This document shows, piece after piece, positions 1-64,000 of a stretch of 64,000 bases of DNA. The DNA lies in assembly GCF_017873555.1 (NCBI RefSeq), contig NZ_JAGGKE010000010.1:1-64000 (forward strand), read 5' to 3'. Within the stretch, counting starts at the first letter, position 1, and each line of letters begins with the position of its first letter. Source of the stretch: Halorubrum trapanicum (lineage in GTDB: Archaea; Halobacteriota; Halobacteria; Halobacteriales; Haloferacaceae). A model generated the notes under the pieces. The model did no database searches and was not told where the DNA came from. It saw only the letters and a list, made by a program, of their open reading frames with translations. Position numbers and translations under genes: made by a program.

Positions 1-34
1 CGTCGGCGCCGCCGTAATTTAAAAAGCGCGCCTG

Positions 35-428
35 CTGCGGTGGCGCGTGCCTCCGAGCGCCCACCGGGCGCGAGGAGCACGCGCGAGGGAGTCGCGGGCG
101 CCCGCGGCGCCAGCGACGAGGCTGGGGAGGCGTGAGGCGCGGTTGCTGTGCGGTGCGGGGTGGGACTCAAAGGGGCAGTCGCGAGGGCGAAGGCGCGCGA
201 CGGAAGTAGCGTGGCGCTACGCGCCACGGAAAGCCGGCGGCGAAGCCGCCGGCGACACCGCAGTGAGTGAGCGAAGCGAACGAACGAGGAGCGTGGTTCG
301 AGACGCCGGAGGCGTCTCGTCATCACGAAAGGCGCGTAGCGCCTTTCGAACGACAGCGAGCGCACCGAGCCCTCGCGACTGGGGCTTTGGCGGTGTTCTC
401 CGTCGATCCGGATTCGACTATTTATAAG
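35..428 (+). repeat. Dispersed structured repeat, copy 1
   Basis: This is one of four related non-coding elements in the window (others near 19271, 35831 and 50299). It begins CTGCGGTGGCGCGTGC and holds the shared blocks CGACGAGGCTGGGGAGGCG, GTGGGACTCAAAGGGGCA and CTGGGGCTTTGGCGG. The arms AGTCGCGAGGGC (177-188) and GCCCTCGCGACT (369-380) pair perfectly, enclosing a long insert. That insert carries several separate perfect hairpins, for example GTGGCGCTACGCGCCAC, a GCCGGCGGC/GCCGCCGGC pair and GAGACGCCGGAGGCGTCTC. It ends near TATTTATAAG. No open reading frame is conserved between copies. It lies upstream of the gene at 572; whether it is transcribed cannot be told. Confidence 0.8.
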
Positions 429-431
429 TAA

Positions 432-455
432 GCGACTGGGGCTTTGGCGGTGTTC
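432..455 (+). repeat. Partial duplicate of the repeat 3' end
   Basis: The terminal segment of the structured repeat, GCGACTGGGGCTTTGGCGG followed by TGTTC, found at 377-396 and onward in copy 1, recurs here about 55 bases later. Both occurrences are followed by an A/T-rich TTTATAA-like box (421-427 and 474-483). This suggests a local tandem duplication or a nested truncated copy. The rest of 456-571 shows no gene. Confidence 0.6.
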
Positions 456-571
456 GTCGCAGCGTCGTCGTTCGTTTATAAATAGCCGCCAGCGTTGTCA
501 CTCGGTCGATCCGATTCACCTGCGTCAACGACCGACTGTTTTTATCCTGCTCGCGTGACGTATCGCCGCGC

Positions 572-886
572 ATGGCCCTCCCTTCCACCTTCCTGTCCGT
601 CGTCCCGGCCGCCCTGCTCCTCCTGCTCGCGTGGGCGATCCGCGTCCGCGGGAAGGTCGGCCTGATCGCCGGCTACGACGGTGGTCTCCCGTCCGAGCGC
701 GAGGCCGAACTCGCCCGCGACGCGGCCCGGGTCCTCGTCGTCGCGGCGGCCGCGACCGGACTGCTCGTCGTCGACGCGTGGACCGGTGCGGTCCCGCGGC
801 CCGACGTGTTGGTGACGCTCGCGATCGTCGCCGCCGTCGCGTGGTTCCTCTGGAAGTGGAACGTCAGCGAGCCGGACCACGACTGA
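572..886 (+). CDS. Small membrane protein, DUF3784-like
   Basis: The 104-residue protein has an N-terminal hydrophobic helix (about residues 8-24), a short polar segment with a KVGLIAGYD motif at about 28-36, and two further hydrophobic helices (about 50-67 and 78-94) before an acidic tail. The LIAGY motif after the first helix resembles DUF3784 membrane proteins, but the family call is tentative and no function is known. The gene is followed after 53 bases by the SAMP2 gene in the same direction. The start ATG is preceded by a short AT-poor leader. Confidence 0.7.
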   Translation: MALPSTFLSVVPAALLLLLAWAIRVRGKVGLIAGYDGGLPSEREAELARDAARVLVVAAAATGLLVVDAWTGAVPRPDVLVTLAIVAAVAWFLWKWNVSEPDHD

Positions 887-939
887 GTCGAGCGCGCCGA
901 AACCGTGCGATTGACGCCCACCCGCCCGCTACGGCGCCC

Positions 940-1158
940 ATGGACGTGACCGTCGAGGTCGTCGGCGAGGGGACCGAGGAGTACAGCCTCGCCGCCGACG
1001 CGACGTACGACGACGTGATCCGCGCCGCGGGCTACCACCCGCAGGAGGCGTCGGCGCTGGTCGACGGCTCGCCGGTCCCGGGCGACCGCGTCGTCGACGC
1101 CGAGCGGGTCCGGGTCCTCCGACTGATAAAGGGCGGCGCGACGGACGGCGACGCGTGA
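940..1158 (+). CDS. samp2: Ubiquitin-like small archaeal modifier protein SAMP2
   Basis: This 72-residue beta-grasp protein resembles haloarchaeal SAMP2. It starts MDVTVEVVGEG and has the family ending RVLRLIKGG near residues 58-66. SAMP2 is adenylated by the E1-like enzyme UbaA, then acts as a sulfur carrier for tRNA thiolation or is conjugated to lysines of target proteins. UbaA is encoded at 33352 in this window. In described SAMP2 the diglycine is the C terminus; here six residues (ATDGDA) follow it, so the diglycine is masked and processing may be needed. The stop codon overlaps the GTG start of the acetyltransferase gene downstream, so the two are probably co-transcribed. The ATG at 940 gives the usual SAMP N terminus. 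Confidence 0.88.
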   Translation: MDVTVEVVGEGTEEYSLAADATYDDVIRAAGYHPQEASALVDGSPVPGDRVVDAERVRVLRLIKGGATDGDA

Positions 1159-1604
1159 CCGAAGAACACGACCGCCCGGTCCCGCCCGAGGACGTGACCG
1201 TCGAGCAGGCTCTCCCCGACGACCGCCTCGATATCTTGCGAATCCTCGACGCCGCGATGCTGGAGACGGACGCGGCGACCGTCGACGACCGGATGGCCGC
1301 CGGCGACGCGCTCGTCGCGCGCTCGACCCGGACCGGCGGGGTCGTCGGCGCGCTCGTCGCCGTGCGGCCTGACTCCGGGCGGCTCCACGTCGACGCCGTC
1401 GCGGTCCGGCGCGCGCGACGCGGTCGGGGGATCGGCTCCGCGCTCGTCGCGGCCGCGGTTGACCGGGCCGAGTCGGACCCCGCGGTCGGGGTCGTTTCCG
1501 CGGCGTTCGACGCCGACCTGATCGGATTCTACGCGGCGCTGGGGTTCGCGCTCGACGCCGCGAGCGCGGGCGAGGCGCGACGCGTCGGCCGCCGTCCGGC
1601 GTAA
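1155..1604 (+). CDS. GNAT family N-acetyltransferase
   Basis: The 149-residue protein has the GNAT fold, with the acetyl-CoA pyrophosphate-binding motif RRARRGRGIGSAL at about residues 85-97. A C-terminal FYAALGF segment is typical of the last GNAT helix and strand. The substrate cannot be predicted. The GTG start overlaps the SAMP2 stop (GTGA), which suggests translational coupling, and GTG is the only start that gives a complete domain. Because SAMP2 chemistry depends on lysines and alpha-amines, a functional link is conceivable but unproven. Confidence 0.85.
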   Translation: MTEEHDRPVPPEDVTVEQALPDDRLDILRILDAAMLETDAATVDDRMAAGDALVARSTRTGGVVGALVAVRPDSGRLHVDAVAVRRARRGRGIGSALVAAAVDRAESDPAVGVVSAAFDADLIGFYAALGFALDAASAGEARRVGRRPA

Positions 1605-1605
1605 T

Positions 1606-2094
1606 TCAGTCTCCCAGTTCCCCGAGCTTACGCTGTACCTGCGCGTAGACTTTCGGATGGAGATTCATCCCCTCGTCCACGAGGTCGTACAGGAGGTCGG
1701 TCGCCTCGTCCGCGGTCAGATCGCCTTCCTTCGCACACCTGAGCAGCAGCGTGGTCACCCACCAGCACTCGACGCCGTGAGTTCGGGCGACCTCGATCAG
1801 TCCCTTATCGTTGGCGAGAAGGATCTCTTCGTCGTCCGCCGCCAGCAGAATAACCGACGCGTCGGCCGCCGCTATCCCCTCCATCGACGCCACGTCGTCG
1901 GCCGCCGCCGGGGGTTCGTGAACGGCGACGCTCCCGAGGAACTCGTCGAGCGCCGCGGTGCCCCGCTTCCCCTCGGCGAGCACTTCTCCCCGGACCAGTT
2001 CCGTCGTTCGAACCTCGTCGAAGGCGGTCGATACGAGGTCGAGTCGGCCGACCCACGCGAGCGGAATCAGGGCCGAGGAGTCGACGACGACCAT
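1606..2094 (-). CDS. PIN-domain ribonuclease toxin (VapC-like)
   Basis: This 162-residue protein is a PIN-domain nuclease. The four expected acidic metal ligands are visible: D5 in VVVDSSAL, E37 in VRGEVLA, D78 in AAADAS and D96 in ANDKGL. This arrangement matches the DUF3368-like PIN proteins often found with UPF0175 antitoxins. It would cleave RNA when free of its partner. The ATG overlaps the stop of the upstream antitoxin gene (ATGA), the classic layout of a toxin-antitoxin operon. Toxicity is inferred from family and layout only. Confidence 0.85.
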   Translation of the reverse strand: MVVVDSSALIPLAWVGRLDLVSTAFDEVRTTELVRGEVLAEGKRGTAALDEFLGSVAVHEPPAAADDVASMEGIAAADASVILLAADDEEILLANDKGLIEVARTHGVECWWVTTLLLRCAKEGDLTADEATDLLYDLVDEGMNLHPKVYAQVQRKLGELGD

Positions 2095-2387
2095 CAGATA
2101 CGGTCGAGGTCGCGTTCGAGGTCCTCGGTCGTGTACCCCGCGTCGATCCCCTCCTCCGACGCCAGCGTCAGCATCTCCACGTACGAGACGTCCGCGAGCT
2201 CCGCCGCCTTCCGGAGCGTGATTTTGTGCTCGCGGAGCCGGTCGAGCGCCCGCTCTTTCCGCCAGTCGCCGAGCCCCTGTCGAATGAGGCGACGCAGCAC
2301 CTCCGACCGGTCTGCGCTCAGCTCCGCTTCGAGCTCTGCGAGCACCTCCTCGTCGTCTTCGGGGATGCGCGTGGTGACCGTCTTCAT
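2094..2387 (-). CDS. UPF0175 family antitoxin
   Basis: The 97-residue protein opens MKTVTTRIPEDDEE, a ribbon-helix-helix-like DNA-binding strand, followed by helices with SADRSEVLRRLIRQGL. Its second half, ITLRKAAELADVSYVEML and a GID...DLERDL tail, is characteristic of UPF0175 antitoxins. It would neutralise the PIN protein at 1606 and repress the operon. The start at 2387 was chosen because an extended reading frame upstream lacks homology and because repeats abut this codon. Confidence 0.85.
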   Translation of the reverse strand: MKTVTTRIPEDDEEVLAELEAELSADRSEVLRRLIRQGLGDWRKERALDRLREHKITLRKAAELADVSYVEMLTLASEEGIDAGYTTEDLERDLDRI

Positions 2388-2428
2388 CGTTACGACGACG
2401 TACGTTACGATACGTTGTGAATGTAACG
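2388..2428 (-). promoter_or_regulatory. Probable operator/promoter of the toxin-antitoxin operon
   Basis: Directly upstream of the antitoxin start, CGTTACGA occurs at 2388-2395 and again at 2403-2410, and an inverted GTAACG lies at 2423-2428. The spaced direct and inverted copies of a CGTTAC half-site are what an autoregulating ribbon-helix-helix antitoxin would bind. The region is also relatively A/T-rich for this genome. This is inference from spacing and position. Confidence 0.5.
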
Positions 2429-2585
2429 CCAGAGTTCTCTCGGGAAGCGGAAGAAACGGGCTTCCGAATCGGGCTTCACGCTCATCCGATGTCCCTTTCC
2501 GCTTCGGCGGCGTCTCTCCGGGTATGAACGCAGATTCGCCCGCAATCCCCACGCGGAATATCTCAACGCATCCGGTGAGGTAGTC

Positions 2586-3377
2586 ATGTCGGGAAAAGAC
2601 GACTACTACAACCGGTCCAAACAGCAGGGGTACCGCGCTCGGTCCGCCTACAAGCTGAAACAGCTCGACGAGGAGACCGACCTCCTCGACCCCGGCGACA
2701 CCGTGGTCGACCTCGGCGCCGCGCCCGGCGGGTGGCTTCAGGTCGCCGCCGAGGCGGTCGGCGAGGGCGGCACCGTCGTCGGCGTCGACCTCCAGCGCAT
2801 CGAGGAGTTCGGCGACCACGATATCGAGACGCTCCGCGGCGACATGACCGAGGAGCGCACCCGCCACTACCTTCGGGAGGCGGTCGGCGAGGGCGGCGCG
2901 GACGTCGTCGCGAGCGACATGGCGCCGAACATGACCGGCGAGTACAACCTCGATCACGCCCGGTCGGTCCACCTCGCGCGGCAGGCGTTCGACACCGCCG
3001 AGGAGCTGCTCGCGTCCGGCGGCGACTTCGTCGTGAAGGTGTTCCAGGGCGAGGACCTCGATCCCTTCCGCGACGACGTGGCGGCGTCGTTCCAGTACGT
3101 CCGGACCGTCTCGCCGCCCGCCTCGCGCGACGCCTCCTCGGAGGTGTACCTCGTCGCGAAGGGGTACACCGAGTCGCCGGTCGCCGAGGGCGACCGCGTC
3201 GAGGTGACGATCGAAGAGGAGGGCGACGAGGGCGACGGCATCGCCTACGTCGACGGCTACACCCTCTTCGTCGACGGCGACGTGGGCGAGACGCTCACCG
3301 TCGAAGTCACCGACGTCAAGCCGCGGTTCGGCTTCGCGGAGCGGGTCGACGGCGGTGGGTCGGATTCGCCGGCCTGA
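2586..3377 (+). CDS. rlmE: 23S rRNA uridine-2'-O-methyltransferase RlmE with TRAM domain
   Basis: The 263-residue protein is an FtsJ/RrmJ-type methyltransferase. It would 2'-O-methylate a uridine in the 23S rRNA A-loop using S-adenosylmethionine. The SAM motif VVDLGAAPGGWLQVA is at about residues 40-54. The catalytic K-D-K-E set is visible: K23 in SAYKL, D in VASDMAP (about 117), K in VVKVFQG (about 157) and E in SEVYLVAKG (about 192). Residues from about 200 form a C-terminal TRAM RNA-binding domain, which bacterial RlmE lacks but haloarchaeal homologues have. The start follows an A/T-poor spacer after the divergent toxin-antitoxin operon. Confidence 0.93.
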   Translation: MSGKDDYYNRSKQQGYRARSAYKLKQLDEETDLLDPGDTVVDLGAAPGGWLQVAAEAVGEGGTVVGVDLQRIEEFGDHDIETLRGDMTEERTRHYLREAVGEGGADVVASDMAPNMTGEYNLDHARSVHLARQAFDTAEELLASGGDFVVKVFQGEDLDPFRDDVAASFQYVRTVSPPASRDASSEVYLVAKGYTESPVAEGDRVEVTIEEEGDEGDGIAYVDGYTLFVDGDVGETLTVEVTDVKPRFGFAERVDGGGSDSPA

Positions 3378-3503
3378 GTCGGGCGTCCGATCGATCCCTC
3401 TCTCCGTCCGTTCCTCGGCCGCATCCGAACGCCTTCGCGGCCGCTATCAGCCGGGATAATTCGACTCTGGATCTTATGTACCCCCGTGGGTGAGTTGCGA
3501 CAA

Positions 3504-6032
3504 ATGGACGGCGATGATGCGAGCAACCGGTCCGATCGGGATCCCGTCGACGGGGACCGTTCGGCGGCATCGACCGACGCGGATGCGACCACCGACGGGG
3601 ACGCGACCACCGACGGCGGCGTCGCGTCCGACGAGACGACGGCGGCCTCCCGCGCCAGCGCGGGCGACGACGTTCCCGTCTCGGCGTTCCGCGAGGTCGC
3701 GGAACGGCTGGCCGACGGCGACCTCGGGGCGCGGTTCCCGGCCGAGGAGACCGACGGCGAGGCGGCGGCGCTCGCGGCGACGCTCAACGAGTTCGTCGAC
3801 GGGGTCGCGGAGACGGTGTCCGCGGTCGACGGCTTCGGCGACGAGGTCGCGGGCGCGACCGAACACGTCCGGTCGAACGTCGACCGCGCGAAGGCGCAGA
3901 GCGACGAGGTGTACGCCGCGGTCGACGACATCGAGGCGGCCGCGACCCGCCAGCGCGACGACATCGCGGCCGCGACGAGCGAGCTTCAGACCGTCTCGGC
4001 GGCCACCGAGGAGGTCGCCGCCTCCGCGGATCAGGTGGCCGATACCGCGGCCGGCGTCGCCGAGCGGACCGACGAGGGGACCGACGCCGCGACGGCCGCT
4101 ATCGAAGAGCTCCGCATCGTCGACGAGCGGACGGCGGAGGCGCTCGACCGCGTCGAGGCGCTCGAATCGGAGGTCGCGGCGATCGAGGACGTCACCGACC
4201 TGATCCAGGACATCGCCGACGAGACGAACATCCTCGCGCTCAACGCCTCGATCGAGGCTGCCCGCGCGGGCGAGGCCGGCGCCGGCTTCGAGGTGGTCGC
4301 CGAGGAGGTCAAGAGCCTCGCGGAGGAGGCCCGGGACGCGACCAGCGAGATCGAGTCGTCGATCCGGTCGGTCCGCGCGGAGACGGACGCGACCGTCGAC
4401 GAGATGGCCGAGATGCGCGAGCGCGCCGACGAGGGGATAACCACCGCCGAGGAGGCGCTGGAGGCGTTCACCGACCTCGCCGCCGACGTCGAGGAGACGA
4501 CCAGCGGCGTCGCGGAGATCCGCGACGCCACCGACGACCAGGCGACCTCGATCGAGGCGGTGGTCGACGCGGTCGAGTCGATCGGCGACCTCGCCGAGGA
4601 GACGGCCGCGGACGCGGGCGACGCCACCGCGGTCGCGCACGCGCAGAAGACGTCGCTGACCGAGGTGGCCGCCGGCGCGTCGACGCTCGCCGACCGGACC
4701 GGGACCCTCGACGACGCGCTCGACGCGTACGACGCCGACGGCACCGACGACGACGACGCCGTCGTCCTCGACTTCTGGCACGCGCTCGGCGGGCGCAAGG
4801 CGCGGCTCCTCGACGAGTTCGCGGCCGAGTTCGCCGCCGAGACGGACGGGATCGCCGTCCGCCCCGCGTCGAAGGGGAGCTACCGCGGCGTGTTCGAGGC
4901 GACGCTCGCGGCGGCGGACCGGGGCGACCCGCCGGCGATCTCCCACCTCTACGAGATCGGGACCCAGCGCGCGCTCGACAGCGGGGCGTTCACGCCCGTC
5001 GAGCGCCTCCTCGACGCGGACGCGGGCGGCGTCGCCGACACCGTCGCCGCGAGCGGCCCGGGTTCGGACTTCTCCCCGGACGACCTGCTCGCGCCCGTCG
5101 CCAACTACTACCGGACCGACGGGGTCCTCCACTCGATGCCGTTCAACGCGTCGACCCCCGTGCTGTACTACGACCGCGCGGCGTTCGAGCGCGCCGGGCT
5201 GGACCCCGACGACCCGCCCGAGACGTTCGACGAGGTCCGTCGGTGCGCCGAGCGGCTCGTCGAGAGCGGCGCGACCGAGACCGGGATCACGTTCGCGACG
5301 TACTCGTGGTTCGTCGAGCAGTGGTTCGCCGAGGCCGGCGAGCCGCTCGTCGACGCCGACAACGGGCGGGGCGGCACCCCGACCGAGAGCCGGTTCGACG
5401 GGCCGGTCGGCGAGCGGGTCTACCGCTGGATCGCCGACATGGCGGCCGACGACCTCTACCACGACCCCGGGATCGAGGCCCGCGGGCAGGCCCGCGAGGC
5501 GTTCCACGAGGGCCGCGCCGGGATGCTCATCGGCTCTACCTCCGCGATGGTCGACGTCCGGGAGGGCGCCTCGTTCCCGGTCGGGGTCGGCTACTTCCCG
5601 GTCGCCGACGAGCGGCACGGCGTCGTCGTCGGCGGCGGGTCGCTGTGGGTCGCGGACGGGGCGTCGACCGCCGAGCAGCGCGCCGCCGCGGCGTTCCTCG
5701 GTTGGCTCGCGGCGCCGGAGCAGCAGGCGCGCTGGCACCGCGAGACCGGCTACTTCCCGGTCCACGAGGGCGCGGTCGACCGCCTCGACCGGAACGGCTG
5801 GTTCGACGAGAACCCCGGCTACCGCACCGCCGTGAACCAGCTGCTCGACGCCGAGGACACCGTCGCCACGACCGGCGCCCGGATCGGCCCGTTCGACACG
5901 GTCCGGACGCTCGTCGCCGAGGCGTCCGTCGACGCCCGCGAACACGGGGTCGACGCCGCGGTCGAACGGCTCGCCGACAGCACCGCCCTCCAGCTCGAAC
6001 GGTACGCGGAAGAGCGCGCCGACCACTCGTAG
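3504..6032 (+). CDS. Soluble methyl-accepting transducer fused to a UgpB-like solute-binding domain
   Basis: The 842-residue protein has an acidic N terminus and a HAMP-like segment ending [11 protein letters not shown] (about 50-90). A long coiled-coil MCP signalling domain follows, whose hairpin tip [19 protein letters not shown] lies at about 238-256. From about residue 420 there is a type 1 extracellular solute-binding protein fold, starting [11 protein letters not shown] and carrying GYFPV and [15 protein letters not shown] segments like sn-glycerol-3-phosphate binding proteins. No signal peptide, lipobox or membrane segment is visible, so the whole protein should be cytoplasmic. It would signal to CheA/CheW in response to an intracellular ligand. 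The ATG at 3504 is preferred over a GTG at 3486. The fusion order, transducer first and binding domain last, is unusual. Confidence 0.85.
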
Positions 6033-6093
6033 GCGTCGCCTCCGATACCAGCGTCGGCCGGGACTCCGGGCGTCGCAGCGAAATTCCGGCGAT

Positions 6094-6588
6094 TCAGCGC
6101 TCCCGACGGACCCACTCGCGCAGCGTGAACCGGTCGTACTCCGTCTCCGCCGCGATCTCCCACTCGCTTTCGTCCCACTCGGGGTAGCGCGTGTCGCCCT
6201 CGTAGGCGCCGTCGACGTGGCTGAGGACCATCCCGTCGAGGTGCGGCTGGAACAGCTCGTAGATCCCGCCGCCGCCGAGGACGTAGACCGTGTCGACGCC
6301 GACCTCGTCGGCGGTCTCGCGGGCCAGTTCGATCGCTTCCTCGTCGCCGTTCGCGACCGTCGCGGTCGGCACGTCGACGCCGTCGACGCTCCGGCTCACG
6401 ACGATCTGGCGGCTCCCCGGGAGCTCGTCGCGCATCGAGTCGAACGTGCGGCGGCCCAAGATTACCGGCGACCCCGCGACGCGCTCCCGGTACTGCCTGA
6501 CGTCCGCCTCGATGTGCGGCCACGGCACCGCTCCGTCTCTCCCGATCACCCGATCTTCCGCCACGGCGGCGACGCTGACGAGTTTCAC
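6094..6588 (-). CDS. folA: Dihydrofolate reductase
   Basis: The 164-residue protein has the full DHFR layout. It shows the N-terminal strand [20 protein letters not shown] with the substrate loop W, the NADPH-binding [11 protein letters not shown] (about residues 42-52), IVVSRS, and [11 protein letters not shown] near 110-120. It reduces dihydrofolate to tetrahydrofolate with NADPH, feeding thymidylate and one-carbon metabolism. It is convergent with the transducer gene and stands 86 bases downstream of the next minus-strand gene. The N terminus is that of haloarchaeal HdrA/HdrB proteins. Confidence 0.93.
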
Positions 6589-6674
6589 GGTCGGAGTAGG
6601 GCGGCGCCGGTGAAAAGTCCGCGCGTCGGGCGCCGAACGGAGTCGTCGAGACCGAGCAGACTCGGCGCCCGGCG

Positions 6675-7733
6675 TCAGCCGTCCAGCCCGAGCAGGTCGA
6701 ACGGGTAGCCGTTGTCAAGTTCGTCGGCGCGCTCGTAGACGACCCGCGCGGCCGCCACGTCCTGGATCGCGAGGCCGGTCGAGTCGAAGACGCTGACGCC
6801 GCTCACGCCGTCGGCGTCGGCCGGGGTCCCGGGGGTTCCGGGACGGCCCGCGCGGCGGCCGACGACGATCTCGCCGATCTCGCCGTAGATGTCGTCGTCG
6901 GTGAGCGTCCCCGCGGCGTAGGGGACGTTGATCTCGCCGGAGTGGGTGCACTGCTCGCGGTCGTCGATCACGACCGTGGCGTCGAGCAGGAGGTCGTCCG
7001 CCAGCTCGTGTTTGCCCGCCGCGTCCGCGCCCATCGCGTTAATATGGGTGCGCTCGCCCACGTCGTCGGGACCGACGATCGGGGTCTCGACGGGGGTCAC
7101 CGTCGAGAGCACGTCGCAGTGGCCGGCCTCCGAAATCGAGCCGGCGCGCACGTCGAACCGGTCCCCGAAGGCGTCGACGAAGTCGGCGACGCGCTCCTCG
7201 TCGAGGTCGCTCACGACGACCTCCTCGATGTCGCGCACCGCGGCGATCGCCTCCAGCTGCGTGTACGACTGGACGCCCGCGCCGACGATCCCGAGCGAAC
7301 TCGCGTCGGGGACCGCGAGGTGGTCGGTCGCGACCGCGGCGGCGGCGCCCGTTCGCTTCATCGTCAGCGTCGTCCCGTCGAGGACCGCCAGCGGGAACGC
7401 CGTCTCCGGGTCCGAGTAGATCATCGTCCCCATCACGGTCGGCAGGTCGTGGTCGTCGGGGTTGTCGGTGTGGACGTTCACCCACTTGATCCCGGCGGCG
7501 TCCCACCCCTCGCCGGTCGCGGTCTCCTCGGCGACGTCCTCCTCGCGCACGTCGAGGTAGGCGGGCATCGACCGGAAGTCGCCGTTGTACTCGGGGAGGT
7601 CGATGTACGACTTCGCCGGCATCTTCGCGTCGCCGCGCTCGTAGGCCGTGAACGCGCCGCGGACCGCGTCGATCACGCGGTCCATCTCGGCGTTCTCGTC
7701 GACGTCGTCCGCGTTGAGGAGCAGCGTCTGCAT
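6675..7733 (-). CDS. Ornithine cyclodeaminase / mu-crystallin family dehydrogenase
   Basis: The 352-residue protein belongs to the ornithine cyclodeaminase/alanine dehydrogenase family. It has an N-terminal substrate domain with [10 protein letters not shown] and a Rossmann domain with [20 protein letters not shown]. The later [18 protein letters not shown] and TVVIDD stretches are also typical of the family. Members deaminate ornithine to proline or reduce imino acids with NAD(P)H; archaeal members include alanine dehydrogenases, so the substrate is not settled. I chose the ATG at 7733, which gives [11 protein letters not shown], over a start eight codons upstream because it matches the usual N terminus. 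Confidence 0.85.
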
Positions 7734-7928
7734 GTCGCAAAATTCGCCGGCCGTCACTTAGTCCCTTCCGAACGCGCGTCGCGCTCGGCGATCAACCACC
7801 GCCGAAGGTCGAACCACCGCGCCCGGCGATCGACCACCGCCGAAGGTCGCCGAGCGTCACCCCGCCGGGAGGAGGTCCATCGGATCGGCCTGCGTCCCGA
7901 CGCCTCACGACCGGCCGTCGCGGCCGCC

Positions 7929-9308
7929 TCAGAGGATGTAGCCGGCGGTCGAGAGCACGTAGTAAGCCGCGAGCAGCGCCGCGATGAGGTACTGGCCGAG
8001 CGCGACCTCGTCGCCCTCGCCGACCGCGAGCTTGATGATCGGGTACGCGACGATGCCGGCCGCCAGCCCGTCCGCGATGGAGTAGGCGAACGGCATCAGC
8101 GTGACGGTAAGCCCGGCCGAGACGGCCCACGCGGGGTCCTGCCAGTCGACCTCGACGAGCCCCTGAAGCATCATCACGCCGACGACGATCAGCGCGATGA
8201 AGGAGGCGTACTCGGGGATCGCGGCGACGACCGGGATCAGGACGAGCGACGCGAGGAAGAGGGCGGCGACGACGAAGGCCGTGAGTCCGGTTCGGCCGCC
8301 CTCCTCGACGCCCGCGGACGACTCGATGAACGTCGTCACCGTGGAGGTTCCGACGACGGCGCCGAAGGTGGTGCCGACCGCGTCGGCCATCAGCGGCCTG
8401 TCCATGTCGGGGAGGTCGCCGTCCTCGTCGAGGAAGTCGCCGAACTGCGAGACGCCGATGAGCGTCCCGGCGGTGTCGAAGAAGTCGACGAAGAAGAACG
8501 TGAACACGACCAAGACGAACGTGACCGGGTCGATCCCGGAGAGCCCGTCGACGAACGCCCCTGCCAGCGGCGTGATGTCGTACTGCGCCGAGGGGAGCGA
8601 CTCGGGCGTCACCGTGCCGCGGGCGAACACGCCGGCGAAGGTGAGCGCCCACCCCGCGACCGCGGTGGTGAGGACGCCGAGGATGATCGCGCCCGTCACG
8701 TTCCGCGCCCACAGGACGAACGTCAACACGAGTCCGAGGACGCCGAGGATCGCCCAGGGGTTACCGAAGACGCTCCCGAGCGTGACGAGCGTCGTCTCGT
8801 CGTTGGCGACGATCTGGAGCTCCTGGAGGCCGATGAAAAGCAGGAACAGCCCGATCCCGGCCCCAACCGACCGCTTGACCGGCTCGGGGAACAGCCGGAT
8901 GACGTACTCGCGCGCGCCGACCGCGGTGAGCAGGATGAACAGCACGCCCTCGACGAAGACGGCGGCCAGCGCCGTCTGCCACGGCACGCCCAGCCCCAGC
9001 ACGACCGTGAACGCGAAGAAGGCGTTGAGTCCGAGCCCGGGGGCCAGCCCGAACGGCCGGTTGGCGTAGAAGGCCATCACGAACGTCGCGACCGCCGAGG
9101 AGAGCACCGTGGCGATGGCGATCATCTGGATCACCTCGCCCTGACTGTACCCCTCTATCTGGATCGCGTTCGAGAGGATCGTGGGGTTGACCACGATGAT
9201 GTACGACATCGCCAGAAACGTCGTGAGTCCGGCGATCGCCTCGGTCCGGACGTCCGACCCGTGCGACTCCACGTCGAACCGCGCCGCCAACGCGTCTGTG
9301 AGGCCCAT
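7929..9308 (-). CDS. NCS2 family purine permease (AzgA/PbuG-like)
   Basis: This 459-residue integral membrane protein has about 12-14 hydrophobic helices. It carries the AzgA-type signatures AGLTTFLAMSYIIVVNPTIL at the first helix, GLGLNAFFAF near 95, and VVGTSTVTTFIESSAGVEEG near 300. Proteins of this type import adenine, guanine or hypoxanthine with protons or sodium. The gene lies 126 bases downstream of an HTH-phosphoribosyltransferase regulator in the same direction, which fits a purine-uptake unit. The start at 9308 gives MGLTDALAARF, the usual short cytoplasmic lead. Between 7734 and 7928 I see no gene, only a short direct repeat (CCACCGCCGAAGGTCG at about 7796 and 7831). Confidence 0.9.
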   Translation of the reverse strand: MGLTDALAARFDVESHGSDVRTEAIAGLTTFLAMSYIIVVNPTILSNAIQIEGYSQGEVIQMIAIATVLSSAVATFVMAFYANRPFGLAPGLGLNAFFAFTVVLGLGVPWQTALAAVFVEGVLFILLTAVGAREYVIRLFPEPVKRSVGAGIGLFLLFIGLQELQIVANDETTLVTLGSVFGNPWAILGVLGLVLTFVLWARNVTGAIILGVLTTAVAGWALTFAGVFARGTVTPESLPSAQYDITPLAGAFVDGLSGIDPVTFVLVVFTFFFVDFFDTAGTLIGVSQFGDFLDEDGDLPDMDRPLMADAVGTTFGAVVGTSTVTTFIESSAGVEEGGRTGLTAFVVAALFLASLVLIPVVAAIPEYASFIALIVVGVMMLQGLVEVDWQDPAWAVSAGLTVTLMPFAYSIADGLAAGIVAYPIIKLAVGEGDEVALGQYLIAALLAAYYVLSTAGYIL

Positions 9309-9433
9309 GAACGGGTGATCGTTCCCCGGGATCACGTGATAAGCCTTGCTGAAGCGAGCGACGGACGATCCGCGTTTGTGGATCGAAACGTCGGCTGAAA
9401 CGATTCGATCCGGCAGAATATGCGCGAACGTGG

Positions 9434-10147
9434 CTACTCGAACGTCGTCAGCGCGCCGACCGGCGCGTCGGTGATCGCTCGCGCGCGGTCCATCCCCTCG
9501 TCGCCGATCGCGATGAGCGTGAACACGCCGGTGACGTCGGCGTCGCCCTGGAGGGCGATGTCTAAGAGTAGCTCCTGCGTCTCGCCCGAGCGGATCAGGT
9601 CGTCGACGACGAGGACGGTGTCGCCGGCGTCGATCGCGCTCGCGGGGAGGTAGTAGGTGAGTTCGATGCCGGAGGCGAGCCGCTGACGCGACTCGATGAA
9701 CTCCTCGACGGCGGTCTCCTTCGACTTCTTGGCGTACGCGAGCCGCGCGTCGAAGAAGGAGGCCATCGCCGCCCCGAGCGTGATCCCGTCGGTCGCGGCC
9801 GTCAGCACCACGTCCGGCGACTCGAACTCGAACGTCTCCGCCGCGACCGGCGCCACCAGGTCGAGGAACGACTGGTCGAAGACGACGCCGGAGTTGTCGA
9901 CGTACCCCTCGTCGTCGAACTCGACGCGCGCGACCAGTTCGTCGGCGAGCGCCTCGCGCCCGACCGACTCGACGACCTCGCTCGCGCGGTCGGTGCCGGG
10001 CAGCACGTGGCCGTTCACGTATCGGTTCAGGTCGCCCGCGGGCAGTCCGGTCACCTCCGACAGCTCCTCGTACGTTCGCGTCTCCTTCAGCATCCGCAAC
10101 ACGGCGACCGCCTGTAGCTGGAGGGCCGCCTTCTCTGCGCGATTCAT
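9434..10147 (-). CDS. HTH-phosphoribosyltransferase transcriptional regulator
   Basis: The 237-residue protein has an N-terminal helix-turn-helix (about residues 15-50, RTYEELSEVTGLPAGDLNRY). It is followed by a type I phosphoribosyltransferase fold. The PRPP-binding loop VLVVDDLIRSGET is at about 170-182, and a TAATDGITLGAA segment lies near 115. Such HTH-PRT fusions act as PRPP- or purine-sensing regulators, in the manner of bacterial PurR and haloarchaeal GfcR. The purine permease gene directly downstream makes control of purine uptake or salvage the best guess. The first residues, MNRAEKAALQLQAVAVLRML, are typical of a haloarchaeal family often annotated only as a phosphoribosyltransferase. 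Confidence 0.82.
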   Translation of the reverse strand: MNRAEKAALQLQAVAVLRMLKETRTYEELSEVTGLPAGDLNRYVNGHVLPGTDRASEVVESVGREALADELVARVEFDDEGYVDNSGVVFDQSFLDLVAPVAAETFEFESPDVVLTAATDGITLGAAMASFFDARLAYAKKSKETAVEEFIESRQRLASGIELTYYLPASAIDAGDTVLVVDDLIRSGETQELLLDIALQGDADVTGVFTLIAIGDEGMDRARAITDAPVGALTTFE

Positions 10148-10221
10148 ATAGATGATCGCGATCGCACAACTATGAATACGTCGAAGTCACGCGCCGGCAG
10201 AAGAACCCACGTGTATGCGTC

Positions 10222-10677
10222 TCACTCCTCCGGCGCGTCGAAGAACACCGCGGGGTCGTCGATCGCGATCTCGACGCTGTCGCGGTCGTCGAGAGGGCGC
10301 AGCCGAACGGTGAGCGACCCCGCCGCCTCGGCGGCCGCGCGCAGCGCGGCGAGGTCGTCGCGCTCGAGGTACGTCGGCACGCAGATCGCCACCTGCGCCG
10401 CCTCGTCGGTCGCGACCACCAGCCGGTACGCGACTCCGCCCGCGGCGCCCGCGTACACGTCGACGCCGTCGATCGCGGCCTCGTCGACCGCCGAAAGCGC
10501 CGCGTCGAACTCCGACTCCGGCAGCAACACGTCGATCCGGGCGGCGTCCGCGACGGGGTTCACCTGCCCGGGGTGCCCCGCGATAGCGGTCCAGCCGCGC
10601 TCTCGGTACGCCGCCGCCGTCGACTCCGCGTCCTCCTCGACCGCTCCCCACCGCGGTCCGGGATCGGGTCCGTTCAT
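10222..10677 (-). CDS. Conserved haloarchaeal protein of unknown function (DUF7529-like)
   Basis: The protein is 151 residues, soluble and acidic. It begins MNGPDPGPRWGAVEEDAEST and has a central stretch DVYAGAAGGVAYRLVVATDE with alternating hydrophobic strands, followed by AAQVAICVPTYLERDDLAAL. I recognise it as a conserved family in Halobacteria (I recall the name DUF7529 but cannot verify it) with no known function. No catalytic motif or cofactor site is evident. It is divergent from the peptide-transporter operon. Confidence 0.75.
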   Translation of the reverse strand: MNGPDPGPRWGAVEEDAESTAAAYRERGWTAIAGHPGQVNPVADAARIDVLLPESEFDAALSAVDEAAIDGVDVYAGAAGGVAYRLVVATDEAAQVAICVPTYLERDDLAALRAAAEAAGSLTVRLRPLDDRDSVEIAIDDPAVFFDAPEE

Positions 10678-10863
10678 GTCGCCCGGCTATCGTCCACGCG
10701 CCCGTACATAGGCGTCGGTTTCCGCTCGCGTCGAGTTCTCGTGTCTCACTGTCGCATACCGAGGATTCAGCGGATTCTCCTGTCAACGGATCGCCAGCAG
10801 GCGGTAGCGACAGACGCTGTGACCGCCGGTAGGTTCATAACGCTCTGTCGTATGGTAACGGCT

Positions 10864-12501
10864 ATGCCTACTGACAACGACGATCACGTCGACAGGCGGA
10901 CGGTGCTCAAGTACGCCGGAACGGCCGGTGCGGTCGGTCTCGCCGGTTGTTCCGGAAACGGCTCCGACGGCGGGGACGGCGGGAACGGCTCCGACGGCGG
11001 CGACGGGTCGGACGGTTCCGACGGCGGCGACGGCGAGGACGGCTCCGACGGGGGCGACGACACCTTCGAACTCGGCGTCACCATGGGCCAGATGGACTCG
11101 GGACTCGACCCGCAGGACCACGCCGAGACGAACACGGAGATCATCGTCGGCCAGCTGTACGAGGGCCTGCTCGACCGCGACAAGGAGGGCGGCATCATCG
11201 CCGGTCTCGCGAACGAGTGGGAGCGCACCGACGACGGCAGCGTCCGCTTCCTGCTGCGCGACGGTCTCACCTTCCACAACGGCGACGAGGTCACGCCGGA
11301 GGACGTCCGGTACAGCATCCGCCGGATCGTCTTCGAGGACGTCGGCATCGCCAGCCCGCAGACGAACGACCTCGGCTCCGTCTCGGAGGTCACGACCGGC
11401 GACGGGCAGGTGACGGTCTCCTTCGAGGGGTACAACCCGATCGCCTTCCAGCTGTTCGCGACGAACGGTCCCGTCATGCAGCAGTCGTGGGTCGAGGAGA
11501 ACGGCAGCGACTACATCAACCGCAACGCCAACGGCACGGGACCGTTCCGCCTCAGCGAGTACGACTCGGGCAACGAAGTCGTCTACGAGCCGAACGAGGA
11601 CTACTGGGACGGCGCCCCCGAGGTCGACGAGCTCACGATGAGCGCCTCCAGCGAGTCGAGCACGCGGGTCAACCAGCTGCTCGCGGAGGAGACCGACATC
11701 GTGACGAACGTCCCGCCGAACGAGGTCTCTCGGGTGAACGGCTCCGATGTCGCGACGATCAACTCCGTGGCGAGCGCGCGGATCATCTTCCTCCAGATGC
11801 GCTACGACGTGGAGCCGTTCTCCAGCCAGCAGTTCCGGCAGGCCCTGAACCACGCGGTCGACGTCGAGAGCATCATCGAGAACGTGCTCAACGGCTTCGG
11901 AAACATCACCGGGCAGCCGACGCTCGAAGGCCACGTCGGCTACAACCCCGACATCGACCCGTACCCGTACGATCCCGACGAGGCCGAGCGACTCGTCGAG
12001 GAGTCCGGCCACGCCGGCGTCGAGATCACGCTCGAGACTCCGATCGGACGGTACCTCCGCGACGTCGACATCGCGCAGGCGGCGGCCAGCCAGATCGACT
12101 CGCTGTCGAACGTCTCCTGTGAGGTCGAACAGCGCGAGTTCTCCTCGCTCGTTCAGGAGGTCACCGCGCCGAACCTCGAGGACCGCCCGCACTTCAACCT
12201 CCTCGGCTGGGGGAACGCGGAGTTCGACGGCAGCCAGACCCTGACGCCGCTGCTCTCCTCCGAGGGCGCGCTCACGGTCTTAGAGAACGACGAGCTGGAC
12301 GGACTCCTCGAAGACGCCGAGGCGACCGAGGACTCCGACGAGCGCGTCGACATCCTTCAGGAGGCGAACCAGCTCGCCCACGACCTCGCGCCGTGGGTGT
12401 TCATGCACCAGCAGTTCAGCGTCTACGGCGTCTCGAGCGACATCTCCTGGGAGCCGCGGGCCGACGAGTTCATCGACCCTGACACGGCCACCCAGCAGTA
12501 A
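10864..12501 (+). CDS. dppA: Dipeptide/oligopeptide ABC transporter substrate-binding lipoprotein
   Basis: The 545-residue protein is a family 5 solute-binding protein. A Tat signal, DRRTVLKYAG, is followed by the lipobox GLAGC near residue 24, so it should be exported folded and lipid-anchored outside the membrane. A long SDGGDG-rich linker (about 25-65) precedes the binding domain, which carries QLYEGLLDRDKEGGIIAGLA and DGLTFHNGDEVTPEDVRYS, both family signatures. It would deliver peptides to the permeases encoded downstream. ATG 10864 is chosen; ATG 10852 is a possible alternative that adds four residues. TTCATAAC at about 10834 may be the TATA box. Between 10678 and 10830 nothing else is evident. 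Confidence 0.92.
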   Translation: MPTDNDDHVDRRTVLKYAGTAGAVGLAGCSGNGSDGGDGGNGSDGGDGSDGSDGGDGEDGSDGGDDTFELGVTMGQMDSGLDPQDHAETNTEIIVGQLYEGLLDRDKEGGIIAGLANEWERTDDGSVRFLLRDGLTFHNGDEVTPEDVRYSIRRIVFEDVGIASPQTNDLGSVSEVTTGDGQVTVSFEGYNPIAFQLFATNGPVMQQSWVEENGSDYINRNANGTGPFRLSEYDSGNEVVYEPNEDYWDGAPEVDELTMSASSESSTRVNQLLAEETDIVTNVPPNEVSRVNGSDVATINSVASARIIFLQMRYDVEPFSSQQFRQALNHAVDVESIIENVLNGFGNITGQPTLEGHVGYNPDIDPYPYDPDEAERLVEESGHAGVEITLETPIGRYLRDVDIAQAAASQIDSLSNVSCEVEQREFSSLVQEVTAPNLEDRPHFNLLGWGNAEFDGSQTLTPLLSSEGALTVLENDELDGLLEDAEATEDSDERVDILQEANQLAHDLAPWVFMHQQFSVYGVSSDISWEPRADEFIDPDTATQQ

Positions 12502-12531
12502 CGCGACCGCCATCTCCCCACACCGTTATTA

Positions 12532-13524
12532 ATGTCATTCGGAAGATTCGCACTCAAAAGAAGCCTCCAAGGAATCGGCGTCGTCTGGGGCGTCGTCACC
12601 GTCGTGTTCGCGCTCCGGTTCGTCACGCCCGGCAGCGCGATCAACGCGGTCGCGCCGCTCGACGCGTCACAGGAGACGCGGCAGGCGATCGCCGCCGAGC
12701 TGGGACTCGATCAGCCGCTGTACGTCCAGTACGGGCAGTACATCTTCGACCTGCTGCGGGGCGACATGGGTCAGTCGTACATCAAGGGACAGGAGGTCAC
12801 GGCGCTCGTGTTCAGCCGCCTGCCCGCAACGGTCGAACTGGCCGTCGCCGCCAGCGTCGTCGCGATCGTCCTCGCGATCCCGCTCGGCGTGATCAGCGCG
12901 ACCCGCCGCAACGAGCCGGTCGACTACGGCGCGACGCTTTTGTCGCTCGGCGGCATCTCGACGCCGAACTTCTGGCTCGGGATCATGCTCATCCTGATCT
13001 TCGCCGTGGAGTTCAACATCTTCAACACCAGCGGCCGCGGGGTCGACGTCGGCGACGTCGCGCTGTCGGTCGTCAACGCCGAGCCGTTCGTCGGGACGCT
13101 GTTGACGTGGCTCGCGTACATCACGCTGCCGGCGATCGCCCTCGGTACGTACTTCATGGCGCTTATCACCCGGCTGACGCGGTCGGGAATGCTGGACGAA
13201 CTCAGCAAAGGCTACGTTCAGGCCGCGCGGGCCAAGGGGCTTCCCCGGACCCTGATCCGGTACAAACACGCGCTCCGGAACACGCTCATCCCCGTGATCA
13301 CCGTCCTCGGTCTCCAGCTCGGGACGCTGATCGGCGGCGCCGTCATCACCGAGGCGGTGTTCTCGTGGCCCGGACTCGGCACGCTGGTCATCGAGAGCAT
13401 CAACCAGCGCGACTGGCCGGCGCTTCAGGGGAGCCTCATCGTCATCGGGACGAGCTTCGTGCTCGTCAACATCCTCGTCGACGTGGTGTACGCCTACCTC
13501 GACCCGGAGGTGGTGAACGACTAA
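12532..13524 (+). CDS. dppB: Peptide ABC transporter permease DppB
   Basis: The 330-residue membrane protein has the DppB/OppB layout. A first helix is followed by an external loop (LGLDQPLYVQYGQYIFDLLR and GDMGQSY) and then five more helices. The cytoplasmic EAA-type loop YVQAARAKGLPRTLIRYKHA, near residue 230, contacts the ATPases. A conserved GGAVITEAVFSWPGLGTL follows. It lies 30 bases after the binding-protein gene and ends one base before the next permease, in a five-gene operon. It forms a heterodimeric channel with DppC. Confidence 0.94.
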   Translation: MSFGRFALKRSLQGIGVVWGVVTVVFALRFVTPGSAINAVAPLDASQETRQAIAAELGLDQPLYVQYGQYIFDLLRGDMGQSYIKGQEVTALVFSRLPATVELAVAASVVAIVLAIPLGVISATRRNEPVDYGATLLSLGGISTPNFWLGIMLILIFAVEFNIFNTSGRGVDVGDVALSVVNAEPFVGTLLTWLAYITLPAIALGTYFMALITRLTRSGMLDELSKGYVQAARAKGLPRTLIRYKHALRNTLIPVITVLGLQLGTLIGGAVITEAVFSWPGLGTLVIESINQRDWPALQGSLIVIGTSFVLVNILVDVVYAYLDPEVVND

Positions 13525-13525
13525 C

Positions 13526-14545
13526 ATGGTTTCTTCACGTGTCATACGCAATCTCAAAAAGGAGTTCAGAGGGAGCGGGCTCGCGAAGCTCGGGCTGGCG
13601 CTGGTGGTCCTCATCACCTTGACCGCCGTGTTCGCCCCCTTCATCGCGCCCCACAATCCGACCGACCAACAGCTCGATCAGAGCGAGCTGCCGCCGATCG
13701 GCTTCTCGGAGACGACGGAGCGGACCACCTCGCAGATGGTCGACGGCGAGATCCAGACGGTCACCGAGGAGGTCGAGATCACGGCGGACCCCGACCACGT
13801 CTTCGGCACCGACGGACTCGGCCGCGACATGTTCTCGCGGGTGGTGTACGGCGCTCGAACGTCGCTGGTCGTCGGGGTGCTCGGCACCGTCTTGGCGGCG
13901 TCGATCGGCGTGCCGGTCGGCCTGCTCGCCGGCTACCACCGCGGGCGCGTCGACGACGCCCTGATGCGGATCGCGGACGTCAGCCTCGCGTTCCCCTCGC
14001 TCGTGTTGGCGGTCGCGCTGATCGGGCTGTGGGGTCGCGCGGCGGTCGACGTCCCCGACCCATTCGTCGTCGCCGGGCTGGCGCCGGAGATGCCGGAGAG
14101 CTTCGTGTTGCCGATAACGGTGGTGATCGTCGTCGGTCTCGTCAACTGGGTGTGGTTCGCTCGCGTCGCCCGCGGGGAGGCGCTCTCGTTGCGCGGGCAG
14201 GAGTACGTGAAGGCGTCGCGCGCGCTCGGCGCCGACGACAACACGATCATCCTCCGGCATATCCTCCCGAACGCGATCACGCCGATCATCGTCCTCGGGA
14301 CGGTGCAGGTGGCGGCGATCATCCTCCTCGAGAGCTCGCTGTCGTTCCTCGGCTTCTCGGGGACGACGCTGTCGTGGGGCTTCGACATCGCGCAGGGGCG
14401 CGACTACGTCTCCTCCGGCCAGTGGTGGATCGCCTCGATCCCCGGGCTCGCGATCATGCTGTCGGTGATCGGGATCAACCTGCTCGGCGACTGGCTGCGC
14501 GACGCCTTGGACCCCGGCATCGAAGGTGAAGGGGGTGCCGCATGA
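13526..14545 (+). CDS. dppC: Peptide ABC transporter permease DppC
   Basis: The 339-residue protein is the second permease of the peptide transporter. It has an N-terminal helix ending APFIAPHNPTD and the family motif HVFGTDGLGRDMFSRVVYGA at about residues 92-111. The EAA loop YVKASRALGADDNTIILRHI is near 230, and a C-terminal LSWGFDIAQGRDY precedes the last helix. The region DQSELPPIGFSETTERTTSQ is an enlarged external loop, as seen in haloarchaeal DppC. The stop overlaps the start of the first ATPase gene (ATGA). Confidence 0.94.
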   Translation: MVSSRVIRNLKKEFRGSGLAKLGLALVVLITLTAVFAPFIAPHNPTDQQLDQSELPPIGFSETTERTTSQMVDGEIQTVTEEVEITADPDHVFGTDGLGRDMFSRVVYGARTSLVVGVLGTVLAASIGVPVGLLAGYHRGRVDDALMRIADVSLAFPSLVLAVALIGLWGRAAVDVPDPFVVAGLAPEMPESFVLPITVVIVVGLVNWVWFARVARGEALSLRGQEYVKASRALGADDNTIILRHILPNAITPIIVLGTVQVAAIILLESSLSFLGFSGTTLSWGFDIAQGRDYVSSGQWWIASIPGLAIMLSVIGINLLGDWLRDALDPGIEGEGGAA

Positions 14546-15909
14546 GCGACGCCGAGCGGACGGGCGGCGCTCCGACCGGGAGCGACGCGAGCGAGTCCGC
14601 CGCGGCGACCGACGGCGGCGCGAGCGACGCCGCCGCGACCGATACCCGCGCGGCCGGCGACGCGGCCCCGAGCGGGACGCCCGCGGTCGACGACGTGCTG
14701 TCGGTCCGCGACCTCTCGACGCGGTTCTTCACCGAGGAGGGGCAGATCAACGCGGTGGAGTCGGTGTCGTTCGACCTCCGGGAAGACGAGATCCTCGGCG
14801 TCGTCGGCGAGTCCGGCTCCGGCAAGTCGGTGACCGCGCTGTCGCTCGTCGACCTCGTCGAGACGCCCGGCCGGATCACCGCCGGCGAGGTGTGGTACCG
14901 CGACGCCGACCTCGCCGACGAGTTCCGCGACACGGACGCGGTGCGGGTCGACGGCGACCACGTCGACCTCCGGACCGTGCCGCCGAGCGTCCGCCGGTCG
15001 CTGCGCGGTCCCTCGTTCAGCGTCATCTTCCAGGACCCGATGAGCAGCTTCAACCCCTCGATCACGGTCGGCGAGCAGATCGCCGAGGCGGTCGAGGTGC
15101 AGCGCCGGGCGCGGGCGAACCCCCGTTCGACGCGCTCGCGGACGCAGGGGTACGGGCTGGGGCAGTACCTGCTCGACGGGATCGTCCCCGGCCGCGACTA
15201 CACGAGCGAGGAGAGCATGGACCGGGCGGTCGAACTGCTCGGGCAGGTCGGGATCCCCGACCCCGAGGAGCGCGTCGACGAGTACCCCGGTCAGTTCTCC
15301 GGCGGGATGCTCCAGCGCGCGATGATCGCGCAGGCGCTCGCCGGCGAACCCGACGTGTTGATCGCCGACGAGCCGACGACCGCGCTCGACGTGACGATCC
15401 AGGCGCAGATCCTGAACCTGCTGAAGGAGATCCAGGCCGAGCGCGGGATGAGTATCGTGCTCATCACCCACGACCTCGGCGTGATCGCGGAGATGTGCGA
15501 CCGCGTCTGCGTGATGTACGCCGGCGAAATCGTCGAGCGCGGCACGCTCGAATCGGTGTTCGAGGACACCGTCCACCCGTACACGCGGGGGTTACTCGGC
15601 TCGATACCCGACGTGGACGACCCGCGGGCGCGGCTCGAACCGATCGCGGGCAACGTCCCGAGCCTGATCGACGCCGAGATGGACGACCGGTGTTACTTCG
15701 CGGACCGGTGTCCGAAGGCGATGGAGGCGTGTCTCGACAGGCCCCCGGAAGTGACGGTCGACGCCGCCGCCGACCACGGCGCCAAGTGCGTCCTCGCGGA
15801 CCGCGAGTACGACCCGGCCCGTGCGCTTCCGGACGACCACTTCGGCGAGACCGGCGACGCCGCCGACCCCGACGACGCGGCCGCGACCGACGGGGGTGAC
15901 GGCGAGTGA
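14542..15909 (+). CDS. dppD: Peptide ABC transporter ATPase DppD
   Basis: The 455-residue ATPase has a Walker A motif [12 protein letters not shown] (about residues 93-104), signature [10 protein letters not shown] (about 251), Walker [13 protein letters not shown] and switch LITHDLG. The C-terminal oligopeptide-transporter extension carries spaced cysteines ([14 protein letters not shown] and a later AKCVL) like those that bind an iron-sulfur cluster in some DppD/DppF proteins. The first 50 residues are a low-complexity Ala/Asp/Ser stretch that is probably disordered. The start overlaps dppC and the stop overlaps dppF (GTGA), indicating tight coupling. Confidence 0.93.
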
Positions 15910-16991
15910 GCGACCCGCTGCTCTCCGTCGACGGGCTGAAGAAGTACTACGCGGACGACCAGTCACTCGTCGACCGCCTGCTCGGGCAGGAGTCGGAGAG
16001 CGTGAAGGCGGTCGACGGCGTCTCCTTCGAGGTGCGTGAGGGCGAGACGCTGGGGCTCGTCGGCGAGTCCGGCTGCGGGAAGTCGACGACCGGCGAGACG
16101 GTGCTGCGGCTCCGCGAGCCCACCGCGGGCGAGATCACCTTCGACGGGACCGACGTCCGCGGGATGACCGACCGCGATCTGACCCAGTTCCGGAAGCGCG
16201 CCCAGATCGTGTTCCAGGACCCGTTCTCCAGCCTCGACCCGCGGATGACCACCGGCGACATCGTCACCGAGGGGCTTCGGATCCACGACGTCGCCGACCG
16301 GGAGCAGCGCCGCGAGACGGCCCGCGACCTGCTCGAACGCGTCGGGCTTTCGGCCGATCAGGTCGACCGGTACCCGCACGAGTTCTCCGGCGGGCAGCGC
16401 CAGCGGATCGGGATCGCCCGCGCGCTCGCCCTCGACCCCGACTTCGTCGTCCTCGACGAGCCGGTGTCGGCGCTCGACGTGAGCGTTCAGGCGCAGATAC
16501 TGAACCTGCTCGAAGACCTTCAAGAGGAGTTCGGACTCACGTTCCTCTTCATCGCGCACAACCTCGGCGTGGTCCGGCACGTCTGCGACCGCGTCGCGGT
16601 GATGTACCTCGGCGAGATCGTCGAGATCGGACCGGTCGAGGAGATCTTCGACGACCCCGCGCACCCGTACACGAAGGCGCTGCTGTCGAGCGTCCCGCGG
16701 GCGACCACGGAGGCGCGCGAGGAGGAGTTCGAGACGCTCCGCGGCGACGTGCCCTCGCCGCGGAACCCGCCCGCGGGCTGCCGGTTCCACACTCGCTGTC
16801 CGGAGGCGCGCGCGGCCTGCCGGGAGTCGCCGCCGCCGGCGTACGACGTCGGCGACGGTCGGACGGCGACCTGTTTCCGGTCGGACGCCGACCACGCGTA
16901 CTGGGACAGCGAGCCGATCGGCGAGAACGCGGCCGCCGAGGAGGCGGCCGCCGAGGAAGCGGCCGACGCCGGCGAACCGGCGGACGACTGA
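15906..16991 (+). CDS. dppF: Peptide ABC transporter ATPase DppF
   Basis: The 361-residue protein pairs with DppD to power peptide import. It has Walker [13 protein letters not shown] (about residues 55-66), Q-loop [14 protein letters not shown], signature [15 protein letters not shown] (about 160), Walker [13 protein letters not shown] and H-loop IAHNLG. The C-terminal tail includes [14 protein letters not shown], the cysteine group of this family, and ends in an Ala/Glu-rich stretch that is probably unstructured. It is the last gene of the operon that starts with dppA. Its GTG start lies in the overlap with dppD. Confidence 0.93.
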
Positions 16992-17050
16992 GCGCATCCG
17001 CCGACGATCCCGCGGACGGTCGCCGAGACCGTCTCCGCGACCGCTGTGTC

Positions 17051-17060
17051 TTTTATATAT
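17051..17060 (+). promoter_or_regulatory. TATA-like box upstream of the multicopper oxidase
   Basis: TTTTATATAT stands out in a GC-rich spacer between the end of the peptide operon and the copper oxidase gene. It is about 85 bases upstream of the oxidase ATG, so transcription from it would give a leader of roughly 60 bases, longer than is usual here. It is the only strong A/T box in the spacer. The assignment rests on position and composition only. Confidence 0.45.
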
Positions 17061-17143
17061 CACGCGCCGAACTGGTTCGTCAGTCGTGTCTTCAACCGAG
17101 AAGCCGCGCCCCGGTTATTCCTCCCCGTCTCCTCGCTTGAGAC

Positions 17144-18295
17144 ATGACGCACGGTGACTCCGGTTCCGACGGCGGGTTCGCGCGACGATCGATCCTTCAG
17201 GCCGCGGGCCTCTCTGGCGTCGCCGGGCTGGCTGGCTGTCTGAGCGAGGCGGCCACCACCGCGACGACCGGCGACGGCGCGGACTCGCCGCAGACCGACG
17301 ACGAGCCGTCCCTTCCCGAGACGGGGTCGCCGGAGGTCGTCGACCTCGACGAGCGCGGCCGCGAGGTGACGCTGCGGTCGGTCCACGCACGGCACGCGGC
17401 CCACCCCGAGAGCTCGCTGGGCGGGCCGGTCGAGATGCCGGTGACGTGGGCGTTTCAGGCGGACGACGGGATGCCGAGCGTGCCCGGGCCGGTCCTCCGG
17501 GCGACCGAGGGCGACGACCTGTCGATCACCCTCGACAACACCGACGGGGAGATGCCCCACACGCTCCACTTCCACGGCGTCTCGAAGTCGTGGAAGGACG
17601 ACGGCGTCCCGTCGACGACGGGGATCACCGTGATGCCCGGCGAGACGCACACCTACGAGATCGGCGCGGACGTGCCCGGCACCCACCTCTACCACTGCCA
17701 CTTCAACACCCCGATGCACATGGACATGGGGATGTACGGGATCCTCCGTATCGACCCCGAGGGGTACGAGGAGGCCGACGTCGAGCAGTTCATGACGCTG
17801 AAGGACTGGGACACGCGGCTCTCCCGGTCGTACGGCGGCGAGGACGCGACCTACGACGTTCAGAACCGCCGCCCGGACGCGTTCACTATCAACGGGCGGG
17901 TCGCGCCGTACACGTTCAACCCGGACCACGGCTCGCCGATCGTCGTCAGTCAGGGCGACACGGTGCGGCTCCACCTGGTCAACGCCGGGTTCATGTCGCA
18001 CCCGATGCACACGCACAACCACCGGTTCCGCACGGTCGAGAAGGACGGCGCCGAGTACCCCGAGGTGATGCAGCTGCCGGAGGACGTGGTGAACGTCGCG
18101 CCCGCGGAGCGGTACACCGTGGAGTTCGAGGCGGACGCCGACCCCGGCATCTACCCGCTACACTGCCACAAAGTCGACCACGTCCAGAACGGCGGCGTCT
18201 ACCCCGGCGGGATGCTCACCGCCATCGTCTACGAGGGGGCGATGGGGACCGACATCTTCGCGGACCTCATGGAGAAGGCCGGATACGAGCTCTGA
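17144..18295 (+). CDS. Exported two-domain multicopper oxidase
   Basis: The 383-residue protein starts with a Tat signal (RRSILQAAGL) and lipobox GLAGC, so it is probably a lipid-anchored extracellular enzyme. Two cupredoxin domains follow. Domain 1 has HTLHFHG (about 142) and HLYHCHFNTPMHMDMGM (about 182). Domain 2 has HPMHTHNHRF (about 286) and LHCHKVDHVQ...PGGM (about 340). These are the paired His-X-His, His-Cys-His and Met ligands of type 1, 2 and 3 copper sites. Both domains appear to keep a type 1-like Cys-His-Met set. The substrate could be a phenol, a metal ion or nitrite; a laccase-like role is likeliest, while the NirK class normally has type 1 copper only in domain 1. Confidence 0.87.
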   Translation: MTHGDSGSDGGFARRSILQAAGLSGVAGLAGCLSEAATTATTGDGADSPQTDDEPSLPETGSPEVVDLDERGREVTLRSVHARHAAHPESSLGGPVEMPVTWAFQADDGMPSVPGPVLRATEGDDLSITLDNTDGEMPHTLHFHGVSKSWKDDGVPSTTGITVMPGETHTYEIGADVPGTHLYHCHFNTPMHMDMGMYGILRIDPEGYEEADVEQFMTLKDWDTRLSRSYGGEDATYDVQNRRPDAFTINGRVAPYTFNPDHGSPIVVSQGDTVRLHLVNAGFMSHPMHTHNHRFRTVEKDGAEYPEVMQLPEDVVNVAPAERYTVEFEADADPGIYPLHCHKVDHVQNGGVYPGGMLTAIVYEGAMGTDIFADLMEKAGYEL

Positions 18296-18334
18296 GGCCC
18301 GAATAAAACGGACCGCGGAACTTCTTCTCTCCCC

Positions 18335-19177
18335 TTACCGCTCGCGGACGACGACGAACTCCGCGAGGTCGCGGAGGTACTCGATCGCCTCGGTCTCCGG
18401 GGGGTCGGCGTCGTCGAGGGCGGCCAGCGCGCGCTCCGACTCCGCCCGGGCGCGCTCGTTGATCTCCTCGGGCGACAGCGACGTGACCTGGAGGACGCTC
18501 GGCCGGTCCATTTCCGCGTCCTGCCCGGTCGGCTTGCCGAGGTCGTCGGCGTCGGCGGTGGCGTCCAGCACGTCGTCGCGCATCTGGAAGGCGACGCCGA
18601 CGCGCTCGGCGTACTCCCCGAACGAGTCGATCGCGTGCGGCTCCGCCCCGCCCGCGACCGCGCCCAGCTCGGCGGCGGCGCGGAACAGCGCGCCCGTCTT
18701 CCGGCGCGCCAGCTCCATGTACTCCGCCTCGTTCGTCGGCCGCGCCGCGAGCTCCGTCGCCTCGCCCTCGCCGAGCTCGACCATCGCCTCGGCGACGGTG
18801 CGCATCGCCCGGGGGTCCGTCGAGAACAGCGCGAACGCCTCGCCGAGCAGGCCGTCGCTGGCGATGATAGCCGGGCCGTAGCCGAACTCCGCCCAGGCGG
18901 CGGCGGTGCCGCGGCGGACCTCGGAGCGGTCGATGATGTCGTCGATCACGAGCGAGGCGTTGTGGACGAACTCGATGCCGGCCGCGAAGTCGACCGCCGC
19001 CTCGGGGTCGCCGTCGAACGCCTCGCAGGCGAGGACGGTCACCGCGGGGCGGACGCGCTTGCCGCCCGCGAGGACGACGTGACCGACCTCGTCGGACAGC
19101 TCGTCGGGCTCGACGTCGTCGATGACCGACTCGATGCGGTCTTCGACCAGCCCGACCCGACGCTGCAAGTACTCCAT
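18335..19177 (-). CDS. idsA: Geranylgeranyl/farnesyl diphosphate synthase
   Basis: The 280-residue prenyltransferase condenses isopentenyl diphosphate with allylic diphosphates to make C20 (or C15) precursors of archaeal lipids, carotenoids and quinone tails. The first aspartate-rich motif, DDIID, is at about residue 78 after HNASLVI, and the second, DDVLD, is at about 201 after AFQMR. GGKRVRPAV near 38 binds the diphosphate. It is slightly short for the family (usually 290-350 residues), and chain length cannot be deduced. It is convergent with the copper oxidase; copy 2 of the structured repeat lies just upstream. Confidence 0.92.
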   Translation of the reverse strand: MEYLQRRVGLVEDRIESVIDDVEPDELSDEVGHVVLAGGKRVRPAVTVLACEAFDGDPEAAVDFAAGIEFVHNASLVIDDIIDRSEVRRGTAAAWAEFGYGPAIIASDGLLGEAFALFSTDPRAMRTVAEAMVELGEGEATELAARPTNEAEYMELARRKTGALFRAAAELGAVAGGAEPHAIDSFGEYAERVGVAFQMRDDVLDATADADDLGKPTGQDAEMDRPSVLQVTSLSPEEINERARAESERALAALDDADPPETEAIEYLRDLAEFVVVRER

Positions 19178-19270
19178 CTACCGCACGGAGGGACCCGGCG
19201 CGCAAAGGCCTAACGGAACGCCTTGCGACCGCCGGATTCGAACGACGGCGACGACACCACTCCGACCTCA

Positions 19271-19618
19271 AACTGCGGTGGCGCGTGCCTGCGAGCGGTC
19301 GCCCCCGGCGACCGCGAGTCGCGAGGGACCGAAGGTCCCTCTGGCAGCCGGCGCGAAGCGCCGGCGACAGCACGCGCGAGGGAGTCGGCCGGTCGGAGCG
19401 AAGCGGAGACCGGCCGACGAGGTTGGGGAGGCGTGAGGCTGCGGTTGCGGTGCTGTGGGTGGGACTCAAAGGGGCAGCCGCGAGGAGGCCGTAGGCGACG
19501 CCAAGCACCGCAGCGAAGGAACATCGTGACTGAGAGAGGAGCGCAGCGAGCGTACGGCCTCCTCGCGGCTGGGGCTTTGGCGGTAGTCGCCGTCGATCCG
19601 ATAGCATCTATTTATAAA
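19271..19618 (+). repeat. Dispersed structured repeat, copy 2
   Basis: This is the clearest copy. It starts ACTGCGGTGGCGCGTGCC. Helix P1 joins GCGCGTGC to GCACGCGC around three inner hairpins (GCGGTCGCC/GGCGACCGC, AGGGACC/GGTCCCT, GCCGGCGC/GCGCCGGC). Helix P2 is GTCGGCCGGTC with GACCGGCCGAC. The block GAGGTTGGGGAGGCGTGAGG follows. The long helix P3 is AGCCGCGAGGAGGCCGTA (19476-19493) with TACGGCCTCCTCGCGGCT (19553-19570). It ends GGGGCTTTGGCGG and a TATTTATAA box. It sits between the start of idsA and the end of npdG, both on the opposite strand. Confidence 0.85.
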
Positions 19619-19647
19619 CAGTACTCGACGACCGCACACCCGTCTTT

Positions 19648-20316
19648 CTACTGGAAGCGCACGCCGAGGTCGTGGAGGCCGTCGTTGTTCGAGGCGACGT
19701 TGATGAGAAGCGGCGTCAACCCCTCGATTTCGGGTGCGTTGGCGATCCCGCCGGCGTCGAGCGCGCGCAGCCCCTCGATCCCCTCGGCGACGTCCGCCAC
19801 CGTCCCCTTGGCGTCCGCGTCGTCGCCGATGACGAGCGTGTCGACCCCGAGGTCGGCGTCGAGGTTCGCCAGCCGCGCGGCCGCGAGGTTGTGGAACGCG
19901 CCGACGACGGCGACGCCCTCCGGCGCCGCGTCGGCGACGATCTTCGTCACCGATCCGGCCCCCGGCTTGTGGTAGTGGAACCCCTCGTCGTCGCGTTTCA
20001 TCCCGGTGGCGGGCGAGACCAGCACGTCGCCGTCGTCGAGCGCCCCCGCCACCGCCTCGACGGTGTCCCCGACGTGGTACGGCGGGACCGCGAGGACGAC
20101 GATCCGGGCGTCGGCGGCGACAGCGGCGTTCTCGCCGCCGGTCACCGCGGCGTCGAGGCCGCGGCTCTCCAGTTCGGTCGTGTACTCTGCGGCCTTGTTC
20201 TCGGCCTTCTCGGCCTCCCGCGAGCCGACCGCGACCCGGTGGGGCGTGTCCGCCGCGAGCCGGAGCGCGAGCCCCTCGCCGATGTCGCCGGTGCCGCCCA
20301 AGATGGCGATTCTCAT
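19648..20316 (-). CDS. npdG: NADPH-dependent coenzyme F420 reductase
   Basis: The 222-residue protein has a Rossmann start, MRIAILGGTGDIGEGLALRL, with the NADP-specific VAVGSREAEKA after the second strand, then IVVLAVPPY and a mid-region GAFHNLAAARL. These are signatures of F420H2:NADP oxidoreductase, which transfers hydride between F420 and NADP. Haloarchaea make F420, so the function is plausible. The C-terminal part, LTPLLINVASNN, matches the family. No operon partner is evident. Confidence 0.9.
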   Translation of the reverse strand: MRIAILGGTGDIGEGLALRLAADTPHRVAVGSREAEKAENKAAEYTTELESRGLDAAVTGGENAAVAADARIVVLAVPPYHVGDTVEAVAGALDDGDVLVSPATGMKRDDEGFHYHKPGAGSVTKIVADAAPEGVAVVGAFHNLAAARLANLDADLGVDTLVIGDDADAKGTVADVAEGIEGLRALDAGGIANAPEIEGLTPLLINVASNNDGLHDLGVRFQ

Positions 20317-20364
20317 ACGATCCGTGCGGTCGCTCTCGTCTTAGGGGTTGCGCGACCGGCCGTC

Positions 20365-20460
20365 CTCGCCACGGTCGAAGCCGACGGTCTCGCCACGGTC
20401 GAAGTTGACGCCTTCGTCGCGGTCGAAGTCGACGGTCTCGCCGCGGTCGAAGCCGGGAGT
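20365..20460. repeat. 24-bp imperfect tandem repeat, four units
   Basis: Four consecutive 24-base units follow the pattern CTCGCCACGGTCGAAGCCGA plus CGGT, with changes confined to a few positions (20365-20388, 20389-20412, 20413-20436, 20437-20460). It fills most of the spacer between the divergent npdG and mazG genes. The unit length is a multiple of three, but no plausible gene uses it. The last unit ends 30 bases upstream of the mazG start, so repeat number could affect that promoter. Confidence 0.8.
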
Positions 20461-20489
20461 TTCTTGGCCGAACGCGCGGAGCGACCCCC

Positions 20490-20795
20490 ATGGACGAGCA
20501 GGACCGCGTCGCCGCGTTCGTCGACGAGTACGGACTGGAGACCGACCTCGCGTACCACGCTCTCGACTTAGAGAGCGAGGTCGGCGAGATCGCGAAGGAG
20601 GTAACGACCTCGACCGACTACGGGCGCAACCCGGACGCCGCCGCGATCGCGACCGACGAGATCGGGGACGCGCTGTTCGCGCTGCTCGCGCTCGCCGAGT
20701 CGGCCGACATCGACGCCGACGCGGCGCTCGACGAGGCGCTGGCGAAGTACGAGGCGCGGATCGAGTCGTCCGGGGACCCCGGTTCCGGGGAATAG
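20490..20795 (+). CDS. MazG-like nucleotide pyrophosphohydrolase
   Basis: The 101-residue all-helical protein has the metal-binding pattern of the MazG family, ESEVGEIAKE at about residues 28-37 and DEIGDALFALLALAE at about 56-70. Single-domain MazG proteins hydrolyse nucleoside triphosphates to monophosphates and pyrophosphate, for housekeeping or in stress. The start codon lies just after the 24-bp tandem repeat. The last codons, GDPGSGE and stop, are duplicated as DNA immediately downstream. Confidence 0.85.
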   Translation: MDEQDRVAAFVDEYGLETDLAYHALDLESEVGEIAKEVTTSTDYGRNPDAAAIATDEIGDALFALLALAESADIDADAALDEALAKYEARIESSGDPGSGE

Positions 20796-20831
20796 CGACC
20801 CGGCCGGCGACCCCGGTTCCGGGGAATAGCG
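20775..20831 (+). repeat. Short direct duplication spanning the mazG stop
   Basis: GACCCCGGTTCCGGGGAATA occurs at 20775-20794, over the last codons and stop of the MazG gene, and again at 20809-20828; the match continues with GCG. Each copy contains the inverted repeat CCCCGG-TT-CCGGGG, so both could form a hairpin, possibly acting in 3'-end formation. The duplication adds no coding sequence. Confidence 0.65.
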
Positions 20832-20945
20832 GCTCCGAGACCGGACCGGAGGCGATCTGGACCGATCGGTCGGGAACGCTTCCGAATTCCCGCGCGCTGA
20901 GACCGAGGAACGGCCCTTTTGCCGTCCCGTTCGACCTTTCAAACG

Positions 20946-21605
20946 ATGCCCGACGGAATTCGCGTCGGACTCGCGGTCCACGGCGCCGCGGGGTGTCCGG
21001 TGGCCGCGCTCTCGGCGCGCCGGGACGAACCCGTCACCGACGTGGCGTGGACGCGCAGCGACGGCTCGATCACCGAGGAGTTCCGGGTGCGCGACCCCGA
21101 AAGCGTCGAAGGGACGGAGCTCCTCCCCGACGCCGCGTCGGTCGTCGACCTCGGCGACGAGCGCGTCTACCGGTACCGGACCGGGGGCGGCACGGCGGAG
21201 GCGGGCTGCGCCTGCGCGGCCATCGAGTCGCTCGGCGTGCCCGTCGCCGGCGCGCGCGCCGAGGACGGCGCGCTGCTGCTCACGCTCCACCTCCCCGACC
21301 TCGACCGACTGCGCGACGCGGTCGCGGCGCTCGACGACGTCGCCGACCGCGTCGCCGTGCGGTACCTGATCGAGGGCACCGCCGACGAGGCGACGACGGA
21401 CCGGACCGTGGTCGACCGCGGCCGGCTCACGACCCGCCAGCGCGAGGTGCTCGCGACCGCTCACCGGATGGGGTACTTCGAGCGGCCGCGCGGGGCCAAC
21501 GCCGAGGCGGTCGCGGCCGAACTCGACATCGCGCCGGCGACGTTCGCCGAACACCTCGCGACCGCCCAGCGGAAGCTGCTCGACGAGGCGCTACCGGAGG
21601 GGTGA
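20946..21605 (+). CDS. Bat-type HTH transcriptional regulator
   Basis: The 219-residue protein has a C-terminal HTH of the bacterio-opsin-activator kind (about residues 155-215): LTTRQREVLATAHRMGYFER, then AEAVAAELDIAPATFAEHLA. The N-terminal 150 residues form the variable sensory part seen in this haloarchaeal family, with a CACAAIESLGVPV stretch holding two cysteines. The target genes are unknown. The ATG at 20946 was preferred over an upstream start because MPDGIRVGL matches a normal N terminus. Confidence 0.85.
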   Translation: MPDGIRVGLAVHGAAGCPVAALSARRDEPVTDVAWTRSDGSITEEFRVRDPESVEGTELLPDAASVVDLGDERVYRYRTGGGTAEAGCACAAIESLGVPVAGARAEDGALLLTLHLPDLDRLRDAVAALDDVADRVAVRYLIEGTADEATTDRTVVDRGRLTTRQREVLATAHRMGYFERPRGANAEAVAAELDIAPATFAEHLATAQRKLLDEALPEG

Positions 21606-21612
21606 GTCGGTC

Positions 21613-21639
21613 CCGCGGCCGCCCGCGGATCGCGTTTTT
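21613..21639 (+). terminator. Hairpin plus T-run after the Bat-type regulator gene
   Basis: Eight bases after the regulator stop, two CCGCGG arms (21613-21618, 21623-21628) can form a short stem, followed by CGCG and five T residues (21635-21639). Archaeal termination needs mainly the T-run. The element overlaps the last codon region of the convergent cbiP gene. Confidence 0.4.
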
Positions 21640-23203
21640 ACGTCCCGTACTCGTCGAGACCGACCGCGGCCAGATCCACGTGGTCCGCGACGAGGTCGGC
21701 CGCGCGCTCGTACGGGGACCGGTCGCCGATCGCCGCGTCCGGGCGCGTCCGACCCGCGCTCGCGAACGCCGTCTCGACGAACGCGTCGCGCACGGTCTCC
21801 GTCTCGAAGAGCCCGTGGAGGTAGGTTCCGAGGACGCGCTCGGTGGCGACGCTCGCCGCGCCGAGCGGCTCGGTCGCGAGCGACGCCGTCTCCCCCGTCT
21901 CCTCGTCGAGAAGCCGCGTCCGGCCGGCGTGGATCTCGTAGCCGGTCGCCCGGCCCCCGGCGCCCGCGATCGGGCCGACGCCGTCGACGGCGCAGGTGAC
22001 GCGCTCGACGCGCTTCTCCGCCGAGAACTCGGTTTCGATGGGAAGGAGTCCGACCCCGGAGACCGTCTCGCGGTCGCCGACGCCCTCGACGCTCGCGTCG
22101 ACGAGGCGCTCGCCGAGGATCTGGTAGCCGCCGCAGACGCCGATTACCGGGCCGTCGAACGCCCGCAGCTTCTCGTCGAACCCCGCCTCGCGGAGCGCGA
22201 GCAGGTCGTCGACGGTGTTCTTCGACCCCGGAAGGACCACCGCGTCGACCTCGTCGAGCGCGGCGTCGAGCGGCAGGTAGACGACCCGGATCCCCGGCTC
22301 GCGCGCCAGCGGCTCTAAGTCGGTGAAGTTCGAGATGCGCGGGAGCTGCGGGACGCCGATCCGGACGGTCTCCTCGTCGGGGACGCCGTCGTCGGCGCCG
22401 AGGACCCCCTCGTCGCCCCCGCCGCCGTCGCTCCGTCTCCCGCCTCCCGTCGCCGCCGCGTCCGGCAGCGAGAGGCTGTCCTCCGCCGGAAGCCCCGGAT
22501 CGTCGTGCGGGACGACGCCGACGACAGGGACCCCGGTCCGCTCCTCGATCTCGGCGATCCCGGGTTCGAGGATCTCCGGGTCGCCGCGGAACTTCGTAAT
22601 GACTGCGCCGGCGACGCGCTCGCGGAGGTCGTCGGGGAGCAGTTCGAGGGTTCCGTAGAGGCTCGCGAACGCCCCGCCGCGCTCGATGTCGACCGCGATC
22701 AGGATCCGCGCGTCCGCGAACCGGGCGCACTCGACGTTCGCGAGGTCGCGGTCGCGGAAGTTGATCTCGGCGATGCTCCCCGCGCCCTCGGCGACGATCA
22801 CGTCGTGGTCCGCCGCCAGTCGCTCGTGGGCCGCGACGGCGGCGGCACGGGCGTCGTCCCAGTACTCGTCGTAGTACGCCGACGCGGGCGCGTTCGCGAC
22901 CGCCTCCCCGTCGAGGATCACCTGGCTCTCGCCGCCGCCGCGGGGCTTGAGCAGGACGGGGTTCGCGTCGGTCGTCGGCACCGTCCCCGCCGCCCGCGCC
23001 TGGACGTGCTGGGAGACGCCGATTTCGCCCCACTCGCCGTCCGGGGCGAGCGCGACGCGGGCGTTGTTGCTCATGTTCTGGGCCTTGTACGGCGCGACCG
23101 AGACGCCCCGCCGGGCGAGCAGCCGACAGAGTCCGGCCGCCAGCGTGCTCTTGCCGACGTGGCTCGCGGTACCCGCGATAAGGACGGTGTCGGCGTCGGT
23201 CAT
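21638..23203 (-). CDS. cbiP: Cobyric acid synthase CbiP/CobQ
   Basis: The 521-residue amidotransferase amidates adenosylcobyrinic a,c-diamide at four side chains. The N-terminal dethiobiotin-synthetase-like ATP domain has the P-loop [14 protein letters not shown] (about residues 13-26) and [11 protein letters not shown]. The C-terminal class I glutaminase has the catalytic cysteine in [11 protein letters not shown] (about 347) and a late YLHGLFE histidine. A linker of about 40 residues between the domains is rich in Gly/Asp and probably flexible. It is the last gene of the cobalamin operon, 24 bases after the adenosyltransferase gene. Confidence 0.94.
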
Positions 23204-23227
23204 GTGTCCGCCGTCTCGCTCACGGTC

Positions 23228-24010
23228 TCAGTACTCCGTCCCCCGGCGGGCGCGCTGCCCGTCTTCGAACGGGTGCGCGACCTTCCGGACGTTCGAGATT
23301 AGATCCGCGACGCCGTCGAGGTAGTCTGGTTCCGCGTGGCTCCCGGTGAGGACGAGTTCGAGGCCGTCCGGCTTCGATTCCGCCAACTCGACGACGTCGT
23401 TGGGGTCGACCAGGCCGCGGTCGACCGCGTACAGCAGCTCGTCGAAGATCAGCATGTGGACGCCGGCCTCCGGGTCGCCGTCGAGCGGGAGCGACTCGGT
23501 CAGGTCGGCGTCGGCCGCGCCCGCGACGAGCGCCTCCGCGCGCTCGAAGGCGGCCGTCGCCTTCGCCTCGTGCTCGTCGTCGGCCGAGCCGTCGAGCAGG
23601 CCGTGCCAGCCGTAGTGGCCGGCGTTCTCGTAGGAGAACCCCGGCACGGCCGAAATCGCGTTGTACTCGCCTCTCACGCCCTCGACGCTGTCCGCGCCCC
23701 CCTTCATGAACTGGAGCATGTGGACGCGATAGCCGTGGCCCGCGGCCCGGAACCCCATCCCCATCGCCGCGGTGGTCTTCCCCTTGCCGCCGCCCCAGAA
23801 CGCCTGAACAAGCCCGAACTCCTCGGGCGCGGCCGGCTTGATCGGCTCCGGCTCGGGGGCCGCGCCGCCGCCCGGCGTGCGGGCGGCGCGGTCGTCGCTG
23901 GTCGGGGTCTCGTCACCGGCCGGTGGCTCGTCGTCGGTCGGCGTTCCGTCGTCGCCGTCGGTCGATGCCTCCGCTCCTTCCGCGTTCGTGTCGTCGTGGT
24001 TCGTTGTCAT
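23228..24010 (-). CDS. cobA: Cob(I)alamin/corrinoid adenosyltransferase, BtuR/CobO type
   Basis: The 260-residue protein has a core with the nucleotide loop FWGGGKGKTTAAMG at about residues 70-83 and HMLQFMKGGADSVEGVRGEY after it. LIFDELLYAVDRGLV near 187 is the Walker B-like region. It transfers the adenosyl group of ATP to corrinoid cobalt. The first 65 residues are an acidic Asp/Thr/Pro-rich extension that bacterial enzymes lack; such tails are frequent in haloarchaea. The start overlaps the cbiZ stop (ATGA). Confidence 0.93.
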   Translation of the reverse strand: MTTNHDDTNAEGAEASTDGDDGTPTDDEPPAGDETPTSDDRAARTPGGGAAPEPEPIKPAAPEEFGLVQAFWGGGKGKTTAAMGMGFRAAGHGYRVHMLQFMKGGADSVEGVRGEYNAISAVPGFSYENAGHYGWHGLLDGSADDEHEAKATAAFERAEALVAGAADADLTESLPLDGDPEAGVHMLIFDELLYAVDRGLVDPNDVVELAESKPDGLELVLTGSHAEPDYLDGVADLISNVRKVAHPFEDGQRARRGTEY

Positions 24011-24783
24011 GGATCGAAAACCTCCGCCCGCTCGTCGGTGACGACGCCGTGTTCGGCGTCGCCCGCCGACGCGGGCACGTCGCCGTCCGGGTACCGCGAC
24101 CGCAGGCTCGCGCGGACCGCGTCCCGGACGCAGGCGCGGGCCGCCGCGCCGACCGCCGTGGCGCTCCCGGAGAACTCGGTCGGCTCGCCGTCCGGGTCGT
24201 CGGCGACGACGACCGCGTCGCTCGTCGTCCCCGGGACGCCCGCCGTCGCGAGCAGCGTCGCCGCCTTCGCCTCGGCCGCGACCGCGACGAGGTTCGCCGC
24301 GGCGCCGGGCGCGAGCCGCCGCGTCGTCCCGACGATCAGGTTTACCGTTCCGGGCCGGGGCGGGCCGTCGTCGGTCGCTTCCGCCGAACCGCGGGGGTTG
24401 ACCGTGCCCTCTGCCCCCATCGGGAGCATCGCCGGATTCGACAGCCCGACCGTCGCGTACGCGACGACGGGACCGAGCCGCGCGCCTCGGGCGTGAGTCA
24501 TCGAGACGCCCGTGAACAGCGTCGGCGGGGCGTCGCGGTCGACTGCCGCCGTCTCGGCCGGGCGGCTGCTTCCGGCCTCCGCGTCGCCGTTCGCGGCGAA
24601 CCCCGCCCGCGCCAGCCGCTCGTCGCGGTAGGCCGCGAGGTCGGTCCGGTCGAACCCCTCCGGGACGGTGACGTTGTACGCGGCCGGCGCCCGCGACCGC
24701 CCGCCGTCCCAGCCGGTCGAGAGCCAGCGCGTTCCCGGCCGCCGCAGCCGCAGGACGCCGTCGCTGACGGTCGCCTCAAACAT
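24007..24783 (-). CDS. cbiZ: Adenosylcobinamide amidohydrolase CbiZ
   Basis: The 258-residue protein belongs to the archaeal CbiZ family, which hydrolyses adenosylcobinamide to adenosylcobyric acid so that salvaged cobinamide can enter de novo synthesis. Family features are LRLRRPGTRWLSTGWDGG near residue 14, NVTVPEGFD, FTGVSMTHARGA near 90, GTVNLIVGTTRRLAPGAAAN and AATLLATAGVPGTTSDA. The last two regions form the most conserved part. The ATG at 24783 overlaps the end of cobD by eight bases. Its place inside the synthesis operon supports salvage alongside synthesis. Confidence 0.92.
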   Translation of the reverse strand: MFEATVSDGVLRLRRPGTRWLSTGWDGGRSRAPAAYNVTVPEGFDRTDLAAYRDERLARAGFAANGDAEAGSSRPAETAAVDRDAPPTLFTGVSMTHARGARLGPVVAYATVGLSNPAMLPMGAEGTVNPRGSAEATDDGPPRPGTVNLIVGTTRRLAPGAAANLVAVAAEAKAATLLATAGVPGTTSDAVVVADDPDGEPTEFSGSATAVGAAARACVRDAVRASLRSRYPDGDVPASAGDAEHGVVTDERAEVFDP

Positions 24784-25837
24784 CGGCGTCCTCACCTCGG
24801 TTCCCGCTCTCGTTCTCGTCGTCGCCGTCGCCCACGCCCAGCGCCGCGAGGAGCCGGTCGTTCTCCGCCGGGCGGCGGACGGCGACCCGCACGTGCGAGT
24901 CGAGTCCGCGGAAGGACCGCGCGTCTCGGACCGCGACGCCCCGGTCGCGGGCGCGCTCGACGACGCGGTCGACGTCGCGGTCGCCGACGTCGACGAGGAG
25001 GAACGGCGCCTCCGAGGGCGACACCTCGTAGCGCTCGGCGAGGGCGGCCCGCATCCGTTCTCGCTCCCGCCGGACGCGCTCGCGGGTCTCCCGGACGAAC
25101 TCGTCCCGCCGGAGGCAGTACTCGCCTGTCGCGAGCGCCGGGGCGCTCACGTTCCACGTCCGGCGGGCGCCCCGCAGTGCCGCGCCGAGGTCGCCCGTCG
25201 CGACCGCGAAGCCGGCCCGGATCCCGGGCAGCCCGAACAGCTTGGTGAGCGCGCGGGCGACGACGACGCCGTCCGTCCCCGCGAGCGACGCGCGCTCGGT
25301 GAACCCGAGGAACGCCTCGTCGACGAGCAGGACGGTCCCCGCCGCCCGGCAGCGCTCCGCGAACCCGAGCAGGGCTTCCCGGTCGTAGCCGGTCCCGGTG
25401 GGGTTGTTCGGCGTACAGACGACCGCGAGCGCGTGCCCGCTCGGGTCGGCGTCGAGGACCCGCTCGGCGTCGACGAACGCCGGATCGCCCCCCTGAAGCC
25501 GGACCTCGCGGGCGTACTCGCCGAAGCTCGGCGCCGGGAGCAGGGCGGTGTCGCCCGGGTCGACCGCGAGCGCGACCGCGGCCCGGATCGCCGCCAGCCC
25601 GCCCGGCGTCGGCACGACCTGCTCCGGGTCGCAGTCGACGCAGTCGGCGGCGGCCGCCCGGAACGCGGCCGGCGGCTCCGGCGGGTACGTCCGCGCCGTC
25701 TCGAACGCAGCCCGGTACACGCGCTCGACCCCGTCGGGGACCTCGGGGTTCGCGTTCGCGCTGAAATCCAGCAGGTCGGGGTCGTCGCTGCTCCCGTGCG
25801 GCTCCCGTCCGAGCGCCGCCGCCCGCTCCCGGTTCAC
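24776..25837 (-). CDS. cobD: Threonine-phosphate decarboxylase-like aminotransferase CobD
   Basis: The 353-residue PLP protein is of the fold type I, histidinol-phosphate-aminotransferase-like class. Landmarks are DFSANANPEVP near residue 24, VVCTPNNPTGTGYD near 137, VDEAFLGF near 172 and the PLP lysine in ARALTKLFGLPGIRAGF near 198. In cobalamin operons this protein makes (R)-1-aminopropan-2-ol phosphate from threonine phosphate for attachment to cobyric acid by CbiB. A HisC-like role is excluded mainly by context. Its start overlaps the cobY stop. Confidence 0.9.
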   Translation of the reverse strand: MNRERAAALGREPHGSSDDPDLLDFSANANPEVPDGVERVYRAAFETARTYPPEPPAAFRAAAADCVDCDPEQVVPTPGGLAAIRAAVALAVDPGDTALLPAPSFGEYAREVRLQGGDPAFVDAERVLDADPSGHALAVVCTPNNPTGTGYDREALLGFAERCRAAGTVLLVDEAFLGFTERASLAGTDGVVVARALTKLFGLPGIRAGFAVATGDLGAALRGARRTWNVSAPALATGEYCLRRDEFVRETRERVRRERERMRAALAERYEVSPSEAPFLLVDVGDRDVDRVVERARDRGVAVRDARSFRGLDSHVRVAVRRPAENDRLLAALGVGDGDDENESGNRGEDADV

Positions 25838-26577
25838 GGCGACGCACCCCCTTCGGAGGCGGCGTCTTCGTCGCTCACGTCGAGCCAGTCGATCCCGCCG
25901 ACCGGGAGGTCCGGCGCGTCCCCGTCGCCGACGAGGATCCGCTCGGCGAGCCGGCGGTCCTCGGGGCGGTTGACGTTGACGGCGAGGCGCGCGTCGCGCG
26001 TCGCGCGGACGACCTCGTCGCCCGCGCCGTCGAGCGCGCCGACGACGTTGATCCCGGCGGGGACGCGGTCAGCGCCCGAATCGTCGCCGTCCACCTCGTC
26101 GCGGTACCGGGTCGCGGCGTCGGCGCTCGCGCCCAGTTCCCGCTTTCGCGCCGCGGGGACCCGGACCGACAGCGCGTCGGCGTCGGCCGCGGCGTGAGCG
26201 TCGAGGACCGCGTCGACGGCCGCCCCGTCGAGCAGCGGGAGGTCGGCCGCGAGGGTGAGCGTCGGCGCCGCCGGTCCCGCGGCCAGCGCCGCCCGGAGGT
26301 CCGCGACGTACCCCTCGCCCGGCGTGTCGACGACGACGAGTTCGAGCGACTCCTCCGCCGGCCCGTCCCCGCCGTCGCCGTCCCGCCGCGCGATCAGTCG
26401 CTTGCGCGTCCGCGGTGTGTGTGGTGAGACCGCCGCGTACGCGCTCTCGACCTGGCTCGCGGCGAGGGTGTCGAGCGCGCGGTCGACCATCGACCGCCCG
26501 GCGACCGGCGCGAGCGGCTTCTCGCGGTCGCCGCCCAGCCGCGTGCCGCGGCCGCCGCACATCACGAGAGCGTCCAC
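25834..26577 (-). CDS. cobY: GTP:adenosylcobinamide-phosphate guanylyltransferase CobY
   Basis: The 247-residue nucleotidyltransferase is the archaeal replacement for bacterial CobU. It activates adenosylcobinamide phosphate with GTP. It begins VDALVMCGGRGTRLGGDREK (GTG start), the nucleotide-binding loop, followed by KPLAPVAGRSMVDRAL and TLTLAADLPLL near residue 115. VPAGINVVG near 190 is the usual C-terminal motif. A short extension after about 225 ends the protein. It overlaps the end of cobS by 16 bases. An ATG 15 bases further on would cut the loop, so GTG 26577 is favoured. Confidence 0.92.
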   Translation of the reverse strand: MDALVMCGGRGTRLGGDREKPLAPVAGRSMVDRALDTLAASQVESAYAAVSPHTPRTRKRLIARRDGDGGDGPAEESLELVVVDTPGEGYVADLRAALAAGPAAPTLTLAADLPLLDGAAVDAVLDAHAAADADALSVRVPAARKRELGASADAATRYRDEVDGDDSGADRVPAGINVVGALDGAGDEVVRATRDARLAVNVNRPEDRRLAERILVGDGDAPDLPVGGIDWLDVSDEDAASEGGASP

Positions 26578-27389
26578 GCGATCACCCCCGCGTGGAGCGC
26601 GGCCACCCGCGCGATCTCGGTCGTCGCGCCGAGCACGTCGCCGCTCACCCCGCCGAGTCGCGCGCGCGCCCACCGCCGGACCGCGACGCCGACCGCCGCG
26701 GCCGCCAGCAGGGCGACCGCGCCGGGGAGGAGCCGGGGCCACGCTCCGAGCGCGGCCGGCGCGGCGAGCGCGACGACCGGGAGCAGCGCCGACGGACCGA
26801 CTCGCCCGGTCAGCGAGGAGCCGAGCCCCTCGTGGGCGGCGTCGCCGACGCAGACGAGCGCGGCGGTCGCCGCCCGGGCGCCCACCTCCGCGGCGACGAC
26901 GAGCCCGACCGCCGCTCGGACCCCGCCGGTCGGAGCGACGCCGGCCGCTCCGCCGGTCGGACTGAGGCCGCCCGTTCCGCCGGAACCACCCGCCGAAACG
27001 ACGGCGAGCGCGCCGGTCGCGAGTCCGAGGATGACGAGGGCGAGCGCGGCCGTCCCGCCGACGCCGAGCGCCGAGTCCCGGAGGACCGCGCGCCGGTCGT
27101 CGGGACCGCCGTGGACGACCGCCGCGTCGCCGAGGTCGGCGACGCCGTCGAGGTGGGTGATCCCGGTCGCGCCGTAGACGACGCAGACGGTCGCGAACGC
27201 CGCCGTCGGCGCAGGGATCGTCCCGTTCGCCCCGGCCGCGACCGGGAGAGAGACGACCCCGCCGACGAGGTAGCCGACGACCGGGAACGTCCAGGGGGCG
27301 CCCGCGAACGCCTCGAACGCGTCCTCGTCGCGGCCGACCGGGAGCCGCGTGAGGAATCCCAGCGCGCCCCGCAGCGCGGCGACGGTCAC
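26562..27389 (-). CDS. cobS: Adenosylcobinamide-GDP ribazoletransferase CobS
   Basis: The 275-residue membrane protein joins adenosylcobinamide-GDP with the lower-ligand riboside (phosphate) as the final assembly step. Family marks are GALGFLTRLPVGR near residue 7, the metal-binding DGVADLGDA with GITHLDG before it near 75, and a middle stretch of Gly/Ala-rich hydrophobic helices. AALVCVGDAAHEGLGSS near 170 is also typical. The GTG start at 27389 overlaps the cbiB stop (GTGA). The bases upstream continue open but lack homology. Confidence 0.92.
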   Translation of the reverse strand: MTVAALRGALGFLTRLPVGRDEDAFEAFAGAPWTFPVVGYLVGGVVSLPVAAGANGTIPAPTAAFATVCVVYGATGITHLDGVADLGDAAVVHGGPDDRRAVLRDSALGVGGTAALALVILGLATGALAVVSAGGSGGTGGLSPTGGAAGVAPTGGVRAAVGLVVAAEVGARAATAALVCVGDAAHEGLGSSLTGRVGPSALLPVVALAAPAALGAWPRLLPGAVALLAAAAVGVAVRRWARARLGGVSGDVLGATTEIARVAALHAGVIAWTLS

Positions 27390-28543
27390 GGTACCACCCC
27401 GAGCGCGGCGGTCGCGCTCCCGGCGTTCCCGACGGCCGCGGCGAGCGCGAGCAGCCAGCCGGCACCGACCGCGGCCGCGACCCCGCCGGCGGCCCGGACG
27501 AGTCGAACCCCGGCGCGGGCGGTCGCGGGCGTCGGCGGCTCCGGCCCGCCGTCGAGGACGTACGCGCCCGGCTTCTCCAGGCGGACGCCGAGCGCGACCG
27601 CCGCGGTCGCCATCGGCCAGCCGGAGTTCGGCGACGACGGCTCGCGGGCCAGCGGTCGCGCGCGGCGAAGGATCCGGGGCGACCGCGCCGCGACCGCGAG
27701 ACAGACGGCGCTGGCGCGCGCAGGCAGGTACATGACCGCGTCGTCGAGGCGGGCGCTCGCGCGGCCCGCGGGCTTCGAGCGGTAGCCGAGCATCGAGTCG
27801 AGCGTGTTCACGGCCTTCGACCACCCCGCTGCGGCGACGCCGAGCGACAGCGCGAACGCGGTCCCCGCGGCCGAATCCCCGACGCCGCCGGCGCTCCCGA
27901 CCGCGAGCGCGTCGCCCCCTGCTCTCCACAGCTCGGGTCGCGCGACGAGCGCGACGCCGACCGTCGCGCCCGCGACGAACCAGCACAGCGGGGCGACCAC
28001 GCCGTCCGCGAGGTTCTCGGCGGCGCTCTCGACCGCGGCGCTCCGGATCTCGGCCGGCGACAGGGAGTCGGTGTCGCGGCCGACGAGCGCGACGGCGGTC
28101 TCGCGGGCGGCCTCGGGATCGGTCTCGGTGAGTTCGACGGTCTCCCCGGCGACCTCGGCGAGCATTCGGGGGCTGACCGTCAGCGACAGCGCCGCGCCGG
28201 CGACGAGAGTGGTCGCGGCCGTCGCGGCGGCGGGACCGAGTCCGACCGCGGCCGCGACGACCCCTCCGAGCGCGACGACTCCGCCGAGCGCGCCCGCCGC
28301 CGCGAGCGGAAGGAGGGCGGCGATCGCGACGCCGGCCACGTCCGGGCGGTTCCAGTCGCGGTCGAGCGGGGCGACCGCCGCCCCGAACAGCGCGACGGGG
28401 TGGACCCGGCGCGGCGGCTCGCCGACGGCCAGATCGAGGGCGAGGGCGACGACGAGCGCGGCCGCCGCGGCGAGGGCCGCGACGGCCGGAGGGACCGGGG
28501 CGGCGGCCGCGGTCGGTGCGGCGGCGAGAACCGACGCGATCAC
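27386..28543 (-). CDS. cbiB: Adenosylcobinamide-phosphate synthase CbiB
   Basis: The 385-residue integral membrane protein attaches aminopropanol phosphate to adenosylcobyric acid. It has LALDLAVGEPPRRVHPVALFG near residue 30, GRDTDSLSPAEIRSAAVESA near 155, ENLADGVVAPLCWF and NTLDSMLGYRS near 240, all strong CbiB motifs. Helices are rich in Ala, Gly and Val. The GTG start at 28543 overlaps the cbiA stop. A longer upstream reading frame is a shadow of cbiA. Confidence 0.93.
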   Translation of the reverse strand: MIASVLAAAPTAAAAPVPPAVAALAAAAALVVALALDLAVGEPPRRVHPVALFGAAVAPLDRDWNRPDVAGVAIAALLPLAAAGALGGVVALGGVVAAAVGLGPAAATAATTLVAGAALSLTVSPRMLAEVAGETVELTETDPEAARETAVALVGRDTDSLSPAEIRSAAVESAAENLADGVVAPLCWFVAGATVGVALVARPELWRAGGDALAVGSAGGVGDSAAGTAFALSLGVAAAGWSKAVNTLDSMLGYRSKPAGRASARLDDAVMYLPARASAVCLAVAARSPRILRRARPLAREPSSPNSGWPMATAAVALGVRLEKPGAYVLDGGPEPPTPATARAGVRLVRAAGGVAAAVGAGWLLALAAAVGNAGSATAALGVVP

Positions 28544-29874
28544 GGCCGGATCCCGTCGAGGAACGCGTCGAACGCCCCGCTCTCGGCGTGGACGTGACAG
28601 TACGTTCCGAGGGTGCGGTGTTCGGTCAGTCCCTCTCGGTCGCCGTCGATCCCGGTCCCGCGCTCCACGTCGAAGGCGAACCGGGCGTCTGACGCCGCGT
28701 CGGCCGCGGAGTAGTGGAACTCGTGGCCGCGGAGCCGCTCGCCGGTCCCCGCCGTGAGCGCGTCCCGTCGCGCCCGGAGTTCGACGTGGTCGAGCGCCTG
28801 ATACCGGTCGCGGCGCTCGACGCTCGCGGGGAGGACGCCCGCCATCTCGTAGGCGTCGCCGTCGGCGGTCGTCAGCGTCTCCGCGAGCGCCATCAGGCCG
28901 CCGCACTCGCCGAGGACCGGGGTGCCCTCGGCCGCGGCGGCCGCGATCGATCCGAGCGCCGGTCCGTCCTCCAGCGCCTCCGCGTGGAGCTCCGGGTAGC
29001 CGCCGGGGAGGTAGACGCCGTCGCAGGGCGGGAGGTCGTCGCCGGCCGCGGGCGCGAAGGGGACCACGGTCGCGCGCTCGCGGAGGCGCTCGCGGGTCGC
29101 CGGGTAGACGAACCGGAACGCCTCGTCGTCGGCGACGGCGATCCGCGGCCGGTCGTCGTGGTCGTCGCGAGCCTCACGTCCCCCGGTCTCTGCGGACGAC
29201 TCCGTCGCTCCCGCGGTCGGCTCGCGCGCGATATCGAGCAGCCGGTCGGTCCGGAGCGTCTCGGCGGCGTCGCCGAGCGTCGCCTCGTCGAGCGGGGCCT
29301 CCTCGCCCATCTGGAGTCCGAGGTGTCGGTCGGGAATCTCCAGCCCCTCGCGGGGCGGGATCCGCCCGCAGTAGTCGAGCGAGTCGGGGAGCGCCTCGCG
29401 GATCCCCGACTCGTGGCGACCGCCGTGCGCCCGCTGGGCGATCACGCCCGCCACGTCGAGTTCGTGGGGGGTCCGACCGGCGTAGGTCGCGAACCCGAGC
29501 GCGGTCGCCGCGACGCTCTCCATCCCGGCGCTCGCGTCGACGACGAGGACGACGGGCAGGTCGAGCGCGGCGGCGACCCCCGCCGTGCTGGCGGCGCTGC
29601 CGTCGTACAACCCCATCATCCCCTCGACCACGCAGACGTCGCCGTCGCCCCGAGCGTAGTTGCGCCGGAGGCCGTCCTCCCCCTGAAGCCACGGGTCGAG
29701 CGTCCGCGACGGGCGACCGGTGACCCGGGCGTGGTGGCTCGGGTCGATGAAGTCCGGTCCCGCCTTCGCCGGCTGAACGGTCCGCCCCGCGGTCTCGAAC
29801 GCGCGCAGCGTCGCGAGCGCCGCGACCGTCTTGCCGACGCCGGAGGCCGTCCCGGCGAGGACGACGCCCCTCAC
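28540..29874 (-). CDS. cbiA: Cobyrinic acid a,c-diamide synthase CbiA
   Basis: The 444-residue enzyme amidates the a and c side chains of cobyrinic acid with glutamine and ATP. The P-loop [18 protein letters not shown] is at about residues 5-22, [12 protein letters not shown] near 37, and [13 protein letters not shown] near 78. The glutaminase half holds the nucleophile in [13 protein letters not shown] (about 325) and the histidine in GHEFHYS near 395. It overlaps both neighbours by four bases. A linker near 215-235 is a low-complexity insertion. Confidence 0.94.
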
Positions 29875-30992
29875 CGCGCGTCGCCTCCGTTGTGCGGCGC
29901 CGAACCGCCCGCGTTCCCCTCGCCTTCCGGACGCTCGGCGAGCAGGCGGTCGGTCACGGCGGCGATCCGCTCGCGGACGGCGGCGTCGGCGACGCCCGCC
30001 CGCTCCGCGAGCGCGAGCGCCCCGCCCATCCCGACCCCTTCCTTCGCCTCGCCGCGGGCGTACGCCGCCATCGCCGGGTGGTCGCTCTCGGTGAACCCCG
30101 GGTCGGCCGCCGCCAGCCGCAGGTCGAGGTCGGCGGCGAGCGCGGGGAGGTCGGCGGTCGGGTCGTCGGCGACCAGCGACGTGGTCGCGAGCGGGAGCGG
30201 GCGGTCGACGCCGGCGTGTCGGGCGAGCGCCGCCGCGGCCGCGAGCTGGGTGCCGCCCGCGAGCGTGACGTCGATGTCGGCGTCCGCGCAGCCGACGATC
30301 AGGCCGGCGACCGCGGCGAGGACGGGGTCGCCGGCCAGCCGGACCGCCTCGATCGGGTCGCCGGCCGCGTCGCCCGGTTCGAGGCCGCTCGCGTCCAGCG
30401 CCTCGGTGACGACGCGGCGCTTGCGCTCGATCGGGTTCGCCGGCAGCGACGAGGAGACCGCGGCGCGCTCGCCGAGCGCGGTCAACACGCCGAGCGCGGT
30501 CGTCGTCCCGCCGGGGATCGTCTCGGCGACGAGCAGCTCGGCGTCGCCTCCCGCTTCACGCTCGCCGTCGCCGTCGGGACCGCTGTCGCCGTCGACCGCG
30601 GCGAGTTCGGGCGCCAGCGCGCGGGCGCGCTCGAAGACGGTCGCCGCCCCCGGCACCGGTTCCGGGTCTCGGAGGTCGCCGCCCGGAGCCGCACCGACGC
30701 CGCGGACGGCGGCCGCCGTCGGCGCTCCGAGTCCGGCGTCGAGGAACTCGACCGGAAGCGACTCGGGACCGAGTAGCTCGCGGACCGCGCGAGTGACGAC
30801 CGCGGGCGTCGGGCAGCCGGTCGGACTCACCGGCACGGGCGAGTCCGGCGCGGGGCGCCCCGCCTCGACGATTTCGAGGTCGGCGCTCGGCGTGTGGGTT
30901 CTGAGCTCCGGATCGGCGCCCGCGGCGCTGATCCCGTCGATCGCGGCCGTCGCGGTCGTCCCCGCGACGACGACCAGCCTCACGTCTCCCAC
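29871..30992 (-). CDS. cobT: UPF0284 / CobT-like nicotinate-nucleotide phosphoribosyltransferase family protein
   Basis: The 373-residue protein starts [20 protein letters not shown] and contains [28 protein letters not shown] and [17 protein letters not shown], which are marks of the archaeal CobT-like (UPF0284) group. Bacterial CobT activates the lower-ligand base by forming its alpha-ribotide; the archaeal members are assigned this role mostly by context. It is the first gene of a nine-gene operon running leftward to cbiP. A GTG start is used. A region of Asp/Gly residues near 150 is a variable insert. Confidence 0.82.
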
Positions 30993-31324
30993 CGGGCACC
31001 CCCTCCGTTGAGTCCGCGTCCGCCCGGCGCGGCGTCGGTGTGTACCACTGGCGGCTCAAAGATACAAATGAACTTTAATCGATCGACGCGCGCCGGCGAG
31101 GGCGGCACCCGCGTAGTCCCCCCGCGCCGGCTCGTGGCACGCACCCGCACGCGACCCGCGGAGCGAAGCGGTTAAGGGCGAACCGCGGGTACTCCCGACA
31201 ACTCGCTGGTGCGGACACAGCGGGCACTCGCCGCCGGGACCGCGGTCGGACCGACCGCCGCGCGCCCCGGGACGAGACGACATGTGGCCCTCGCGGCTGA
31301 ATCGCAACCGTCCGCGGACACACA
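30993..31324. other. Intergenic region between the cobalamin operon and rpl15e
   Basis: This 332-base divergent spacer holds no convincing gene. An A/T-rich stretch at about 31055-31082 (AAAGATACAAATGAACTTTA) is the likely minus-strand promoter zone of the cobalamin operon. An inverted repeat pairs ACCCGCGG (31152-31159) with CCGCGGGT (31181-31188), with a nested GCGGTT/AACCGC stem. The remaining bases up to the L15e ATG are GC-rich with no obvious TATA box. I saw no cobalamin riboswitch-like core, though that judgement is by eye. Confidence 0.5.
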
Positions 31325-31915
31325 ATGGCACGAAGCTTCTACTCGCACATCAAGGAGGCGTGGCGGTCCCCCAAGGAGGGGAAACTGGCAGAGCTACAGT
31401 GGCAGCGCAAACAGGAGTGGCGCGACGAGGGCGCCATCGAGCGCATCGAGCGCCCCACCCGGCTGGACAAGGCCCGCGAACTGGGCTACAAGGCCAAGCA
31501 GGGCGTCATCGTCGCCCGCGTGAGCGTCCGGAAGGGCGGCTCGCGCAAGCAGCGCTTCAAGGCGGGCCGCCGCTCGAAGCGGCAGGGCGTCAACCGCGTC
31601 TCGCGGCGCAAGTCGATCCAGCGCATCGCCGAGGAGCGCGCCTCGCGGAAGTACCGCAACCTCCGCGTGCTCAACTCCTACTGGGTCGGTGAGGACGGCT
31701 CCCAGAAGTGGCACGAGGTCATCCTCGTGGACCCCGCCCACCCCGCGATCGAGAACGACGACGATCTAAACTGGATCTGCTCGGACGACCACAAGGGCCG
31801 CGCGTACCGCGGCCTCACCTCCGCCGGCACCAAGGGCCGCGGCCAGCGCAAGCGCGGCAAGGGCACCGAGAAGACGCGCCCGAGCGTCACCTCGAACGAC
31901 CGACAGGGCAAGTAG
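31325..31915 (+). CDS. rpl15e: Large ribosomal subunit protein L15e
   Basis: The 196-residue basic protein is full length for archaeal L15e. It starts ARSFYSHIKEAWRSPKEG, with VRKGGSRKQRFKAGRRSKR near residue 70, LRVLNSYWVGEDGSQKWHEV near 117 and the terminal SAGTKGRGQRKRGKG. It contacts 23S rRNA and is specific to archaea and eukaryotes. It is strikingly basic for this acidic proteome, as expected for an rRNA-binding protein. It appears to be a single-gene unit, followed by a T-run at 31947. Confidence 0.97.
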   Translation: MARSFYSHIKEAWRSPKEGKLAELQWQRKQEWRDEGAIERIERPTRLDKARELGYKAKQGVIVARVSVRKGGSRKQRFKAGRRSKRQGVNRVSRRKSIQRIAEERASRKYRNLRVLNSYWVGEDGSQKWHEVILVDPAHPAIENDDDLNWICSDDHKGRAYRGLTSAGTKGRGQRKRGKGTEKTRPSVTSNDRQGK

Positions 31916-31927
31916 CGCGTTCCGTCT

Positions 31928-31951
31928 CGCGGTCGACGACGCCCGATTTTT
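31928..31951 (+). terminator. Possible terminator after rpl15e
   Basis: A GTCGAC palindrome (31933-31938) is followed by GACGCCCGA and a run of five T residues at 31947-31951, about 35 bases after the L15e stop. T-runs are the core of archaeal terminators. The evidence is weak. Confidence 0.3.
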
Positions 31952-32051
31952 CCCGACCCGCTTCCCTCGCCGAGCCGCGGCGCCGGCGCCGCTCGACGCA
32001 AGAGCAAAGAGACCGCGTCACATACTCTCAGTACTCAGTGGCGATTCACCG

Positions 32052-33290
32052 GTGACCGCGAGCAACCCCATTCCGCCCGACGCGTTCGCAGCCGCGGTCG
32101 AGTCGCTCGACGGGGAGGCGTTCGCGACGCTCGTCGGCGAGGCGTACGCGACGACCGCCGACGCCGTCGACGTCGATCCGCCGCGCGTCACGGTGTCGGC
32201 GGGCGGTCGCCGGACCGAGATCCTCGCCGTCTCGGCCGCGGACGAGACCGTGCGGGACGAGTCGGTCGACGCCGTCGCGGTCGCGAGCGACTCGCCGCTC
32301 GACCGCGGGACCCCCACGAGCGACGTCGAGGTCGTTTCCCCGGCCGACCTGCGAGAACGGCTCCTGTACGCCGTGGCGCCCGCGGAGGCGAACGCGATCG
32401 CCGAGCGAATCCTCGGCGTTCCGGTTCGCTCCGCCGCGTACGACGAGGTGGGGGGCGATAGTGCGAGGGATGACGGTGCGACGGAGAGCGAAGCGAACGA
32501 CGACGCGAGGGACAGCGAGGCGAGCGACGACGCGAGGGATGCCGATGCGACGGACGGCGAATCCGCCGTCGCCACCCCTCGCCCGGACAGAGGCTCGCCG
32601 GAGCGGCCACGGCCAGCCGAGTCTCGGTCGACCGAAGCGTCGAACGACCGAACGTACCCGCGGACCCTTCTCGCGGCGGTCGCCGTCGTCGCGCTCCTCG
32701 GTGCGGGGGTTAGTGGCGCTCTCGTCGCCGACACCGTCGGAATCGACGGCCCGGACGGCGCCGCGGGCGTCGAGGGCGACGGGGCGACCGACTCGCAACC
32801 GACCGAACCGGACCCGGCCGGGTCGGCGGACGCGATCGACGGCGAACAGACTGCCGGGCCGACCGACGAGGCCGCGAGGAACACGGCGCTTTCCCCCACC
32901 TGCGAGCGGTCCGCGCTTCAGGTCGTTCAGATACAGATGAACGCGCTCCGCTACAACGACGACGCGACGAACGACGGTATCAGGACCCTGCGCGCGTTCG
33001 CGTCGCCGGAGAACAGAGAGGTCGTCGGCTCCATCGGGCAGTACGTCGCGCTGTTCGAGACGCCGCGGTACGCGCCGATGCTCACGTACGACACCGCGGA
33101 GTACTCGGTGCCGGAGATAGCGGACGGCACCGCCGAGATCGGGGTCGTCACCCGAGAGAACGGGAGCGTGACCGGCCGGTACGAGTTCCGGCTGGAACTG
33201 ATAGCCGGCGGGAGTCAGGGGACGAACGACGCGCTCGGCGACGTCGACGGCTGCTGGATGACCGACGCGGTGGGGGCGTCGACGGAGTGA
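32052..33290 (+). CDS. Single-pass membrane protein with endonuclease-like N domain and DUF4864-like C domain
   Basis: The 412-residue protein begins (GTG) with an alpha/beta domain of about 125 residues, LDGEAFATLVGEAYATTADA onward, reminiscent of haloarchaeal restriction-endonuclease-like domains but without an obvious D...ExK catalytic set. An acidic, Ala/Asp/Ser repeat-like linker follows (about 135-195). One transmembrane helix comes next, LLAAVAVVALLGAGVSGALV (about 213-232), then a second acidic linker. The C-terminal 120 residues (ALQVVQIQMNALRYNDDATN, then ASPENREVVG and YAPMLTYDTAEY) resemble DUF4864. The function is unknown; the C domain should lie outside the cell. Confidence 0.75.
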   Translation: MTASNPIPPDAFAAAVESLDGEAFATLVGEAYATTADAVDVDPPRVTVSAGGRRTEILAVSAADETVRDESVDAVAVASDSPLDRGTPTSDVEVVSPADLRERLLYAVAPAEANAIAERILGVPVRSAAYDEVGGDSARDDGATESEANDDARDSEASDDARDADATDGESAVATPRPDRGSPERPRPAESRSTEASNDRTYPRTLLAAVAVVALLGAGVSGALVADTVGIDGPDGAAGVEGDGATDSQPTEPDPAGSADAIDGEQTAGPTDEAARNTALSPTCERSALQVVQIQMNALRYNDDATNDGIRTLRAFASPENREVVGSIGQYVALFETPRYAPMLTYDTAEYSVPEIADGTAEIGVVTRENGSVTGRYEFRLELIAGGSQGTNDALGDVDGCWMTDAVGASTE

Positions 33291-33351
33291 GTCGCCCGCG
33301 ACGCTGCCGCTCCGGGAACACGATTATATCCGCGCCGGCACAGGTATCGGT

Positions 33352-34164
33352 ATGAGTCTCTCCCTCGACGCGACCCAACTCGACCGCTACTCCAGACACG
33401 TCATCCTGGACGACGTCGGTCCCGAGGGGCAGAAGCGACTGCTCGACGGCCGCGTCCTCGTCGTGGGCGCGGGCGGACTCGGGTCGCCCGCGATCCAGTA
33501 CCTCGCGGCCGCGGGCGTCGGGGCGATCGGGATCGTCGACGACGACGCCGTCGAGCGCTCGAACCTCCAGCGACAGGTGATCCACGGTGACGACGACGTG
33601 GGGCGCAAGAAGGTCGACTCGGCCGCGGAGTTCGTCGCCGAACTCAACCCCGACGTCGACGTCGAGCGACACGAGGTCCGGCTCGACGCGGGCAACGCCC
33701 GCGAGCTGATCGCCGACTACGACGTGGTCGTCGACTGCTCGGACAACTTCGCCACCCGGTACGTGGTGAACGACGCGGCTCGAATCGAGGCGGTTCCCGT
33801 CTCGCACGGCGCCATCTACAAGTTCGAGGGACAGGTGACGACGCTCTCGCCCGACGGTCCCTGCTACCGCTGTCTGTTCCCGGAGCCGCCGGAGCCGGGA
33901 ACGGTCCCGGACTGCGCCAGCACGGGCGTCCTCGGCGTCCTGCCGGGGACGGTCGGCTGCCTCCAGGCGACGGAGGCGGTGAAGCTGCTCATCGACGCCG
34001 GCGAACCGCTGGTCGGTCGCATGCTGTTTTACGACGCGATGGACCTCTCCTTCGAGACGGTGCCGTACGCGCGCAACCCGGACTGTCCGGTGTGCGGCGA
34101 CGACGGTATCGACACCATCGACGGGATCGACTACGCTGCCGGCTGTCAGATCGACGCGGCCTGA
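33352..34164 (+). CDS. ubaA: SAMP-activating E1-like enzyme UbaA (MoeB/ThiF family)
   Basis: The 270-residue protein adenylates the C terminus of SAMPs for conjugation and for sulfur transfer in tRNA thiolation and molybdopterin synthesis. The ATP-binding loop VLVVGAGGLGSPAIQYLA is near residue 37, with the catalytic R in RSNLQRQVIH. DCSDNFATRYVVND is near 129. The active-site cysteine lies in VPDCASTGVLGVLPG (about 188). Zinc ligands are CYRC and CPVCGDDG. It ends without a rhodanese domain. Its substrate SAMP2 is encoded at 940. Confidence 0.93.
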   Translation: MSLSLDATQLDRYSRHVILDDVGPEGQKRLLDGRVLVVGAGGLGSPAIQYLAAAGVGAIGIVDDDAVERSNLQRQVIHGDDDVGRKKVDSAAEFVAELNPDVDVERHEVRLDAGNARELIADYDVVVDCSDNFATRYVVNDAARIEAVPVSHGAIYKFEGQVTTLSPDGPCYRCLFPEPPEPGTVPDCASTGVLGVLPGTVGCLQATEAVKLLIDAGEPLVGRMLFYDAMDLSFETVPYARNPDCPVCGDDGIDTIDGIDYAAGCQIDAA

Positions 34165-34203
34165 GTTTCTCCGTCCGCGGCCTCGTCTCTCCGCCGCGAA
34201 CGC

Positions 34204-34614
34204 TCACAGCGACCGGTCGGCCATCGCGGTGCCCGCGGTGACCCCGGCGTCCTCGTCGACGAACCCCGACCGCACGCACCACCGGCAGTACTGGTAGCCC
34301 GCCCGGTTCTCGGCGCCGCAGTGTCGGCAGACGACGGTCTCACCGTCGGCGTCGAGCGGCGGCGGATCGGGCCGGTCGCCGGTCTCGCCCACCGGATCCG
34401 CGTCCGCGTCGCGGTCGAACGGGACCGTCGACCCGGCACCGGTCGCCTCCCCGTCGCGGTCCGCGTCCGACGACCGGGTCGCGACCGAGCCGAACAGCTC
34501 CGCGGGGTCGCGGCGCTGTCGGACGAGCAGCCACACCACCGCGAGGTTGATCGCCGCCACGCCGACGAAGATCGCCGCGAGCGGTACGAGCTGATCTCCC
34601 GTCATACGTGTCAT
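34204..34614 (-). CDS. Membrane-anchored zinc-ribbon protein
   Basis: The 136-residue protein (133 if it starts at the ATG at 34605) has one N-terminal transmembrane helix, LVPLAAIFVGVAAINLAVVW. An acidic, flexible middle of about 60 residues follows, and then a zinc ribbon with CRHCGAENRAGYQYCRWC, a four-cysteine treble of the kind seen in small haloarchaeal zinc-ribbon proteins. No enzymatic motif is present. It may act in protein interaction at the membrane. It is convergent with ubaA. Confidence 0.8.
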   Translation of the reverse strand: MTRMTGDQLVPLAAIFVGVAAINLAVVWLLVRQRRDPAELFGSVATRSSDADRDGEATGAGSTVPFDRDADADPVGETGDRPDPPPLDADGETVVCRHCGAENRAGYQYCRWCVRSGFVDEDAGVTAGTAMADRSL

Positions 34615-34731
34615 GTTACCATTCCAAAGTCTTGTGTCTAACGGTGGTTCCGCTCCGTTCGCTCCGGCGGGACCGATTCGGCACGCTCGCTCCAGAGTAC
34701 TCTTGAGGCCGCCGGGCGAAGGCGCATCCGC

Positions 34732-35112
34732 ATGAAAGAGACCATCCACACGGACGACGCCCCGGCGGCGGTGGGCGCGTACAGCCAGGCGACGACCGAC
34801 GGCGACCTCGTGTTCACGGCCGGGCAGATCCCGCTGACCCGCGACGGCGACCTGCTTGACGACGCGCCGATCGCGGTCCAGACCGAGCAGGCGCTCGACA
34901 ACCTCCTCGCGGTGTTGGAGGAGGGGGGCGCGTCGGCCGAGGACGTGCTCAAGACGACGGTGTTCATGGCCGACATCGACGACTTCGACGAGATGAACGA
35001 GACGTACGCCGACTACTTCGACGAGTCGCCGCCGGCCCGCTCCGCGGTCGAGGCGGGCGCGCTCCCGAAGGGCGCCGGCGTCGAGATCGAGGCGGTCGCC
35101 GTCGTCGAGTAG
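34732..35112 (+). CDS. ridA: RidA family reactive enamine/imine deaminase
   Basis: The 126-residue protein has the RidA/YjgF fold: DAPAAVGAYSQATTDGDLVF near residue 8, TAGQIPLTRDG, and the catalytic arginine in PPARSAVEAGALPKGAGVEI near 105-110. RidA hydrolyses 2-aminoacrylate and related imines released by PLP enzymes such as threonine dehydratase, whose gene lies at 50597. The next gene starts directly after its stop codon. Confidence 0.93.
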   Translation: MKETIHTDDAPAAVGAYSQATTDGDLVFTAGQIPLTRDGDLLDDAPIAVQTEQALDNLLAVLEEGGASAEDVLKTTVFMADIDDFDEMNETYADYFDESPPARSAVEAGALPKGAGVEIEAVAVVE

Positions 35113-35373
35113 ATGGCGGACGGCGGGGCGGACTCGGCGGAGGCGCCCGGTGCCCCGGCTACCCCCCGCGCCAGAGCGCGGTCCGCGGCGCTGTGGGGGA
35201 TCGTCGGCGGGTTCGCCTTCCTCGCGCTCGCGCAGGGGTACCGGCTCCTCGGTCCCGGATCGCTCCCGGTCGGTCTCGGGGGAGTGGCGCTCGTCGCGCT
35301 CGCGGTGGCGGCCGCGTCGGCCGGTATCACCTACCTCGCCGAGGCGCGACTCCGGGCGAAAAGAAGGACTTAA
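35113..35373 (+). CDS. Small two-helix membrane protein
   Basis: The 86-residue protein starts with the ATG that touches the ridA stop codon, so it is almost certainly co-transcribed. It has an Ala/Pro-rich start, a transmembrane helix ALWGIVGGFAFLALAQGYRL, a second helix LGGVALVALAVAAASAGITY and a basic end RLRAKRRT. No family or function is evident beyond conservation-like features. The C-terminal bases overlap the presumed promoter of the tRNA-Ser gene, where CTTAAC spans the stop. Confidence 0.72.
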   Translation: MADGGADSAEAPGAPATPRARARSAALWGIVGGFAFLALAQGYRLLGPGSLPVGLGGVALVALAVAAASAGITYLAEARLRAKRRT

Positions 35374-35400
35374 CAGTCGCACCGGATTATCTCCGCGTGA

Positions 35401-35482
35401 GCCAGGATGGCCGAGTGGTAAGGCGCACGCCTGGAAAGCGTGTTCCCATCCGGGATCGGGGGTTCAAATCCCTCTCCTGGCG
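35401..35482 (+). tRNA. tRNA-Ser (anticodon GGA)
   Basis: The acceptor arms GCCAGGA and TCCTGGC pair perfectly, with discriminator G at 35482. The anticodon stem CACGC/GCGTG encloses CTGGAAA, giving anticodon GGA (serine UCC/UCU). A long variable arm (TTCCCATCCGGGATC) makes it a class II tRNA, as expected for serine. The T arm is GGGGGTTCAAATCCCTC. CCA is not encoded. Its 3' end is duplicated several times immediately downstream. Confidence 0.96.
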
Positions 35483-35825
35483 CTTCGCTGTCGCAAAACG
35501 AGCGAGGAGCGACAGCGACGAGCGAGTCCGGCGTCGACGAACCGAGACTGAGGGATTTGAACCAGGGAGTGGAGCGAGCGAGGCGAGCGGAACGACTGAG
35601 GTTCAAATCCCTCTCCTGGCGCTTCGCTGTCGCAAAACGAGCGAGGAGCGACAGCGACGAGCGAGTACCGCGACAGCGAAGCGCGGACGGATTTGAACCC
35701 TATCAGTCGCGCGCAGCGAGCGAAGCGAGCGAGCACGTCTGATTTCGGTTCAAATCCCTCTCCTGGCGTTTTCGACGAACAACACGGCGAGCGGAACCAC
35801 TGTAATTCAAATCTCTTTGTCGGCA
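35460..35825 (+). repeat. Tandem array of duplicated tRNA-Ser 3' ends
   Basis: The final 22 bases of the tRNA-Ser gene (GGTTCAAATCCCTCTCCTGG plus CG, 35461-35482 in the gene) recur exactly at 35600-35621 and 35747-35768, with a degraded copy near 35805-35825. After the first two, the same 45-base segment follows (35483-35527 and 35622-35666), with CGCTGTCGC/GCGACAGCG arms. Before each downstream copy lies an inverted piece, AGGGATTTGAACC at 35551-35563 and GGATTTGAACCC at 35689-35700, so each unit can fold into a long hairpin. The period is about 140-147 bases. No gene is present. Confidence 0.85.
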
Positions 35826-35830
35826 CTTGC

Positions 35831-36142
35831 GGATTGACGGCGAACACCTCCAAAGCCCCAGCCGCGAGGCGGCCGCACGTTCGCTGCGGTCCTCGGTCGC
35901 TCGCTGCGCTCGCTTCCTGCGGTCCTTGCGTCACCTGCGGCCGCCTCGCGGCTGCCCCTTTGAGTCCCGCCCACCGCAACCGCCCAGCACCTCACGCCTC
36001 CCCACCCTCGTCGGTCGCCGTCGCTTCGCTCGGCGACCGACTCCAGCGAGGGACCGAAGGTCCCTCTGGCAGCCGGCGCTACGCGCCGGCGACCTCGCGC
36101 GTGCCGCTCGGCCGCAGAGCGGCCGAGCAGGCACGCGCCACC
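35831..36142 (-). repeat. Dispersed structured repeat, copy 3 (inverted)
   Basis: In reverse orientation this copy carries all shared blocks. It starts at GGTGGCGCGTGCC (36142 leftward). Helix P1 holds an inner stem GCTCGGCCGC/GCGGCCGAGC. Next come two hairpins that in copy 2 lie inside P1: GCCGGCGC/GCGCCGGC and AGGGACC/GGTCCCT. Helix P2 is GTCGGTCGCCG/CGGCGACCGAC, and the helix P3 arms are at 35860-35876 and 35937-35953 (17 of 17 bases). It abuts the tRNA-Ser 3'-end array. Swapping of whole hairpins between positions distinguishes it from copy 2. Confidence 0.83.
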
Positions 36143-36210
36143 TCGTTAAGTCCTGACGACGCGTCCCCACACCGACACAAGATTCATATGTGTGGGTATT
36201 GTTGACACGG

Positions 36211-36384
36211 ATGACGATGCCAGACACGAAATCGGGCCGCGAGCGGAAAGGGAGGAACAAGCGCCGCCAACTCGAGAACCACCTCGCACGGCGCGAACTC
36301 GATGCGGACGACGAACCGCCGGAACCGTACCGCGAGGCCACAGACGCGGAGTTCCTCGCCGAGTCCGACGACGCGGCCCGGTGA
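36211..36384 (+). CDS. Small basic/acidic conserved protein
   Basis: The 57-residue protein MTMPDTKSGRERKGRNKRRQ onward has a very basic first half and an acidic second half (RRELDADDEPPEPYREATDA). This charge split resembles other small haloarchaeal proteins of unknown function. ATG 36211 or ATG 36217 could be the start. CATATG with flanking A/T at about 36184-36190 lies about 25 bases upstream and is a likely TATA region, which supports expression. It precedes topA by about 100 bases. Confidence 0.6.
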   Translation: MTMPDTKSGRERKGRNKRRQLENHLARRELDADDEPPEPYREATDAEFLAESDDAAR

Positions 36385-36490
36385 CCGGTCGCGCTCGGAG
36401 CGCCCCTTTTCGGTACCCGTTCGACCCGTCGCCTGCCGGTAATCTCGCGTCGCGAAAGCTTTAGACCCGGGAGCGGCGTATCTCGGCGCA

Positions 36491-39127
36491 ATGAGTCGGG
36501 GTCCCGAGCTGATCATCACGGAGAAGGACAACGCGGCGCGGCGCATCGCCGACATCCTGAGCGGCGAGTCCGCGACCGCGGAGCGGATGAACGACGTCAA
36601 CGTCTACGAGTGGGGCGGCAAGCGGTGTATCGGCCTCTCCGGCCACGTCGTCGGCGTCGACTTCCCCGCCGAGTACAACGACTGGCGCGACGTCGAGCCG
36701 GTCGAGCTGATCGACGCGCCCGTCACCAAGACGCCGACGCAGGAAGGGATCGTCGCCGCGCTCCGGCGGCTCGCCCGCAACGCGTCCCGCGTCGTCATCG
36801 CGACCGACTACGACCGCGAGGGCGAACTGATCGGGAAGGAGGCGTACGAGCTGGTGCGCGAGGTCAACGAGGACGTCCCCGTCGACCGCGTGCGCTTCTC
36901 CTCGATCACCGAAAACGAGGTGCAGGAGGCGTTCGCGAACCCCGACGACCTCGACTTCGAGCTGGCGGCCGCGGGGGAAGCGCGCCAGACTATCGACCTC
37001 ACGTGGGGCGCGGCGCTCACGCGGTTCCTCTCCTTATCCGCGCGCCAGCTCGGCGACGACTTCATCTCCGTCGGCCGGGTCCAGGGCCCGACGCTCAAGC
37101 TCATCGTCGACCGCGAGCGCGAGATCCAGGCGTTCGACCCCGAGTCCTACTGGGAGCTAACCGGCGAGCTGGCGAAGTCCGGCGGCGACCCCTTCGAGGC
37201 GCGCTACTTCTACCTGAACGACGAGGGCAACGAGCGCGAGCGCGTCTGGGACGAGGCGGTCGCGGAGACGCTCACCGAGGCGCTCGACGCGGCCGAGGGG
37301 GCCACCGTCGACGACGTGACGCGACGGACCCAGACCGACGACCCGCCGACGCCGTTCAACACCACCGCGTTCATCCGCGCGGCGGGGTCGCTCGGCCACT
37401 CCGCGCAGCGCGCCATGTCGCTCGCGGAGGACCTGTACACCGCCGGCTACGTCACCTACCCGCGGACCGACAACACGGTGTACCCGGACGACTTGGAGCC
37501 GGAGGAGCTGATCGCCGACCTCGCCGAGTCGCCGACGTTCGGCGAGGACGCCGCGAGCCTGCTCGACGAGGACCGCGAGGTCGAGCCGACCGAGGGCGAC
37601 GAGGAGACGACGGACCACCCGCCGATCCACCCGACCGGCGAGCTCCCCGCCGGCGACGACCTCTCCGACGACGAGTGGAAGGTGTACGAGCTTATCGTCC
37701 GCCGCTTCCTCGCCACCTGCGCCGACCCGGCCACCTGGGAGCGCCTGCGCGTGGTCGCGCTCGCGAACGGCGACGCGACGCCGATCGCCGCGGGCGCCGA
37801 CGGACTCGCCGCCCTCCGGAATCCGGACGACGCGGCGAAGCCCGCCGACCTCGTCGCGGACGGCGGCCTGCGGCTGAAGGCCAACGGCAAGCGGCTGCTG
37901 GAGGCCGGCTACCACGAGGTGTACCCGTACCGCTCCAGCGACGAGCGGATCGTCCCCGACGTCGAGGTCGGCGAGACGCTGTCGCTGTCGGACCGCGCCA
38001 CCGAGGCCAAGGAGACCCAGCCCCCCCGCCGCTACGGCCAGTCGCGGCTCATCGAGGAGATGGAGAAGCGCCAGCTGGGGACGAAGGCGACCCGCCACCG
38101 CACGATCGAGAAGCTGTACGACCGCAACTACGTCGAGAGCGACCCGCCGCGACCGACGCGGCTCGCGGAGGCGGTCGTCGAGGCCGCCGAGGAGTTCGCC
38201 GACCGGATCGTGAGCGAGGAGATGACCGCGCAGCTCGAACAGGACATGGCGGCCATCGCGGCCGGCGAGAAGGAGTACGAGGACGTGACCGAGGCCTCCC
38301 GCGAACTGCTCTCGCGCGTGTTCGACGACCTCACGGAGTCGCGCGAGGCGGTCGGCGACCACCTCCAGAACTCGCTGAAGGCGGACAAGACGCTCGGTCC
38401 GTGCCCGGAGTGCGGCTCGGACCTCCTCGTCCGGAAGTCGCGACAGGGGTCGTACTTCGTCGGCTGCGACGGGTATCCCGACTGCGAGTACACCCTGCCG
38501 CTCCCCTCGACCGGGAAGCCGCTCATCCTCGACGAGACCTGCGAGGACCACGGGCTCCGCCACGTGAAGATGCTCGCCGGCCGGAAGACGTTCGTCCACG
38601 GCTGCCCGCAGTGTAAGGCGGACGAGGCCGACGAGCAGGAGGACGAGGTGATCGGCGTCTGTCCGGAATGCGGAGAGGGCGCGGCTTCGCCGCGCGACGG
38701 AAGCGGTGAAACCGCCGACCACGGCGGGGAGCTGGCGATCAAGCGGCTCCGCTCCGGCTCCCGGCTCGTCGGCTGTACGCGCTACCCCGACTGCGACTAC
38801 TCGCTGCCGCTCCCCCGCCGCGGCGAGATCGAGATCACCGACGAGACCTGCGAGGAACACGACCTCCCGCACCTCCGGGTCCACTCCGGCGACGACCCGT
38901 GGGAGCTGGGCTGTCCGATCTGTAACTACCGCGAGTTCACGGCCCGGCAGGAGGGGTCTGAGCTTCAGGCGGTCGAGGGGATCGGCGAGAAGACCGCCGC
39001 GAAGCTGAAGGACGCGGGCGTCGACGGCGTCGACGAGCTCAAGTCGGCCGACCCGGACGACCTCGCCGCCGACGTCGACGGCGTCGGCGCCGACACGGTC
39101 CGCGACTGGCAGGCGAAGGCGGACTGA
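36491..39127 (+). CDS. topA: DNA topoisomerase I (type IA)
   Basis: The 878-residue enzyme relaxes negatively supercoiled DNA by single-strand passage. The Toprim domain opens ELIITEKDNAARRIADIL and contains IATDYDREGELIGKEAYEL near residue 105. The catalytic tyrosine is in AGYVTYPRTDNTVYP (about 320). EMTAQLEQDMAAIAAGE marks the end of the core. Three C-terminal four-cysteine zinc elements follow (CPECGSDLL..., CPQC...CPEC, CEEH...CPIC), then a helix-hairpin-helix, AVEGIGEKTAAKLKDAGVDG, near 835. The final part is an archaeal-type DNA-binding extension. The start ATG at 36491 matches the family N terminus. Confidence 0.96.
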   Translation: MSRGPELIITEKDNAARRIADILSGESATAERMNDVNVYEWGGKRCIGLSGHVVGVDFPAEYNDWRDVEPVELIDAPVTKTPTQEGIVAALRRLARNASRVVIATDYDREGELIGKEAYELVREVNEDVPVDRVRFSSITENEVQEAFANPDDLDFELAAAGEARQTIDLTWGAALTRFLSLSARQLGDDFISVGRVQGPTLKLIVDREREIQAFDPESYWELTGELAKSGGDPFEARYFYLNDEGNERERVWDEAVAETLTEALDAAEGATVDDVTRRTQTDDPPTPFNTTAFIRAAGSLGHSAQRAMSLAEDLYTAGYVTYPRTDNTVYPDDLEPEELIADLAESPTFGEDAASLLDEDREVEPTEGDEETTDHPPIHPTGELPAGDDLSDDEWKVYELIVRRFLATCADPATWERLRVVALANGDATPIAAGADGLAALRNPDDAAKPADLVADGGLRLKANGKRLLEAGYHEVYPYRSSDERIVPDVEVGETLSLSDRATEAKETQPPRRYGQSRLIEEMEKRQLGTKATRHRTIEKLYDRNYVESDPPRPTRLAEAVVEAAEEFADRIVSEEMTAQLEQDMAAIAAGEKEYEDVTEASRELLSRVFDDLTESREAVGDHLQNSLKADKTLGPCPECGSDLLVRKSRQGSYFVGCDGYPDCEYTLPLPSTGKPLILDETCEDHGLRHVKMLAGRKTFVHGCPQCKADEADEQEDEVIGVCPECGEGAASPRDGSGETADHGGELAIKRLRSGSRLVGCTRYPDCDYSLPLPRRGEIEITDETCEEHDLPHLRVHSGDDPWELGCPICNYREFTARQEGSELQAVEGIGEKTAAKLKDAGVDGVDELKSADPDDLAADVDGVGADTVRDWQAKAD

Positions 39128-39164
39128 CGGCCCCCGGTCGTCTCCTCCCGCGGTCGGTGCGACC

Positions 39165-39180
39165 CATAAAACCATAAACA
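39165..39180 (+). promoter_or_regulatory. A/T-rich promoter of the histidine kinase gene
   Basis: CCATAAAACCATAAAC is a doubled TATA-like box in a GC-rich spacer. It lies 32-47 bases upstream of the kinase ATG at 39212, consistent with a very short leader. The assignment is by position and composition. Confidence 0.5.
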
Positions 39181-39211
39181 CATATGGACGGAGTGTCTCG
39201 ATTGCCGACAG

Positions 39212-40753
39212 ATGGGGGACCGCGACGCGGATCCGCCGACCGACGATCGGCCGTCGTCGAGCGGCACCGCCGACGCGACCGGGATCCTTCGCGCGTTCGT
39301 CGAGGCGGTGCCGACCGCGGCGCTCGTCTGTGACCCCGACACGCTGGCGATCCGCGCCGCGAACGATCCCGCCGCCGACCTCCTCGGCTACGACCGCGGC
39401 ACGCTGACGCTGATGGGTCTCCCGAACGTCGGCGAGACCGACGTCACGGTCGACGGCGAGCCGATCGCCGACGTCGCCGCCGCCGCGGCGCCGGCCACCG
39501 ATCCCACCGTTTCCGACGGCTCCGCCTCTCGGACCGCGCGGTTCGAGTGGGAGGTCCGGCTCGGCGACCCGGGACTGCGAGTGGACGCCGCACTCCACGC
39601 GGCGACGATCGCCGGTGACGAGTGGCTCGTCGCCGGGTTCTCGGACGCCACCGCGCGCGTCGCGGCCGAGACCGAGCGCGACGCTGAGCGCCGGCTCGTC
39701 GACGCGCTCGCCGAGACCGTCCCGCTCGCGCTGTTCCGCTGTACCGAGGAGGGGACGCTCTCCCGGTGGAACGACCGGTTGGCGGCCGACTCCGGCTACG
39801 AGTCCGAAGCGCTGTCTGGGACGGCGTTCACATCGCTGTTCGACGACGCCGCCGGCAGCGCCGTCGGCGAGGCGCTCTCCCGGGTGTACCGCGACGGCGA
39901 GGCCGTTACCTGCGAGACGCGCCTGCTCACGCGCTCCGGCGAGCGCGTCCCGTACCGGCTCTCGATGGGTCCGATACTCGACGCCGACCGCGTCGTGGGG
40001 GCGGTCGGCGTCGGCGAGGATCTCACCGAGGCGTCGCTCAGGGAGGAGCGGCTCGCGGTGTTGACGCGCGTGTTGCGTCACAACTTCCGGAACGACCTCA
40101 ACGTGGTCACGGGGTTCACGGGTCGGGCCATCGAAGCGATCGACGACCCGGACCTGACCGCGGAGCTCGAACGGGTCGTCGACACCGCCGAGCGGCTGTT
40201 GCGCCTCGGCGAGACCTCGCGGAAGGTGGAACGCCTGCTCTCCCAGCGCCCGTCGCCGCGGCCGGTGGCGCTCGCGCCCGCGGTCGACGCGGCGCTCGAA
40301 TCGCTCGACCCGGCGGTCCGCGCCCGGGGAGCGATCGGGGTCGACGTCCCCGAGGGGCTCGTCGTCTCCGCGGTCGCGTTCCTCCCCGAGGCGATCACGG
40401 AACTCGTCGACAACGCGGTCCGACACAACGACGCCGACGATCCGCAGGTCCGGATCTCGGCCGCGGAGCTACCCAGCGAGTCGTGGGTCTCGCTCGTCGT
40501 CGCCGACGACGGCCCCGGAATTCCCCCGGCCGAGCGCGCCGTCCTCACCGGCGAGGAGACGCCCCTCGAACACGCCAGCGGGCTCGGTCTCTGGTACGTG
40601 AACTGGATCGTCACCGCCGGCGGCGGGAGCCTCGACATCGCCGAGAGCAAGGCCGGCGGCAGCCGGATCGAACTGTCGCTGCGCGCCGCGGAGGGACAGC
40701 CGCCCGACGACGCGGAGCTTTTCACCCCGGACGACGTCGAGGACGCGACGTAA
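39212..40753 (+). CDS. PAS-domain sensor histidine kinase
   Basis: The 513-residue soluble kinase has two PAS-like domains (about residues 25-150, LVCDPDTLAIRAANDPAADL, and 155-275, ALFRCTEEGTLSRWNDRLAA). A phosphoacceptor helix VLTRVLRHNFRNDLNVVTG follows with the haloarchaeal-type RHNFRND box (about 287-293). The ATPase has N box ELVDNAVRHND (about 395), G1 VADDGPGIP and GLGLWYVNWIV. No transmembrane helix is present, so it senses a cytoplasmic signal. No response regulator is adjacent. Confidence 0.9.
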   Translation: MGDRDADPPTDDRPSSSGTADATGILRAFVEAVPTAALVCDPDTLAIRAANDPAADLLGYDRGTLTLMGLPNVGETDVTVDGEPIADVAAAAAPATDPTVSDGSASRTARFEWEVRLGDPGLRVDAALHAATIAGDEWLVAGFSDATARVAAETERDAERRLVDALAETVPLALFRCTEEGTLSRWNDRLAADSGYESEALSGTAFTSLFDDAAGSAVGEALSRVYRDGEAVTCETRLLTRSGERVPYRLSMGPILDADRVVGAVGVGEDLTEASLREERLAVLTRVLRHNFRNDLNVVTGFTGRAIEAIDDPDLTAELERVVDTAERLLRLGETSRKVERLLSQRPSPRPVALAPAVDAALESLDPAVRARGAIGVDVPEGLVVSAVAFLPEAITELVDNAVRHNDADDPQVRISAAELPSESWVSLVVADDGPGIPPAERAVLTGEETPLEHASGLGLWYVNWIVTAGGGSLDIAESKAGGSRIELSLRAAEGQPPDDAELFTPDDVEDAT

Positions 40754-40773
40754 GTCGGCCGCGGCGCCTCCGA

Positions 40774-41133
40774 TCACTCCACGAGCCGCAGTTCGTCGCC
40801 GACAGCGACCGACTCGGCCGCGCCCGCCGGGAGTTCGACGACTGTGTCGGCGCGGCCGCGACCCAGTCCGACGAACGCCGAAAGCCGCTTTTTCGCCGCC
40901 ACCTCGCCGTCGACGAGCCACACCGCGTCGATCGCGAACGGTACGAAAAGCATGTGGAGCCACTGCGTGTCGGGCTCGTCGAACGGGAACACGAGCGCGT
41001 AGTCGTCCGGGATCGACCGCCGGAACATCAGCCCGCGCGCCTGTTCGAGCGTCGAGCGCGCGACGTCGACGTCGCTCGCGAGGACGGTTTCGGACCCGGA
41101 ATCGGGACGGTGAACGAGTCGCACGCCCGCCAC
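40774..41133 (-). CDS. DUF192 family protein
   Basis: The 119-residue protein has the DUF192 core: ARSTLEQARGLMFRRSIPDD near residue 25-44, then LVFPFDEPDTQWLHMLFVPF and IDAVWLVDGEV. Family members are small beta-rich proteins of unknown function, some exported, but this copy has no signal peptide. The GTG at 41133 gives MAGVRLVHR; a GTG at 41124 would fit better the TATTTATT box at 41147-41154, which lies about 25 bases upstream of it. The stop is convergent with the kinase gene. Confidence 0.85.
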   Translation of the reverse strand: MAGVRLVHRPDSGSETVLASDVDVARSTLEQARGLMFRRSIPDDYALVFPFDEPDTQWLHMLFVPFAIDAVWLVDGEVAAKKRLSAFVGLGRGRADTVVELPAGAAESVAVGDELRLVE

Positions 41134-41239
41134 GTCGCCGCCGCCGAATAAATACTCTCTCGTTCGCTCGGCGTCGCCTCCCGCGGCCGCGCTTCCCGCA
41201 GCCGCGCCTCCCGCGGTCGCGGCGTCCGGGACCGCCGCC

Positions 41240-41494
41240 TTAGCTCGCGTTCCCGTACGTCTCTTCGAGGTACTCGACGATGTCGTCGCTCTCGGGCATC
41301 CCCTCGATCCCGTGTTCCTCGTCGACGAGGACGGGGACGCCGGTCTGTCCGGAGACCTCCTCGACCTCCGTGCGCTCGCCGTGCGAGCGCGGCACCATCA
41401 CCGAGTCGTACTCCAGCTCGAGGTCCGCGAGCTTCGTCTTCACCTTCGCGCAGTACGGACAGCCTTCGAGTTCGTAGAGAGTCAGGTTTGCCAT
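41240..41494 (-). CDS. Glutaredoxin-like protein
   Basis: The 84-residue protein has a thioredoxin fold with the active site EGCPYCAKVKTKL at about residues 9-21, cis-proline in TGVPVLVD (about 53) and MPESDDIVEYLEETYG at the end. It would reduce disulfides; in haloarchaea the usual partner thiol is gamma-glutamylcysteine rather than glutathione. ATG 41494 is chosen, with a GTG one codon upstream possible. It stands alone between spacers. Confidence 0.88.
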   Translation of the reverse strand: MANLTLYELEGCPYCAKVKTKLADLELEYDSVMVPRSHGERTEVEEVSGQTGVPVLVDEEHGIEGMPESDDIVEYLEETYGNAS

Positions 41495-41499
41495 CACCG

Positions 41500-41881
41500 G
41501 CCCGTACGGTCCGGATCGGTAAAGAGGTGCGGCCGCGGATGCGTCCGCCGCGCACGGACGGCGAGCGCGGTCGAGCCGTGCCGCTCCGACCTGGTGGACG
41601 CTCGTCGACCGTCGCGCAAAAACGGGGAAAACGGAGCGTGTGAACGCGGGAATCGTCCGGAAATCGTCGCTACGGCGGTCTACGGAAATCTGTCTCCGAC
41701 AAATTTCCGGCTCGCGGGTCGCTCTCGCTCACGGGACGTCTCGTCCCGTTCGCTTTGGGGTCTTCCGCCGGTCGACCCCATTCACCCCGCTCGCCGTTCG
41801 AGGTTCCTTCGGAACCTCGCTTACATCGACTTCGTCAGGCGGAGCCTGACGCTCTATGGAAATCTGTCTCCGACAGATTTC
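41500..41881. repeat. Hairpin-rich spacer with duplicated palindrome after the thermosome gene
   Basis: No gene is seen. A palindrome, GAAATCTGTC-TCC-GACAGATTTC, at 41857-41880 touches the thermosome stop codon, and a near copy, GGAAATCTGTCTCCGACAAA, lies at about 41684-41703. Between them are other perfect hairpins: ACGGGACGTCTCGTCCCGT, CGAGGTTCC-TTC-GGAACCTCG and GTCAGGCGGAGCCTGAC. The element nearest the stop may stabilise or end the thermosome mRNA. The rest of the spacer (41500-41680) is GC-rich without clear signals. Confidence 0.7.
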
Positions 41882-43538
41882 ACATAGCGCCGCCCATGCC
41901 GCCCATCCCGCCCATACCGCCGGCGGGGGCGCCGCCCTCGTCGTCGCCGCCCGCGGTCGAGAGGTCGCCCGCGGAGATGATGTCGTCGATTTTCAGGACG
42001 AGGTTCGCCGCCTCGGCCGCGGAGGCGATCGCCTGCTCTTTCGCGTGGGCCGTCTCGACGACGCCGGCGTCGGCCGTGTCGACGACCTCGCCGGCGAACA
42101 CGTCGAGCCCGGCGTTCTGGTCGCCGGACTCGTGGGCCGCGCGCAGGTCGACCAGCAGGTCGATGGCGTCGAGACCCGCGTTCTCGGCGAGCACGCGGGG
42201 GATCAGTTCGAGGGAGTCCGCGAACGCCTCGACCGCGAGCTGCTCGCGCCCCTCGACGGAGTCGGCGTAGTCGCGCAGTCGGCGCGCCAGCTCGACCTCG
42301 ACGGCGCCGCCGCCAGGCAGGGTCCGCCCGTCGGAGACGGTCGTCGAGACCACGTCGATCGCGTCCTGAATGCCGCGTTCCAGCTCGTCGACGACGTGCT
42401 CGGTCGTGCCGTACAGGAGGAGCGTGACGCCGTGGGAGTCCTCGCCCTCGACGTAGAACAGCTCCTCGTCGTCGTCGCGCTCGACCGAGCCGACCGCGAG
42501 GTCGTCGGCGGTCAGCGAGTCCAGATCCGTGACGATCGGCGCGCCGAGGACGTTCTTCAGGAAGGTCAGGTCGGACTTCTTCGTGCGGCGGACCGCCAGA
42601 ATGCCCTCCTTCGCGAGGTAGTGCTGCGCGAGGTCGTCGATGCCCTTCTGACAGAAGACCACGTCGGCGCCCGACTCGACGATCCGGTCGACCTTCTCGC
42701 GGAGCTGCTCTTCCTCCTGATCGAGGAACTTCTGGAGCTGGTCCGGCGAGTCGACGTTGACGGAGGTGTCGACGTCGGCCTCCTCGACCTCGATCGGGTC
42801 GTTGAGGAGGAGCACGTTCGCCGACTCGAAGTCGGTCGGCATGTCCTCGTGGACGGGGTCCTTGTCGATCGCCGCGCCGGTGAGCAGGCGGGACGCGCCC
42901 GCCGCGCGACCGGTGCGCGTCTCGATGTTGAGGTTCGCCAGGTCGACCACGTGGGAGCCGTCGTCGGCCGCGATCGTGACGCCCTGTACCGCGCGGACGA
43001 CGAGGTCGGCGAGCGTGTCCTTGTCCAGCTCCGCGCCCTTCCCGGTCATCGACGTCTCGGCGACGTTACGCAGCGTCTCGGTGTCGTCGGGGTCGACGGC
43101 CGTCGCGACCTCGTCGACCTGCTCGCGGGCGTACTCGCTCGCGAGATTGAACCCCTTGATCACCGCGGTCGGGTGGATGTCCTGTTCGAGGAGGTCCTCG
43201 GCGTTCTTGAGGAGTTCGCCCGCGATGGCGACCGCGCTGGTCGTCCCGTCGCCGGCCTCGTCCTCCTGGGTCTCGGCGACCTCGACGACCATCTCGGCGG
43301 TCGGGTTGTCGATGTCCATCGTCTGGAGGATGGTGACGCCGTCGTTGGTGATGGTGACGTCGCCCATCGAGTCGACGAGCATCTTGTCCATCCCCTTCGG
43401 TCCGAGCGTCGAGCGGACGGATTCGGCGACGCCGCGCGCCGCGGAGATGTTGTACTCCTGTGCGTCCTTGTCCTGGACGCGCTGGGCGTCCTCGCCCATA
43501 ATGATCATCGGCTGGCCCTGCTGCATTCGCTGACTCAT
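41880..43538 (-). CDS. thsA: Thermosome (group II chaperonin) subunit
   Basis: The 552-residue chaperonin subunit folds proteins in an ATP-driven double ring. It starts MSQRMQQGQPMIIMGEDAQR, with the apical/equatorial signature VRSTLGPKGMDKMLVDSMGD near residue 43 and ITNDGVTIL. The ATP loop GDGTTSAVAIAGELL is near 98. It ends in the GGM-repeat tail (GGMGGMGGMGGAM) seen in haloarchaeal thermosomes. The ATG at 43538 lies 25 bases downstream of a TATA box, implying a leaderless mRNA. Upstream in-frame ATG codons are ignored for that reason. Confidence 0.97.
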   Translation of the reverse strand: MSQRMQQGQPMIIMGEDAQRVQDKDAQEYNISAARGVAESVRSTLGPKGMDKMLVDSMGDVTITNDGVTILQTMDIDNPTAEMVVEVAETQEDEAGDGTTSAVAIAGELLKNAEDLLEQDIHPTAVIKGFNLASEYAREQVDEVATAVDPDDTETLRNVAETSMTGKGAELDKDTLADLVVRAVQGVTIAADDGSHVVDLANLNIETRTGRAAGASRLLTGAAIDKDPVHEDMPTDFESANVLLLNDPIEVEEADVDTSVNVDSPDQLQKFLDQEEEQLREKVDRIVESGADVVFCQKGIDDLAQHYLAKEGILAVRRTKKSDLTFLKNVLGAPIVTDLDSLTADDLAVGSVERDDDEELFYVEGEDSHGVTLLLYGTTEHVVDELERGIQDAIDVVSTTVSDGRTLPGGGAVEVELARRLRDYADSVEGREQLAVEAFADSLELIPRVLAENAGLDAIDLLVDLRAAHESGDQNAGLDVFAGEVVDTADAGVVETAHAKEQAIASAAEAANLVLKIDDIISAGDLSTAGGDDEGGAPAGGMGGMGGMGGAM

Positions 43539-43562
43539 ACAGCGTTTGATTGATTGTGATTC

Positions 43563-43570
43563 TATATAAA
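43563..43570 (-). promoter_or_regulatory. TATA box of the thermosome gene
   Basis: On the minus strand this reads TTTATATA, 25-32 bases before the ATG, so transcription probably begins at the start codon. Further A/T-rich boxes lie upstream at about 43677 (GATCTATATC) and 43713-43722 (TTTATATATG). Thermosome promoters in haloarchaea are heat-inducible, so the extra boxes may serve regulation. The rest of 43539-43741 holds no gene. Confidence 0.7.
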
Positions 43571-43741
43571 CTTCTCGGTGAGGGGCGGCCGCACGCGAAC
43601 GAGCGCCGGTGGTCGCCTTCGACCGAAACCGCACGACTTCGACGCGTTCGTCTCTAATTCATGCGGAGAGTTAGCATTGATCTATATCGCTCCGAGGAAG
43701 CCAATTTTGTTCCGTTTATATATGTGTCACCCGGCGTCTCG

Positions 43742-44266
43742 TCACGCCGGTATCCCGCCGGCCAGAAGCGCGGCGTCGACGAGCAGCAGGACCGCGAGTC
43801 CGGCGCTCGCAAGCAGATAGGGGCGGGCGACGGCCGCCAATCGGGCGGACCCGGGCGCAGCCCCGATCCCGTCGAGCGCTTCGACCGGGAATCCCTCGGC
43901 CATGTACTCTCCCCACCCGACATCGGGGTCGACCTCGCGGCGCATCCGGAGGACGCCCAGTTCGACGAGTCCGTTCATGACGCCCCACAGCGACAGCATC
44001 GCGAGGACGGCCCAGCCCCGCGACGTGCCGGTCAGAAGCTCCAGCGGACGGTAGAGAAGCCAGACGAGGTACGCGCCGGTGACCGGGAGGGCGACGCCCG
44101 TCCAGCGCGTGATCATGAGCAGGCGGTGCGCGGCGTCGACGAACCCCGCACGCGACATGGTTCCGTCGGTCGCTCGCGGGAGCACCGCGTAGGCGACGAA
44201 CAGCGCGGCGCCGGTCCAGACGGCGCCGGACAGGACGTGCGCGACGAAGGCGACGGTGCGCAACAC
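43742..44266 (-). CDS. CopD-like multi-helix membrane protein
   Basis: The 174-residue protein has four predicted transmembrane helices. It starts MLRTVAFVAHVLSGAVWTGA, with a His/Trp pair near the membrane face, then ITRWTGVALPVTGAYLVW (about 52-69) and VLAMLSLWGVMNGLVELGVL. The layout and the histidine in the first helix resemble CopD-family proteins associated with copper transport. The copper role is inference. It lies upstream of the thermosome gene in the same direction but has its own terminator-like spacer. Confidence 0.75.
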   Translation of the reverse strand: MLRTVAFVAHVLSGAVWTGAALFVAYAVLPRATDGTMSRAGFVDAAHRLLMITRWTGVALPVTGAYLVWLLYRPLELLTGTSRGWAVLAMLSLWGVMNGLVELGVLRMRREVDPDVGWGEYMAEGFPVEALDGIGAAPGSARLAAVARPYLLASAGLAVLLLVDAALLAGGIPA

Positions 44267-44353
44267 GCGATCGACTGCGGCCGTGGAGCGCTTAAAACCC
44301 GTCCCGAACTCGCCGTCCCGCGCCGCGCTCCGCTCCCGCGGCGGCGTCCCGCC

Positions 44354-44866
44354 CTATCGCTCCGGCACCGCGCCCAGCGCCGCCTCGACGACCCGCACCG
44401 CGGTCGCGCCGTCGCGCCGGGAGACGACGCAGACGAGCGCCTCGCCGGCGGTCCCCGCGGCCGCGACGTCCACGTCCGCGGCGGCGAGCCGACCGAGCGC
44501 GGCCGCCAACGCCGCGGCGTCGACGCCGCCGGTCGCGAGGATCGCCGTGCGGTCGCCGCCGTCGACGACCGCCGCCTCGCCGACTCGAAGGAGGACCTCT
44601 TCCTCACCGCCGTCGTCCGCGTCGTCGATCAGTCCAACTCCGCTCCGCATCGACACGCTCGCGGTCCGGGGTTCCGTCTCGTACGCCGGCAACTCCTCGC
44701 GAAACCGCCGGAGCGCGGCCGCGATCGCGTCCGGGTCGCCGTCGAGGTCGGCCCGCTCGGCGAGCCAGGTCGCGGCGGCGCTGTGGTTCACCAGTCCGGC
44801 GCGGAGCGCGTCCCGGACGAACGGGCGCGCTCGGACCGCCTCCCGCGTCTCGGCTGCCAGCGACAT
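44354..44866 (-). CDS. Conserved haloarchaeal protein of unknown function (DUF7523-like)
   Basis: The 170-residue protein has a helical N-terminal half, MSLAAETREAVRARPFVRDA and NHSAAATWLAERADLDG, similar to a winged-helix or regulatory domain. The second half is an ACT-like alpha/beta part (EVLLRVGEAAVVDGGDRTAI, AALGRLAAADVDVAAAGTAG, ALVCVVSRRDG). This layout suggests ligand sensing or amino-acid-responsive regulation, but no function is known. I recall the family name DUF7523 and could not verify it. The CopD-like gene follows 87 bases downstream on the same strand. Confidence 0.7.
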   Translation of the reverse strand: MSLAAETREAVRARPFVRDALRAGLVNHSAAATWLAERADLDGDPDAIAAALRRFREELPAYETEPRTASVSMRSGVGLIDDADDGGEEEVLLRVGEAAVVDGGDRTAILATGGVDAAALAAALGRLAAADVDVAAAGTAGEALVCVVSRRDGATAVRVVEAALGAVPER

Positions 44867-45010
44867 ACGCGGGGCTGCGCGTCGGGCGGGCAAGATCGTT
44901 TCGGTCGGCCCGAACTTTCGGTCGGCCCGAACCCGGCGTCGACGGGTCGGCGGTTCCCGTCCTCTCGCAGCCTCCGAAGTCCCTAAGAGCGGCGCGACCC
45001 CAGAACGGGT

Positions 45011-45880
45011 ATGCAATCGCTCGTCATCGTCGCGCACGGCTCGCACCTCAACCCCGGGTCGAGCGCGCCGACGTACGACCACGCCGACACGATCCGCGCG
45101 ACCGGCGCGTTCGACGAGGTCCGAACCGGCTTCTGGAAGGAGGAACCGCACTTCCGGGAGGTGCTCCGCACCGTCGAGGGGTCGGAGATCTACGTCGTCC
45201 CGCTGTTCGTCTCGGAGGGGTACTTCACCGAGCAGGTGATCCCCCGCGAGCTTCGACTGGAGGGGTGGGACGTCTCCGAGTGGGACTCCGACGGACTCTC
45301 CGCGGACCAGGCGACCCTCGTCGCCGAGGACATCGACCGCGAGGTCCACTACTGCGGCCCGGTGGGGACCCACCGCGCGATGACCGACGTGATCGTCCGG
45401 CGCGCGGAGTCGGTCACCGACGACCCCGACGTGGGCGACGACTTCGGTCTCGCCGTCGTCGGTCACGGCACCGAGCGCAACGAGAACTCGGCGAAGGCGA
45501 TCGAGTACCACGCCGACCGGATCGCCGAGCGCGACCGCTTCGACGAGGTGAAGGCGCTGTACATGGACGAGGAGCCGGAGGTCGACGACCTCCCCGAGCA
45601 CTTCGAGAGCGACGACGTGGTCTTGGTCCCGCTGTTCATCGCCGACGGCTACCACACGCAGGAGGACATCCCGGAGGACGTGGGCCTCTGTGAGGACCAC
45701 ACCGAGGGGTACGACGTGCCCGAGACGGTCGACGGCACCCGGATCTGGTACGCCGGCGCGGTGGGGACGGAGCCGCTCATGGCCGACGTGGTCTTGGAGC
45801 GCGCCGCCGACGCCGGCGCCGACCTCGGGACCGCGCTCGACGACGTGCGCGAGACGACCCGCGTCGCCACGGGGGACTGA
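45011..45880 (+). CDS. cbiX: Sirohydrochlorin cobaltochelatase CbiX (two-domain)
   Basis: The 289-residue protein inserts cobalt into sirohydrochlorin, the entry step to anaerobic cobalamin synthesis. It holds two tandem CbiX units: the first with VIVAHGSHLNPGSSAP (about 5-20) and VVPLFVSEGYFTE, the second with VVGHGTERNENSAKA (about 155-169) and VLVPLFIADGYHTQED. The two catalytic histidines of the long form are therefore H9 and H158 (approximate). It is followed two bases later by a DR2241-type gene. The position is separate from the main cobalamin operon. Confidence 0.93.
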   Translation: MQSLVIVAHGSHLNPGSSAPTYDHADTIRATGAFDEVRTGFWKEEPHFREVLRTVEGSEIYVVPLFVSEGYFTEQVIPRELRLEGWDVSEWDSDGLSADQATLVAEDIDREVHYCGPVGTHRAMTDVIVRRAESVTDDPDVGDDFGLAVVGHGTERNENSAKAIEYHADRIAERDRFDEVKALYMDEEPEVDDLPEHFESDDVVLVPLFIADGYHTQEDIPEDVGLCEDHTEGYDVPETVDGTRIWYAGAVGTEPLMADVVLERAADAGADLGTALDDVRETTRVATGD

Positions 45881-45882
45881 GC

Positions 45883-47097
45883 GTGGCCGACCCCACCACT
45901 GCGACCGACGGCGAGGCGGCCGACAGCGAGGCGAGCGACGACGCGCCCGAAGTCCCCGAGATCGACCTCCCGGGCGACGCGTTCGACGCGGTCCTCGACG
46001 CGATCGACGACCGCGATCCGGGCGACCCCCTCCGGTTCGAGGGGTTCACCGCGTCCCGCGCCAGCGGGGGCGACGGCGACGCGGCGGGCGAGTACCGCCT
46101 CGACCCGGCCGACGGCGACCGCCGGACCGGGCTGTCGGAGCGCGAACTCCACGAGGCGCTCGCCGAGCGCGCGCCGGCGGTGACGGACTGGTACGCCTTC
46201 GAGCGGGTCGTCGGCGAGTTCGGGCCGCGCCGCGCCTTCGTCCGGTGGATCGAGGACGCCGACGGCGAAACGGTGGCGACCCGGTACGCGGCGCTCGCGG
46301 AGGGGATCGAGCGCGCGTGGGGCGAACTGCGGATTACGGCCACGATCACCGACCGCGGAGAGCGCCGCTACGACGTGCGCCACGCCGACGACGCCGGCGT
46401 CTCGGTCGGCGAGCTGGAGACGCACGAGGATCCCCTCGACGCGCGCGAGCTGGTCACCTTCGACGAGAAGGGGCGGTACCGCCCCCTCAAGACGGCGCCG
46501 TCGCTCGCGGGCGGCTGGGTCTTCCCCGAGCTGAGTCCACGGGACCTCTACGAGACGGTGGAGACGGTATACCCCGCGACGGTCGCCAACTGGCACCGCG
46601 AGCGCGAGGGCGAGCTGGACGTGAGCCACTGGCGCGAGACGATGGAGCGCCAGTCGGGCATCTACGGCGTCGTGGAGACGTGGGACCGCGGCGAGGGCCA
46701 CGAGCACGTCGACTGGGTCGCGGAGGCGTGCTGTGCCGACTCGCAGTGTCTCAAGCGCCGCGAGTGGGAGTACGACGAGGACACCGACCTCGACGTCGAC
46801 GGCGGCGACGGGGTCTTCCCCTGCCGCGAGCCCTGCTCCGTGGTGGTGTCGGCCGCGCGGAAGTGGACGCGGCTGGAGAGCGAGCGGGAGCGCACCTACG
46901 AGTTCGAGTTGACCCCGAGCGAGAAGGAGCAGGTCGAGGAGATCATCGAGGCGGTCGCGGACGGCCGGACCGACGAGATCCGTGAGGCGGACACGAAGGA
47001 GGGCGCGAACCGCTACCGCGCGCGCTTCCTGCGGGCGAAGCGGTTCGACGACGAGGGGAACTTCGGCGGCGTCCCCACCGACCCGGACGAGGAGTGA
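45883..47097 (+). CDS. DR2241 family protein, putative Fe-S partner of CbiX
   Basis: The 404-residue protein starts (GTG) with an acidic tail. It has a central domain rich in charged residues and a C-terminal cysteine set, AEACCADSQCLKRREWEYD near residue 283 and FPCREPCSVVVSAARKW near 312. These five cysteines could bind a 4Fe-4S cluster. DR2241-type proteins are found beside CbiX and are thought to act in cobalamin synthesis, but their reaction is not established. It lies two bases after cbiX, so the two form an operon. Confidence 0.85.
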   Translation: MADPTTATDGEAADSEASDDAPEVPEIDLPGDAFDAVLDAIDDRDPGDPLRFEGFTASRASGGDGDAAGEYRLDPADGDRRTGLSERELHEALAERAPAVTDWYAFERVVGEFGPRRAFVRWIEDADGETVATRYAALAEGIERAWGELRITATITDRGERRYDVRHADDAGVSVGELETHEDPLDARELVTFDEKGRYRPLKTAPSLAGGWVFPELSPRDLYETVETVYPATVANWHREREGELDVSHWRETMERQSGIYGVVETWDRGEGHEHVDWVAEACCADSQCLKRREWEYDEDTDLDVDGGDGVFPCREPCSVVVSAARKWTRLESERERTYEFELTPSEKEQVEEIIEAVADGRTDEIREADTKEGANRYRARFLRAKRFDDEGNFGGVPTDPDEE

Positions 47098-47202
47098 GGG
47101 CGGACGACGGGGAGGGTTCCGCGACGAACCGCCGATCCGCCCGCCCCGGAAACATCGCCGCGCCCCGCAGGCTTTTCTCACCTCCCCCGGTACGGTGGCG
47201 TA

Positions 47203-48009
47203 ATGAACGCCGTCACGCTGGGTCCCGCCGGCACGTACTCGCACCGCGCCGCGCGCGCCGTCGCCGCCGAGGTGTCGTTCCGGGAGTCGGTCACCGCCAT
47301 CGTCGACGCCGTCGCCGACGGCGAGTTCGAGCGCGGGGTCGTCCCCATCGAGAACAGCATCGAGGGCTCGGTCACGGAGAGCCTCGACGCGCTCGCCGAC
47401 TACGACGTGTCGGTCACCCGCGAGGTCGTCACGCCGATCCGGCACGCCCTCCTCGCGCAGGACGACGCGTTCGAGGTCGTCGCGAGCCACTCGCAGGCGC
47501 TCGCGCAGTGCCGCAACTGGCTGGAGGCGAACTACCCCGACGCCGGTCTCGAAGCGGTCGCCTCCACCGCCCGCGGGGTCGAGCGCGCCCGCGAGGACGC
47601 CCGCGTCGCCGGGATCGGCCACCCCGACAACGCCGGCGACGACCTCTCTATCCTCGCGGCGGACATCCAGGACCGCACCTCGAACGCGACCCGCTTCCTC
47701 GTCGTCGCGCCCGAGTCGGCGCGCTCCGACGCCGGCGGGAAGACCACGCTGATCGTCTACCCGAACGCGAACTACCCGGGCCTCCTGCTCGAACTGTTGG
47801 AGGCGTTCGCCGACCGCAACCTCAACCTCTCGCGGATCGAGTCGCGCCCGAGCGGCGAGCGCCTCGGCGACTACCTGTTCCACTTCGACGTGGACGCCGG
47901 CCTCTACGAGGACCACATGGCGAAGGCCGTCGAGGATATCGAGGCCATCGCGGACAAGGGGTGGGTCAAGGTGCTCGGCTCGTACGATACCGAGCACGTG
48001 TTAGAGTAG
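47203..48009 (+). CDS. pheA: Prephenate dehydratase
   Basis: The 268-residue enzyme converts prephenate to phenylpyruvate for phenylalanine synthesis. The catalytic domain shows TLGPAGTYSHRAARAVA at residues 5-21, GVVPIENSIEGSVTESLD near 46 and the TRF motif in SNATRFLVVAP (about 162-172). A C-terminal ACT domain, NYPGLLLELLEAFADRNLNL then RIESRPSGERLGDYLFHFD, gives phenylalanine feedback. There is no chorismate mutase fusion. It is a single gene after a 105-base spacer. Confidence 0.95.
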   Translation: MNAVTLGPAGTYSHRAARAVAAEVSFRESVTAIVDAVADGEFERGVVPIENSIEGSVTESLDALADYDVSVTREVVTPIRHALLAQDDAFEVVASHSQALAQCRNWLEANYPDAGLEAVASTARGVERAREDARVAGIGHPDNAGDDLSILAADIQDRTSNATRFLVVAPESARSDAGGKTTLIVYPNANYPGLLLELLEAFADRNLNLSRIESRPSGERLGDYLFHFDVDAGLYEDHMAKAVEDIEAIADKGWVKVLGSYDTEHVLE

Positions 48010-48069
48010 GGATCGAAACCTCACATCGGGCGGAGACCGATCTCCGGCTTCCGGATGCGATCCCTGCCT

Positions 48070-48630
48070 TCACTTCCTCTCGTGGACCGTCACGGTGACA
48101 TCGTCGTCTGCGACCTCGGCGGTCATCATCGTTGCCCGTCCCTCAGCCGGGCCGACACCTGTCGCACTACCCGGATTCAACACCCGTACATTCTCGTGTA
48201 CCCCGTCTTCGACCTCGTGGCTGTGGCCGCCGATCCCAACGACCAGTTCGGCGTCATCGCCCATCGTCTCGGTCCGCGCCAGCGCCGTGTCTGCGACGGC
48301 GTCCAGCCAGTCGTCACGGTCGAAGACGACGCCCTCGGAACTCGACACGGCCCGCTCAACGAAATTCACCATACCGTGTGATACGACGAGAGTTACTCCG
48401 TCAACCGCGAGCGCCGCGACCGGTGGCAGGTCCACGTCGGCCGGATCGGCGTTCCCGTAAACCGCAGTCAGGTCGTCCGCGAGGGCTCGTACGTCTGATA
48501 GCGCCGCTTTCGAGCCGAAATCGCCGGCGTGGACGACGTGGTCGGCGTCGGCGACGCGGTCGAGGAACTGGTCGGGGACTCCGTCGGCCTGCGCGGGAAC
48601 GTGCGTGTCGGAGAGGATCGCGATCTCCAT
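48070..48630 (-). CDS. YfcE/MJ0936-type metallophosphoesterase
   Basis: The 186-residue protein has the calcineurin-like motifs of phosphodiesterases: D and H in ILSDTHVP (about 4-11), HAGDFG (about 36), YGNADPADV (about 60), VVSHGM (about 82) and GIGGHSHE near 135. These ligate two metals. YfcE-type enzymes hydrolyse phosphodiesters, but the cellular substrate is unknown. The final strand includes VLNPGSATG. It is convergent with pheA and upstream of nothing obvious. Confidence 0.92.
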   Translation of the reverse strand: MEIAILSDTHVPAQADGVPDQFLDRVADADHVVHAGDFGSKAALSDVRALADDLTAVYGNADPADVDLPPVAALAVDGVTLVVSHGMVNFVERAVSSSEGVVFDRDDWLDAVADTALARTETMGDDAELVVGIGGHSHEVEDGVHENVRVLNPGSATGVGPAEGRATMMTAEVADDDVTVTVHERK

Positions 48631-48685
48631 GACACGGGGTCGAGCTGAGCCGGTAAATACGTTGGCCGGAACGGGAGGTGACTGG

Positions 48686-50179
48686 TCACTCGAACCGGTA
48701 CGTCGCGCCGTCCGGACCGTCCTCGATCTCGACGCCGACCTCGCGGAGCGCGTCCCGGAGCTCGTCGGCGCGCTTGTAGTTGCCGGCCTCGCGCTCGGTC
48801 TCGCGCACGTCGAGGACGAGTTCGACCAGTTCGCCGGCGAGGTCCACGTCGCCGTCGCTCGGCGACTCGAACTGGAGGCCGAGCACGGCGCCGCCGAGGT
48901 CGTCGAACGCCTCGACGGCCTCGCGGAGGCCGCGGTAGTCGTAGGCGGCGTCGGCGTCGTTCGCGTCGACCCCGTCGACGTGGCGGTTCACCGCGTCGGT
49001 GAGGTCCAACAGCGCCGCGGTCGCCTCCCGGAGGTTGAGGTCGTCGTTCATCGCGGCCGCGAAGTCGTCGCGCGCGGTCGCGACCGCCTCGCGGAGGTCG
49101 TCGTCCGCGGCCTTCGCGCGGGACTCGGTCGAGTCGAGCGCCTCGACCGCGCGGTCGTAGGTGCGCGAGAGGCGCTCCCAGCGCTCCTCGGCCTCCGCGA
49201 TCGTCTCCTCGGTGAGCGCCTGCTCGGAGCGGTAGGCGGCCCCGGCGTAGAACGTGCGGACGACGTTGACGCCGAGTTCGTCGAGGGCGTCCGGCACGGT
49301 CCAGAAGTTGCCGATCGAGGAGGACATCTTCTCGCCGTCCATCTCCAGCAGGCCGACGTGGAGCCAGTGGCGCGCGAACGCCTCGCCGGTGGCCGCCTCC
49401 GACTGCGCGATCTCGTTTTCGTGGTGCGGGAAGACGAGGTCGCGCCCGCCCATGTGAATGTCGAGCGTGTCGCCGAGATGCGTCGTCGACATCGCCGAGC
49501 ACTCGACGTGCCAGCCCGGCCGCCCCTCGCTCCACGGCGCGTCCCACGTCTCGCCGTCGGGCGTCTCGGCGCCGTGGTCGTGTTTCGCGTGCTCGCGCGC
49601 GGCGGTCTCACTCACGCCGTTGGCCTTCCACAGCGCGAAGTCGGCGGGGTTGCGCTTCTCCGAGCGCTCGTCCGGTTCGCCCTGCGCTTCGAGCGCGTCA
49701 AGCTCCTGATTCGAGAGCTTCCCGTACTCGTCGAAGGCGGTCACGTCGAAGTAGACGGAGCCGTTCGACTCGTAGGCGTACCCCTTCTCGATCAGGGTCT
49801 CCACGAGGTCGGTTATCTCCGGGACGTGCTCGGTGACGCGGGGGTACACCTCGGCGCGTTTCAGGTTCAGCCCGCGCATCGCGTCGAAGACGCTCGCGGT
49901 GAACGTCTCGGCCACGTCGCGCTCCGCGGTCCACTCGTCGCGCTCGCCGACGCGGGCGGTGATCTTCTCGTTGACGTCGGTGACGTTCTCGACGTGGCGC
50001 ACGTCGTAGCCGACGTGTTCGAGCCACCGGTGGAGCACGTCGGCGTGGAACCACAGGCGGGCGTGCCCGAGGTGGGGGTCGTCCGACACCGTCAGGCCGC
50101 AGACGTACAGCGTGACGTCGCCGTCGGCCGTGAACTCGACGCGCTCGTCTTCCAGGGTGTCGGTAACGACGAGACTCAT
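48686..50179 (-). CDS. cysS: Cysteinyl-tRNA synthetase
   Basis: The 497-residue class I synthetase charges tRNA-Cys. The HIGH-like motif is HLGHARLWF near residue 37, zinc ligands include C27 in LYVCGLTV and the C in WHVECSAMS (about 224), with HHENEIAQSEAATG near 249. The KMSSS motif is in GEKMSSSIGNF (about 278). The C-terminal DALR-like domain carries the anticodon stem contacts. Haloarchaea use CysS directly rather than the SepRS/SepCysS route. The structured repeat copy 4 lies 120 bases upstream. Confidence 0.96.
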   Translation of the reverse strand: MSLVVTDTLEDERVEFTADGDVTLYVCGLTVSDDPHLGHARLWFHADVLHRWLEHVGYDVRHVENVTDVNEKITARVGERDEWTAERDVAETFTASVFDAMRGLNLKRAEVYPRVTEHVPEITDLVETLIEKGYAYESNGSVYFDVTAFDEYGKLSNQELDALEAQGEPDERSEKRNPADFALWKANGVSETAAREHAKHDHGAETPDGETWDAPWSEGRPGWHVECSAMSTTHLGDTLDIHMGGRDLVFPHHENEIAQSEAATGEAFARHWLHVGLLEMDGEKMSSSIGNFWTVPDALDELGVNVVRTFYAGAAYRSEQALTEETIAEAEERWERLSRTYDRAVEALDSTESRAKAADDDLREAVATARDDFAAAMNDDLNLREATAALLDLTDAVNRHVDGVDANDADAAYDYRGLREAVEAFDDLGGAVLGLQFESPSDGDVDLAGELVELVLDVRETEREAGNYKRADELRDALREVGVEIEDGPDGATYRFE

Positions 50180-50298
50180 TACGAGACGGTTGCCGAGGTG
50201 AGCGTTTCAAATCGTCGGATCGGGCGAGATCACTATCACGGGCGCAGACGCGTACTCGGTGCTGTCGGTGGATCGGTTGTGGACGACCTTTGTGGGCG

Positions 50299-50567
50299 GG
50301 CGACAGACACTTCCAAAGCCCCAACTGCGAGGACGCCGGACGCTCGTTGCGCTCCTCACTCGGTCGCTTCGCTCCCTCGTTTCGGTGCTTACGTCGCCTC
50401 CGCCGTCCTCGCAGTTGCCCCTTTGAGTCCCGCCCCGCCCCACCCCGCACGGCACCTCACGCCTCCCCAGCCTCGTCGGTGGTCCTCCGCTTCGCTCCGG
50501 ACCACCGACTCCCTCGCGCGTGCGGTTCGCGCACCTATCGGGCGCTCACCGGCACGCGCCACCGCAG
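50299..50567 (-). repeat. Dispersed structured repeat, copy 4 (inverted)
   Basis: The smallest copy, 269 bases, reads in reverse from CTGCGGTGGCGCGTGCC (50567 leftward). Helix P2 is GTCGGTGGTCC/GGACCACCGAC with a loop containing GAGCGAAGCGGA. The shared block GAGGCTGGGGAGGCGTGAGG is exact. Helix P3 is short: AACTGCGAGGACG (50323-50335) with CGTCCTCGCAGTT (50404-50416). The variable inserts seen in copies 1-3 are reduced, so this may approach the minimal form. A TATTTATG box adjoins one end. It sits between cysS and ilvA, which face the same way. Confidence 0.82.
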
Positions 50568-50596
50568 TTCTATTTATGACGGACCGATTCCGCTTC

Positions 50597-51859
50597 TCAC
50601 TCCTCCTGCGTCGTCCACTCGACCTCGTAGCCCGCCTCGCGCACCGCACTCAGGACGCGGTCGACGTGGGCCGGGCCGTTCGTCTCCACCTCGAACACGA
50701 GGTCGGCGTCGCCCACCGGCAGATCCGGGCGGCTGCGCTCGTGGCGCACCGTCCGGATGTTCGCGCGCTCGCCGCCGATCAGGGTGGCGATTTCGCCCAT
50801 CGTCCCGGGCGTGTCGTCGATCCGGACGGACAGCTCGATCAGTTGGTCGCGCTCCACGAGGGCGTGGGTCACCACCTCCTTCAGCGTCGTCACGTCGATG
50901 TTGCCGCCACAGAGGAGGGGGACGACGGTCTCGCCGGCCAGGTCGAGTTCGTCGAGCGCGTCGTCGTTCAACAGGGCGGCCGCCGCGGTCGCGCCCGCGC
51001 CCTCCACCATCTGCTTCGCGCGCTCTAAGAGCAGCAGGATCGCGTTCGCCACGTCGTCGTCGCTCACGACGACGACCCCGTCGAGGTGCTCTTTCAGGAG
51101 ACCGAAGGTGAGGTCGCTCAGCCCGCCGGTCGCGATGCCGTCCGCGATCGTGTCGGGTTCGTCGCGAGTCACGAGCTCGCCGGCCGCGAGGCTCTCCGAG
51201 AGCGTGGAGGAGCCCTCCGTCTGGACCCCAACGACTCGCGTCTCCGGCGAGCGCGCCTTGACCGCGGTCGCGACCCCGCCCGCGAGTCCGCCGCCGCCCA
51301 CCGGCACGAGGACGGTGTCGGCGTCCGGCACCTGGTCGATCACCTCCAATCCGAGCGTCCCCTGTCCGGCGACCACGTCCGGGTCGTCGAACGCGTGGAC
51401 GAACCGCGTCCCGGGATCGTCGGTCAGCGTCCGCGCGTGCGCCATCGCTTCGGGGAAGGCGCTCCCGCGGAGGACGACCTCGGCGCCGTACGCGCGGGTC
51501 GCCTCGATCTTCGCGGCCGGGGCCGCCTCCGGCATCACGATCGTCGCGTCGATCCCGGCGTCCGCCGCCGCCAGCGCGACCCCCTGCGCGTGGTTGCCCG
51601 CGCTCGCGGCCACGACGCGCTCGATCGCGGGTTCGTCTCTCTCCGCTCCAGACCCGTCGATCGCCAAGGAAATCGCGTTATACGCGCCGCGCGTCTTGAA
51701 CGAGCCGGTGCGCTGGAGGTGTTCCATCTTCAGGCGCACGTCGGCGCCGCACCGCTCGCTCAGCGACCGGCTCCGCTCGACGGGTGTGCGCTGGACGATG
51801 TCGGTGCCGGCGAGCCGCTCGGCGGCGGCCTCGACGTCGTCGATCGTGACGGGAGACAT
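50597..51859 (-). CDS. ilvA: Threonine ammonia-lyase (threonine dehydratase)
   Basis: The 420-residue PLP enzyme deaminates threonine to 2-oxobutanoate, the first step to isoleucine. RTGSFKTRGAYNAI, near residue 50, holds the PLP lysine; ASAGNHAQGVALAA is near 87; the glycine loop PVGGGGLAGG is near 186. A C-terminal ACT domain with SVRIDDTPGTMGEIATLIGG (about 340) suggests allosteric control. RidA at 34732 would remove its reactive imine products. No partner genes are adjacent. Confidence 0.93.
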   Translation of the reverse strand: MSPVTIDDVEAAAERLAGTDIVQRTPVERSRSLSERCGADVRLKMEHLQRTGSFKTRGAYNAISLAIDGSGAERDEPAIERVVAASAGNHAQGVALAAADAGIDATIVMPEAAPAAKIEATRAYGAEVVLRGSAFPEAMAHARTLTDDPGTRFVHAFDDPDVVAGQGTLGLEVIDQVPDADTVLVPVGGGGLAGGVATAVKARSPETRVVGVQTEGSSTLSESLAAGELVTRDEPDTIADGIATGGLSDLTFGLLKEHLDGVVVVSDDDVANAILLLLERAKQMVEGAGATAAAALLNDDALDELDLAGETVVPLLCGGNIDVTTLKEVVTHALVERDQLIELSVRIDDTPGTMGEIATLIGGERANIRTVRHERSRPDLPVGDADLVFEVETNGPAHVDRVLSAVREAGYEVEWTTQEE

Positions 51860-51937
51860 GGCGGAGTCGTTCTCGGGAACCCCGGAAAAGGACTCGGGTA
51901 CGGAACGGAGTCTCGTCGCGCGCGGCGGGCCCTCTCC

Positions 51938-52147
51938 TCACCGCTTGCCGAGCGCCTCCTCGAACACGCGCTGCGCGCGCTCGTACCCCTCGTTCCGGTC
52001 GACGATCGGATGCGGGTAGTCGGGCGCCAGCCCTTCGCGCTCCGCCCGCGAGAGGGTCGGCCAGTCGACGACCTTCTCCGCGGGAACGTCCGCCAGACCG
52101 GCGTTGTCCCGCGTGCGGGCGTCCCCGCGGTGCCAGAACAGCTCCAT
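51938..52147 (-). pseudogene. Internally deleted photolyase remnant
   Basis: The 69-residue reading frame starts MELFWHRGDARTRDNAGLAD, which matches the first 20 residues of a class I photolyase/cryptochrome. It then jumps to DWPTLSRAEREGLAPDYPHP and IVDRNEGYERAQRVFEEALG, typical of the last 45 residues of photolyase. The roughly 400 residues in between, with the FAD- and DNA-binding core, are missing. The frame stays open, so a short protein could still be made, but no photolyase activity is possible. The identification rests on family memory and needs an alignment. Confidence 0.72.
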
Positions 52148-52268
52148 GCGATCTCCAGGGACGCCAGCGGATAGTGTCTGTCGCCCGCCGTTTCGGGTCG
52201 CCGCCGAGTCCCTCGCGACCGAGATCCGCCAGTACGTTCAAGACGCTCCGTCTCGAATCCTGTCCTGT

Positions 52269-52796
52269 ATGACCCGACGCGATCCCTTCGACGAGATCGA
52301 GGAACTGCTCGAACGGATGGGCCGCGAGTTCGAGGAGCTCGGCGGAACGCTGGACGGAACCGCTCCCGAGGTCCCGCGGCTCCCCGGCGCCCGCGACGTC
52401 GATGTCGACGTGATCGAAGACGACGAGTCGATCACCGTCGTCGCCGACCTCCCCGGGTTCGACGCCGACGACGTCGACGTCGAACTCCGCGACGACGCGC
52501 TCGTGATCGCCGGTTCCCGCGAGGAGTCGACCGACTTCGCCCTCGCCGGCGAGGGCGACGCGGAACGCGAGGACGCCGAAGGCGCCGACGCGAACGACGG
52601 CGACAGCGAGACCGACGACGACGTCCGCTATCACCGCCGCGAGCGACGCCTTCGCTCCGTCTCTCGGCGGGTCCCGATCCCGCAGCGGGTCGAGGCCGAC
52701 GCGGCGACGGCCTCCTTCGACGCCGGCGTGCTCACCGTCACGCTCCCCAAGCGCTCGCCCGACGACGACCGCGGGCACACGATCGACGTCAGCTGA
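52269..52796 (+). CDS. Hsp20 small heat-shock protein
   Basis: The 175-residue protein has the alpha-crystallin domain: VDVDVIEDDESITVVADLPG near residue 40, RDDALVIAGSREE near 72, and a C-terminal LTVTLPKRSP with the expected strand near 155-164. Unlike most, it carries an acidic insertion (AEREDAEGADANDGDSETDD, about 97-116) between strands. It would hold unfolded proteins in a state fit for refolding by the thermosome or other chaperones. The ATG at 52269 starts a canonical N terminus, MTRRDPFDEIEELLERM. A second Hsp20 gene follows at 52897. Confidence 0.92.
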   Translation: MTRRDPFDEIEELLERMGREFEELGGTLDGTAPEVPRLPGARDVDVDVIEDDESITVVADLPGFDADDVDVELRDDALVIAGSREESTDFALAGEGDAEREDAEGADANDGDSETDDDVRYHRRERRLRSVSRRVPIPQRVEADAATASFDAGVLTVTLPKRSPDDDRGHTIDVS

Positions 52797-52866
52797 GTCC
52801 CGGCCGCGCCCTCGGACTCGATTTCGCTCCCCGCCGCGGCCGCGAGATAGCACGCGTCAGTCGCTC

Positions 52867-52874
52867 TTTAATAT
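52867..52874 (+). promoter_or_regulatory. TATA box of the second Hsp20 gene
   Basis: TTTAATAT stands in a GC-rich spacer 23-30 bases upstream of the ATG at 52897, so the transcript is probably leaderless. This is inferred from spacing. Confidence 0.6.
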
Positions 52875-52896
52875 CTCACGGCGCCTTTCCGTTGGT

Positions 52897-53310
52897 ATGA
52901 ACACGACCAATCCCTTCGACGAGATCGAGCAGTTCCTCGGCCGCTCCCCCTTCTCGGGCGAGCGAACGTGGGGCCGCGACCTCCGCACCGCCGACATCGA
53001 CGTCGCCGAGTACGACGACGAGTTCGTCGTGGTGGCCGACCTCCCGGGCTTCGACCGCGACGGGATCGACGTTCGCACCGACGACGGCCGGCTCACCATC
53101 GCCGCCGAGCGCGACGCGGAACGAGAGGACGCGGACCGACGGTACCTCCGCCGCGAGCGGCGCCACGAGTCGGTCACCCGCACCGTGGAACTCCCCGCGA
53201 CCGTCCGTCCCGAGGACGCGACCGCGACCTACCGTCACGGCGTCCTCACCGTGGCGATCCCCCTCGACGCCCTCGATACGGACGAGGGACACCGGATCGA
53301 CGTGAACTGA
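52897..53310 (+). CDS. Hsp20 small heat-shock protein
   Basis: The 137-residue protein starts MNTTNPFDEIEQFLGRSPFS and has an alpha-crystallin domain (about 30-125): VAEYDDEFVVVADLPGFDRD, RLTIAAERDAEREDADRRYL, and the end GVLTVAIPLDALD. It is a normal-length paralogue of the gene at 52269 and lacks the acidic insert. The pair shares the opening NPFDEIE/DPFDEIE, which suggests duplication. Its own promoter is seen upstream. Confidence 0.93.
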   Translation: MNTTNPFDEIEQFLGRSPFSGERTWGRDLRTADIDVAEYDDEFVVVADLPGFDRDGIDVRTDDGRLTIAAERDAEREDADRRYLRRERRHESVTRTVELPATVRPEDATATYRHGVLTVAIPLDALDTDEGHRIDVN

Positions 53311-53390
53311 CAAAATTGCCCGCCGATTGACCGACCTCGTTTCGCCCTTCGGCCGATGCTTTCTCCACGCTCCCAGTGCTAACTACCCGC

Positions 53391-54023
53391 ATGAACGACG
53401 CCGACCACGCGGCCGCCAGACGCGAGCTGGTGAACGCGCTCGGCCGACGCCTCGACGTGAGCGAGCGGACGCTGTCGGCGATCGGCGCCGTCCCGCGCCA
53501 CGAGTTCGTCCCGGAGCCGCACAGCGCCTCGGCGTACGACGACCGTCCGCTCCCGATCGGTCACGATCAGACGGTCAGCGCGCCGCACATGGTCGCACTG
53601 ATGTCCGACCTCCTCGACGTCGAGCGCGGCGACCGCGTCTTCGAGGTGGGGACCGGCTGCGGCTACCACGCCGCGGTCGTCGCCGAGGTCGTCGGTCCCG
53701 GGAACGTCTTCTCGGCCGAGCGCGTCCCGGAACTGGCCGCGGACGCCCGCGAGCGACTCGACCGCCTCGGCTACGACGTGACGGTCGCGGCCGGCGACGG
53801 GCGCGAGGCGTTCAGCGACGAGGCCCCGTTCGACGCCGCCTACCTCACCTGCGCGGCGCCCGACTCGGTCCCGGACGCGATCGTCGACCGCGTCCGGCCG
53901 GGCGGTCGCGTCGTCGCTCCCGTCCGCGAGGGGAGCGGCCAGCGGCTCGTCCGACTCACGGTCCGCGAGGACGGCGTCGACCGCGAGGACCACGGGGGCG
54001 TGCGGTTCGTGCCGATGCGGTAG
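53391..54023 (+). CDS. pcm: Protein-L-isoaspartate O-methyltransferase
   Basis: The 210-residue enzyme methylates isoaspartyl residues so that damaged proteins can be repaired. It has the PIMT hallmarks: VPRHEFVPEPHSASAYDDRP near residue 34, DQTVSAPHMVALM with the substrate-site serine near 63, SAM motif VFEVGTGCGYHAAVVAEVVG near 85, and GDGREAFSDEAPFDAAYLTC near 140. ATG 53391 is preferred over an ATG 15 bases upstream. A PIMT-like gene follows at 54111. Confidence 0.94.
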   Translation: MNDADHAAARRELVNALGRRLDVSERTLSAIGAVPRHEFVPEPHSASAYDDRPLPIGHDQTVSAPHMVALMSDLLDVERGDRVFEVGTGCGYHAAVVAEVVGPGNVFSAERVPELAADARERLDRLGYDVTVAAGDGREAFSDEAPFDAAYLTCAAPDSVPDAIVDRVRPGGRVVAPVREGSGQRLVRLTVREDGVDREDHGGVRFVPMR

Positions 54024-54110
54024 CCGGCGCCCGTCGAGGTGGCCGTCACCGGAGCGCGGCAGCGGCCCGACGAACGCACGCTTTTAGAGGACCGAGTCCC
54101 GAGTCCGGTC

Positions 54111-54902
54111 ATGGACGAAGCGTCGCTCAGGGCGGACATGATCGAGGGGCTCGAACACCAGATCGGCGAGCCGATCGAGCCGCCCGTGTTGACCGCGCTT
54201 CAGCGCGTTCCCCGCGACCCCTTCGTCGACGACTCCCCCCGCGGCGGCGCCGTCGACGGCGAGGACCCCCACTCGCTTTCGATCGAGACGGTGGTCCGAC
54301 TCGTCACCGCCCTCGACGCTGCCGACGGCGACACCGTCCTCGTCGTCGGCGCCGGAATCGGCTACTCCGTCGCGATGCTCGCGGAAATCGTCGGCGCGCG
54401 TCACGTTCACGCGGTCGACATCGACCGCTCCGCCGTCGTCGCCGCGCGGTCGAACCTCGACGCGGCGGGCTACGGGGCGGTCCTCGTCGACCGTGCGGAC
54501 GGCGCGGACGGACTCCCGGCGTACGCGCCGTACGACCGGATCCTCCTCGAAGCCGCCGTCGTCGAACCGCCGCGCGCCCTCCGCGAGCAGCTGGCGCCGG
54601 ACGGCCGGATCGTCTACCCGCGCGGCGCGGGCGTTCAGACGGTCGCGGCGATCGAGCCGTCGCCCGCCGCGAACGCGGACGCGGACGACGCGTCCGAAGC
54701 GGACGACGACCCCGCGCCGGCCGGGTTCGAGACGGTCGAGACGCACGGACCGGCGCGGCTCCAGCCGATGCTCGTCGAGGGTGAACAGCCCGGAACCGAA
54801 CGGAATCGGACCCGCCGGGAGGACGCCGAACACGCCGAGCGGGGCCGTCGCCGCCGACACGGCTGGGAACAGGACTGGATCGACTGGGACGACCGCATCT
54901 GA
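54111..54902 (+). CDS. Divergent PIMT-like methyltransferase
   Basis: The 263-residue protein keeps the SAM-binding fold of PIMT (VLVVGAGIGYSVAMLAEIVG near residue 80, HAVDID, YDRILLEAAVVEPPRALREQ). The substrate-site DQTVSAPHM of Pcm is replaced by PHSLSIETVVRLV, so it may not repair isoaspartate. The C terminus adds an acidic stretch and then a basic tail, RTRREDAEHAERGRRRRHG, ending WEQDWIDWDDRI. It lies 87 bases after pcm, in the same direction. Its substrate is unknown. Confidence 0.8.
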   Translation: MDEASLRADMIEGLEHQIGEPIEPPVLTALQRVPRDPFVDDSPRGGAVDGEDPHSLSIETVVRLVTALDAADGDTVLVVGAGIGYSVAMLAEIVGARHVHAVDIDRSAVVAARSNLDAAGYGAVLVDRADGADGLPAYAPYDRILLEAAVVEPPRALREQLAPDGRIVYPRGAGVQTVAAIEPSPAANADADDASEADDDPAPAGFETVETHGPARLQPMLVEGEQPGTERNRTRREDAEHAERGRRRRHGWEQDWIDWDDRI

Positions 54903-54927
54903 CGGGACCACACGCCCTTCGAGCGTC

Positions 54928-55404
54928 TCATTCGTCGACGACGAGCACCTCGGTGTTCCCCCGCTCGTCGACGTAGTCGCCCTCCGCCGGCGGCTTGATG
55001 TCGATCGTAAGGGTCCCGTCCGCCTGATTCGGACCGAGCTCCGGGGCGACGTCCACGCTCGCGACTCCCTCACCGTTCGTCCGCGCGGTGGCGACCCCGT
55101 CGATCTGCGCGGAGCCGCCCCGAACGATGACCGTCGCGTCCGCGACGCGAGAGCCGTCGGGGTCGACGACGGCGACGTCGAGCGACTGGTCGCCGGGCGT
55201 GGTCACCTCCGGCTGCGGCTGCGCGTCGAGTTCGGTCGCCGCCAGCCCGTCGATGTCGCCGATCATCCCCATCATCACGCTGAGGCTGGCGACCCCGACG
55301 ACGAGCGCGATGACGAGGCGGACCGGAAGCCCCTCGATCGCGCGGGTGTCGGTGCTGAACGTCCGTCGGTTCGCGGTGCGCGAGTCGTGTGTTCGATCGG
55401 ACAT
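54928..55404 (-). CDS. Anchored Ig-like (carboxypeptidase-regulatory-like) protein
   Basis: The 158-residue protein has one transmembrane helix, LVIALVVGVASLSVMMGMIG (about 29-48), then an external beta-sandwich: LDVAVVDPDGSRVADATVIV, IDGVATARTNGEGVASVDV and a final VDERGNTEVLVVDE. This is the pattern of carboxypeptidase-regulatory-like or big bacterial Ig-like domains, common in surface proteins. It may be a structural or assembly factor. It is divergent from the ATPase gene at 55509. Confidence 0.75.
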   Translation of the reverse strand: MSDRTHDSRTANRRTFSTDTRAIEGLPVRLVIALVVGVASLSVMMGMIGDIDGLAATELDAQPQPEVTTPGDQSLDVAVVDPDGSRVADATVIVRGGSAQIDGVATARTNGEGVASVDVAPELGPNQADGTLTIDIKPPAEGDYVDERGNTEVLVVDE

Positions 55405-55508
55405 ACGCCTCGCTGGCCGCGGTATCCGTTATAAAGGATCGGACCTCGAAACGCGCTCCGCTTCGGCGACCCGACCGCTTTTACCGGATACCGAGACCAC
55501 CCGGTCGC

Positions 55509-56693
55509 GTGTACGTACTCGGCCGCGACGAGACGGAGTTCGATCGCGAGGACGCGACCGACCGCGACGCCGGAACCAGCTCCGATGACGCGACCGACCG
55601 CGACGGCGACTGTCCGCCCCACACCGCCCGGATCGGGTCCTTCCTCGCCCGCGACGGGAGCGTCGGCGCGGCGGTCGGCGTCGACCTCGACGGCCCGCAC
55701 GCGGGAGTCGTCTTCGGGAAGCGCGGAACCGGGAAGTCGTACACGCTGGGGGTCCTCGCCGAGGAACTCGCCGAGGCGGACGGCGTCGCGCCGGTCGTCG
55801 TCGACCCGATGGGCGTCTTCGGCGGTCTCGAAGCGGCCGGCGGCCGCGTCGTCGACCCCGCGGTCCGGCCCGCCTCGATACCCCCGTCGACGTGGCCGGA
55901 CCTGCTCGGTCTCGACTCGGCGAGCGGACCCGGGAGCCTCGTCTGGCGCGTCGTCGCGGACGCGGTCGACGACGGCGACCGGGAGGCGGTTGGTGCCGGC
56001 GACTCCGCGTCGACGGCGGCCGACGAGCCCTCGTCACCGTCGCTCGCGACGCTCCGGGAGGCGGTCGCCGCGGCTGACGCGCCGGCGGAGACCCGACGCG
56101 CCGCCGCGAACCACCTCCGACTGGCGGCCTCGTGGGGCGTCTTCGACGCCGACGCGCCGTCGGTCGCGTCCCTCATAGCCGACGGCGACCCCGTGGTACT
56201 CGACCTCGCAGGCGTCCCCGACGCGGCCGCGGCCGCCGTCGTCCGCGCGGTCGCCCGCGGACTCTACGACGCGCGGATCGACGGTGGCCTCCCGCGGCTC
56301 CCGTGGCTGCTCGTCGACGAGGCGCACGCCTTCTTCGACGGCGTCGCGGAGCCGGCGCTCCGAACGCTTCTGACCCGCGGCCGCGCCCCCGGCGTCTCGC
56401 TCGTCTGTGCGACGCAGCGGCCGGCCGCGCTGCCGAGCGTCGCCGTCTCGCAGTCGGACCTCCTCGTCTCCCACCGTCTCACGGCCGCGCGCGACGTCGA
56501 CCGACTGGCGGAGGCGGAGGCGACGTACCTCGCGGGCGACCTCGCCGCGCGGCTCCCCGAGGGCGTCGGCGAGGCGCTCGTCGTCGACGACGCCACCGAA
56601 ACGGCCCACACGGTCGCGATCCGAGAGCGCAGAACGCCCCACGAGGGGGAGAGTCCGGGAGCGAGCCGGCTGTCGCAGTCGGAACCGCGCTGA
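55509..56693 (+). CDS. HerA-like ATPase / ATP-binding protein
   Basis: The 394-residue protein begins (GTG) VYVLGRDETEF. It has a P-loop VVFGKRGTGKSYTLGVLAEE near residue 72 and Walker B WLLVDEAHAFFDG near 268. Sensor-like SLVCATQRPAALPSVAVSQS is near 300, then RLTAARDVDRLAEAE. The pattern fits HerA/FtsK-type ATPases without the HAS barrel, so it probably acts in DNA or envelope-linked translocation; a precise role cannot be set. The Asp/Thr-rich region near 15-40 looks disordered. The gene ends 43 bases before the fluoride channel genes. Confidence 0.78.
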   Translation: MYVLGRDETEFDREDATDRDAGTSSDDATDRDGDCPPHTARIGSFLARDGSVGAAVGVDLDGPHAGVVFGKRGTGKSYTLGVLAEELAEADGVAPVVVDPMGVFGGLEAAGGRVVDPAVRPASIPPSTWPDLLGLDSASGPGSLVWRVVADAVDDGDREAVGAGDSASTAADEPSSPSLATLREAVAAADAPAETRRAAANHLRLAASWGVFDADAPSVASLIADGDPVVLDLAGVPDAAAAAVVRAVARGLYDARIDGGLPRLPWLLVDEAHAFFDGVAEPALRTLLTRGRAPGVSLVCATQRPAALPSVAVSQSDLLVSHRLTAARDVDRLAEAEATYLAGDLAARLPEGVGEALVVDDATETAHTVAIRERRTPHEGESPGASRLSQSEPR

Positions 56694-56736
56694 CGCGCTT
56701 CAGAACGCACAAGCCGCTCCGGCGACACTCTCGCGC

Positions 56737-57138
56737 ATGGAACGGACGCCGTACGGATTCCTGCTCGTCTCGCTCGGGGGATTCCTCGGCGCGGTCGCCA
56801 GACACGCGGTCGACGTCGGGGTCGGCGGTGTCCTCGCCGCGGTCTGGTCCGGAGGCGGTCCGACCGTCCTCGGCGGCACCGCGACCGGAGCGGGGACGCT
56901 GGTCGCGAACGTCGCCGGGTCGTTCGCGCTCGGACTCCTGTTGACCCGCGCGTCCGGCGACCGCACCCGCCTGTTCGTCGGGACCGGCGCGCTCTCCTCG
57001 TTCACGACGTACAGCACGTTCGTCTCGGACGCGGTCGCGCTCGGAACGCCCGCCGGTGCGTGGTACGTCGCCGTCAGCTACGCGACCGGATTCGCCGCGG
57101 CCGCGCTCGGACTCGCCGTCGGAGGGCGGGACCGGTGA
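56737..57138 (+). CDS. crcB: CrcB/Fluc fluoride channel subunit 1
   Basis: The 133-residue four-helix protein has the Fluc motifs GGFLGAVARHAVD (about residues 14-26), TLVANVAGSFALGLLLT with the channel asparagine (about 53-69), and GALSSFTTYSTFVSDAVAL (about 83-101) with the phenylalanine box. Its stop TGA overlaps the ATG of the second subunit. Pairs of CrcB genes usually make a heterodimeric channel that exports fluoride. The ATG at 56737 follows the ATPase gene by 43 bases. Confidence 0.93.
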   Translation: MERTPYGFLLVSLGGFLGAVARHAVDVGVGGVLAAVWSGGGPTVLGGTATGAGTLVANVAGSFALGLLLTRASGDRTRLFVGTGALSSFTTYSTFVSDAVALGTPAGAWYVAVSYATGFAAAALGLAVGGRDR

Positions 57139-57500
57139 TGACCGTCTCGCCGCTCGTCGCGACCGCGCTTGTCGGCGTCGGCGGCGCCCTCGGCGCAGCC
57201 TCTCGGCACTGGGTCGGACTCCGGACCGAAGGCCGCCGGTCGATCCTCCTCGTCAACGCGCTGGGGAGCCTCGCGCTCGGCGCCGTCTCCGCAGCACCGA
57301 TCGGATCGACGGCGGCGCTGGGCCTCGGCGTCGGGTTCTGCGGCGCGTTTACGACGTTCTCGTCGTTCGCGGTCGAAACCGTTCGGGCGGCGAGCGAGAC
57401 CGGAAACCGCGCCGCAGCGGTCGTCGCGGCGTCGAATATCGCGGTCGCGCTGGTCGCGTTCCTCCTCGGATCCCTCCTCGTCACCGGCGTTTTCGGCTAA
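57138..57500 (+). CDS. crcB2: CrcB/Fluc fluoride channel subunit 2
   Basis: The 120-residue protein has VGGALGAASRHWVGL (about residues 13-27), LLVNALGSLALGAVS (about 37-51) and GFCGAFTTFSSFAVETVRA (about 67-85), and four helices. It is the paired subunit of the gene at 56737. The overlap (ATG inside the previous TGA) ensures similar expression. The two proteins differ enough to be orthogonal halves of a heterodimer. Confidence 0.93.
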   Translation: MTVSPLVATALVGVGGALGAASRHWVGLRTEGRRSILLVNALGSLALGAVSAAPIGSTAALGLGVGFCGAFTTFSSFAVETVRAASETGNRAAAVVAASNIAVALVAFLLGSLLVTGVFG

Positions 57501-57576
57501 CCGATGACTCTTGGTTCTGACCGCTACCGACTCGGCAAGCGATAGGTACAGAATCCCTCGGTCCCTACGCGACCCC

Positions 57577-57891
57577 GTGACCGACACCGACCGTTCCGTC
57601 GACGACGAGTCGACCGATCCGGGCGACTCGGGTTCCCGCTACGACGACGTCGACCCCGAGGACGTCCCCGAGTTCGGGGACCTCTCGATCCTCCAGCGCG
57701 CGTTCGTCGCCGCCGCGCAGAACCCCTCGCGCGGACTGCTGGTCGTCGGCCTGTTCGCGTTCGCGCTCGCCTTCTACGCCGCGTTCTGGCTGTCGTTCCC
57801 CCGCGTCGCCGGTCTCCTCTCCGCTGTCGCGGTGATCGTCGTCGCCGTCGCAGCCCTCGTTTACTGGATTCTCGATCGCGTCTCCCGCTGA
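57577..57891 (+). CDS. Small membrane protein of unknown function
   Basis: The 104-residue protein starts with GTG (VTDTDRSVDDESTDPGDSGS), an acidic soluble region of about 40 residues. Two transmembrane helices follow, LLVVGLFAFALAFYAAFWLS and VAGLLSAVAVIVVAVAALVY. No family or motif is known to me. It may be transcribed on its own, since GATAGGTACAG lies upstream with weak A/T content. An in-frame start 22 codons upstream seems less likely because the added residues lack acidic character. Confidence 0.65.
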   Translation: MTDTDRSVDDESTDPGDSGSRYDDVDPEDVPEFGDLSILQRAFVAAAQNPSRGLLVVGLFAFALAFYAAFWLSFPRVAGLLSAVAVIVVAVAALVYWILDRVSR

Positions 57892-57953
57892 CGCCCGGTC
57901 GCTCGTCGGCGTTCCGGCTCGGCTCCGCGGGGCGCCGTTTCGGGGCGGCGCCC

Positions 57954-59399
57954 TCACGGCCGCGGCTCGTAGAACTCCCGGAGCGGTCGACCGAACGCGG
58001 GCGCCAGCGTCGCGACCGCGTCGCCGACCAGCACGTCGCGGTCGCCGAACGCCGGCTCCACCTGCGCCCCGAGCGCCACGTCGCTCGCGGCGTCGCTCTC
58101 CAGGTACTCCCGAACGGTGGCGAACTCCCGCTCGCGCTCGACCACGTACCGATCTCCGTCGATGAACGGCCCGTAGGTGTCCGGGTCGACGTCGTCGACG
58201 TACGACTCGTAGAAGCTCGCGGCGTGTTTCCTGACCGCGACCGGCGGCCCGTCGTGGCGCTGGACGGCGGGCCGCTCGGTCACCTCCAGCTCCGCGTACA
58301 GCGCGGCCCGCGTCGGCTCGTCGGTAGCGTCGCGCTCGGCCGCTCCCTCGGTGTCGCGGGTCTCCGCCGAATCACCCGCCGAATCACCCGCCGCTCCCGC
58401 CGCGTCCGTCATGGCGCGTGCCCGGAGCACGTCGAAGCCGCGATCGTTGAGGCCGCCGACGATCCCGTCTAGCGAGCGCCGGAGCTGCGGCCACAGCTGG
58501 TCGTCGACCACGTCGGGGGCGTCGAAAACGACCGCGACCGGCGTCGTCCCCCGCCGGTCGAGGTGCGCGCGCACCTCCTTGGGGTCGAGCGGCTCCGGCT
58601 CCTCCGGGTCGAAGAACGCCTCGCTCGGGGCCGCGAGCAGCTCCCGCGCGTAGTGCTGGAACCGCGCGAGGTTCGTCGCCGACAGCACCGCGGCGACGTT
58701 CCGCGTCGGGTCCGTGGGGTCGACGACGACGAGCGGGTCCTCGAACGTGCGCTCCGCGTGTCCCTCCGGGTCGAACTCCACGGGCGGGTGCCAGCTCCGC
58801 GCCGACTCGACGAGGGGGACGAACCCGCCGAGTTCCAACACGAGCAGCTCCGTCAGGTACCCCGAAAACCCCTCGGTGCGGAGGTCGCTCCCGTACGCCC
58901 CGATCCCCTTCAGGAACGCCTTCGCCAGCACCACGTCCGCCGCGAGGTCGTCGTCGAGCCGCGCGGAGAGGTACGCGTCGTGGAACGGGGTACGGTCGAC
59001 CGCGGAGACCAGCTCGGCCGCCCGCTCCACGTCGTGACAGGGGACCAGGTCGACGTCGAACCCCTCGTGGCTCCCCTTCACGTACGGGTGTTCGGCGTAC
59101 TCCTCGTGGCCGTCGGGGAGGACCGCGTGCCCGACCGCGAGACCGTACTCCTCCAGCTCGGCGCGGTCGAGGTCCGCGTCGAACCGGACGAAGAGGTCGA
59201 TGTCGCGGTCGCCCGCGACCCACGTACCCCGCGCGGTCGACCCGACCTGGACCACGTCGGCCTCGACGGGGAGATCAGCGATGGCCCCGCGGGTCCGCTC
59301 GGTCAGCGTCGCGGCCGTCTCGCGCAGCCGCTCGCGCTCCGCCGCCTCCGGGAGGACGCGCTCGCGGACCCGCGACAGCACCGCCTCCAACTCGTCCAT
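57954..59399 (-). CDS. cca: CCA-adding enzyme (archaeal tRNA nucleotidyltransferase)
   Basis: The 481-residue class I enzyme adds CCA to tRNA 3' ends, needed here because the visible tRNA genes lack encoded CCA. The catalytic strand VGSTARGTWVAGDRDIDLFV is near residue 52, with D66, D68 and D110-like carboxylates (DVDLVPCHDV near 116). The later KAFLKGIGAYGSDLRTEGFS and GYLTELLVLELGGF regions are typical. The stretch near 350-380 is an acidic linker. The start faces two tRNA genes. Confidence 0.93.
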   Translation of the reverse strand: MDELEAVLSRVRERVLPEAAERERLRETAATLTERTRGAIADLPVEADVVQVGSTARGTWVAGDRDIDLFVRFDADLDRAELEEYGLAVGHAVLPDGHEEYAEHPYVKGSHEGFDVDLVPCHDVERAAELVSAVDRTPFHDAYLSARLDDDLAADVVLAKAFLKGIGAYGSDLRTEGFSGYLTELLVLELGGFVPLVESARSWHPPVEFDPEGHAERTFEDPLVVVDPTDPTRNVAAVLSATNLARFQHYARELLAAPSEAFFDPEEPEPLDPKEVRAHLDRRGTTPVAVVFDAPDVVDDQLWPQLRRSLDGIVGGLNDRGFDVLRARAMTDAAGAAGDSAGDSAETRDTEGAAERDATDEPTRAALYAELEVTERPAVQRHDGPPVAVRKHAASFYESYVDDVDPDTYGPFIDGDRYVVEREREFATVREYLESDAASDVALGAQVEPAFGDRDVLVGDAVATLAPAFGRPLREFYEPRP

Positions 59400-59559
59400 A
59401 CCGAACGGTCTCGCGGTCCGGCCGAAAACGTGTCGGTCGGATCGGCGGCGCGAGCCGCGGGCGTCGCGGTTGCGTTTCGCACCGCTCGCATCGTCCGGAT
59501 CCCGCCCCGTCGGGCGGAAACGAAAGCCCTATCAAAACGACGCGAGTACCCGAAAGTGA

Positions 59560-59632
59560 GCCGAAGTAGCTCAGTTGGTAGAGCGCCTCGCTGTTAACGA
59601 GGCGGTCCCAGGTTCGAGTCCTGGCTTCGGCG
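59560..59632 (+). tRNA. tRNA-Asn (anticodon GTT)
   Basis: Acceptor arms GCCGAAG/CTTCGGC pair perfectly with discriminator G. The anticodon stem CCTCG/CGAGG encloses CTGTTAA, giving GTT (asparagine). The D arm is GCTCAGTTGGTAGAGC and the T arm CCAGGTTCGAGTCCTGG. The gene is 73 bases without CCA. It lies on the opposite strand from cca. Confidence 0.96.
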
Positions 59633-59700
59633 CCTTCTGCTTTCACTGCTTCGTCGCGAGTCGGTACGCTAAAAAGCGTCTCGGGCGTACCGACGAGTAC

Positions 59701-59775
59701 GGGCCCTTAGCTTAGTCCGGTTAAAGCGACTCGCTCATAACGAGTTGATCGCCGGTTCGAATCCGGCAGGGCCCA
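59701..59775 (+). tRNA. tRNA with CAT anticodon (Met or Ile2)
   Basis: Acceptor arms GGGCCCT/AGGGCCC pair, with discriminator A at 59775. The anticodon stem ACTCG/CGAGT encloses CTCATAA, giving CAT. The D arm is GCTTAGTCCGGTTAAAGC and the T arm CGCCGGTTCGAATCCGGCA. The CAT anticodon can be elongator methionine, or isoleucine after agmatidine modification; the GGGCCC acceptor with A73 leans to tRNA-Ile2. The initiator type is excluded because the typical initiator anticodon-stem G-C run is absent. A CGCTAAAAAGCG palindrome lies upstream and may hold the promoter. Confidence 0.9.
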
Positions 59776-59823
59776 TTTTCGACGCAAATCGCTCTGCGAG
59801 CCACGGATGCGATCCGGCGCCGG

Positions 59824-60687
59824 CTACTCCAACAACGCCACCAGTTCGTTCACGTCGTCGATCACCGCGTCGGCGCCGCTTTCGGCGAACTTCTCGCGAC
59901 CCGCCTCGCCCGTTAACCCGCCCGTGAGAACGCCGATTCCGTAGTAGACGCGCGTCTCGTCGGTCTCGTCGGCGTTGCGCGCGGTCCGCACGTCGTCGAG
60001 GGTGTCGCCCGCGAACGCGACGCGCTCGGCGTCGAACCGCTCGGCGAGCTCGACGAGCGCCCGCGGGTGCGGCTTCCCCTCCTCCCAGTCGTCCATCGTG
60101 AACCGGCGGTCGTCGGGCACGTCGAGACCGACGCGCTCCAAGGCGATGTCGGCCTCCGCGGCCGGTCGGCCGGTGAGGACGCCCACGTCGAACCGCGCGG
60201 TGAGGTCGGCTATCGTCTCGGGGTCGACGAGCGTCGGCTCGTCGTGGATGTACCCGTCCGCCTCGACCGGCGGCTCGCCGCCCTCCAGCTCGCGGTACAG
60301 CTCTGAGCCGAGATACAGCGCCTGAAACGTCTCGCGGAGCGCGTCCCGGTCCCACTGGTCGCGGACGCGGGCCTGCGCGACCCGCGGGAGATCGCCGACG
60401 ATCTCCTTGGCGGCGTCGAGACCGCCGCCGAGTTCGTGAACGCGGTCGGTGAACTCGTCGACGTCCATCCGGAGGCCCTCGCGGCGGGCCAACACGAACA
60501 GCGCGGCCGCGTCCGTCAGCTCCCAGTCGTTGTTGAACCCGCCGGCGTCCTTGAACGCCTGGACCGCGTCCCGGTCGATCGGCTTGCCGCACACCCGGTC
60601 GACCGATTCGAGGATCGCCCGGCGGTAGGAGTCCGCCACGTCGACCAACACCCCGTCGATGTCGAGGACCGCTGCGTCGACCTGCAT
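59824..60687 (-). CDS. HAD-family phosphatase (TIGR01548-like)
   Basis: The 287-residue hydrolase has the HAD nucleophile [17 protein letters not shown] near residue 5-20, a cap region from about 20-170, motif II in [13 protein letters not shown] near 174, and motif III/IV in [16 protein letters not shown] near 225. It resembles the TIGR01548 subgroup of haloarchaea and cyanobacteria, thought to be a phosphatase. The substrate is unknown. Its 3' end is 48 bases from the CAT tRNA gene. Confidence 0.87.
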
Positions 60688-60801
60688 ACCGCTACCCCGG
60701 CTGGCGACGGAATGAACGTTCGGGTTCGCGGTCGGCGTCGCCGGTTCGAGAGGCGACCGTACGCCCGTCGGTTCGGCCCCTCGCCGCGCGCTACGCCGCG
60801 G

Positions 60802-61272
60802 TCACCGCGCGACGTACACGACGGGTCCCGATTCGGTCGCTCGCCGCCGGACGTCGACGACCGGTTCCTCGAACCCGAGCGTGGTGAACAGGCAGGCGGC
60901 GTCGAACCGGTCTGCGAGCGCGACGGCCGGCCGCTGGAGTTCGGCCGGGAGGTTCCGCGCGTACACAGCGTCGAAACCGTCCTGCTCCGCGTCGAGACCG
61001 AGCGCGTTCAGGACGGCTCGGTCGTCGGCCGTCGCCAGCGCAGTCACGTCCGCGGTGACGACGCGAAGCGATCCCCCGTCGGTCGCTCGCGTCTCGGCCG
61101 CCGCGTCCCGCGCCGTCTCGCTCACGTCGACGTCGACCGCGACGACCTCGTGACCCCGCTCGGCGAGCGCGAGAGCGACGTTCGGACGCCGGCCGACGCC
61201 GACCTCGATCAGCCGCGCGTACGGGTCGAGCGCGGCGACGAGCGCGCGCTTCGACGGCGGTGGTTGTGCCAC
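60802..61272 (-). CDS. UPF0146 family protein
   Basis: The 156-residue protein (GTG start, VAQPPPSKRALVAALDPYAR) has a Rossmann-like first half with RLIEVGVGRRPNVALALAER near residue 23 and VVAVDVDVSE, as in SAM-dependent enzymes. A DAVYARNLPAELQRPAVALA stretch is near 107. UPF0146 proteins are archaeal and of unknown function. The start is 39 bases from the divergent archaemetzincin ATG, so they may share a control region. The longer reading frame upstream is a shadow. Confidence 0.82.
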   Translation of the reverse strand: MAQPPPSKRALVAALDPYARLIEVGVGRRPNVALALAERGHEVVAVDVDVSETARDAAAETRATDGGSLRVVTADVTALATADDRAVLNALGLDAEQDGFDAVYARNLPAELQRPAVALADRFDAACLFTTLGFEEPVVDVRRRATESGPVVYVAR

Positions 61273-61311
61273 GGCGCGGCCTTTATGATTGCGGCGGTCA
61301 AAAGCGGTTCC

Positions 61312-61833
61312 ATGCTCGTGGACATCGTCCCGGTCGGAGAGGTTACCCCCCGAGTGAAACGGGAGGCCTCCGGCGCGCTGCGTTCCGTGTACGACTGCGA
61401 CGTGACGGTCCACGACGATCAGGCGATCCCCGACTCCGCGTTCGACGCCGACCGCGGCCAGTACCGCGCCGAGGATCTCATCGAGACGGTCACCCGCGTC
61501 GGCGGCGGCGAGAAGAACATCGGAATTACGCCCGAGGACCTCTACTACCGCCGCCGGAACTACGTGTTCGGTCTCGCGTATCTCAACGGGAGCGGCTCCG
61601 TCATCTCCACGCACCGCCTCCGCACCTCCTCCGACGGCGGCGTCTCCACCAAGCCCGCGGCCGACGTCTTCGGCGACCGGGTCCGCAAGGAGATCGTCCA
61701 CGAGATCGGGCACACGCTCGGATTGGAACACTGCGACAACAGCAAGTGCGTGATGTCGTTTTCCCCCACCGTCCGCGAGGTCGACGTGAAAGAGGAGAAT
61801 CTCTGTGGCACCTGTTCTCGCCTCGTTCGCTGA
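61312..61833 (+). CDS. amzA: Archaemetzincin zinc metalloprotease AmzA
   Basis: The 173-residue protein carries the family signature HEIGHTLGLEHC (about residues 128-139), followed by CVMSF and a terminal CGTC pair. Three histidines and a catalytic glutamate bind and use the active-site zinc, while four cysteines bind a second zinc. It is a small peptidase with an unsettled target. ATG 61312 (MLVDIVPVGEV) is chosen; an ATG nine codons upstream adds residues that look non-conserved. Confidence 0.93.
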   Translation: MLVDIVPVGEVTPRVKREASGALRSVYDCDVTVHDDQAIPDSAFDADRGQYRAEDLIETVTRVGGGEKNIGITPEDLYYRRRNYVFGLAYLNGSGSVISTHRLRTSSDGGVSTKPAADVFGDRVRKEIVHEIGHTLGLEHCDNSKCVMSFSPTVREVDVKEENLCGTCSRLVR

Positions 61834-61906
61834 CGCTCCGTGCTCTCGGGTTAAGTTCTCTCCTCCCGCCGGTAGACGTAAAGTCCGTCCCGCACAAGGG
61901 ACCGGT

Positions 61907-62206
61907 ATGGCCGCAAAGCCGGAATACCGCGACCGGCCGGACGTCGAGGTCGCGCTGCTCGACGCGCTCGTCGACCGCGGCGACGAGGGGATGACCGTCC
62001 TCGAACTTCGCGCGGCCGTCGACGCCGACATCGACGCCGTCGAGGAGGCGCTCTCGGCGCTGAAAGAGGACTCGCTTATCATCGTGGAGTCGGAGGAACG
62101 CGTTCGAGTGTACGCCCACGAGCGGGTCGTCCCCGACCCCGACGAACCGACCGACGACCCGTCGGAGAGCCTCGTCGACGCCATCCGCGACCGGATCGGA
62201 CTGTAG
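61907..62206 (+). CDS. Small winged-helix-like protein (DUF6432-like)
   Basis: The 99-residue acidic protein has a compact helical core, VEVALLDALVDRGDEGMTVL and LRAAVDADIDAVEEALSALK, followed by a wing-like EDSLIIVESEERVRVYAHER. This is the outline of a winged helix, so a regulatory role is possible. It matches a haloarchaeal family I recall as DUF6432 (not verifiable here). ATG 61907 follows the archaemetzincin stop by 74 bases. Confidence 0.78.
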   Translation: MAAKPEYRDRPDVEVALLDALVDRGDEGMTVLELRAAVDADIDAVEEALSALKEDSLIIVESEERVRVYAHERVVPDPDEPTDDPSESLVDAIRDRIGL

Positions 62207-62253
62207 CCGGCCGAGACGGCGGCCTTTTGGCCCTCGATCGCGTCTCTGCGATC

Positions 62254-63411
62254 ATGACGCTCGTCTCCGGTACCCACGACGCGCACGGCGCGGCGTACCG
62301 CGACCGCGGCGGCCGCGAGGTGGTCGACCACTACGGGAAGCCCGTTCGCGTCGGCAAGGCGGTTCGAAAGGTCGCCGGCGTGATCGAGATGGGGTACGGC
62401 GTCCTCGCCGTCAGGGGAGCCGACCGCGTCGAGTTCGTCGACAACGCCGTCTCGAACCGCGTCCCGACCGCGGACGGGGAGGGGACGTACGCGCTCCTGC
62501 TCGACCCGCAGGGCGGGATAGAGACGGACATGTACGTGTACAACGCCGACGAGCGGCTGCTCGTGTTCCTCCCGCCGGAGCGGACCGAGGCGGTCGCCGC
62601 CGACTGGGCGGAGAACGTGTTCATCCAGGACGTCGAGATCGACGACGTCTCCGACGAGTTCGGCGTGTTCGGCGTTCACGGTCCGAAGTCGACGGAGAAG
62701 GTTGCGTCCGTCCTCGGCGGTCCCGGCGCGCCCGAGGAACCGCTCTCGTTCGTCCGCGGGTCGATGGTCGACGCCGGCGTCACCGTGATCGCCACGGACG
62801 GTCCGCTTGGCGAGGAGGGGTACGAGATCGTCTGTGCCGCCGCCGACGCGGGCGACGTGTTCGACACCCTGATCAACCGCGGACTCAACGCCACGCCCTT
62901 CGGCTACCGGACGTGGGACGCGCTCGCGACGGAGGCCGGCACCCCCCTCTTCGAGTACGAGCTGGCGGGGACGGTCCCGAACGTCCTCGGTCTCCGGAAC
63001 GCGCTCGACTTCGACAAGGGGTGTTACGTCGGCCAGGAGGTCGTCTCGCGCGTGGAGAATCAGGGGCGACCGAGCCGCCGCCTCGTCGGTCTCGAACTCG
63101 ACGGTCTCGCCGAGGCGGTCGCCGACGTCGACGCGGACGCGAACCCGAAGGGGATCGACGACGCGCTCCCCGCGTCCGGCGCGGCCGTCTTCGACGGCGA
63201 CGAGGCGGTCGGCGAGGTCACGCGCGCCGCGGTCGGTCCCGCGACGGACGTCCCGATCGGGCTGGCGCTCGTCGCGTTCGACGCCGACCTCGGTTCGGTC
63301 ACCGTCCGCGTCGACGGCGACGAGGTCCCGGCTGCCGCCGTCGATCTCCCCTTCGTCGACGGCAGCGCGCGGTCCGCGCGGCTGCCGACGTATCCGGGGC
63401 TGCGCGCCTGA
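62254..63411 (+). CDS. ygfZ: YgfZ/GcvT-like folate-binding protein
   Basis: The 385-residue protein is homologous to glycine-cleavage T protein but has the YgfZ signature DKGCYVGQEVVSR (about residues 254-266), with the cysteine that marks iron-sulfur cluster assembly factors. It starts MTLVSGTHDAHGAAYRDRGG, with GEGTYALLLDPQGGIETDMY near 78 and a folate-site-like GVHGPKSTEKVASVLGG. The last 100 residues form the beta-barrel domain. A true GcvT role is less likely because no gcvH/gcvP genes are nearby. Confidence 0.88.
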   Translation: MTLVSGTHDAHGAAYRDRGGREVVDHYGKPVRVGKAVRKVAGVIEMGYGVLAVRGADRVEFVDNAVSNRVPTADGEGTYALLLDPQGGIETDMYVYNADERLLVFLPPERTEAVAADWAENVFIQDVEIDDVSDEFGVFGVHGPKSTEKVASVLGGPGAPEEPLSFVRGSMVDAGVTVIATDGPLGEEGYEIVCAAADAGDVFDTLINRGLNATPFGYRTWDALATEAGTPLFEYELAGTVPNVLGLRNALDFDKGCYVGQEVVSRVENQGRPSRRLVGLELDGLAEAVADVDADANPKGIDDALPASGAAVFDGDEAVGEVTRAAVGPATDVPIGLALVAFDADLGSVTVRVDGDEVPAAAVDLPFVDGSARSARLPTYPGLRA

Positions 63412-63442
63412 GTGCCCCGCGGCGGCGACCGACGGGGCCGCT

Positions 63443-64000
63443 TCACACCACGAGGTCGACGAGCGAGTAGACGCCGAACCCGAGCGCGAACGCGCCGACG
63501 AGAGACCCGACCCACGCGAGCACGGTGTAGCCCATCTTCTTGCGGCTCACGCCCGCGTCGCCCGCGGCGTAGCCCGCGCCGACGATCGCGGAGACGATGA
63601 TCTCGTTGAACGAGACGGGGATCCCGAACGCGACCGCGATCTGCGCGATCGCGAACGACGGGATGAGCGCCGCGATCGACCGCCGCGGTCCCATCGACGC
63701 GTAGTCCTGCGAGATCGCCTTGATCATCCGCGGCGCGCCGGTCCACGACCCGACCAGCAGTCCGACCCCGCCGCCGACGAGCAGCGCCCACACCGGGACG
63801 CCGACCTCGGTGAAGATCGGGACGAGGGGACCGATCGCGAGTCCGACCTGCGACCCGCCCGCCGAGAACGCGACGAGGCCGCCCATCGCGAGCAGGAACC
63901 GCCGCTGGGCGCCCTCGCGGTCGCGGCCGAGGTCGGCGTACACCGCGACCGCGACGAGCGCGGCGATCGCGAGGCTCACCGCGGCGGAGCCTGCGCCCCC
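63443..64000 (-). CDS. PiT family inorganic phosphate permease (C-terminal part)
   Basis: The frame runs off the window end, so only the C-terminal 185 residues are seen. They include FSAGGSQVGLAIGPLVPIF and GSWTGAPRMIKAISQDYASM, the PiT (Pho4) repeat, then MGPRRSIAALIPSFAIAQIA and VSFNEIIVSAIVGAGYAAGD. Several hydrophobic helices follow. It would import phosphate (or sulfate) by proton or sodium symport. An internal start at 63979 is a GTG in a continuing frame, so the real start lies beyond 64000. Confidence 0.88.
   Translation of the reverse strand, partial: GGAGSAAVSLAIAALVAVAVYADLGRDREGAQRRFLLAMGGLVAFSAGGSQVGLAIGPLVPIFTEVGVPVWALLVGGGVGLLVGSWTGAPRMIKAISQDYASMGPRRSIAALIPSFAIAQIAVAFGIPVSFNEIIVSAIVGAGYAAGDAGVSRKKMGYTVLAWVGSLVGAFALGFGVYSLVDLVV

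Follow-up and report, generated by a model that had tools for sequence, protein, structure and literature searches.

A masked diglycine in SAMP2 of Halorubrum and its likely maturation by JAMM1

JAMM1 is known for removing SAMPs from their targets, and to our knowledge all work on this was done in Haloferax volcanii. The SAMP2 of that species (HVO_0202) ends at its diglycine and has no need of maturation. Together with UbaA and NcsA it is needed for thiolated tRNA-Lys(UUU) (PMC4048286), a modification that requires a free SAMP2 C-terminus. HvJAMM1 cuts a linear SAMP1-MoaE fusion exactly after the last glycine in vitro; in vivo the fusion is cut only with jamm1 and the diglycine present, and it does not function without HvJAMM1 (PMC4443979). 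In Caldiarchaeum subterraneum, CsJAMM cuts two SAMP precursors (PMC6043591).

The window analyzed here is a stretch of 64,000 nucleotides from Halorubrum trapanicum (assembly GCF_017873555.1, contig NZ_JAGGKE010000010.1, positions 1 to 64,000). Near its start lies a SAMP2 gene whose frame, by direct reading, runs through MDVTVEVVGEGTEEYSLAADATYDDVIRAAGYHPQEASALVDGSPVPGDRVVDAERVRVLRLIKGG and then through ATDGDA before a TGA stop. The features of the locus are:

940-1158, + strand: SAMP2 open reading frame, 72 codons by direct reading, starting MDVTVEVV and ending VRVLRLIKGG ATDGDA
940..1137, + strand: SAMP2 core, 66 codons with the diglycine at the end (Pfam PF21965, NCBIfam NF041919), a predicted beta-grasp
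1132..1137, + strand: diglycine, G65 at 1132-1134 and G66 at 1135-1137, with the predicted cleavage site after 1137
1138..1155, + strand: C-terminal tail ATDGDA by direct reading, which masks the diglycine; variable and predicted to be disordered
1156-1158, + strand: SAMP2 stop codon, TGA
1155..1604, + strand: GNAT acetyltransferase (Pfam Acetyltransf_1, 5e-11), its GTG start sharing GTGA with the stop of SAMP2; some relatives have it as an in-frame SAMP2 fusion

The protein matches the Pfam SAMP2 family over residues 1-63 (6e-28; 97.4 against a cut-off of 27) and the NCBIfam SAMP2 equivalog over residues 1-66, where the match stops (102.2 bits against a cut-off of 70). Its best PDB matches are the solved SAMP2 structures 2l32 and 4hrs (sequence match to 2l32 at 1.4e-18). 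An AlphaFold2 model has the order E-E-H-E-E, with a mean pLDDT of 88 and, for most of residues 1-63, values above 90. The diglycine and the tail have no order in the model (pLDDT below 50 for the tail) and are predicted to be flexible on a well-folded beta-grasp. The first-pass annotation had read a SAMP2 match through LIKGG followed by ATDGDA, with the extension ending in the overlap with the acetyltransferase start, and this description was right in every detail. Since six extra codons stand between the diglycine and the stop, we class the frame as a precursor form and not as mature-form SAMP2. The gene is single copy, and a search of this genome for a second SAMP2 ending at the diglycine found none.

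Every one of the 31 SAMP2 loci that we read from sampled Halorubrum genomes has residues after an invariant diglycine. Short tails of 2-21 residues account for 30 of these, and one (L035) is an in-frame fusion to the downstream GNAT. The tails differ from genome to genome (ATDGGA, TGAGDSP, AGGLP, STDGGSANGESVDGTSAESNA, SNDHLEAEG, HR and others). A separate collection of 25 loci (L039-L063), mostly from named Halorubrum species (H. sodomense, xinjiangense, distributum, tebenquichense, californiense, ezzemoulense, coriense, rubrum and others), has residues after the diglycine in every case. Among them is a second GNAT fusion (L058, from the uncultured archaeon A07HR67), and the 48-1-W fusion recurs (L060, the same as L035). 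The first-pass annotation had suggested aligning SAMP2 from related species, and had named a sequencing error or extension-free close relatives as grounds for giving up the idea. The loci read show the opposite: the masked diglycine is real and genus-wide. As the loci of both collections are all tailed or fused, a sequencing error, or an oddity of the strain, is ruled out as the source of the tail.

Of the 392 genomes of the order, 386 have a SAMP2. Among those with a C-terminus that could be assigned, SAMP2 is tailed or fused in 103 genomes from 24 genera (91 calls from sequence reading and 12 from the search table) and stops at the diglycine in 211. The 91 proteins read comprise 63 short tails, 57 of them distinct, and 28 fusions in which a whole folded domain follows the diglycine. 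Some fusions are to a peroxiredoxin-like domain (for example L077 and L100, with Pfam AhpC-TSA at 1e-16 to 1e-17 beside SAMP2 in one chain) and others to GNAT (L035/L060, L058, L082, L086, L088, L091 and L092; Pfam finds both domains in one chain in L060 and L082). We also observed that the first residue after the diglycine is serine or alanine in 62 of the 91 loci, possibly a P1' preference of a protease.

None of the 91 tailed or fused proteins has lost the diglycine, and both of its positions use all four glycine codons. We computed pN/pS over ten Halorubrum genes whose tails are six residues long: RLIKGG gives 0.01, the tail 2.5 and residues 1-60 give 0.38. The regions are short, so these values carry meaning only as a contrast, which is one of extreme purifying selection on the buried RLIKGG against drift in the tail. 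A buried and unused diglycine would not be conserved in this way, and we read the pattern as a putative cleavage site with a weakly constrained spacer behind it. An invariant internal diglycine with a variable extension is what is looked for in a precursor of a ubiquitin-like protein (Ubl), as is a processing protease in the same genome. Two JAMM proteins are encoded in this genome, one of which is the following.

G000:C9:66063-66503: JAMM1 (desampylase), NCBIfam NF041370 at 160.4 against a cut-off of 130 and Prok-JAB at 76.6 against 25

By sequence reading, JAMM1 has the JAMM metal and catalytic signature (Glu, HxHP, S-x-x-D) in KEVCGVLAG ... HSHPTGPAAPSETD, with the glutamate upstream. Its PDB matches include Pyrococcus JAMM1 in 5lda, an entry that also has a SAMP2 chain. 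Called by homology at E <= 1e-3, JAMM1 occurs in 279 of the 392 genomes of the order. It is present in 103 of 103 genomes with a tailed or fused SAMP2 versus 136 of 211 with SAMP2 ending at the diglycine (Fisher p = 5e-16; 4e-12 without Halorubrum), counts that were copied by hand into the association script and may hold small errors. None of the 75 JAMM1-negative genomes has a tail; each SAMP2 sequence read from them stops exactly at the diglycine. The association is correlational and the genomes are related, which makes the genus-level figures the fair ones (p = 1.2e-4 with genera as units, p = 2.8e-4 when genera are compared only within their family). With JAMM2 near universal (in 321 of 327 genomes, and in every one of the 287 good ones), the association is with JAMM1, and JAMM2 was set aside as the protease behind the pattern. 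The earlier proposal that a JAMM-type enzyme might unmask the diglycine is supported as likely, since tails and fusions occur only in JAMM1-positive genomes.

The genome retains the rest of the pathway alongside the tailed SAMP2. An NcsA-type thiolation enzyme (TIGR00269) is on the same contig as SAMP2 and UbaA, and both MoaD-type SAMPs are masked as well.

33352..34164, + strand, within the window: UbaA, NCBIfam NF047750 (SAMP-activating enzyme E1), 518 against a cut-off of 450
G000:C9:30501-30782, - strand: SAMP1 orthologue (L119/L122), ending GG-GVGR
G000:C2:10037-10672, - strand: second MoaD-type SAMP, fused (L118/L152), its partner ending KAMRAGG

We call these two proteins SAMP1 and SAMP3 by resemblance; in NCBIfam both score as SAMP1. 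In 26 of 30 Halorubrum loci the SAMP1 orthologue (L119/L122, L123-L149) has 3-8 residues after the diglycine, and in four it stops there. Of the 30 Halorubrum loci for the second MoaD-type SAMP, 22 carry 1-3 residues beyond the diglycine and 8 are fusions, that of this genome among them (L118/L152, L153-L159). KAMRAGG ends the fused partner here and ends a separate downstream gene in the other 22. Since the partner itself ends in a diglycine, one chain holds two proteins of this kind. The partner may be a TBP-like GG protein (arCOG06308), which PMC2948915 places beside MoaD-type Ubls. Two further observations concern the SAMP genes. A conserved stretch, ATCGGTCGTTTCAAACG, follows the stop of many Halorubrum SAMP1 orthologues and is perhaps a promoter or terminator element. 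The frame L120 (G000:C7:74272-74541, - strand) has a ThiS-family match and ends YPFMFCC, which fits the double-cysteine Ubl-like group reported from Halobacteria in the same paper. In the window we also noted by eye an 848-residue frame (3486-6032, + strand) in which a methyl-accepting chemotaxis domain seems to share one chain with an extracellular-type sugar-binding domain, and a PIN-domain-like protein (1606-2094, - strand) adjoining a small antitoxin-like protein (about 2094-2387, - strand), a VapBC-like pair.

We propose that SAMP2 is made as a precursor and that JAMM1 cuts it after the diglycine, and we give this reading a probability of roughly 0.8. The SAMP2 of this Halorubrum would be translated as pro-SAMP2. 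JAMM1 would cut the peptide bond after Gly66 and free what follows it: ATDGDA here, and in other genomes either a few residues or a whole peroxiredoxin-like or GNAT domain. UbaA could adenylate the exposed glycine only after this cleavage, and SAMP2 would then serve protein conjugation and, with NcsA, tRNA thiolation. Our data show the tail, its distribution, the conserved diglycine, the link with JAMM1 and the presence of UbaA and NcsA; both the cleavage and its agent we infer from published work on close enzymes, HvJAMM1 and CsJAMM. In the open-access literature HvJAMM1 was found to be reported on the linear SAMP1 fusion, and no report of its cutting a linear SAMP2 tail was found. The notion that SAMPs and their operon neighbors (peroxiredoxin-like and GNAT for SAMP2, the diglycine-ending protein for the MoaD-type SAMP) form ubiquitin-type polyproteins with JAMM1 as general maturase, which would make nearly the whole Halorubrum SAMP supply dependent on JAMM1 and tie modifier output to that of the partner, seems to us evenly poised between right and wrong.

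The gene junction bears on where the tail comes from. The samp2-(prx)-gnat operon is conserved, with the peroxiredoxin gene present or absent. L206 has the un-fused form of the peroxiredoxin type: SAMP2 ends GG-AV and its stop overlaps the start of a separate prx gene. From this arrangement we consider that the tail likely originated when the stop behind the diglycine was lost where the downstream gene follows closely; it would persist only where JAMM1 is present, and its sequence is probably neutral. The first-pass annotation had raised the overlap as a competing explanation; it is probably the origin of the tail instead. The overlap accounts for where the tail ends (of the 30 short-tailed Halorubrum loci, 29 have a stop that shares GTGA with the start of the following gene) but not for why it is tolerated, as prx or gnat also lies directly behind samp2 in JAMM1-negative genomes whose SAMP2 stops at the diglycine. 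Overlap alone therefore does not yield tails and was rejected as a sufficient cause. It is quite improbable, then, that the tail is a mere by-product of the overlap, with the JAMM1 association due to shared ancestry, even though the one-residue tails of the second MoaD-type SAMP likewise arise from ATGA overlaps. A GGATGA overlap exists without a tail (L038), SAMP1 tails occur without gene overlap, the association holds when genera are counted within families, and a masked C-terminus would still need exposure for UbaA.

Trimming to the diglycine by something other than JAMM1, be it a carboxypeptidase, the proteasome or JAMM2, would suit tails that are mostly short, flexible and varied, and JAMM2 is present everywhere. 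We nevertheless consider it unlikely: exopeptidases could not neatly remove the whole folded domain that 28 of 91 proteins carry, and JAMM1-negative genomes keep JAMM2 and presumably other peptidases, yet are without a single tailed SAMP2 gene. A tailed or fused SAMP2 might also go unmatured and act as a non-covalent ubiquitin-like domain while other SAMPs conjugate and thiolate. In the fusions the Ubl does sit N-terminal to an enzyme, the arrangement of many eukaryotic Ubl-domain proteins. A non-conjugating domain would, however, need neither the diglycine kept throughout nor an RLIKGG nearly free of amino-acid change. With SAMP2 in single copy, the other SAMPs of the genus mostly masked too, and UbaA and NcsA retained, we regard this as highly improbable. 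All three alternatives are weaker than maturation by JAMM1.

If maturation by JAMM1 is true, then in Halorubrum and 23 further sampled genera the enzyme has another task that comes first, that of making the modifier usable, as deubiquitinases do for ubiquitin. A clean genetic test would be feasible in a culturable haloarchaeon, natural SAMP2-enzyme fusions would be available as substrates, and annotation or proteomics that presumes a C-terminal diglycine would misread the tailed species.

Compared with known systems, the Halorubrum protein is of the same family as H. volcanii SAMP2 (over the Pfam and NCBIfam cut-offs, with the same E1, UbaA, and the structures 2l32 and 4hrs) but has six further residues. 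The first-pass annotation had stated that described SAMP2 proteins end at the diglycine. This stands for H. volcanii, whereas tailed SAMP precursors were already described in Caldiarchaeum, where SAMP and CsUb precursors have residues after the diglycine and are cut there by CsJAMM and CsRpn11, respectively (PMC6043591). Caldiarchaeum belongs to a distant archaeal phylum, its precursors are not haloarchaeal SAMP2, and neither fused enzyme domains nor a co-occurrence survey are reported in that work. SAMP1-MoaE is similar in that a Ubl is joined through its diglycine to a downstream protein and freed by HvJAMM1 (PMC4443979). It differs in pairing a MoaD-type Ubl with MoaE, and the H. volcanii fusion was engineered, natural archaeal Ubl-MoaE fusions being reported only from Crenarchaeota; in Halorubrum and its relatives a ThiS-type SAMP2 is followed by a short tail, a peroxiredoxin-like domain or GNAT. 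In its accessible text, the survey of Makarova and Koonin (PMC2948915) reports GNAT as a genomic neighbor of this Ubl family in Halobacteria and peroxiredoxins near Ubl genes in Thermococcales, and no SAMP2 fusion to either. Tailed Ubl precursors and Ubl fusions freed by JAMM proteases are thus already known. Our search of the open-access literature found no report of tailed SAMP2 in haloarchaea, tailed Halorubrum SAMPs, SAMP2-GNAT or SAMP2-peroxiredoxin fusions, or JAMM1 dependence, although earlier mention elsewhere is possible. As far as that literature shows, what is new is the extent of tailing in haloarchaea, the strict association with JAMM1 and the natural fusions of SAMP2 to peroxiredoxin and GNAT. 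A parallel in eukaryotes is the ubiquitin precursor, a ribosomal protein fusion or a single-residue or short extension, which likewise has an invariant diglycine, a variable extension and release by a deubiquitinase (compare PMC4522658). Those precursors are processed by cysteine deubiquitinases, whereas for haloarchaeal SAMP2 we propose a JAMM-type metalloprotease.
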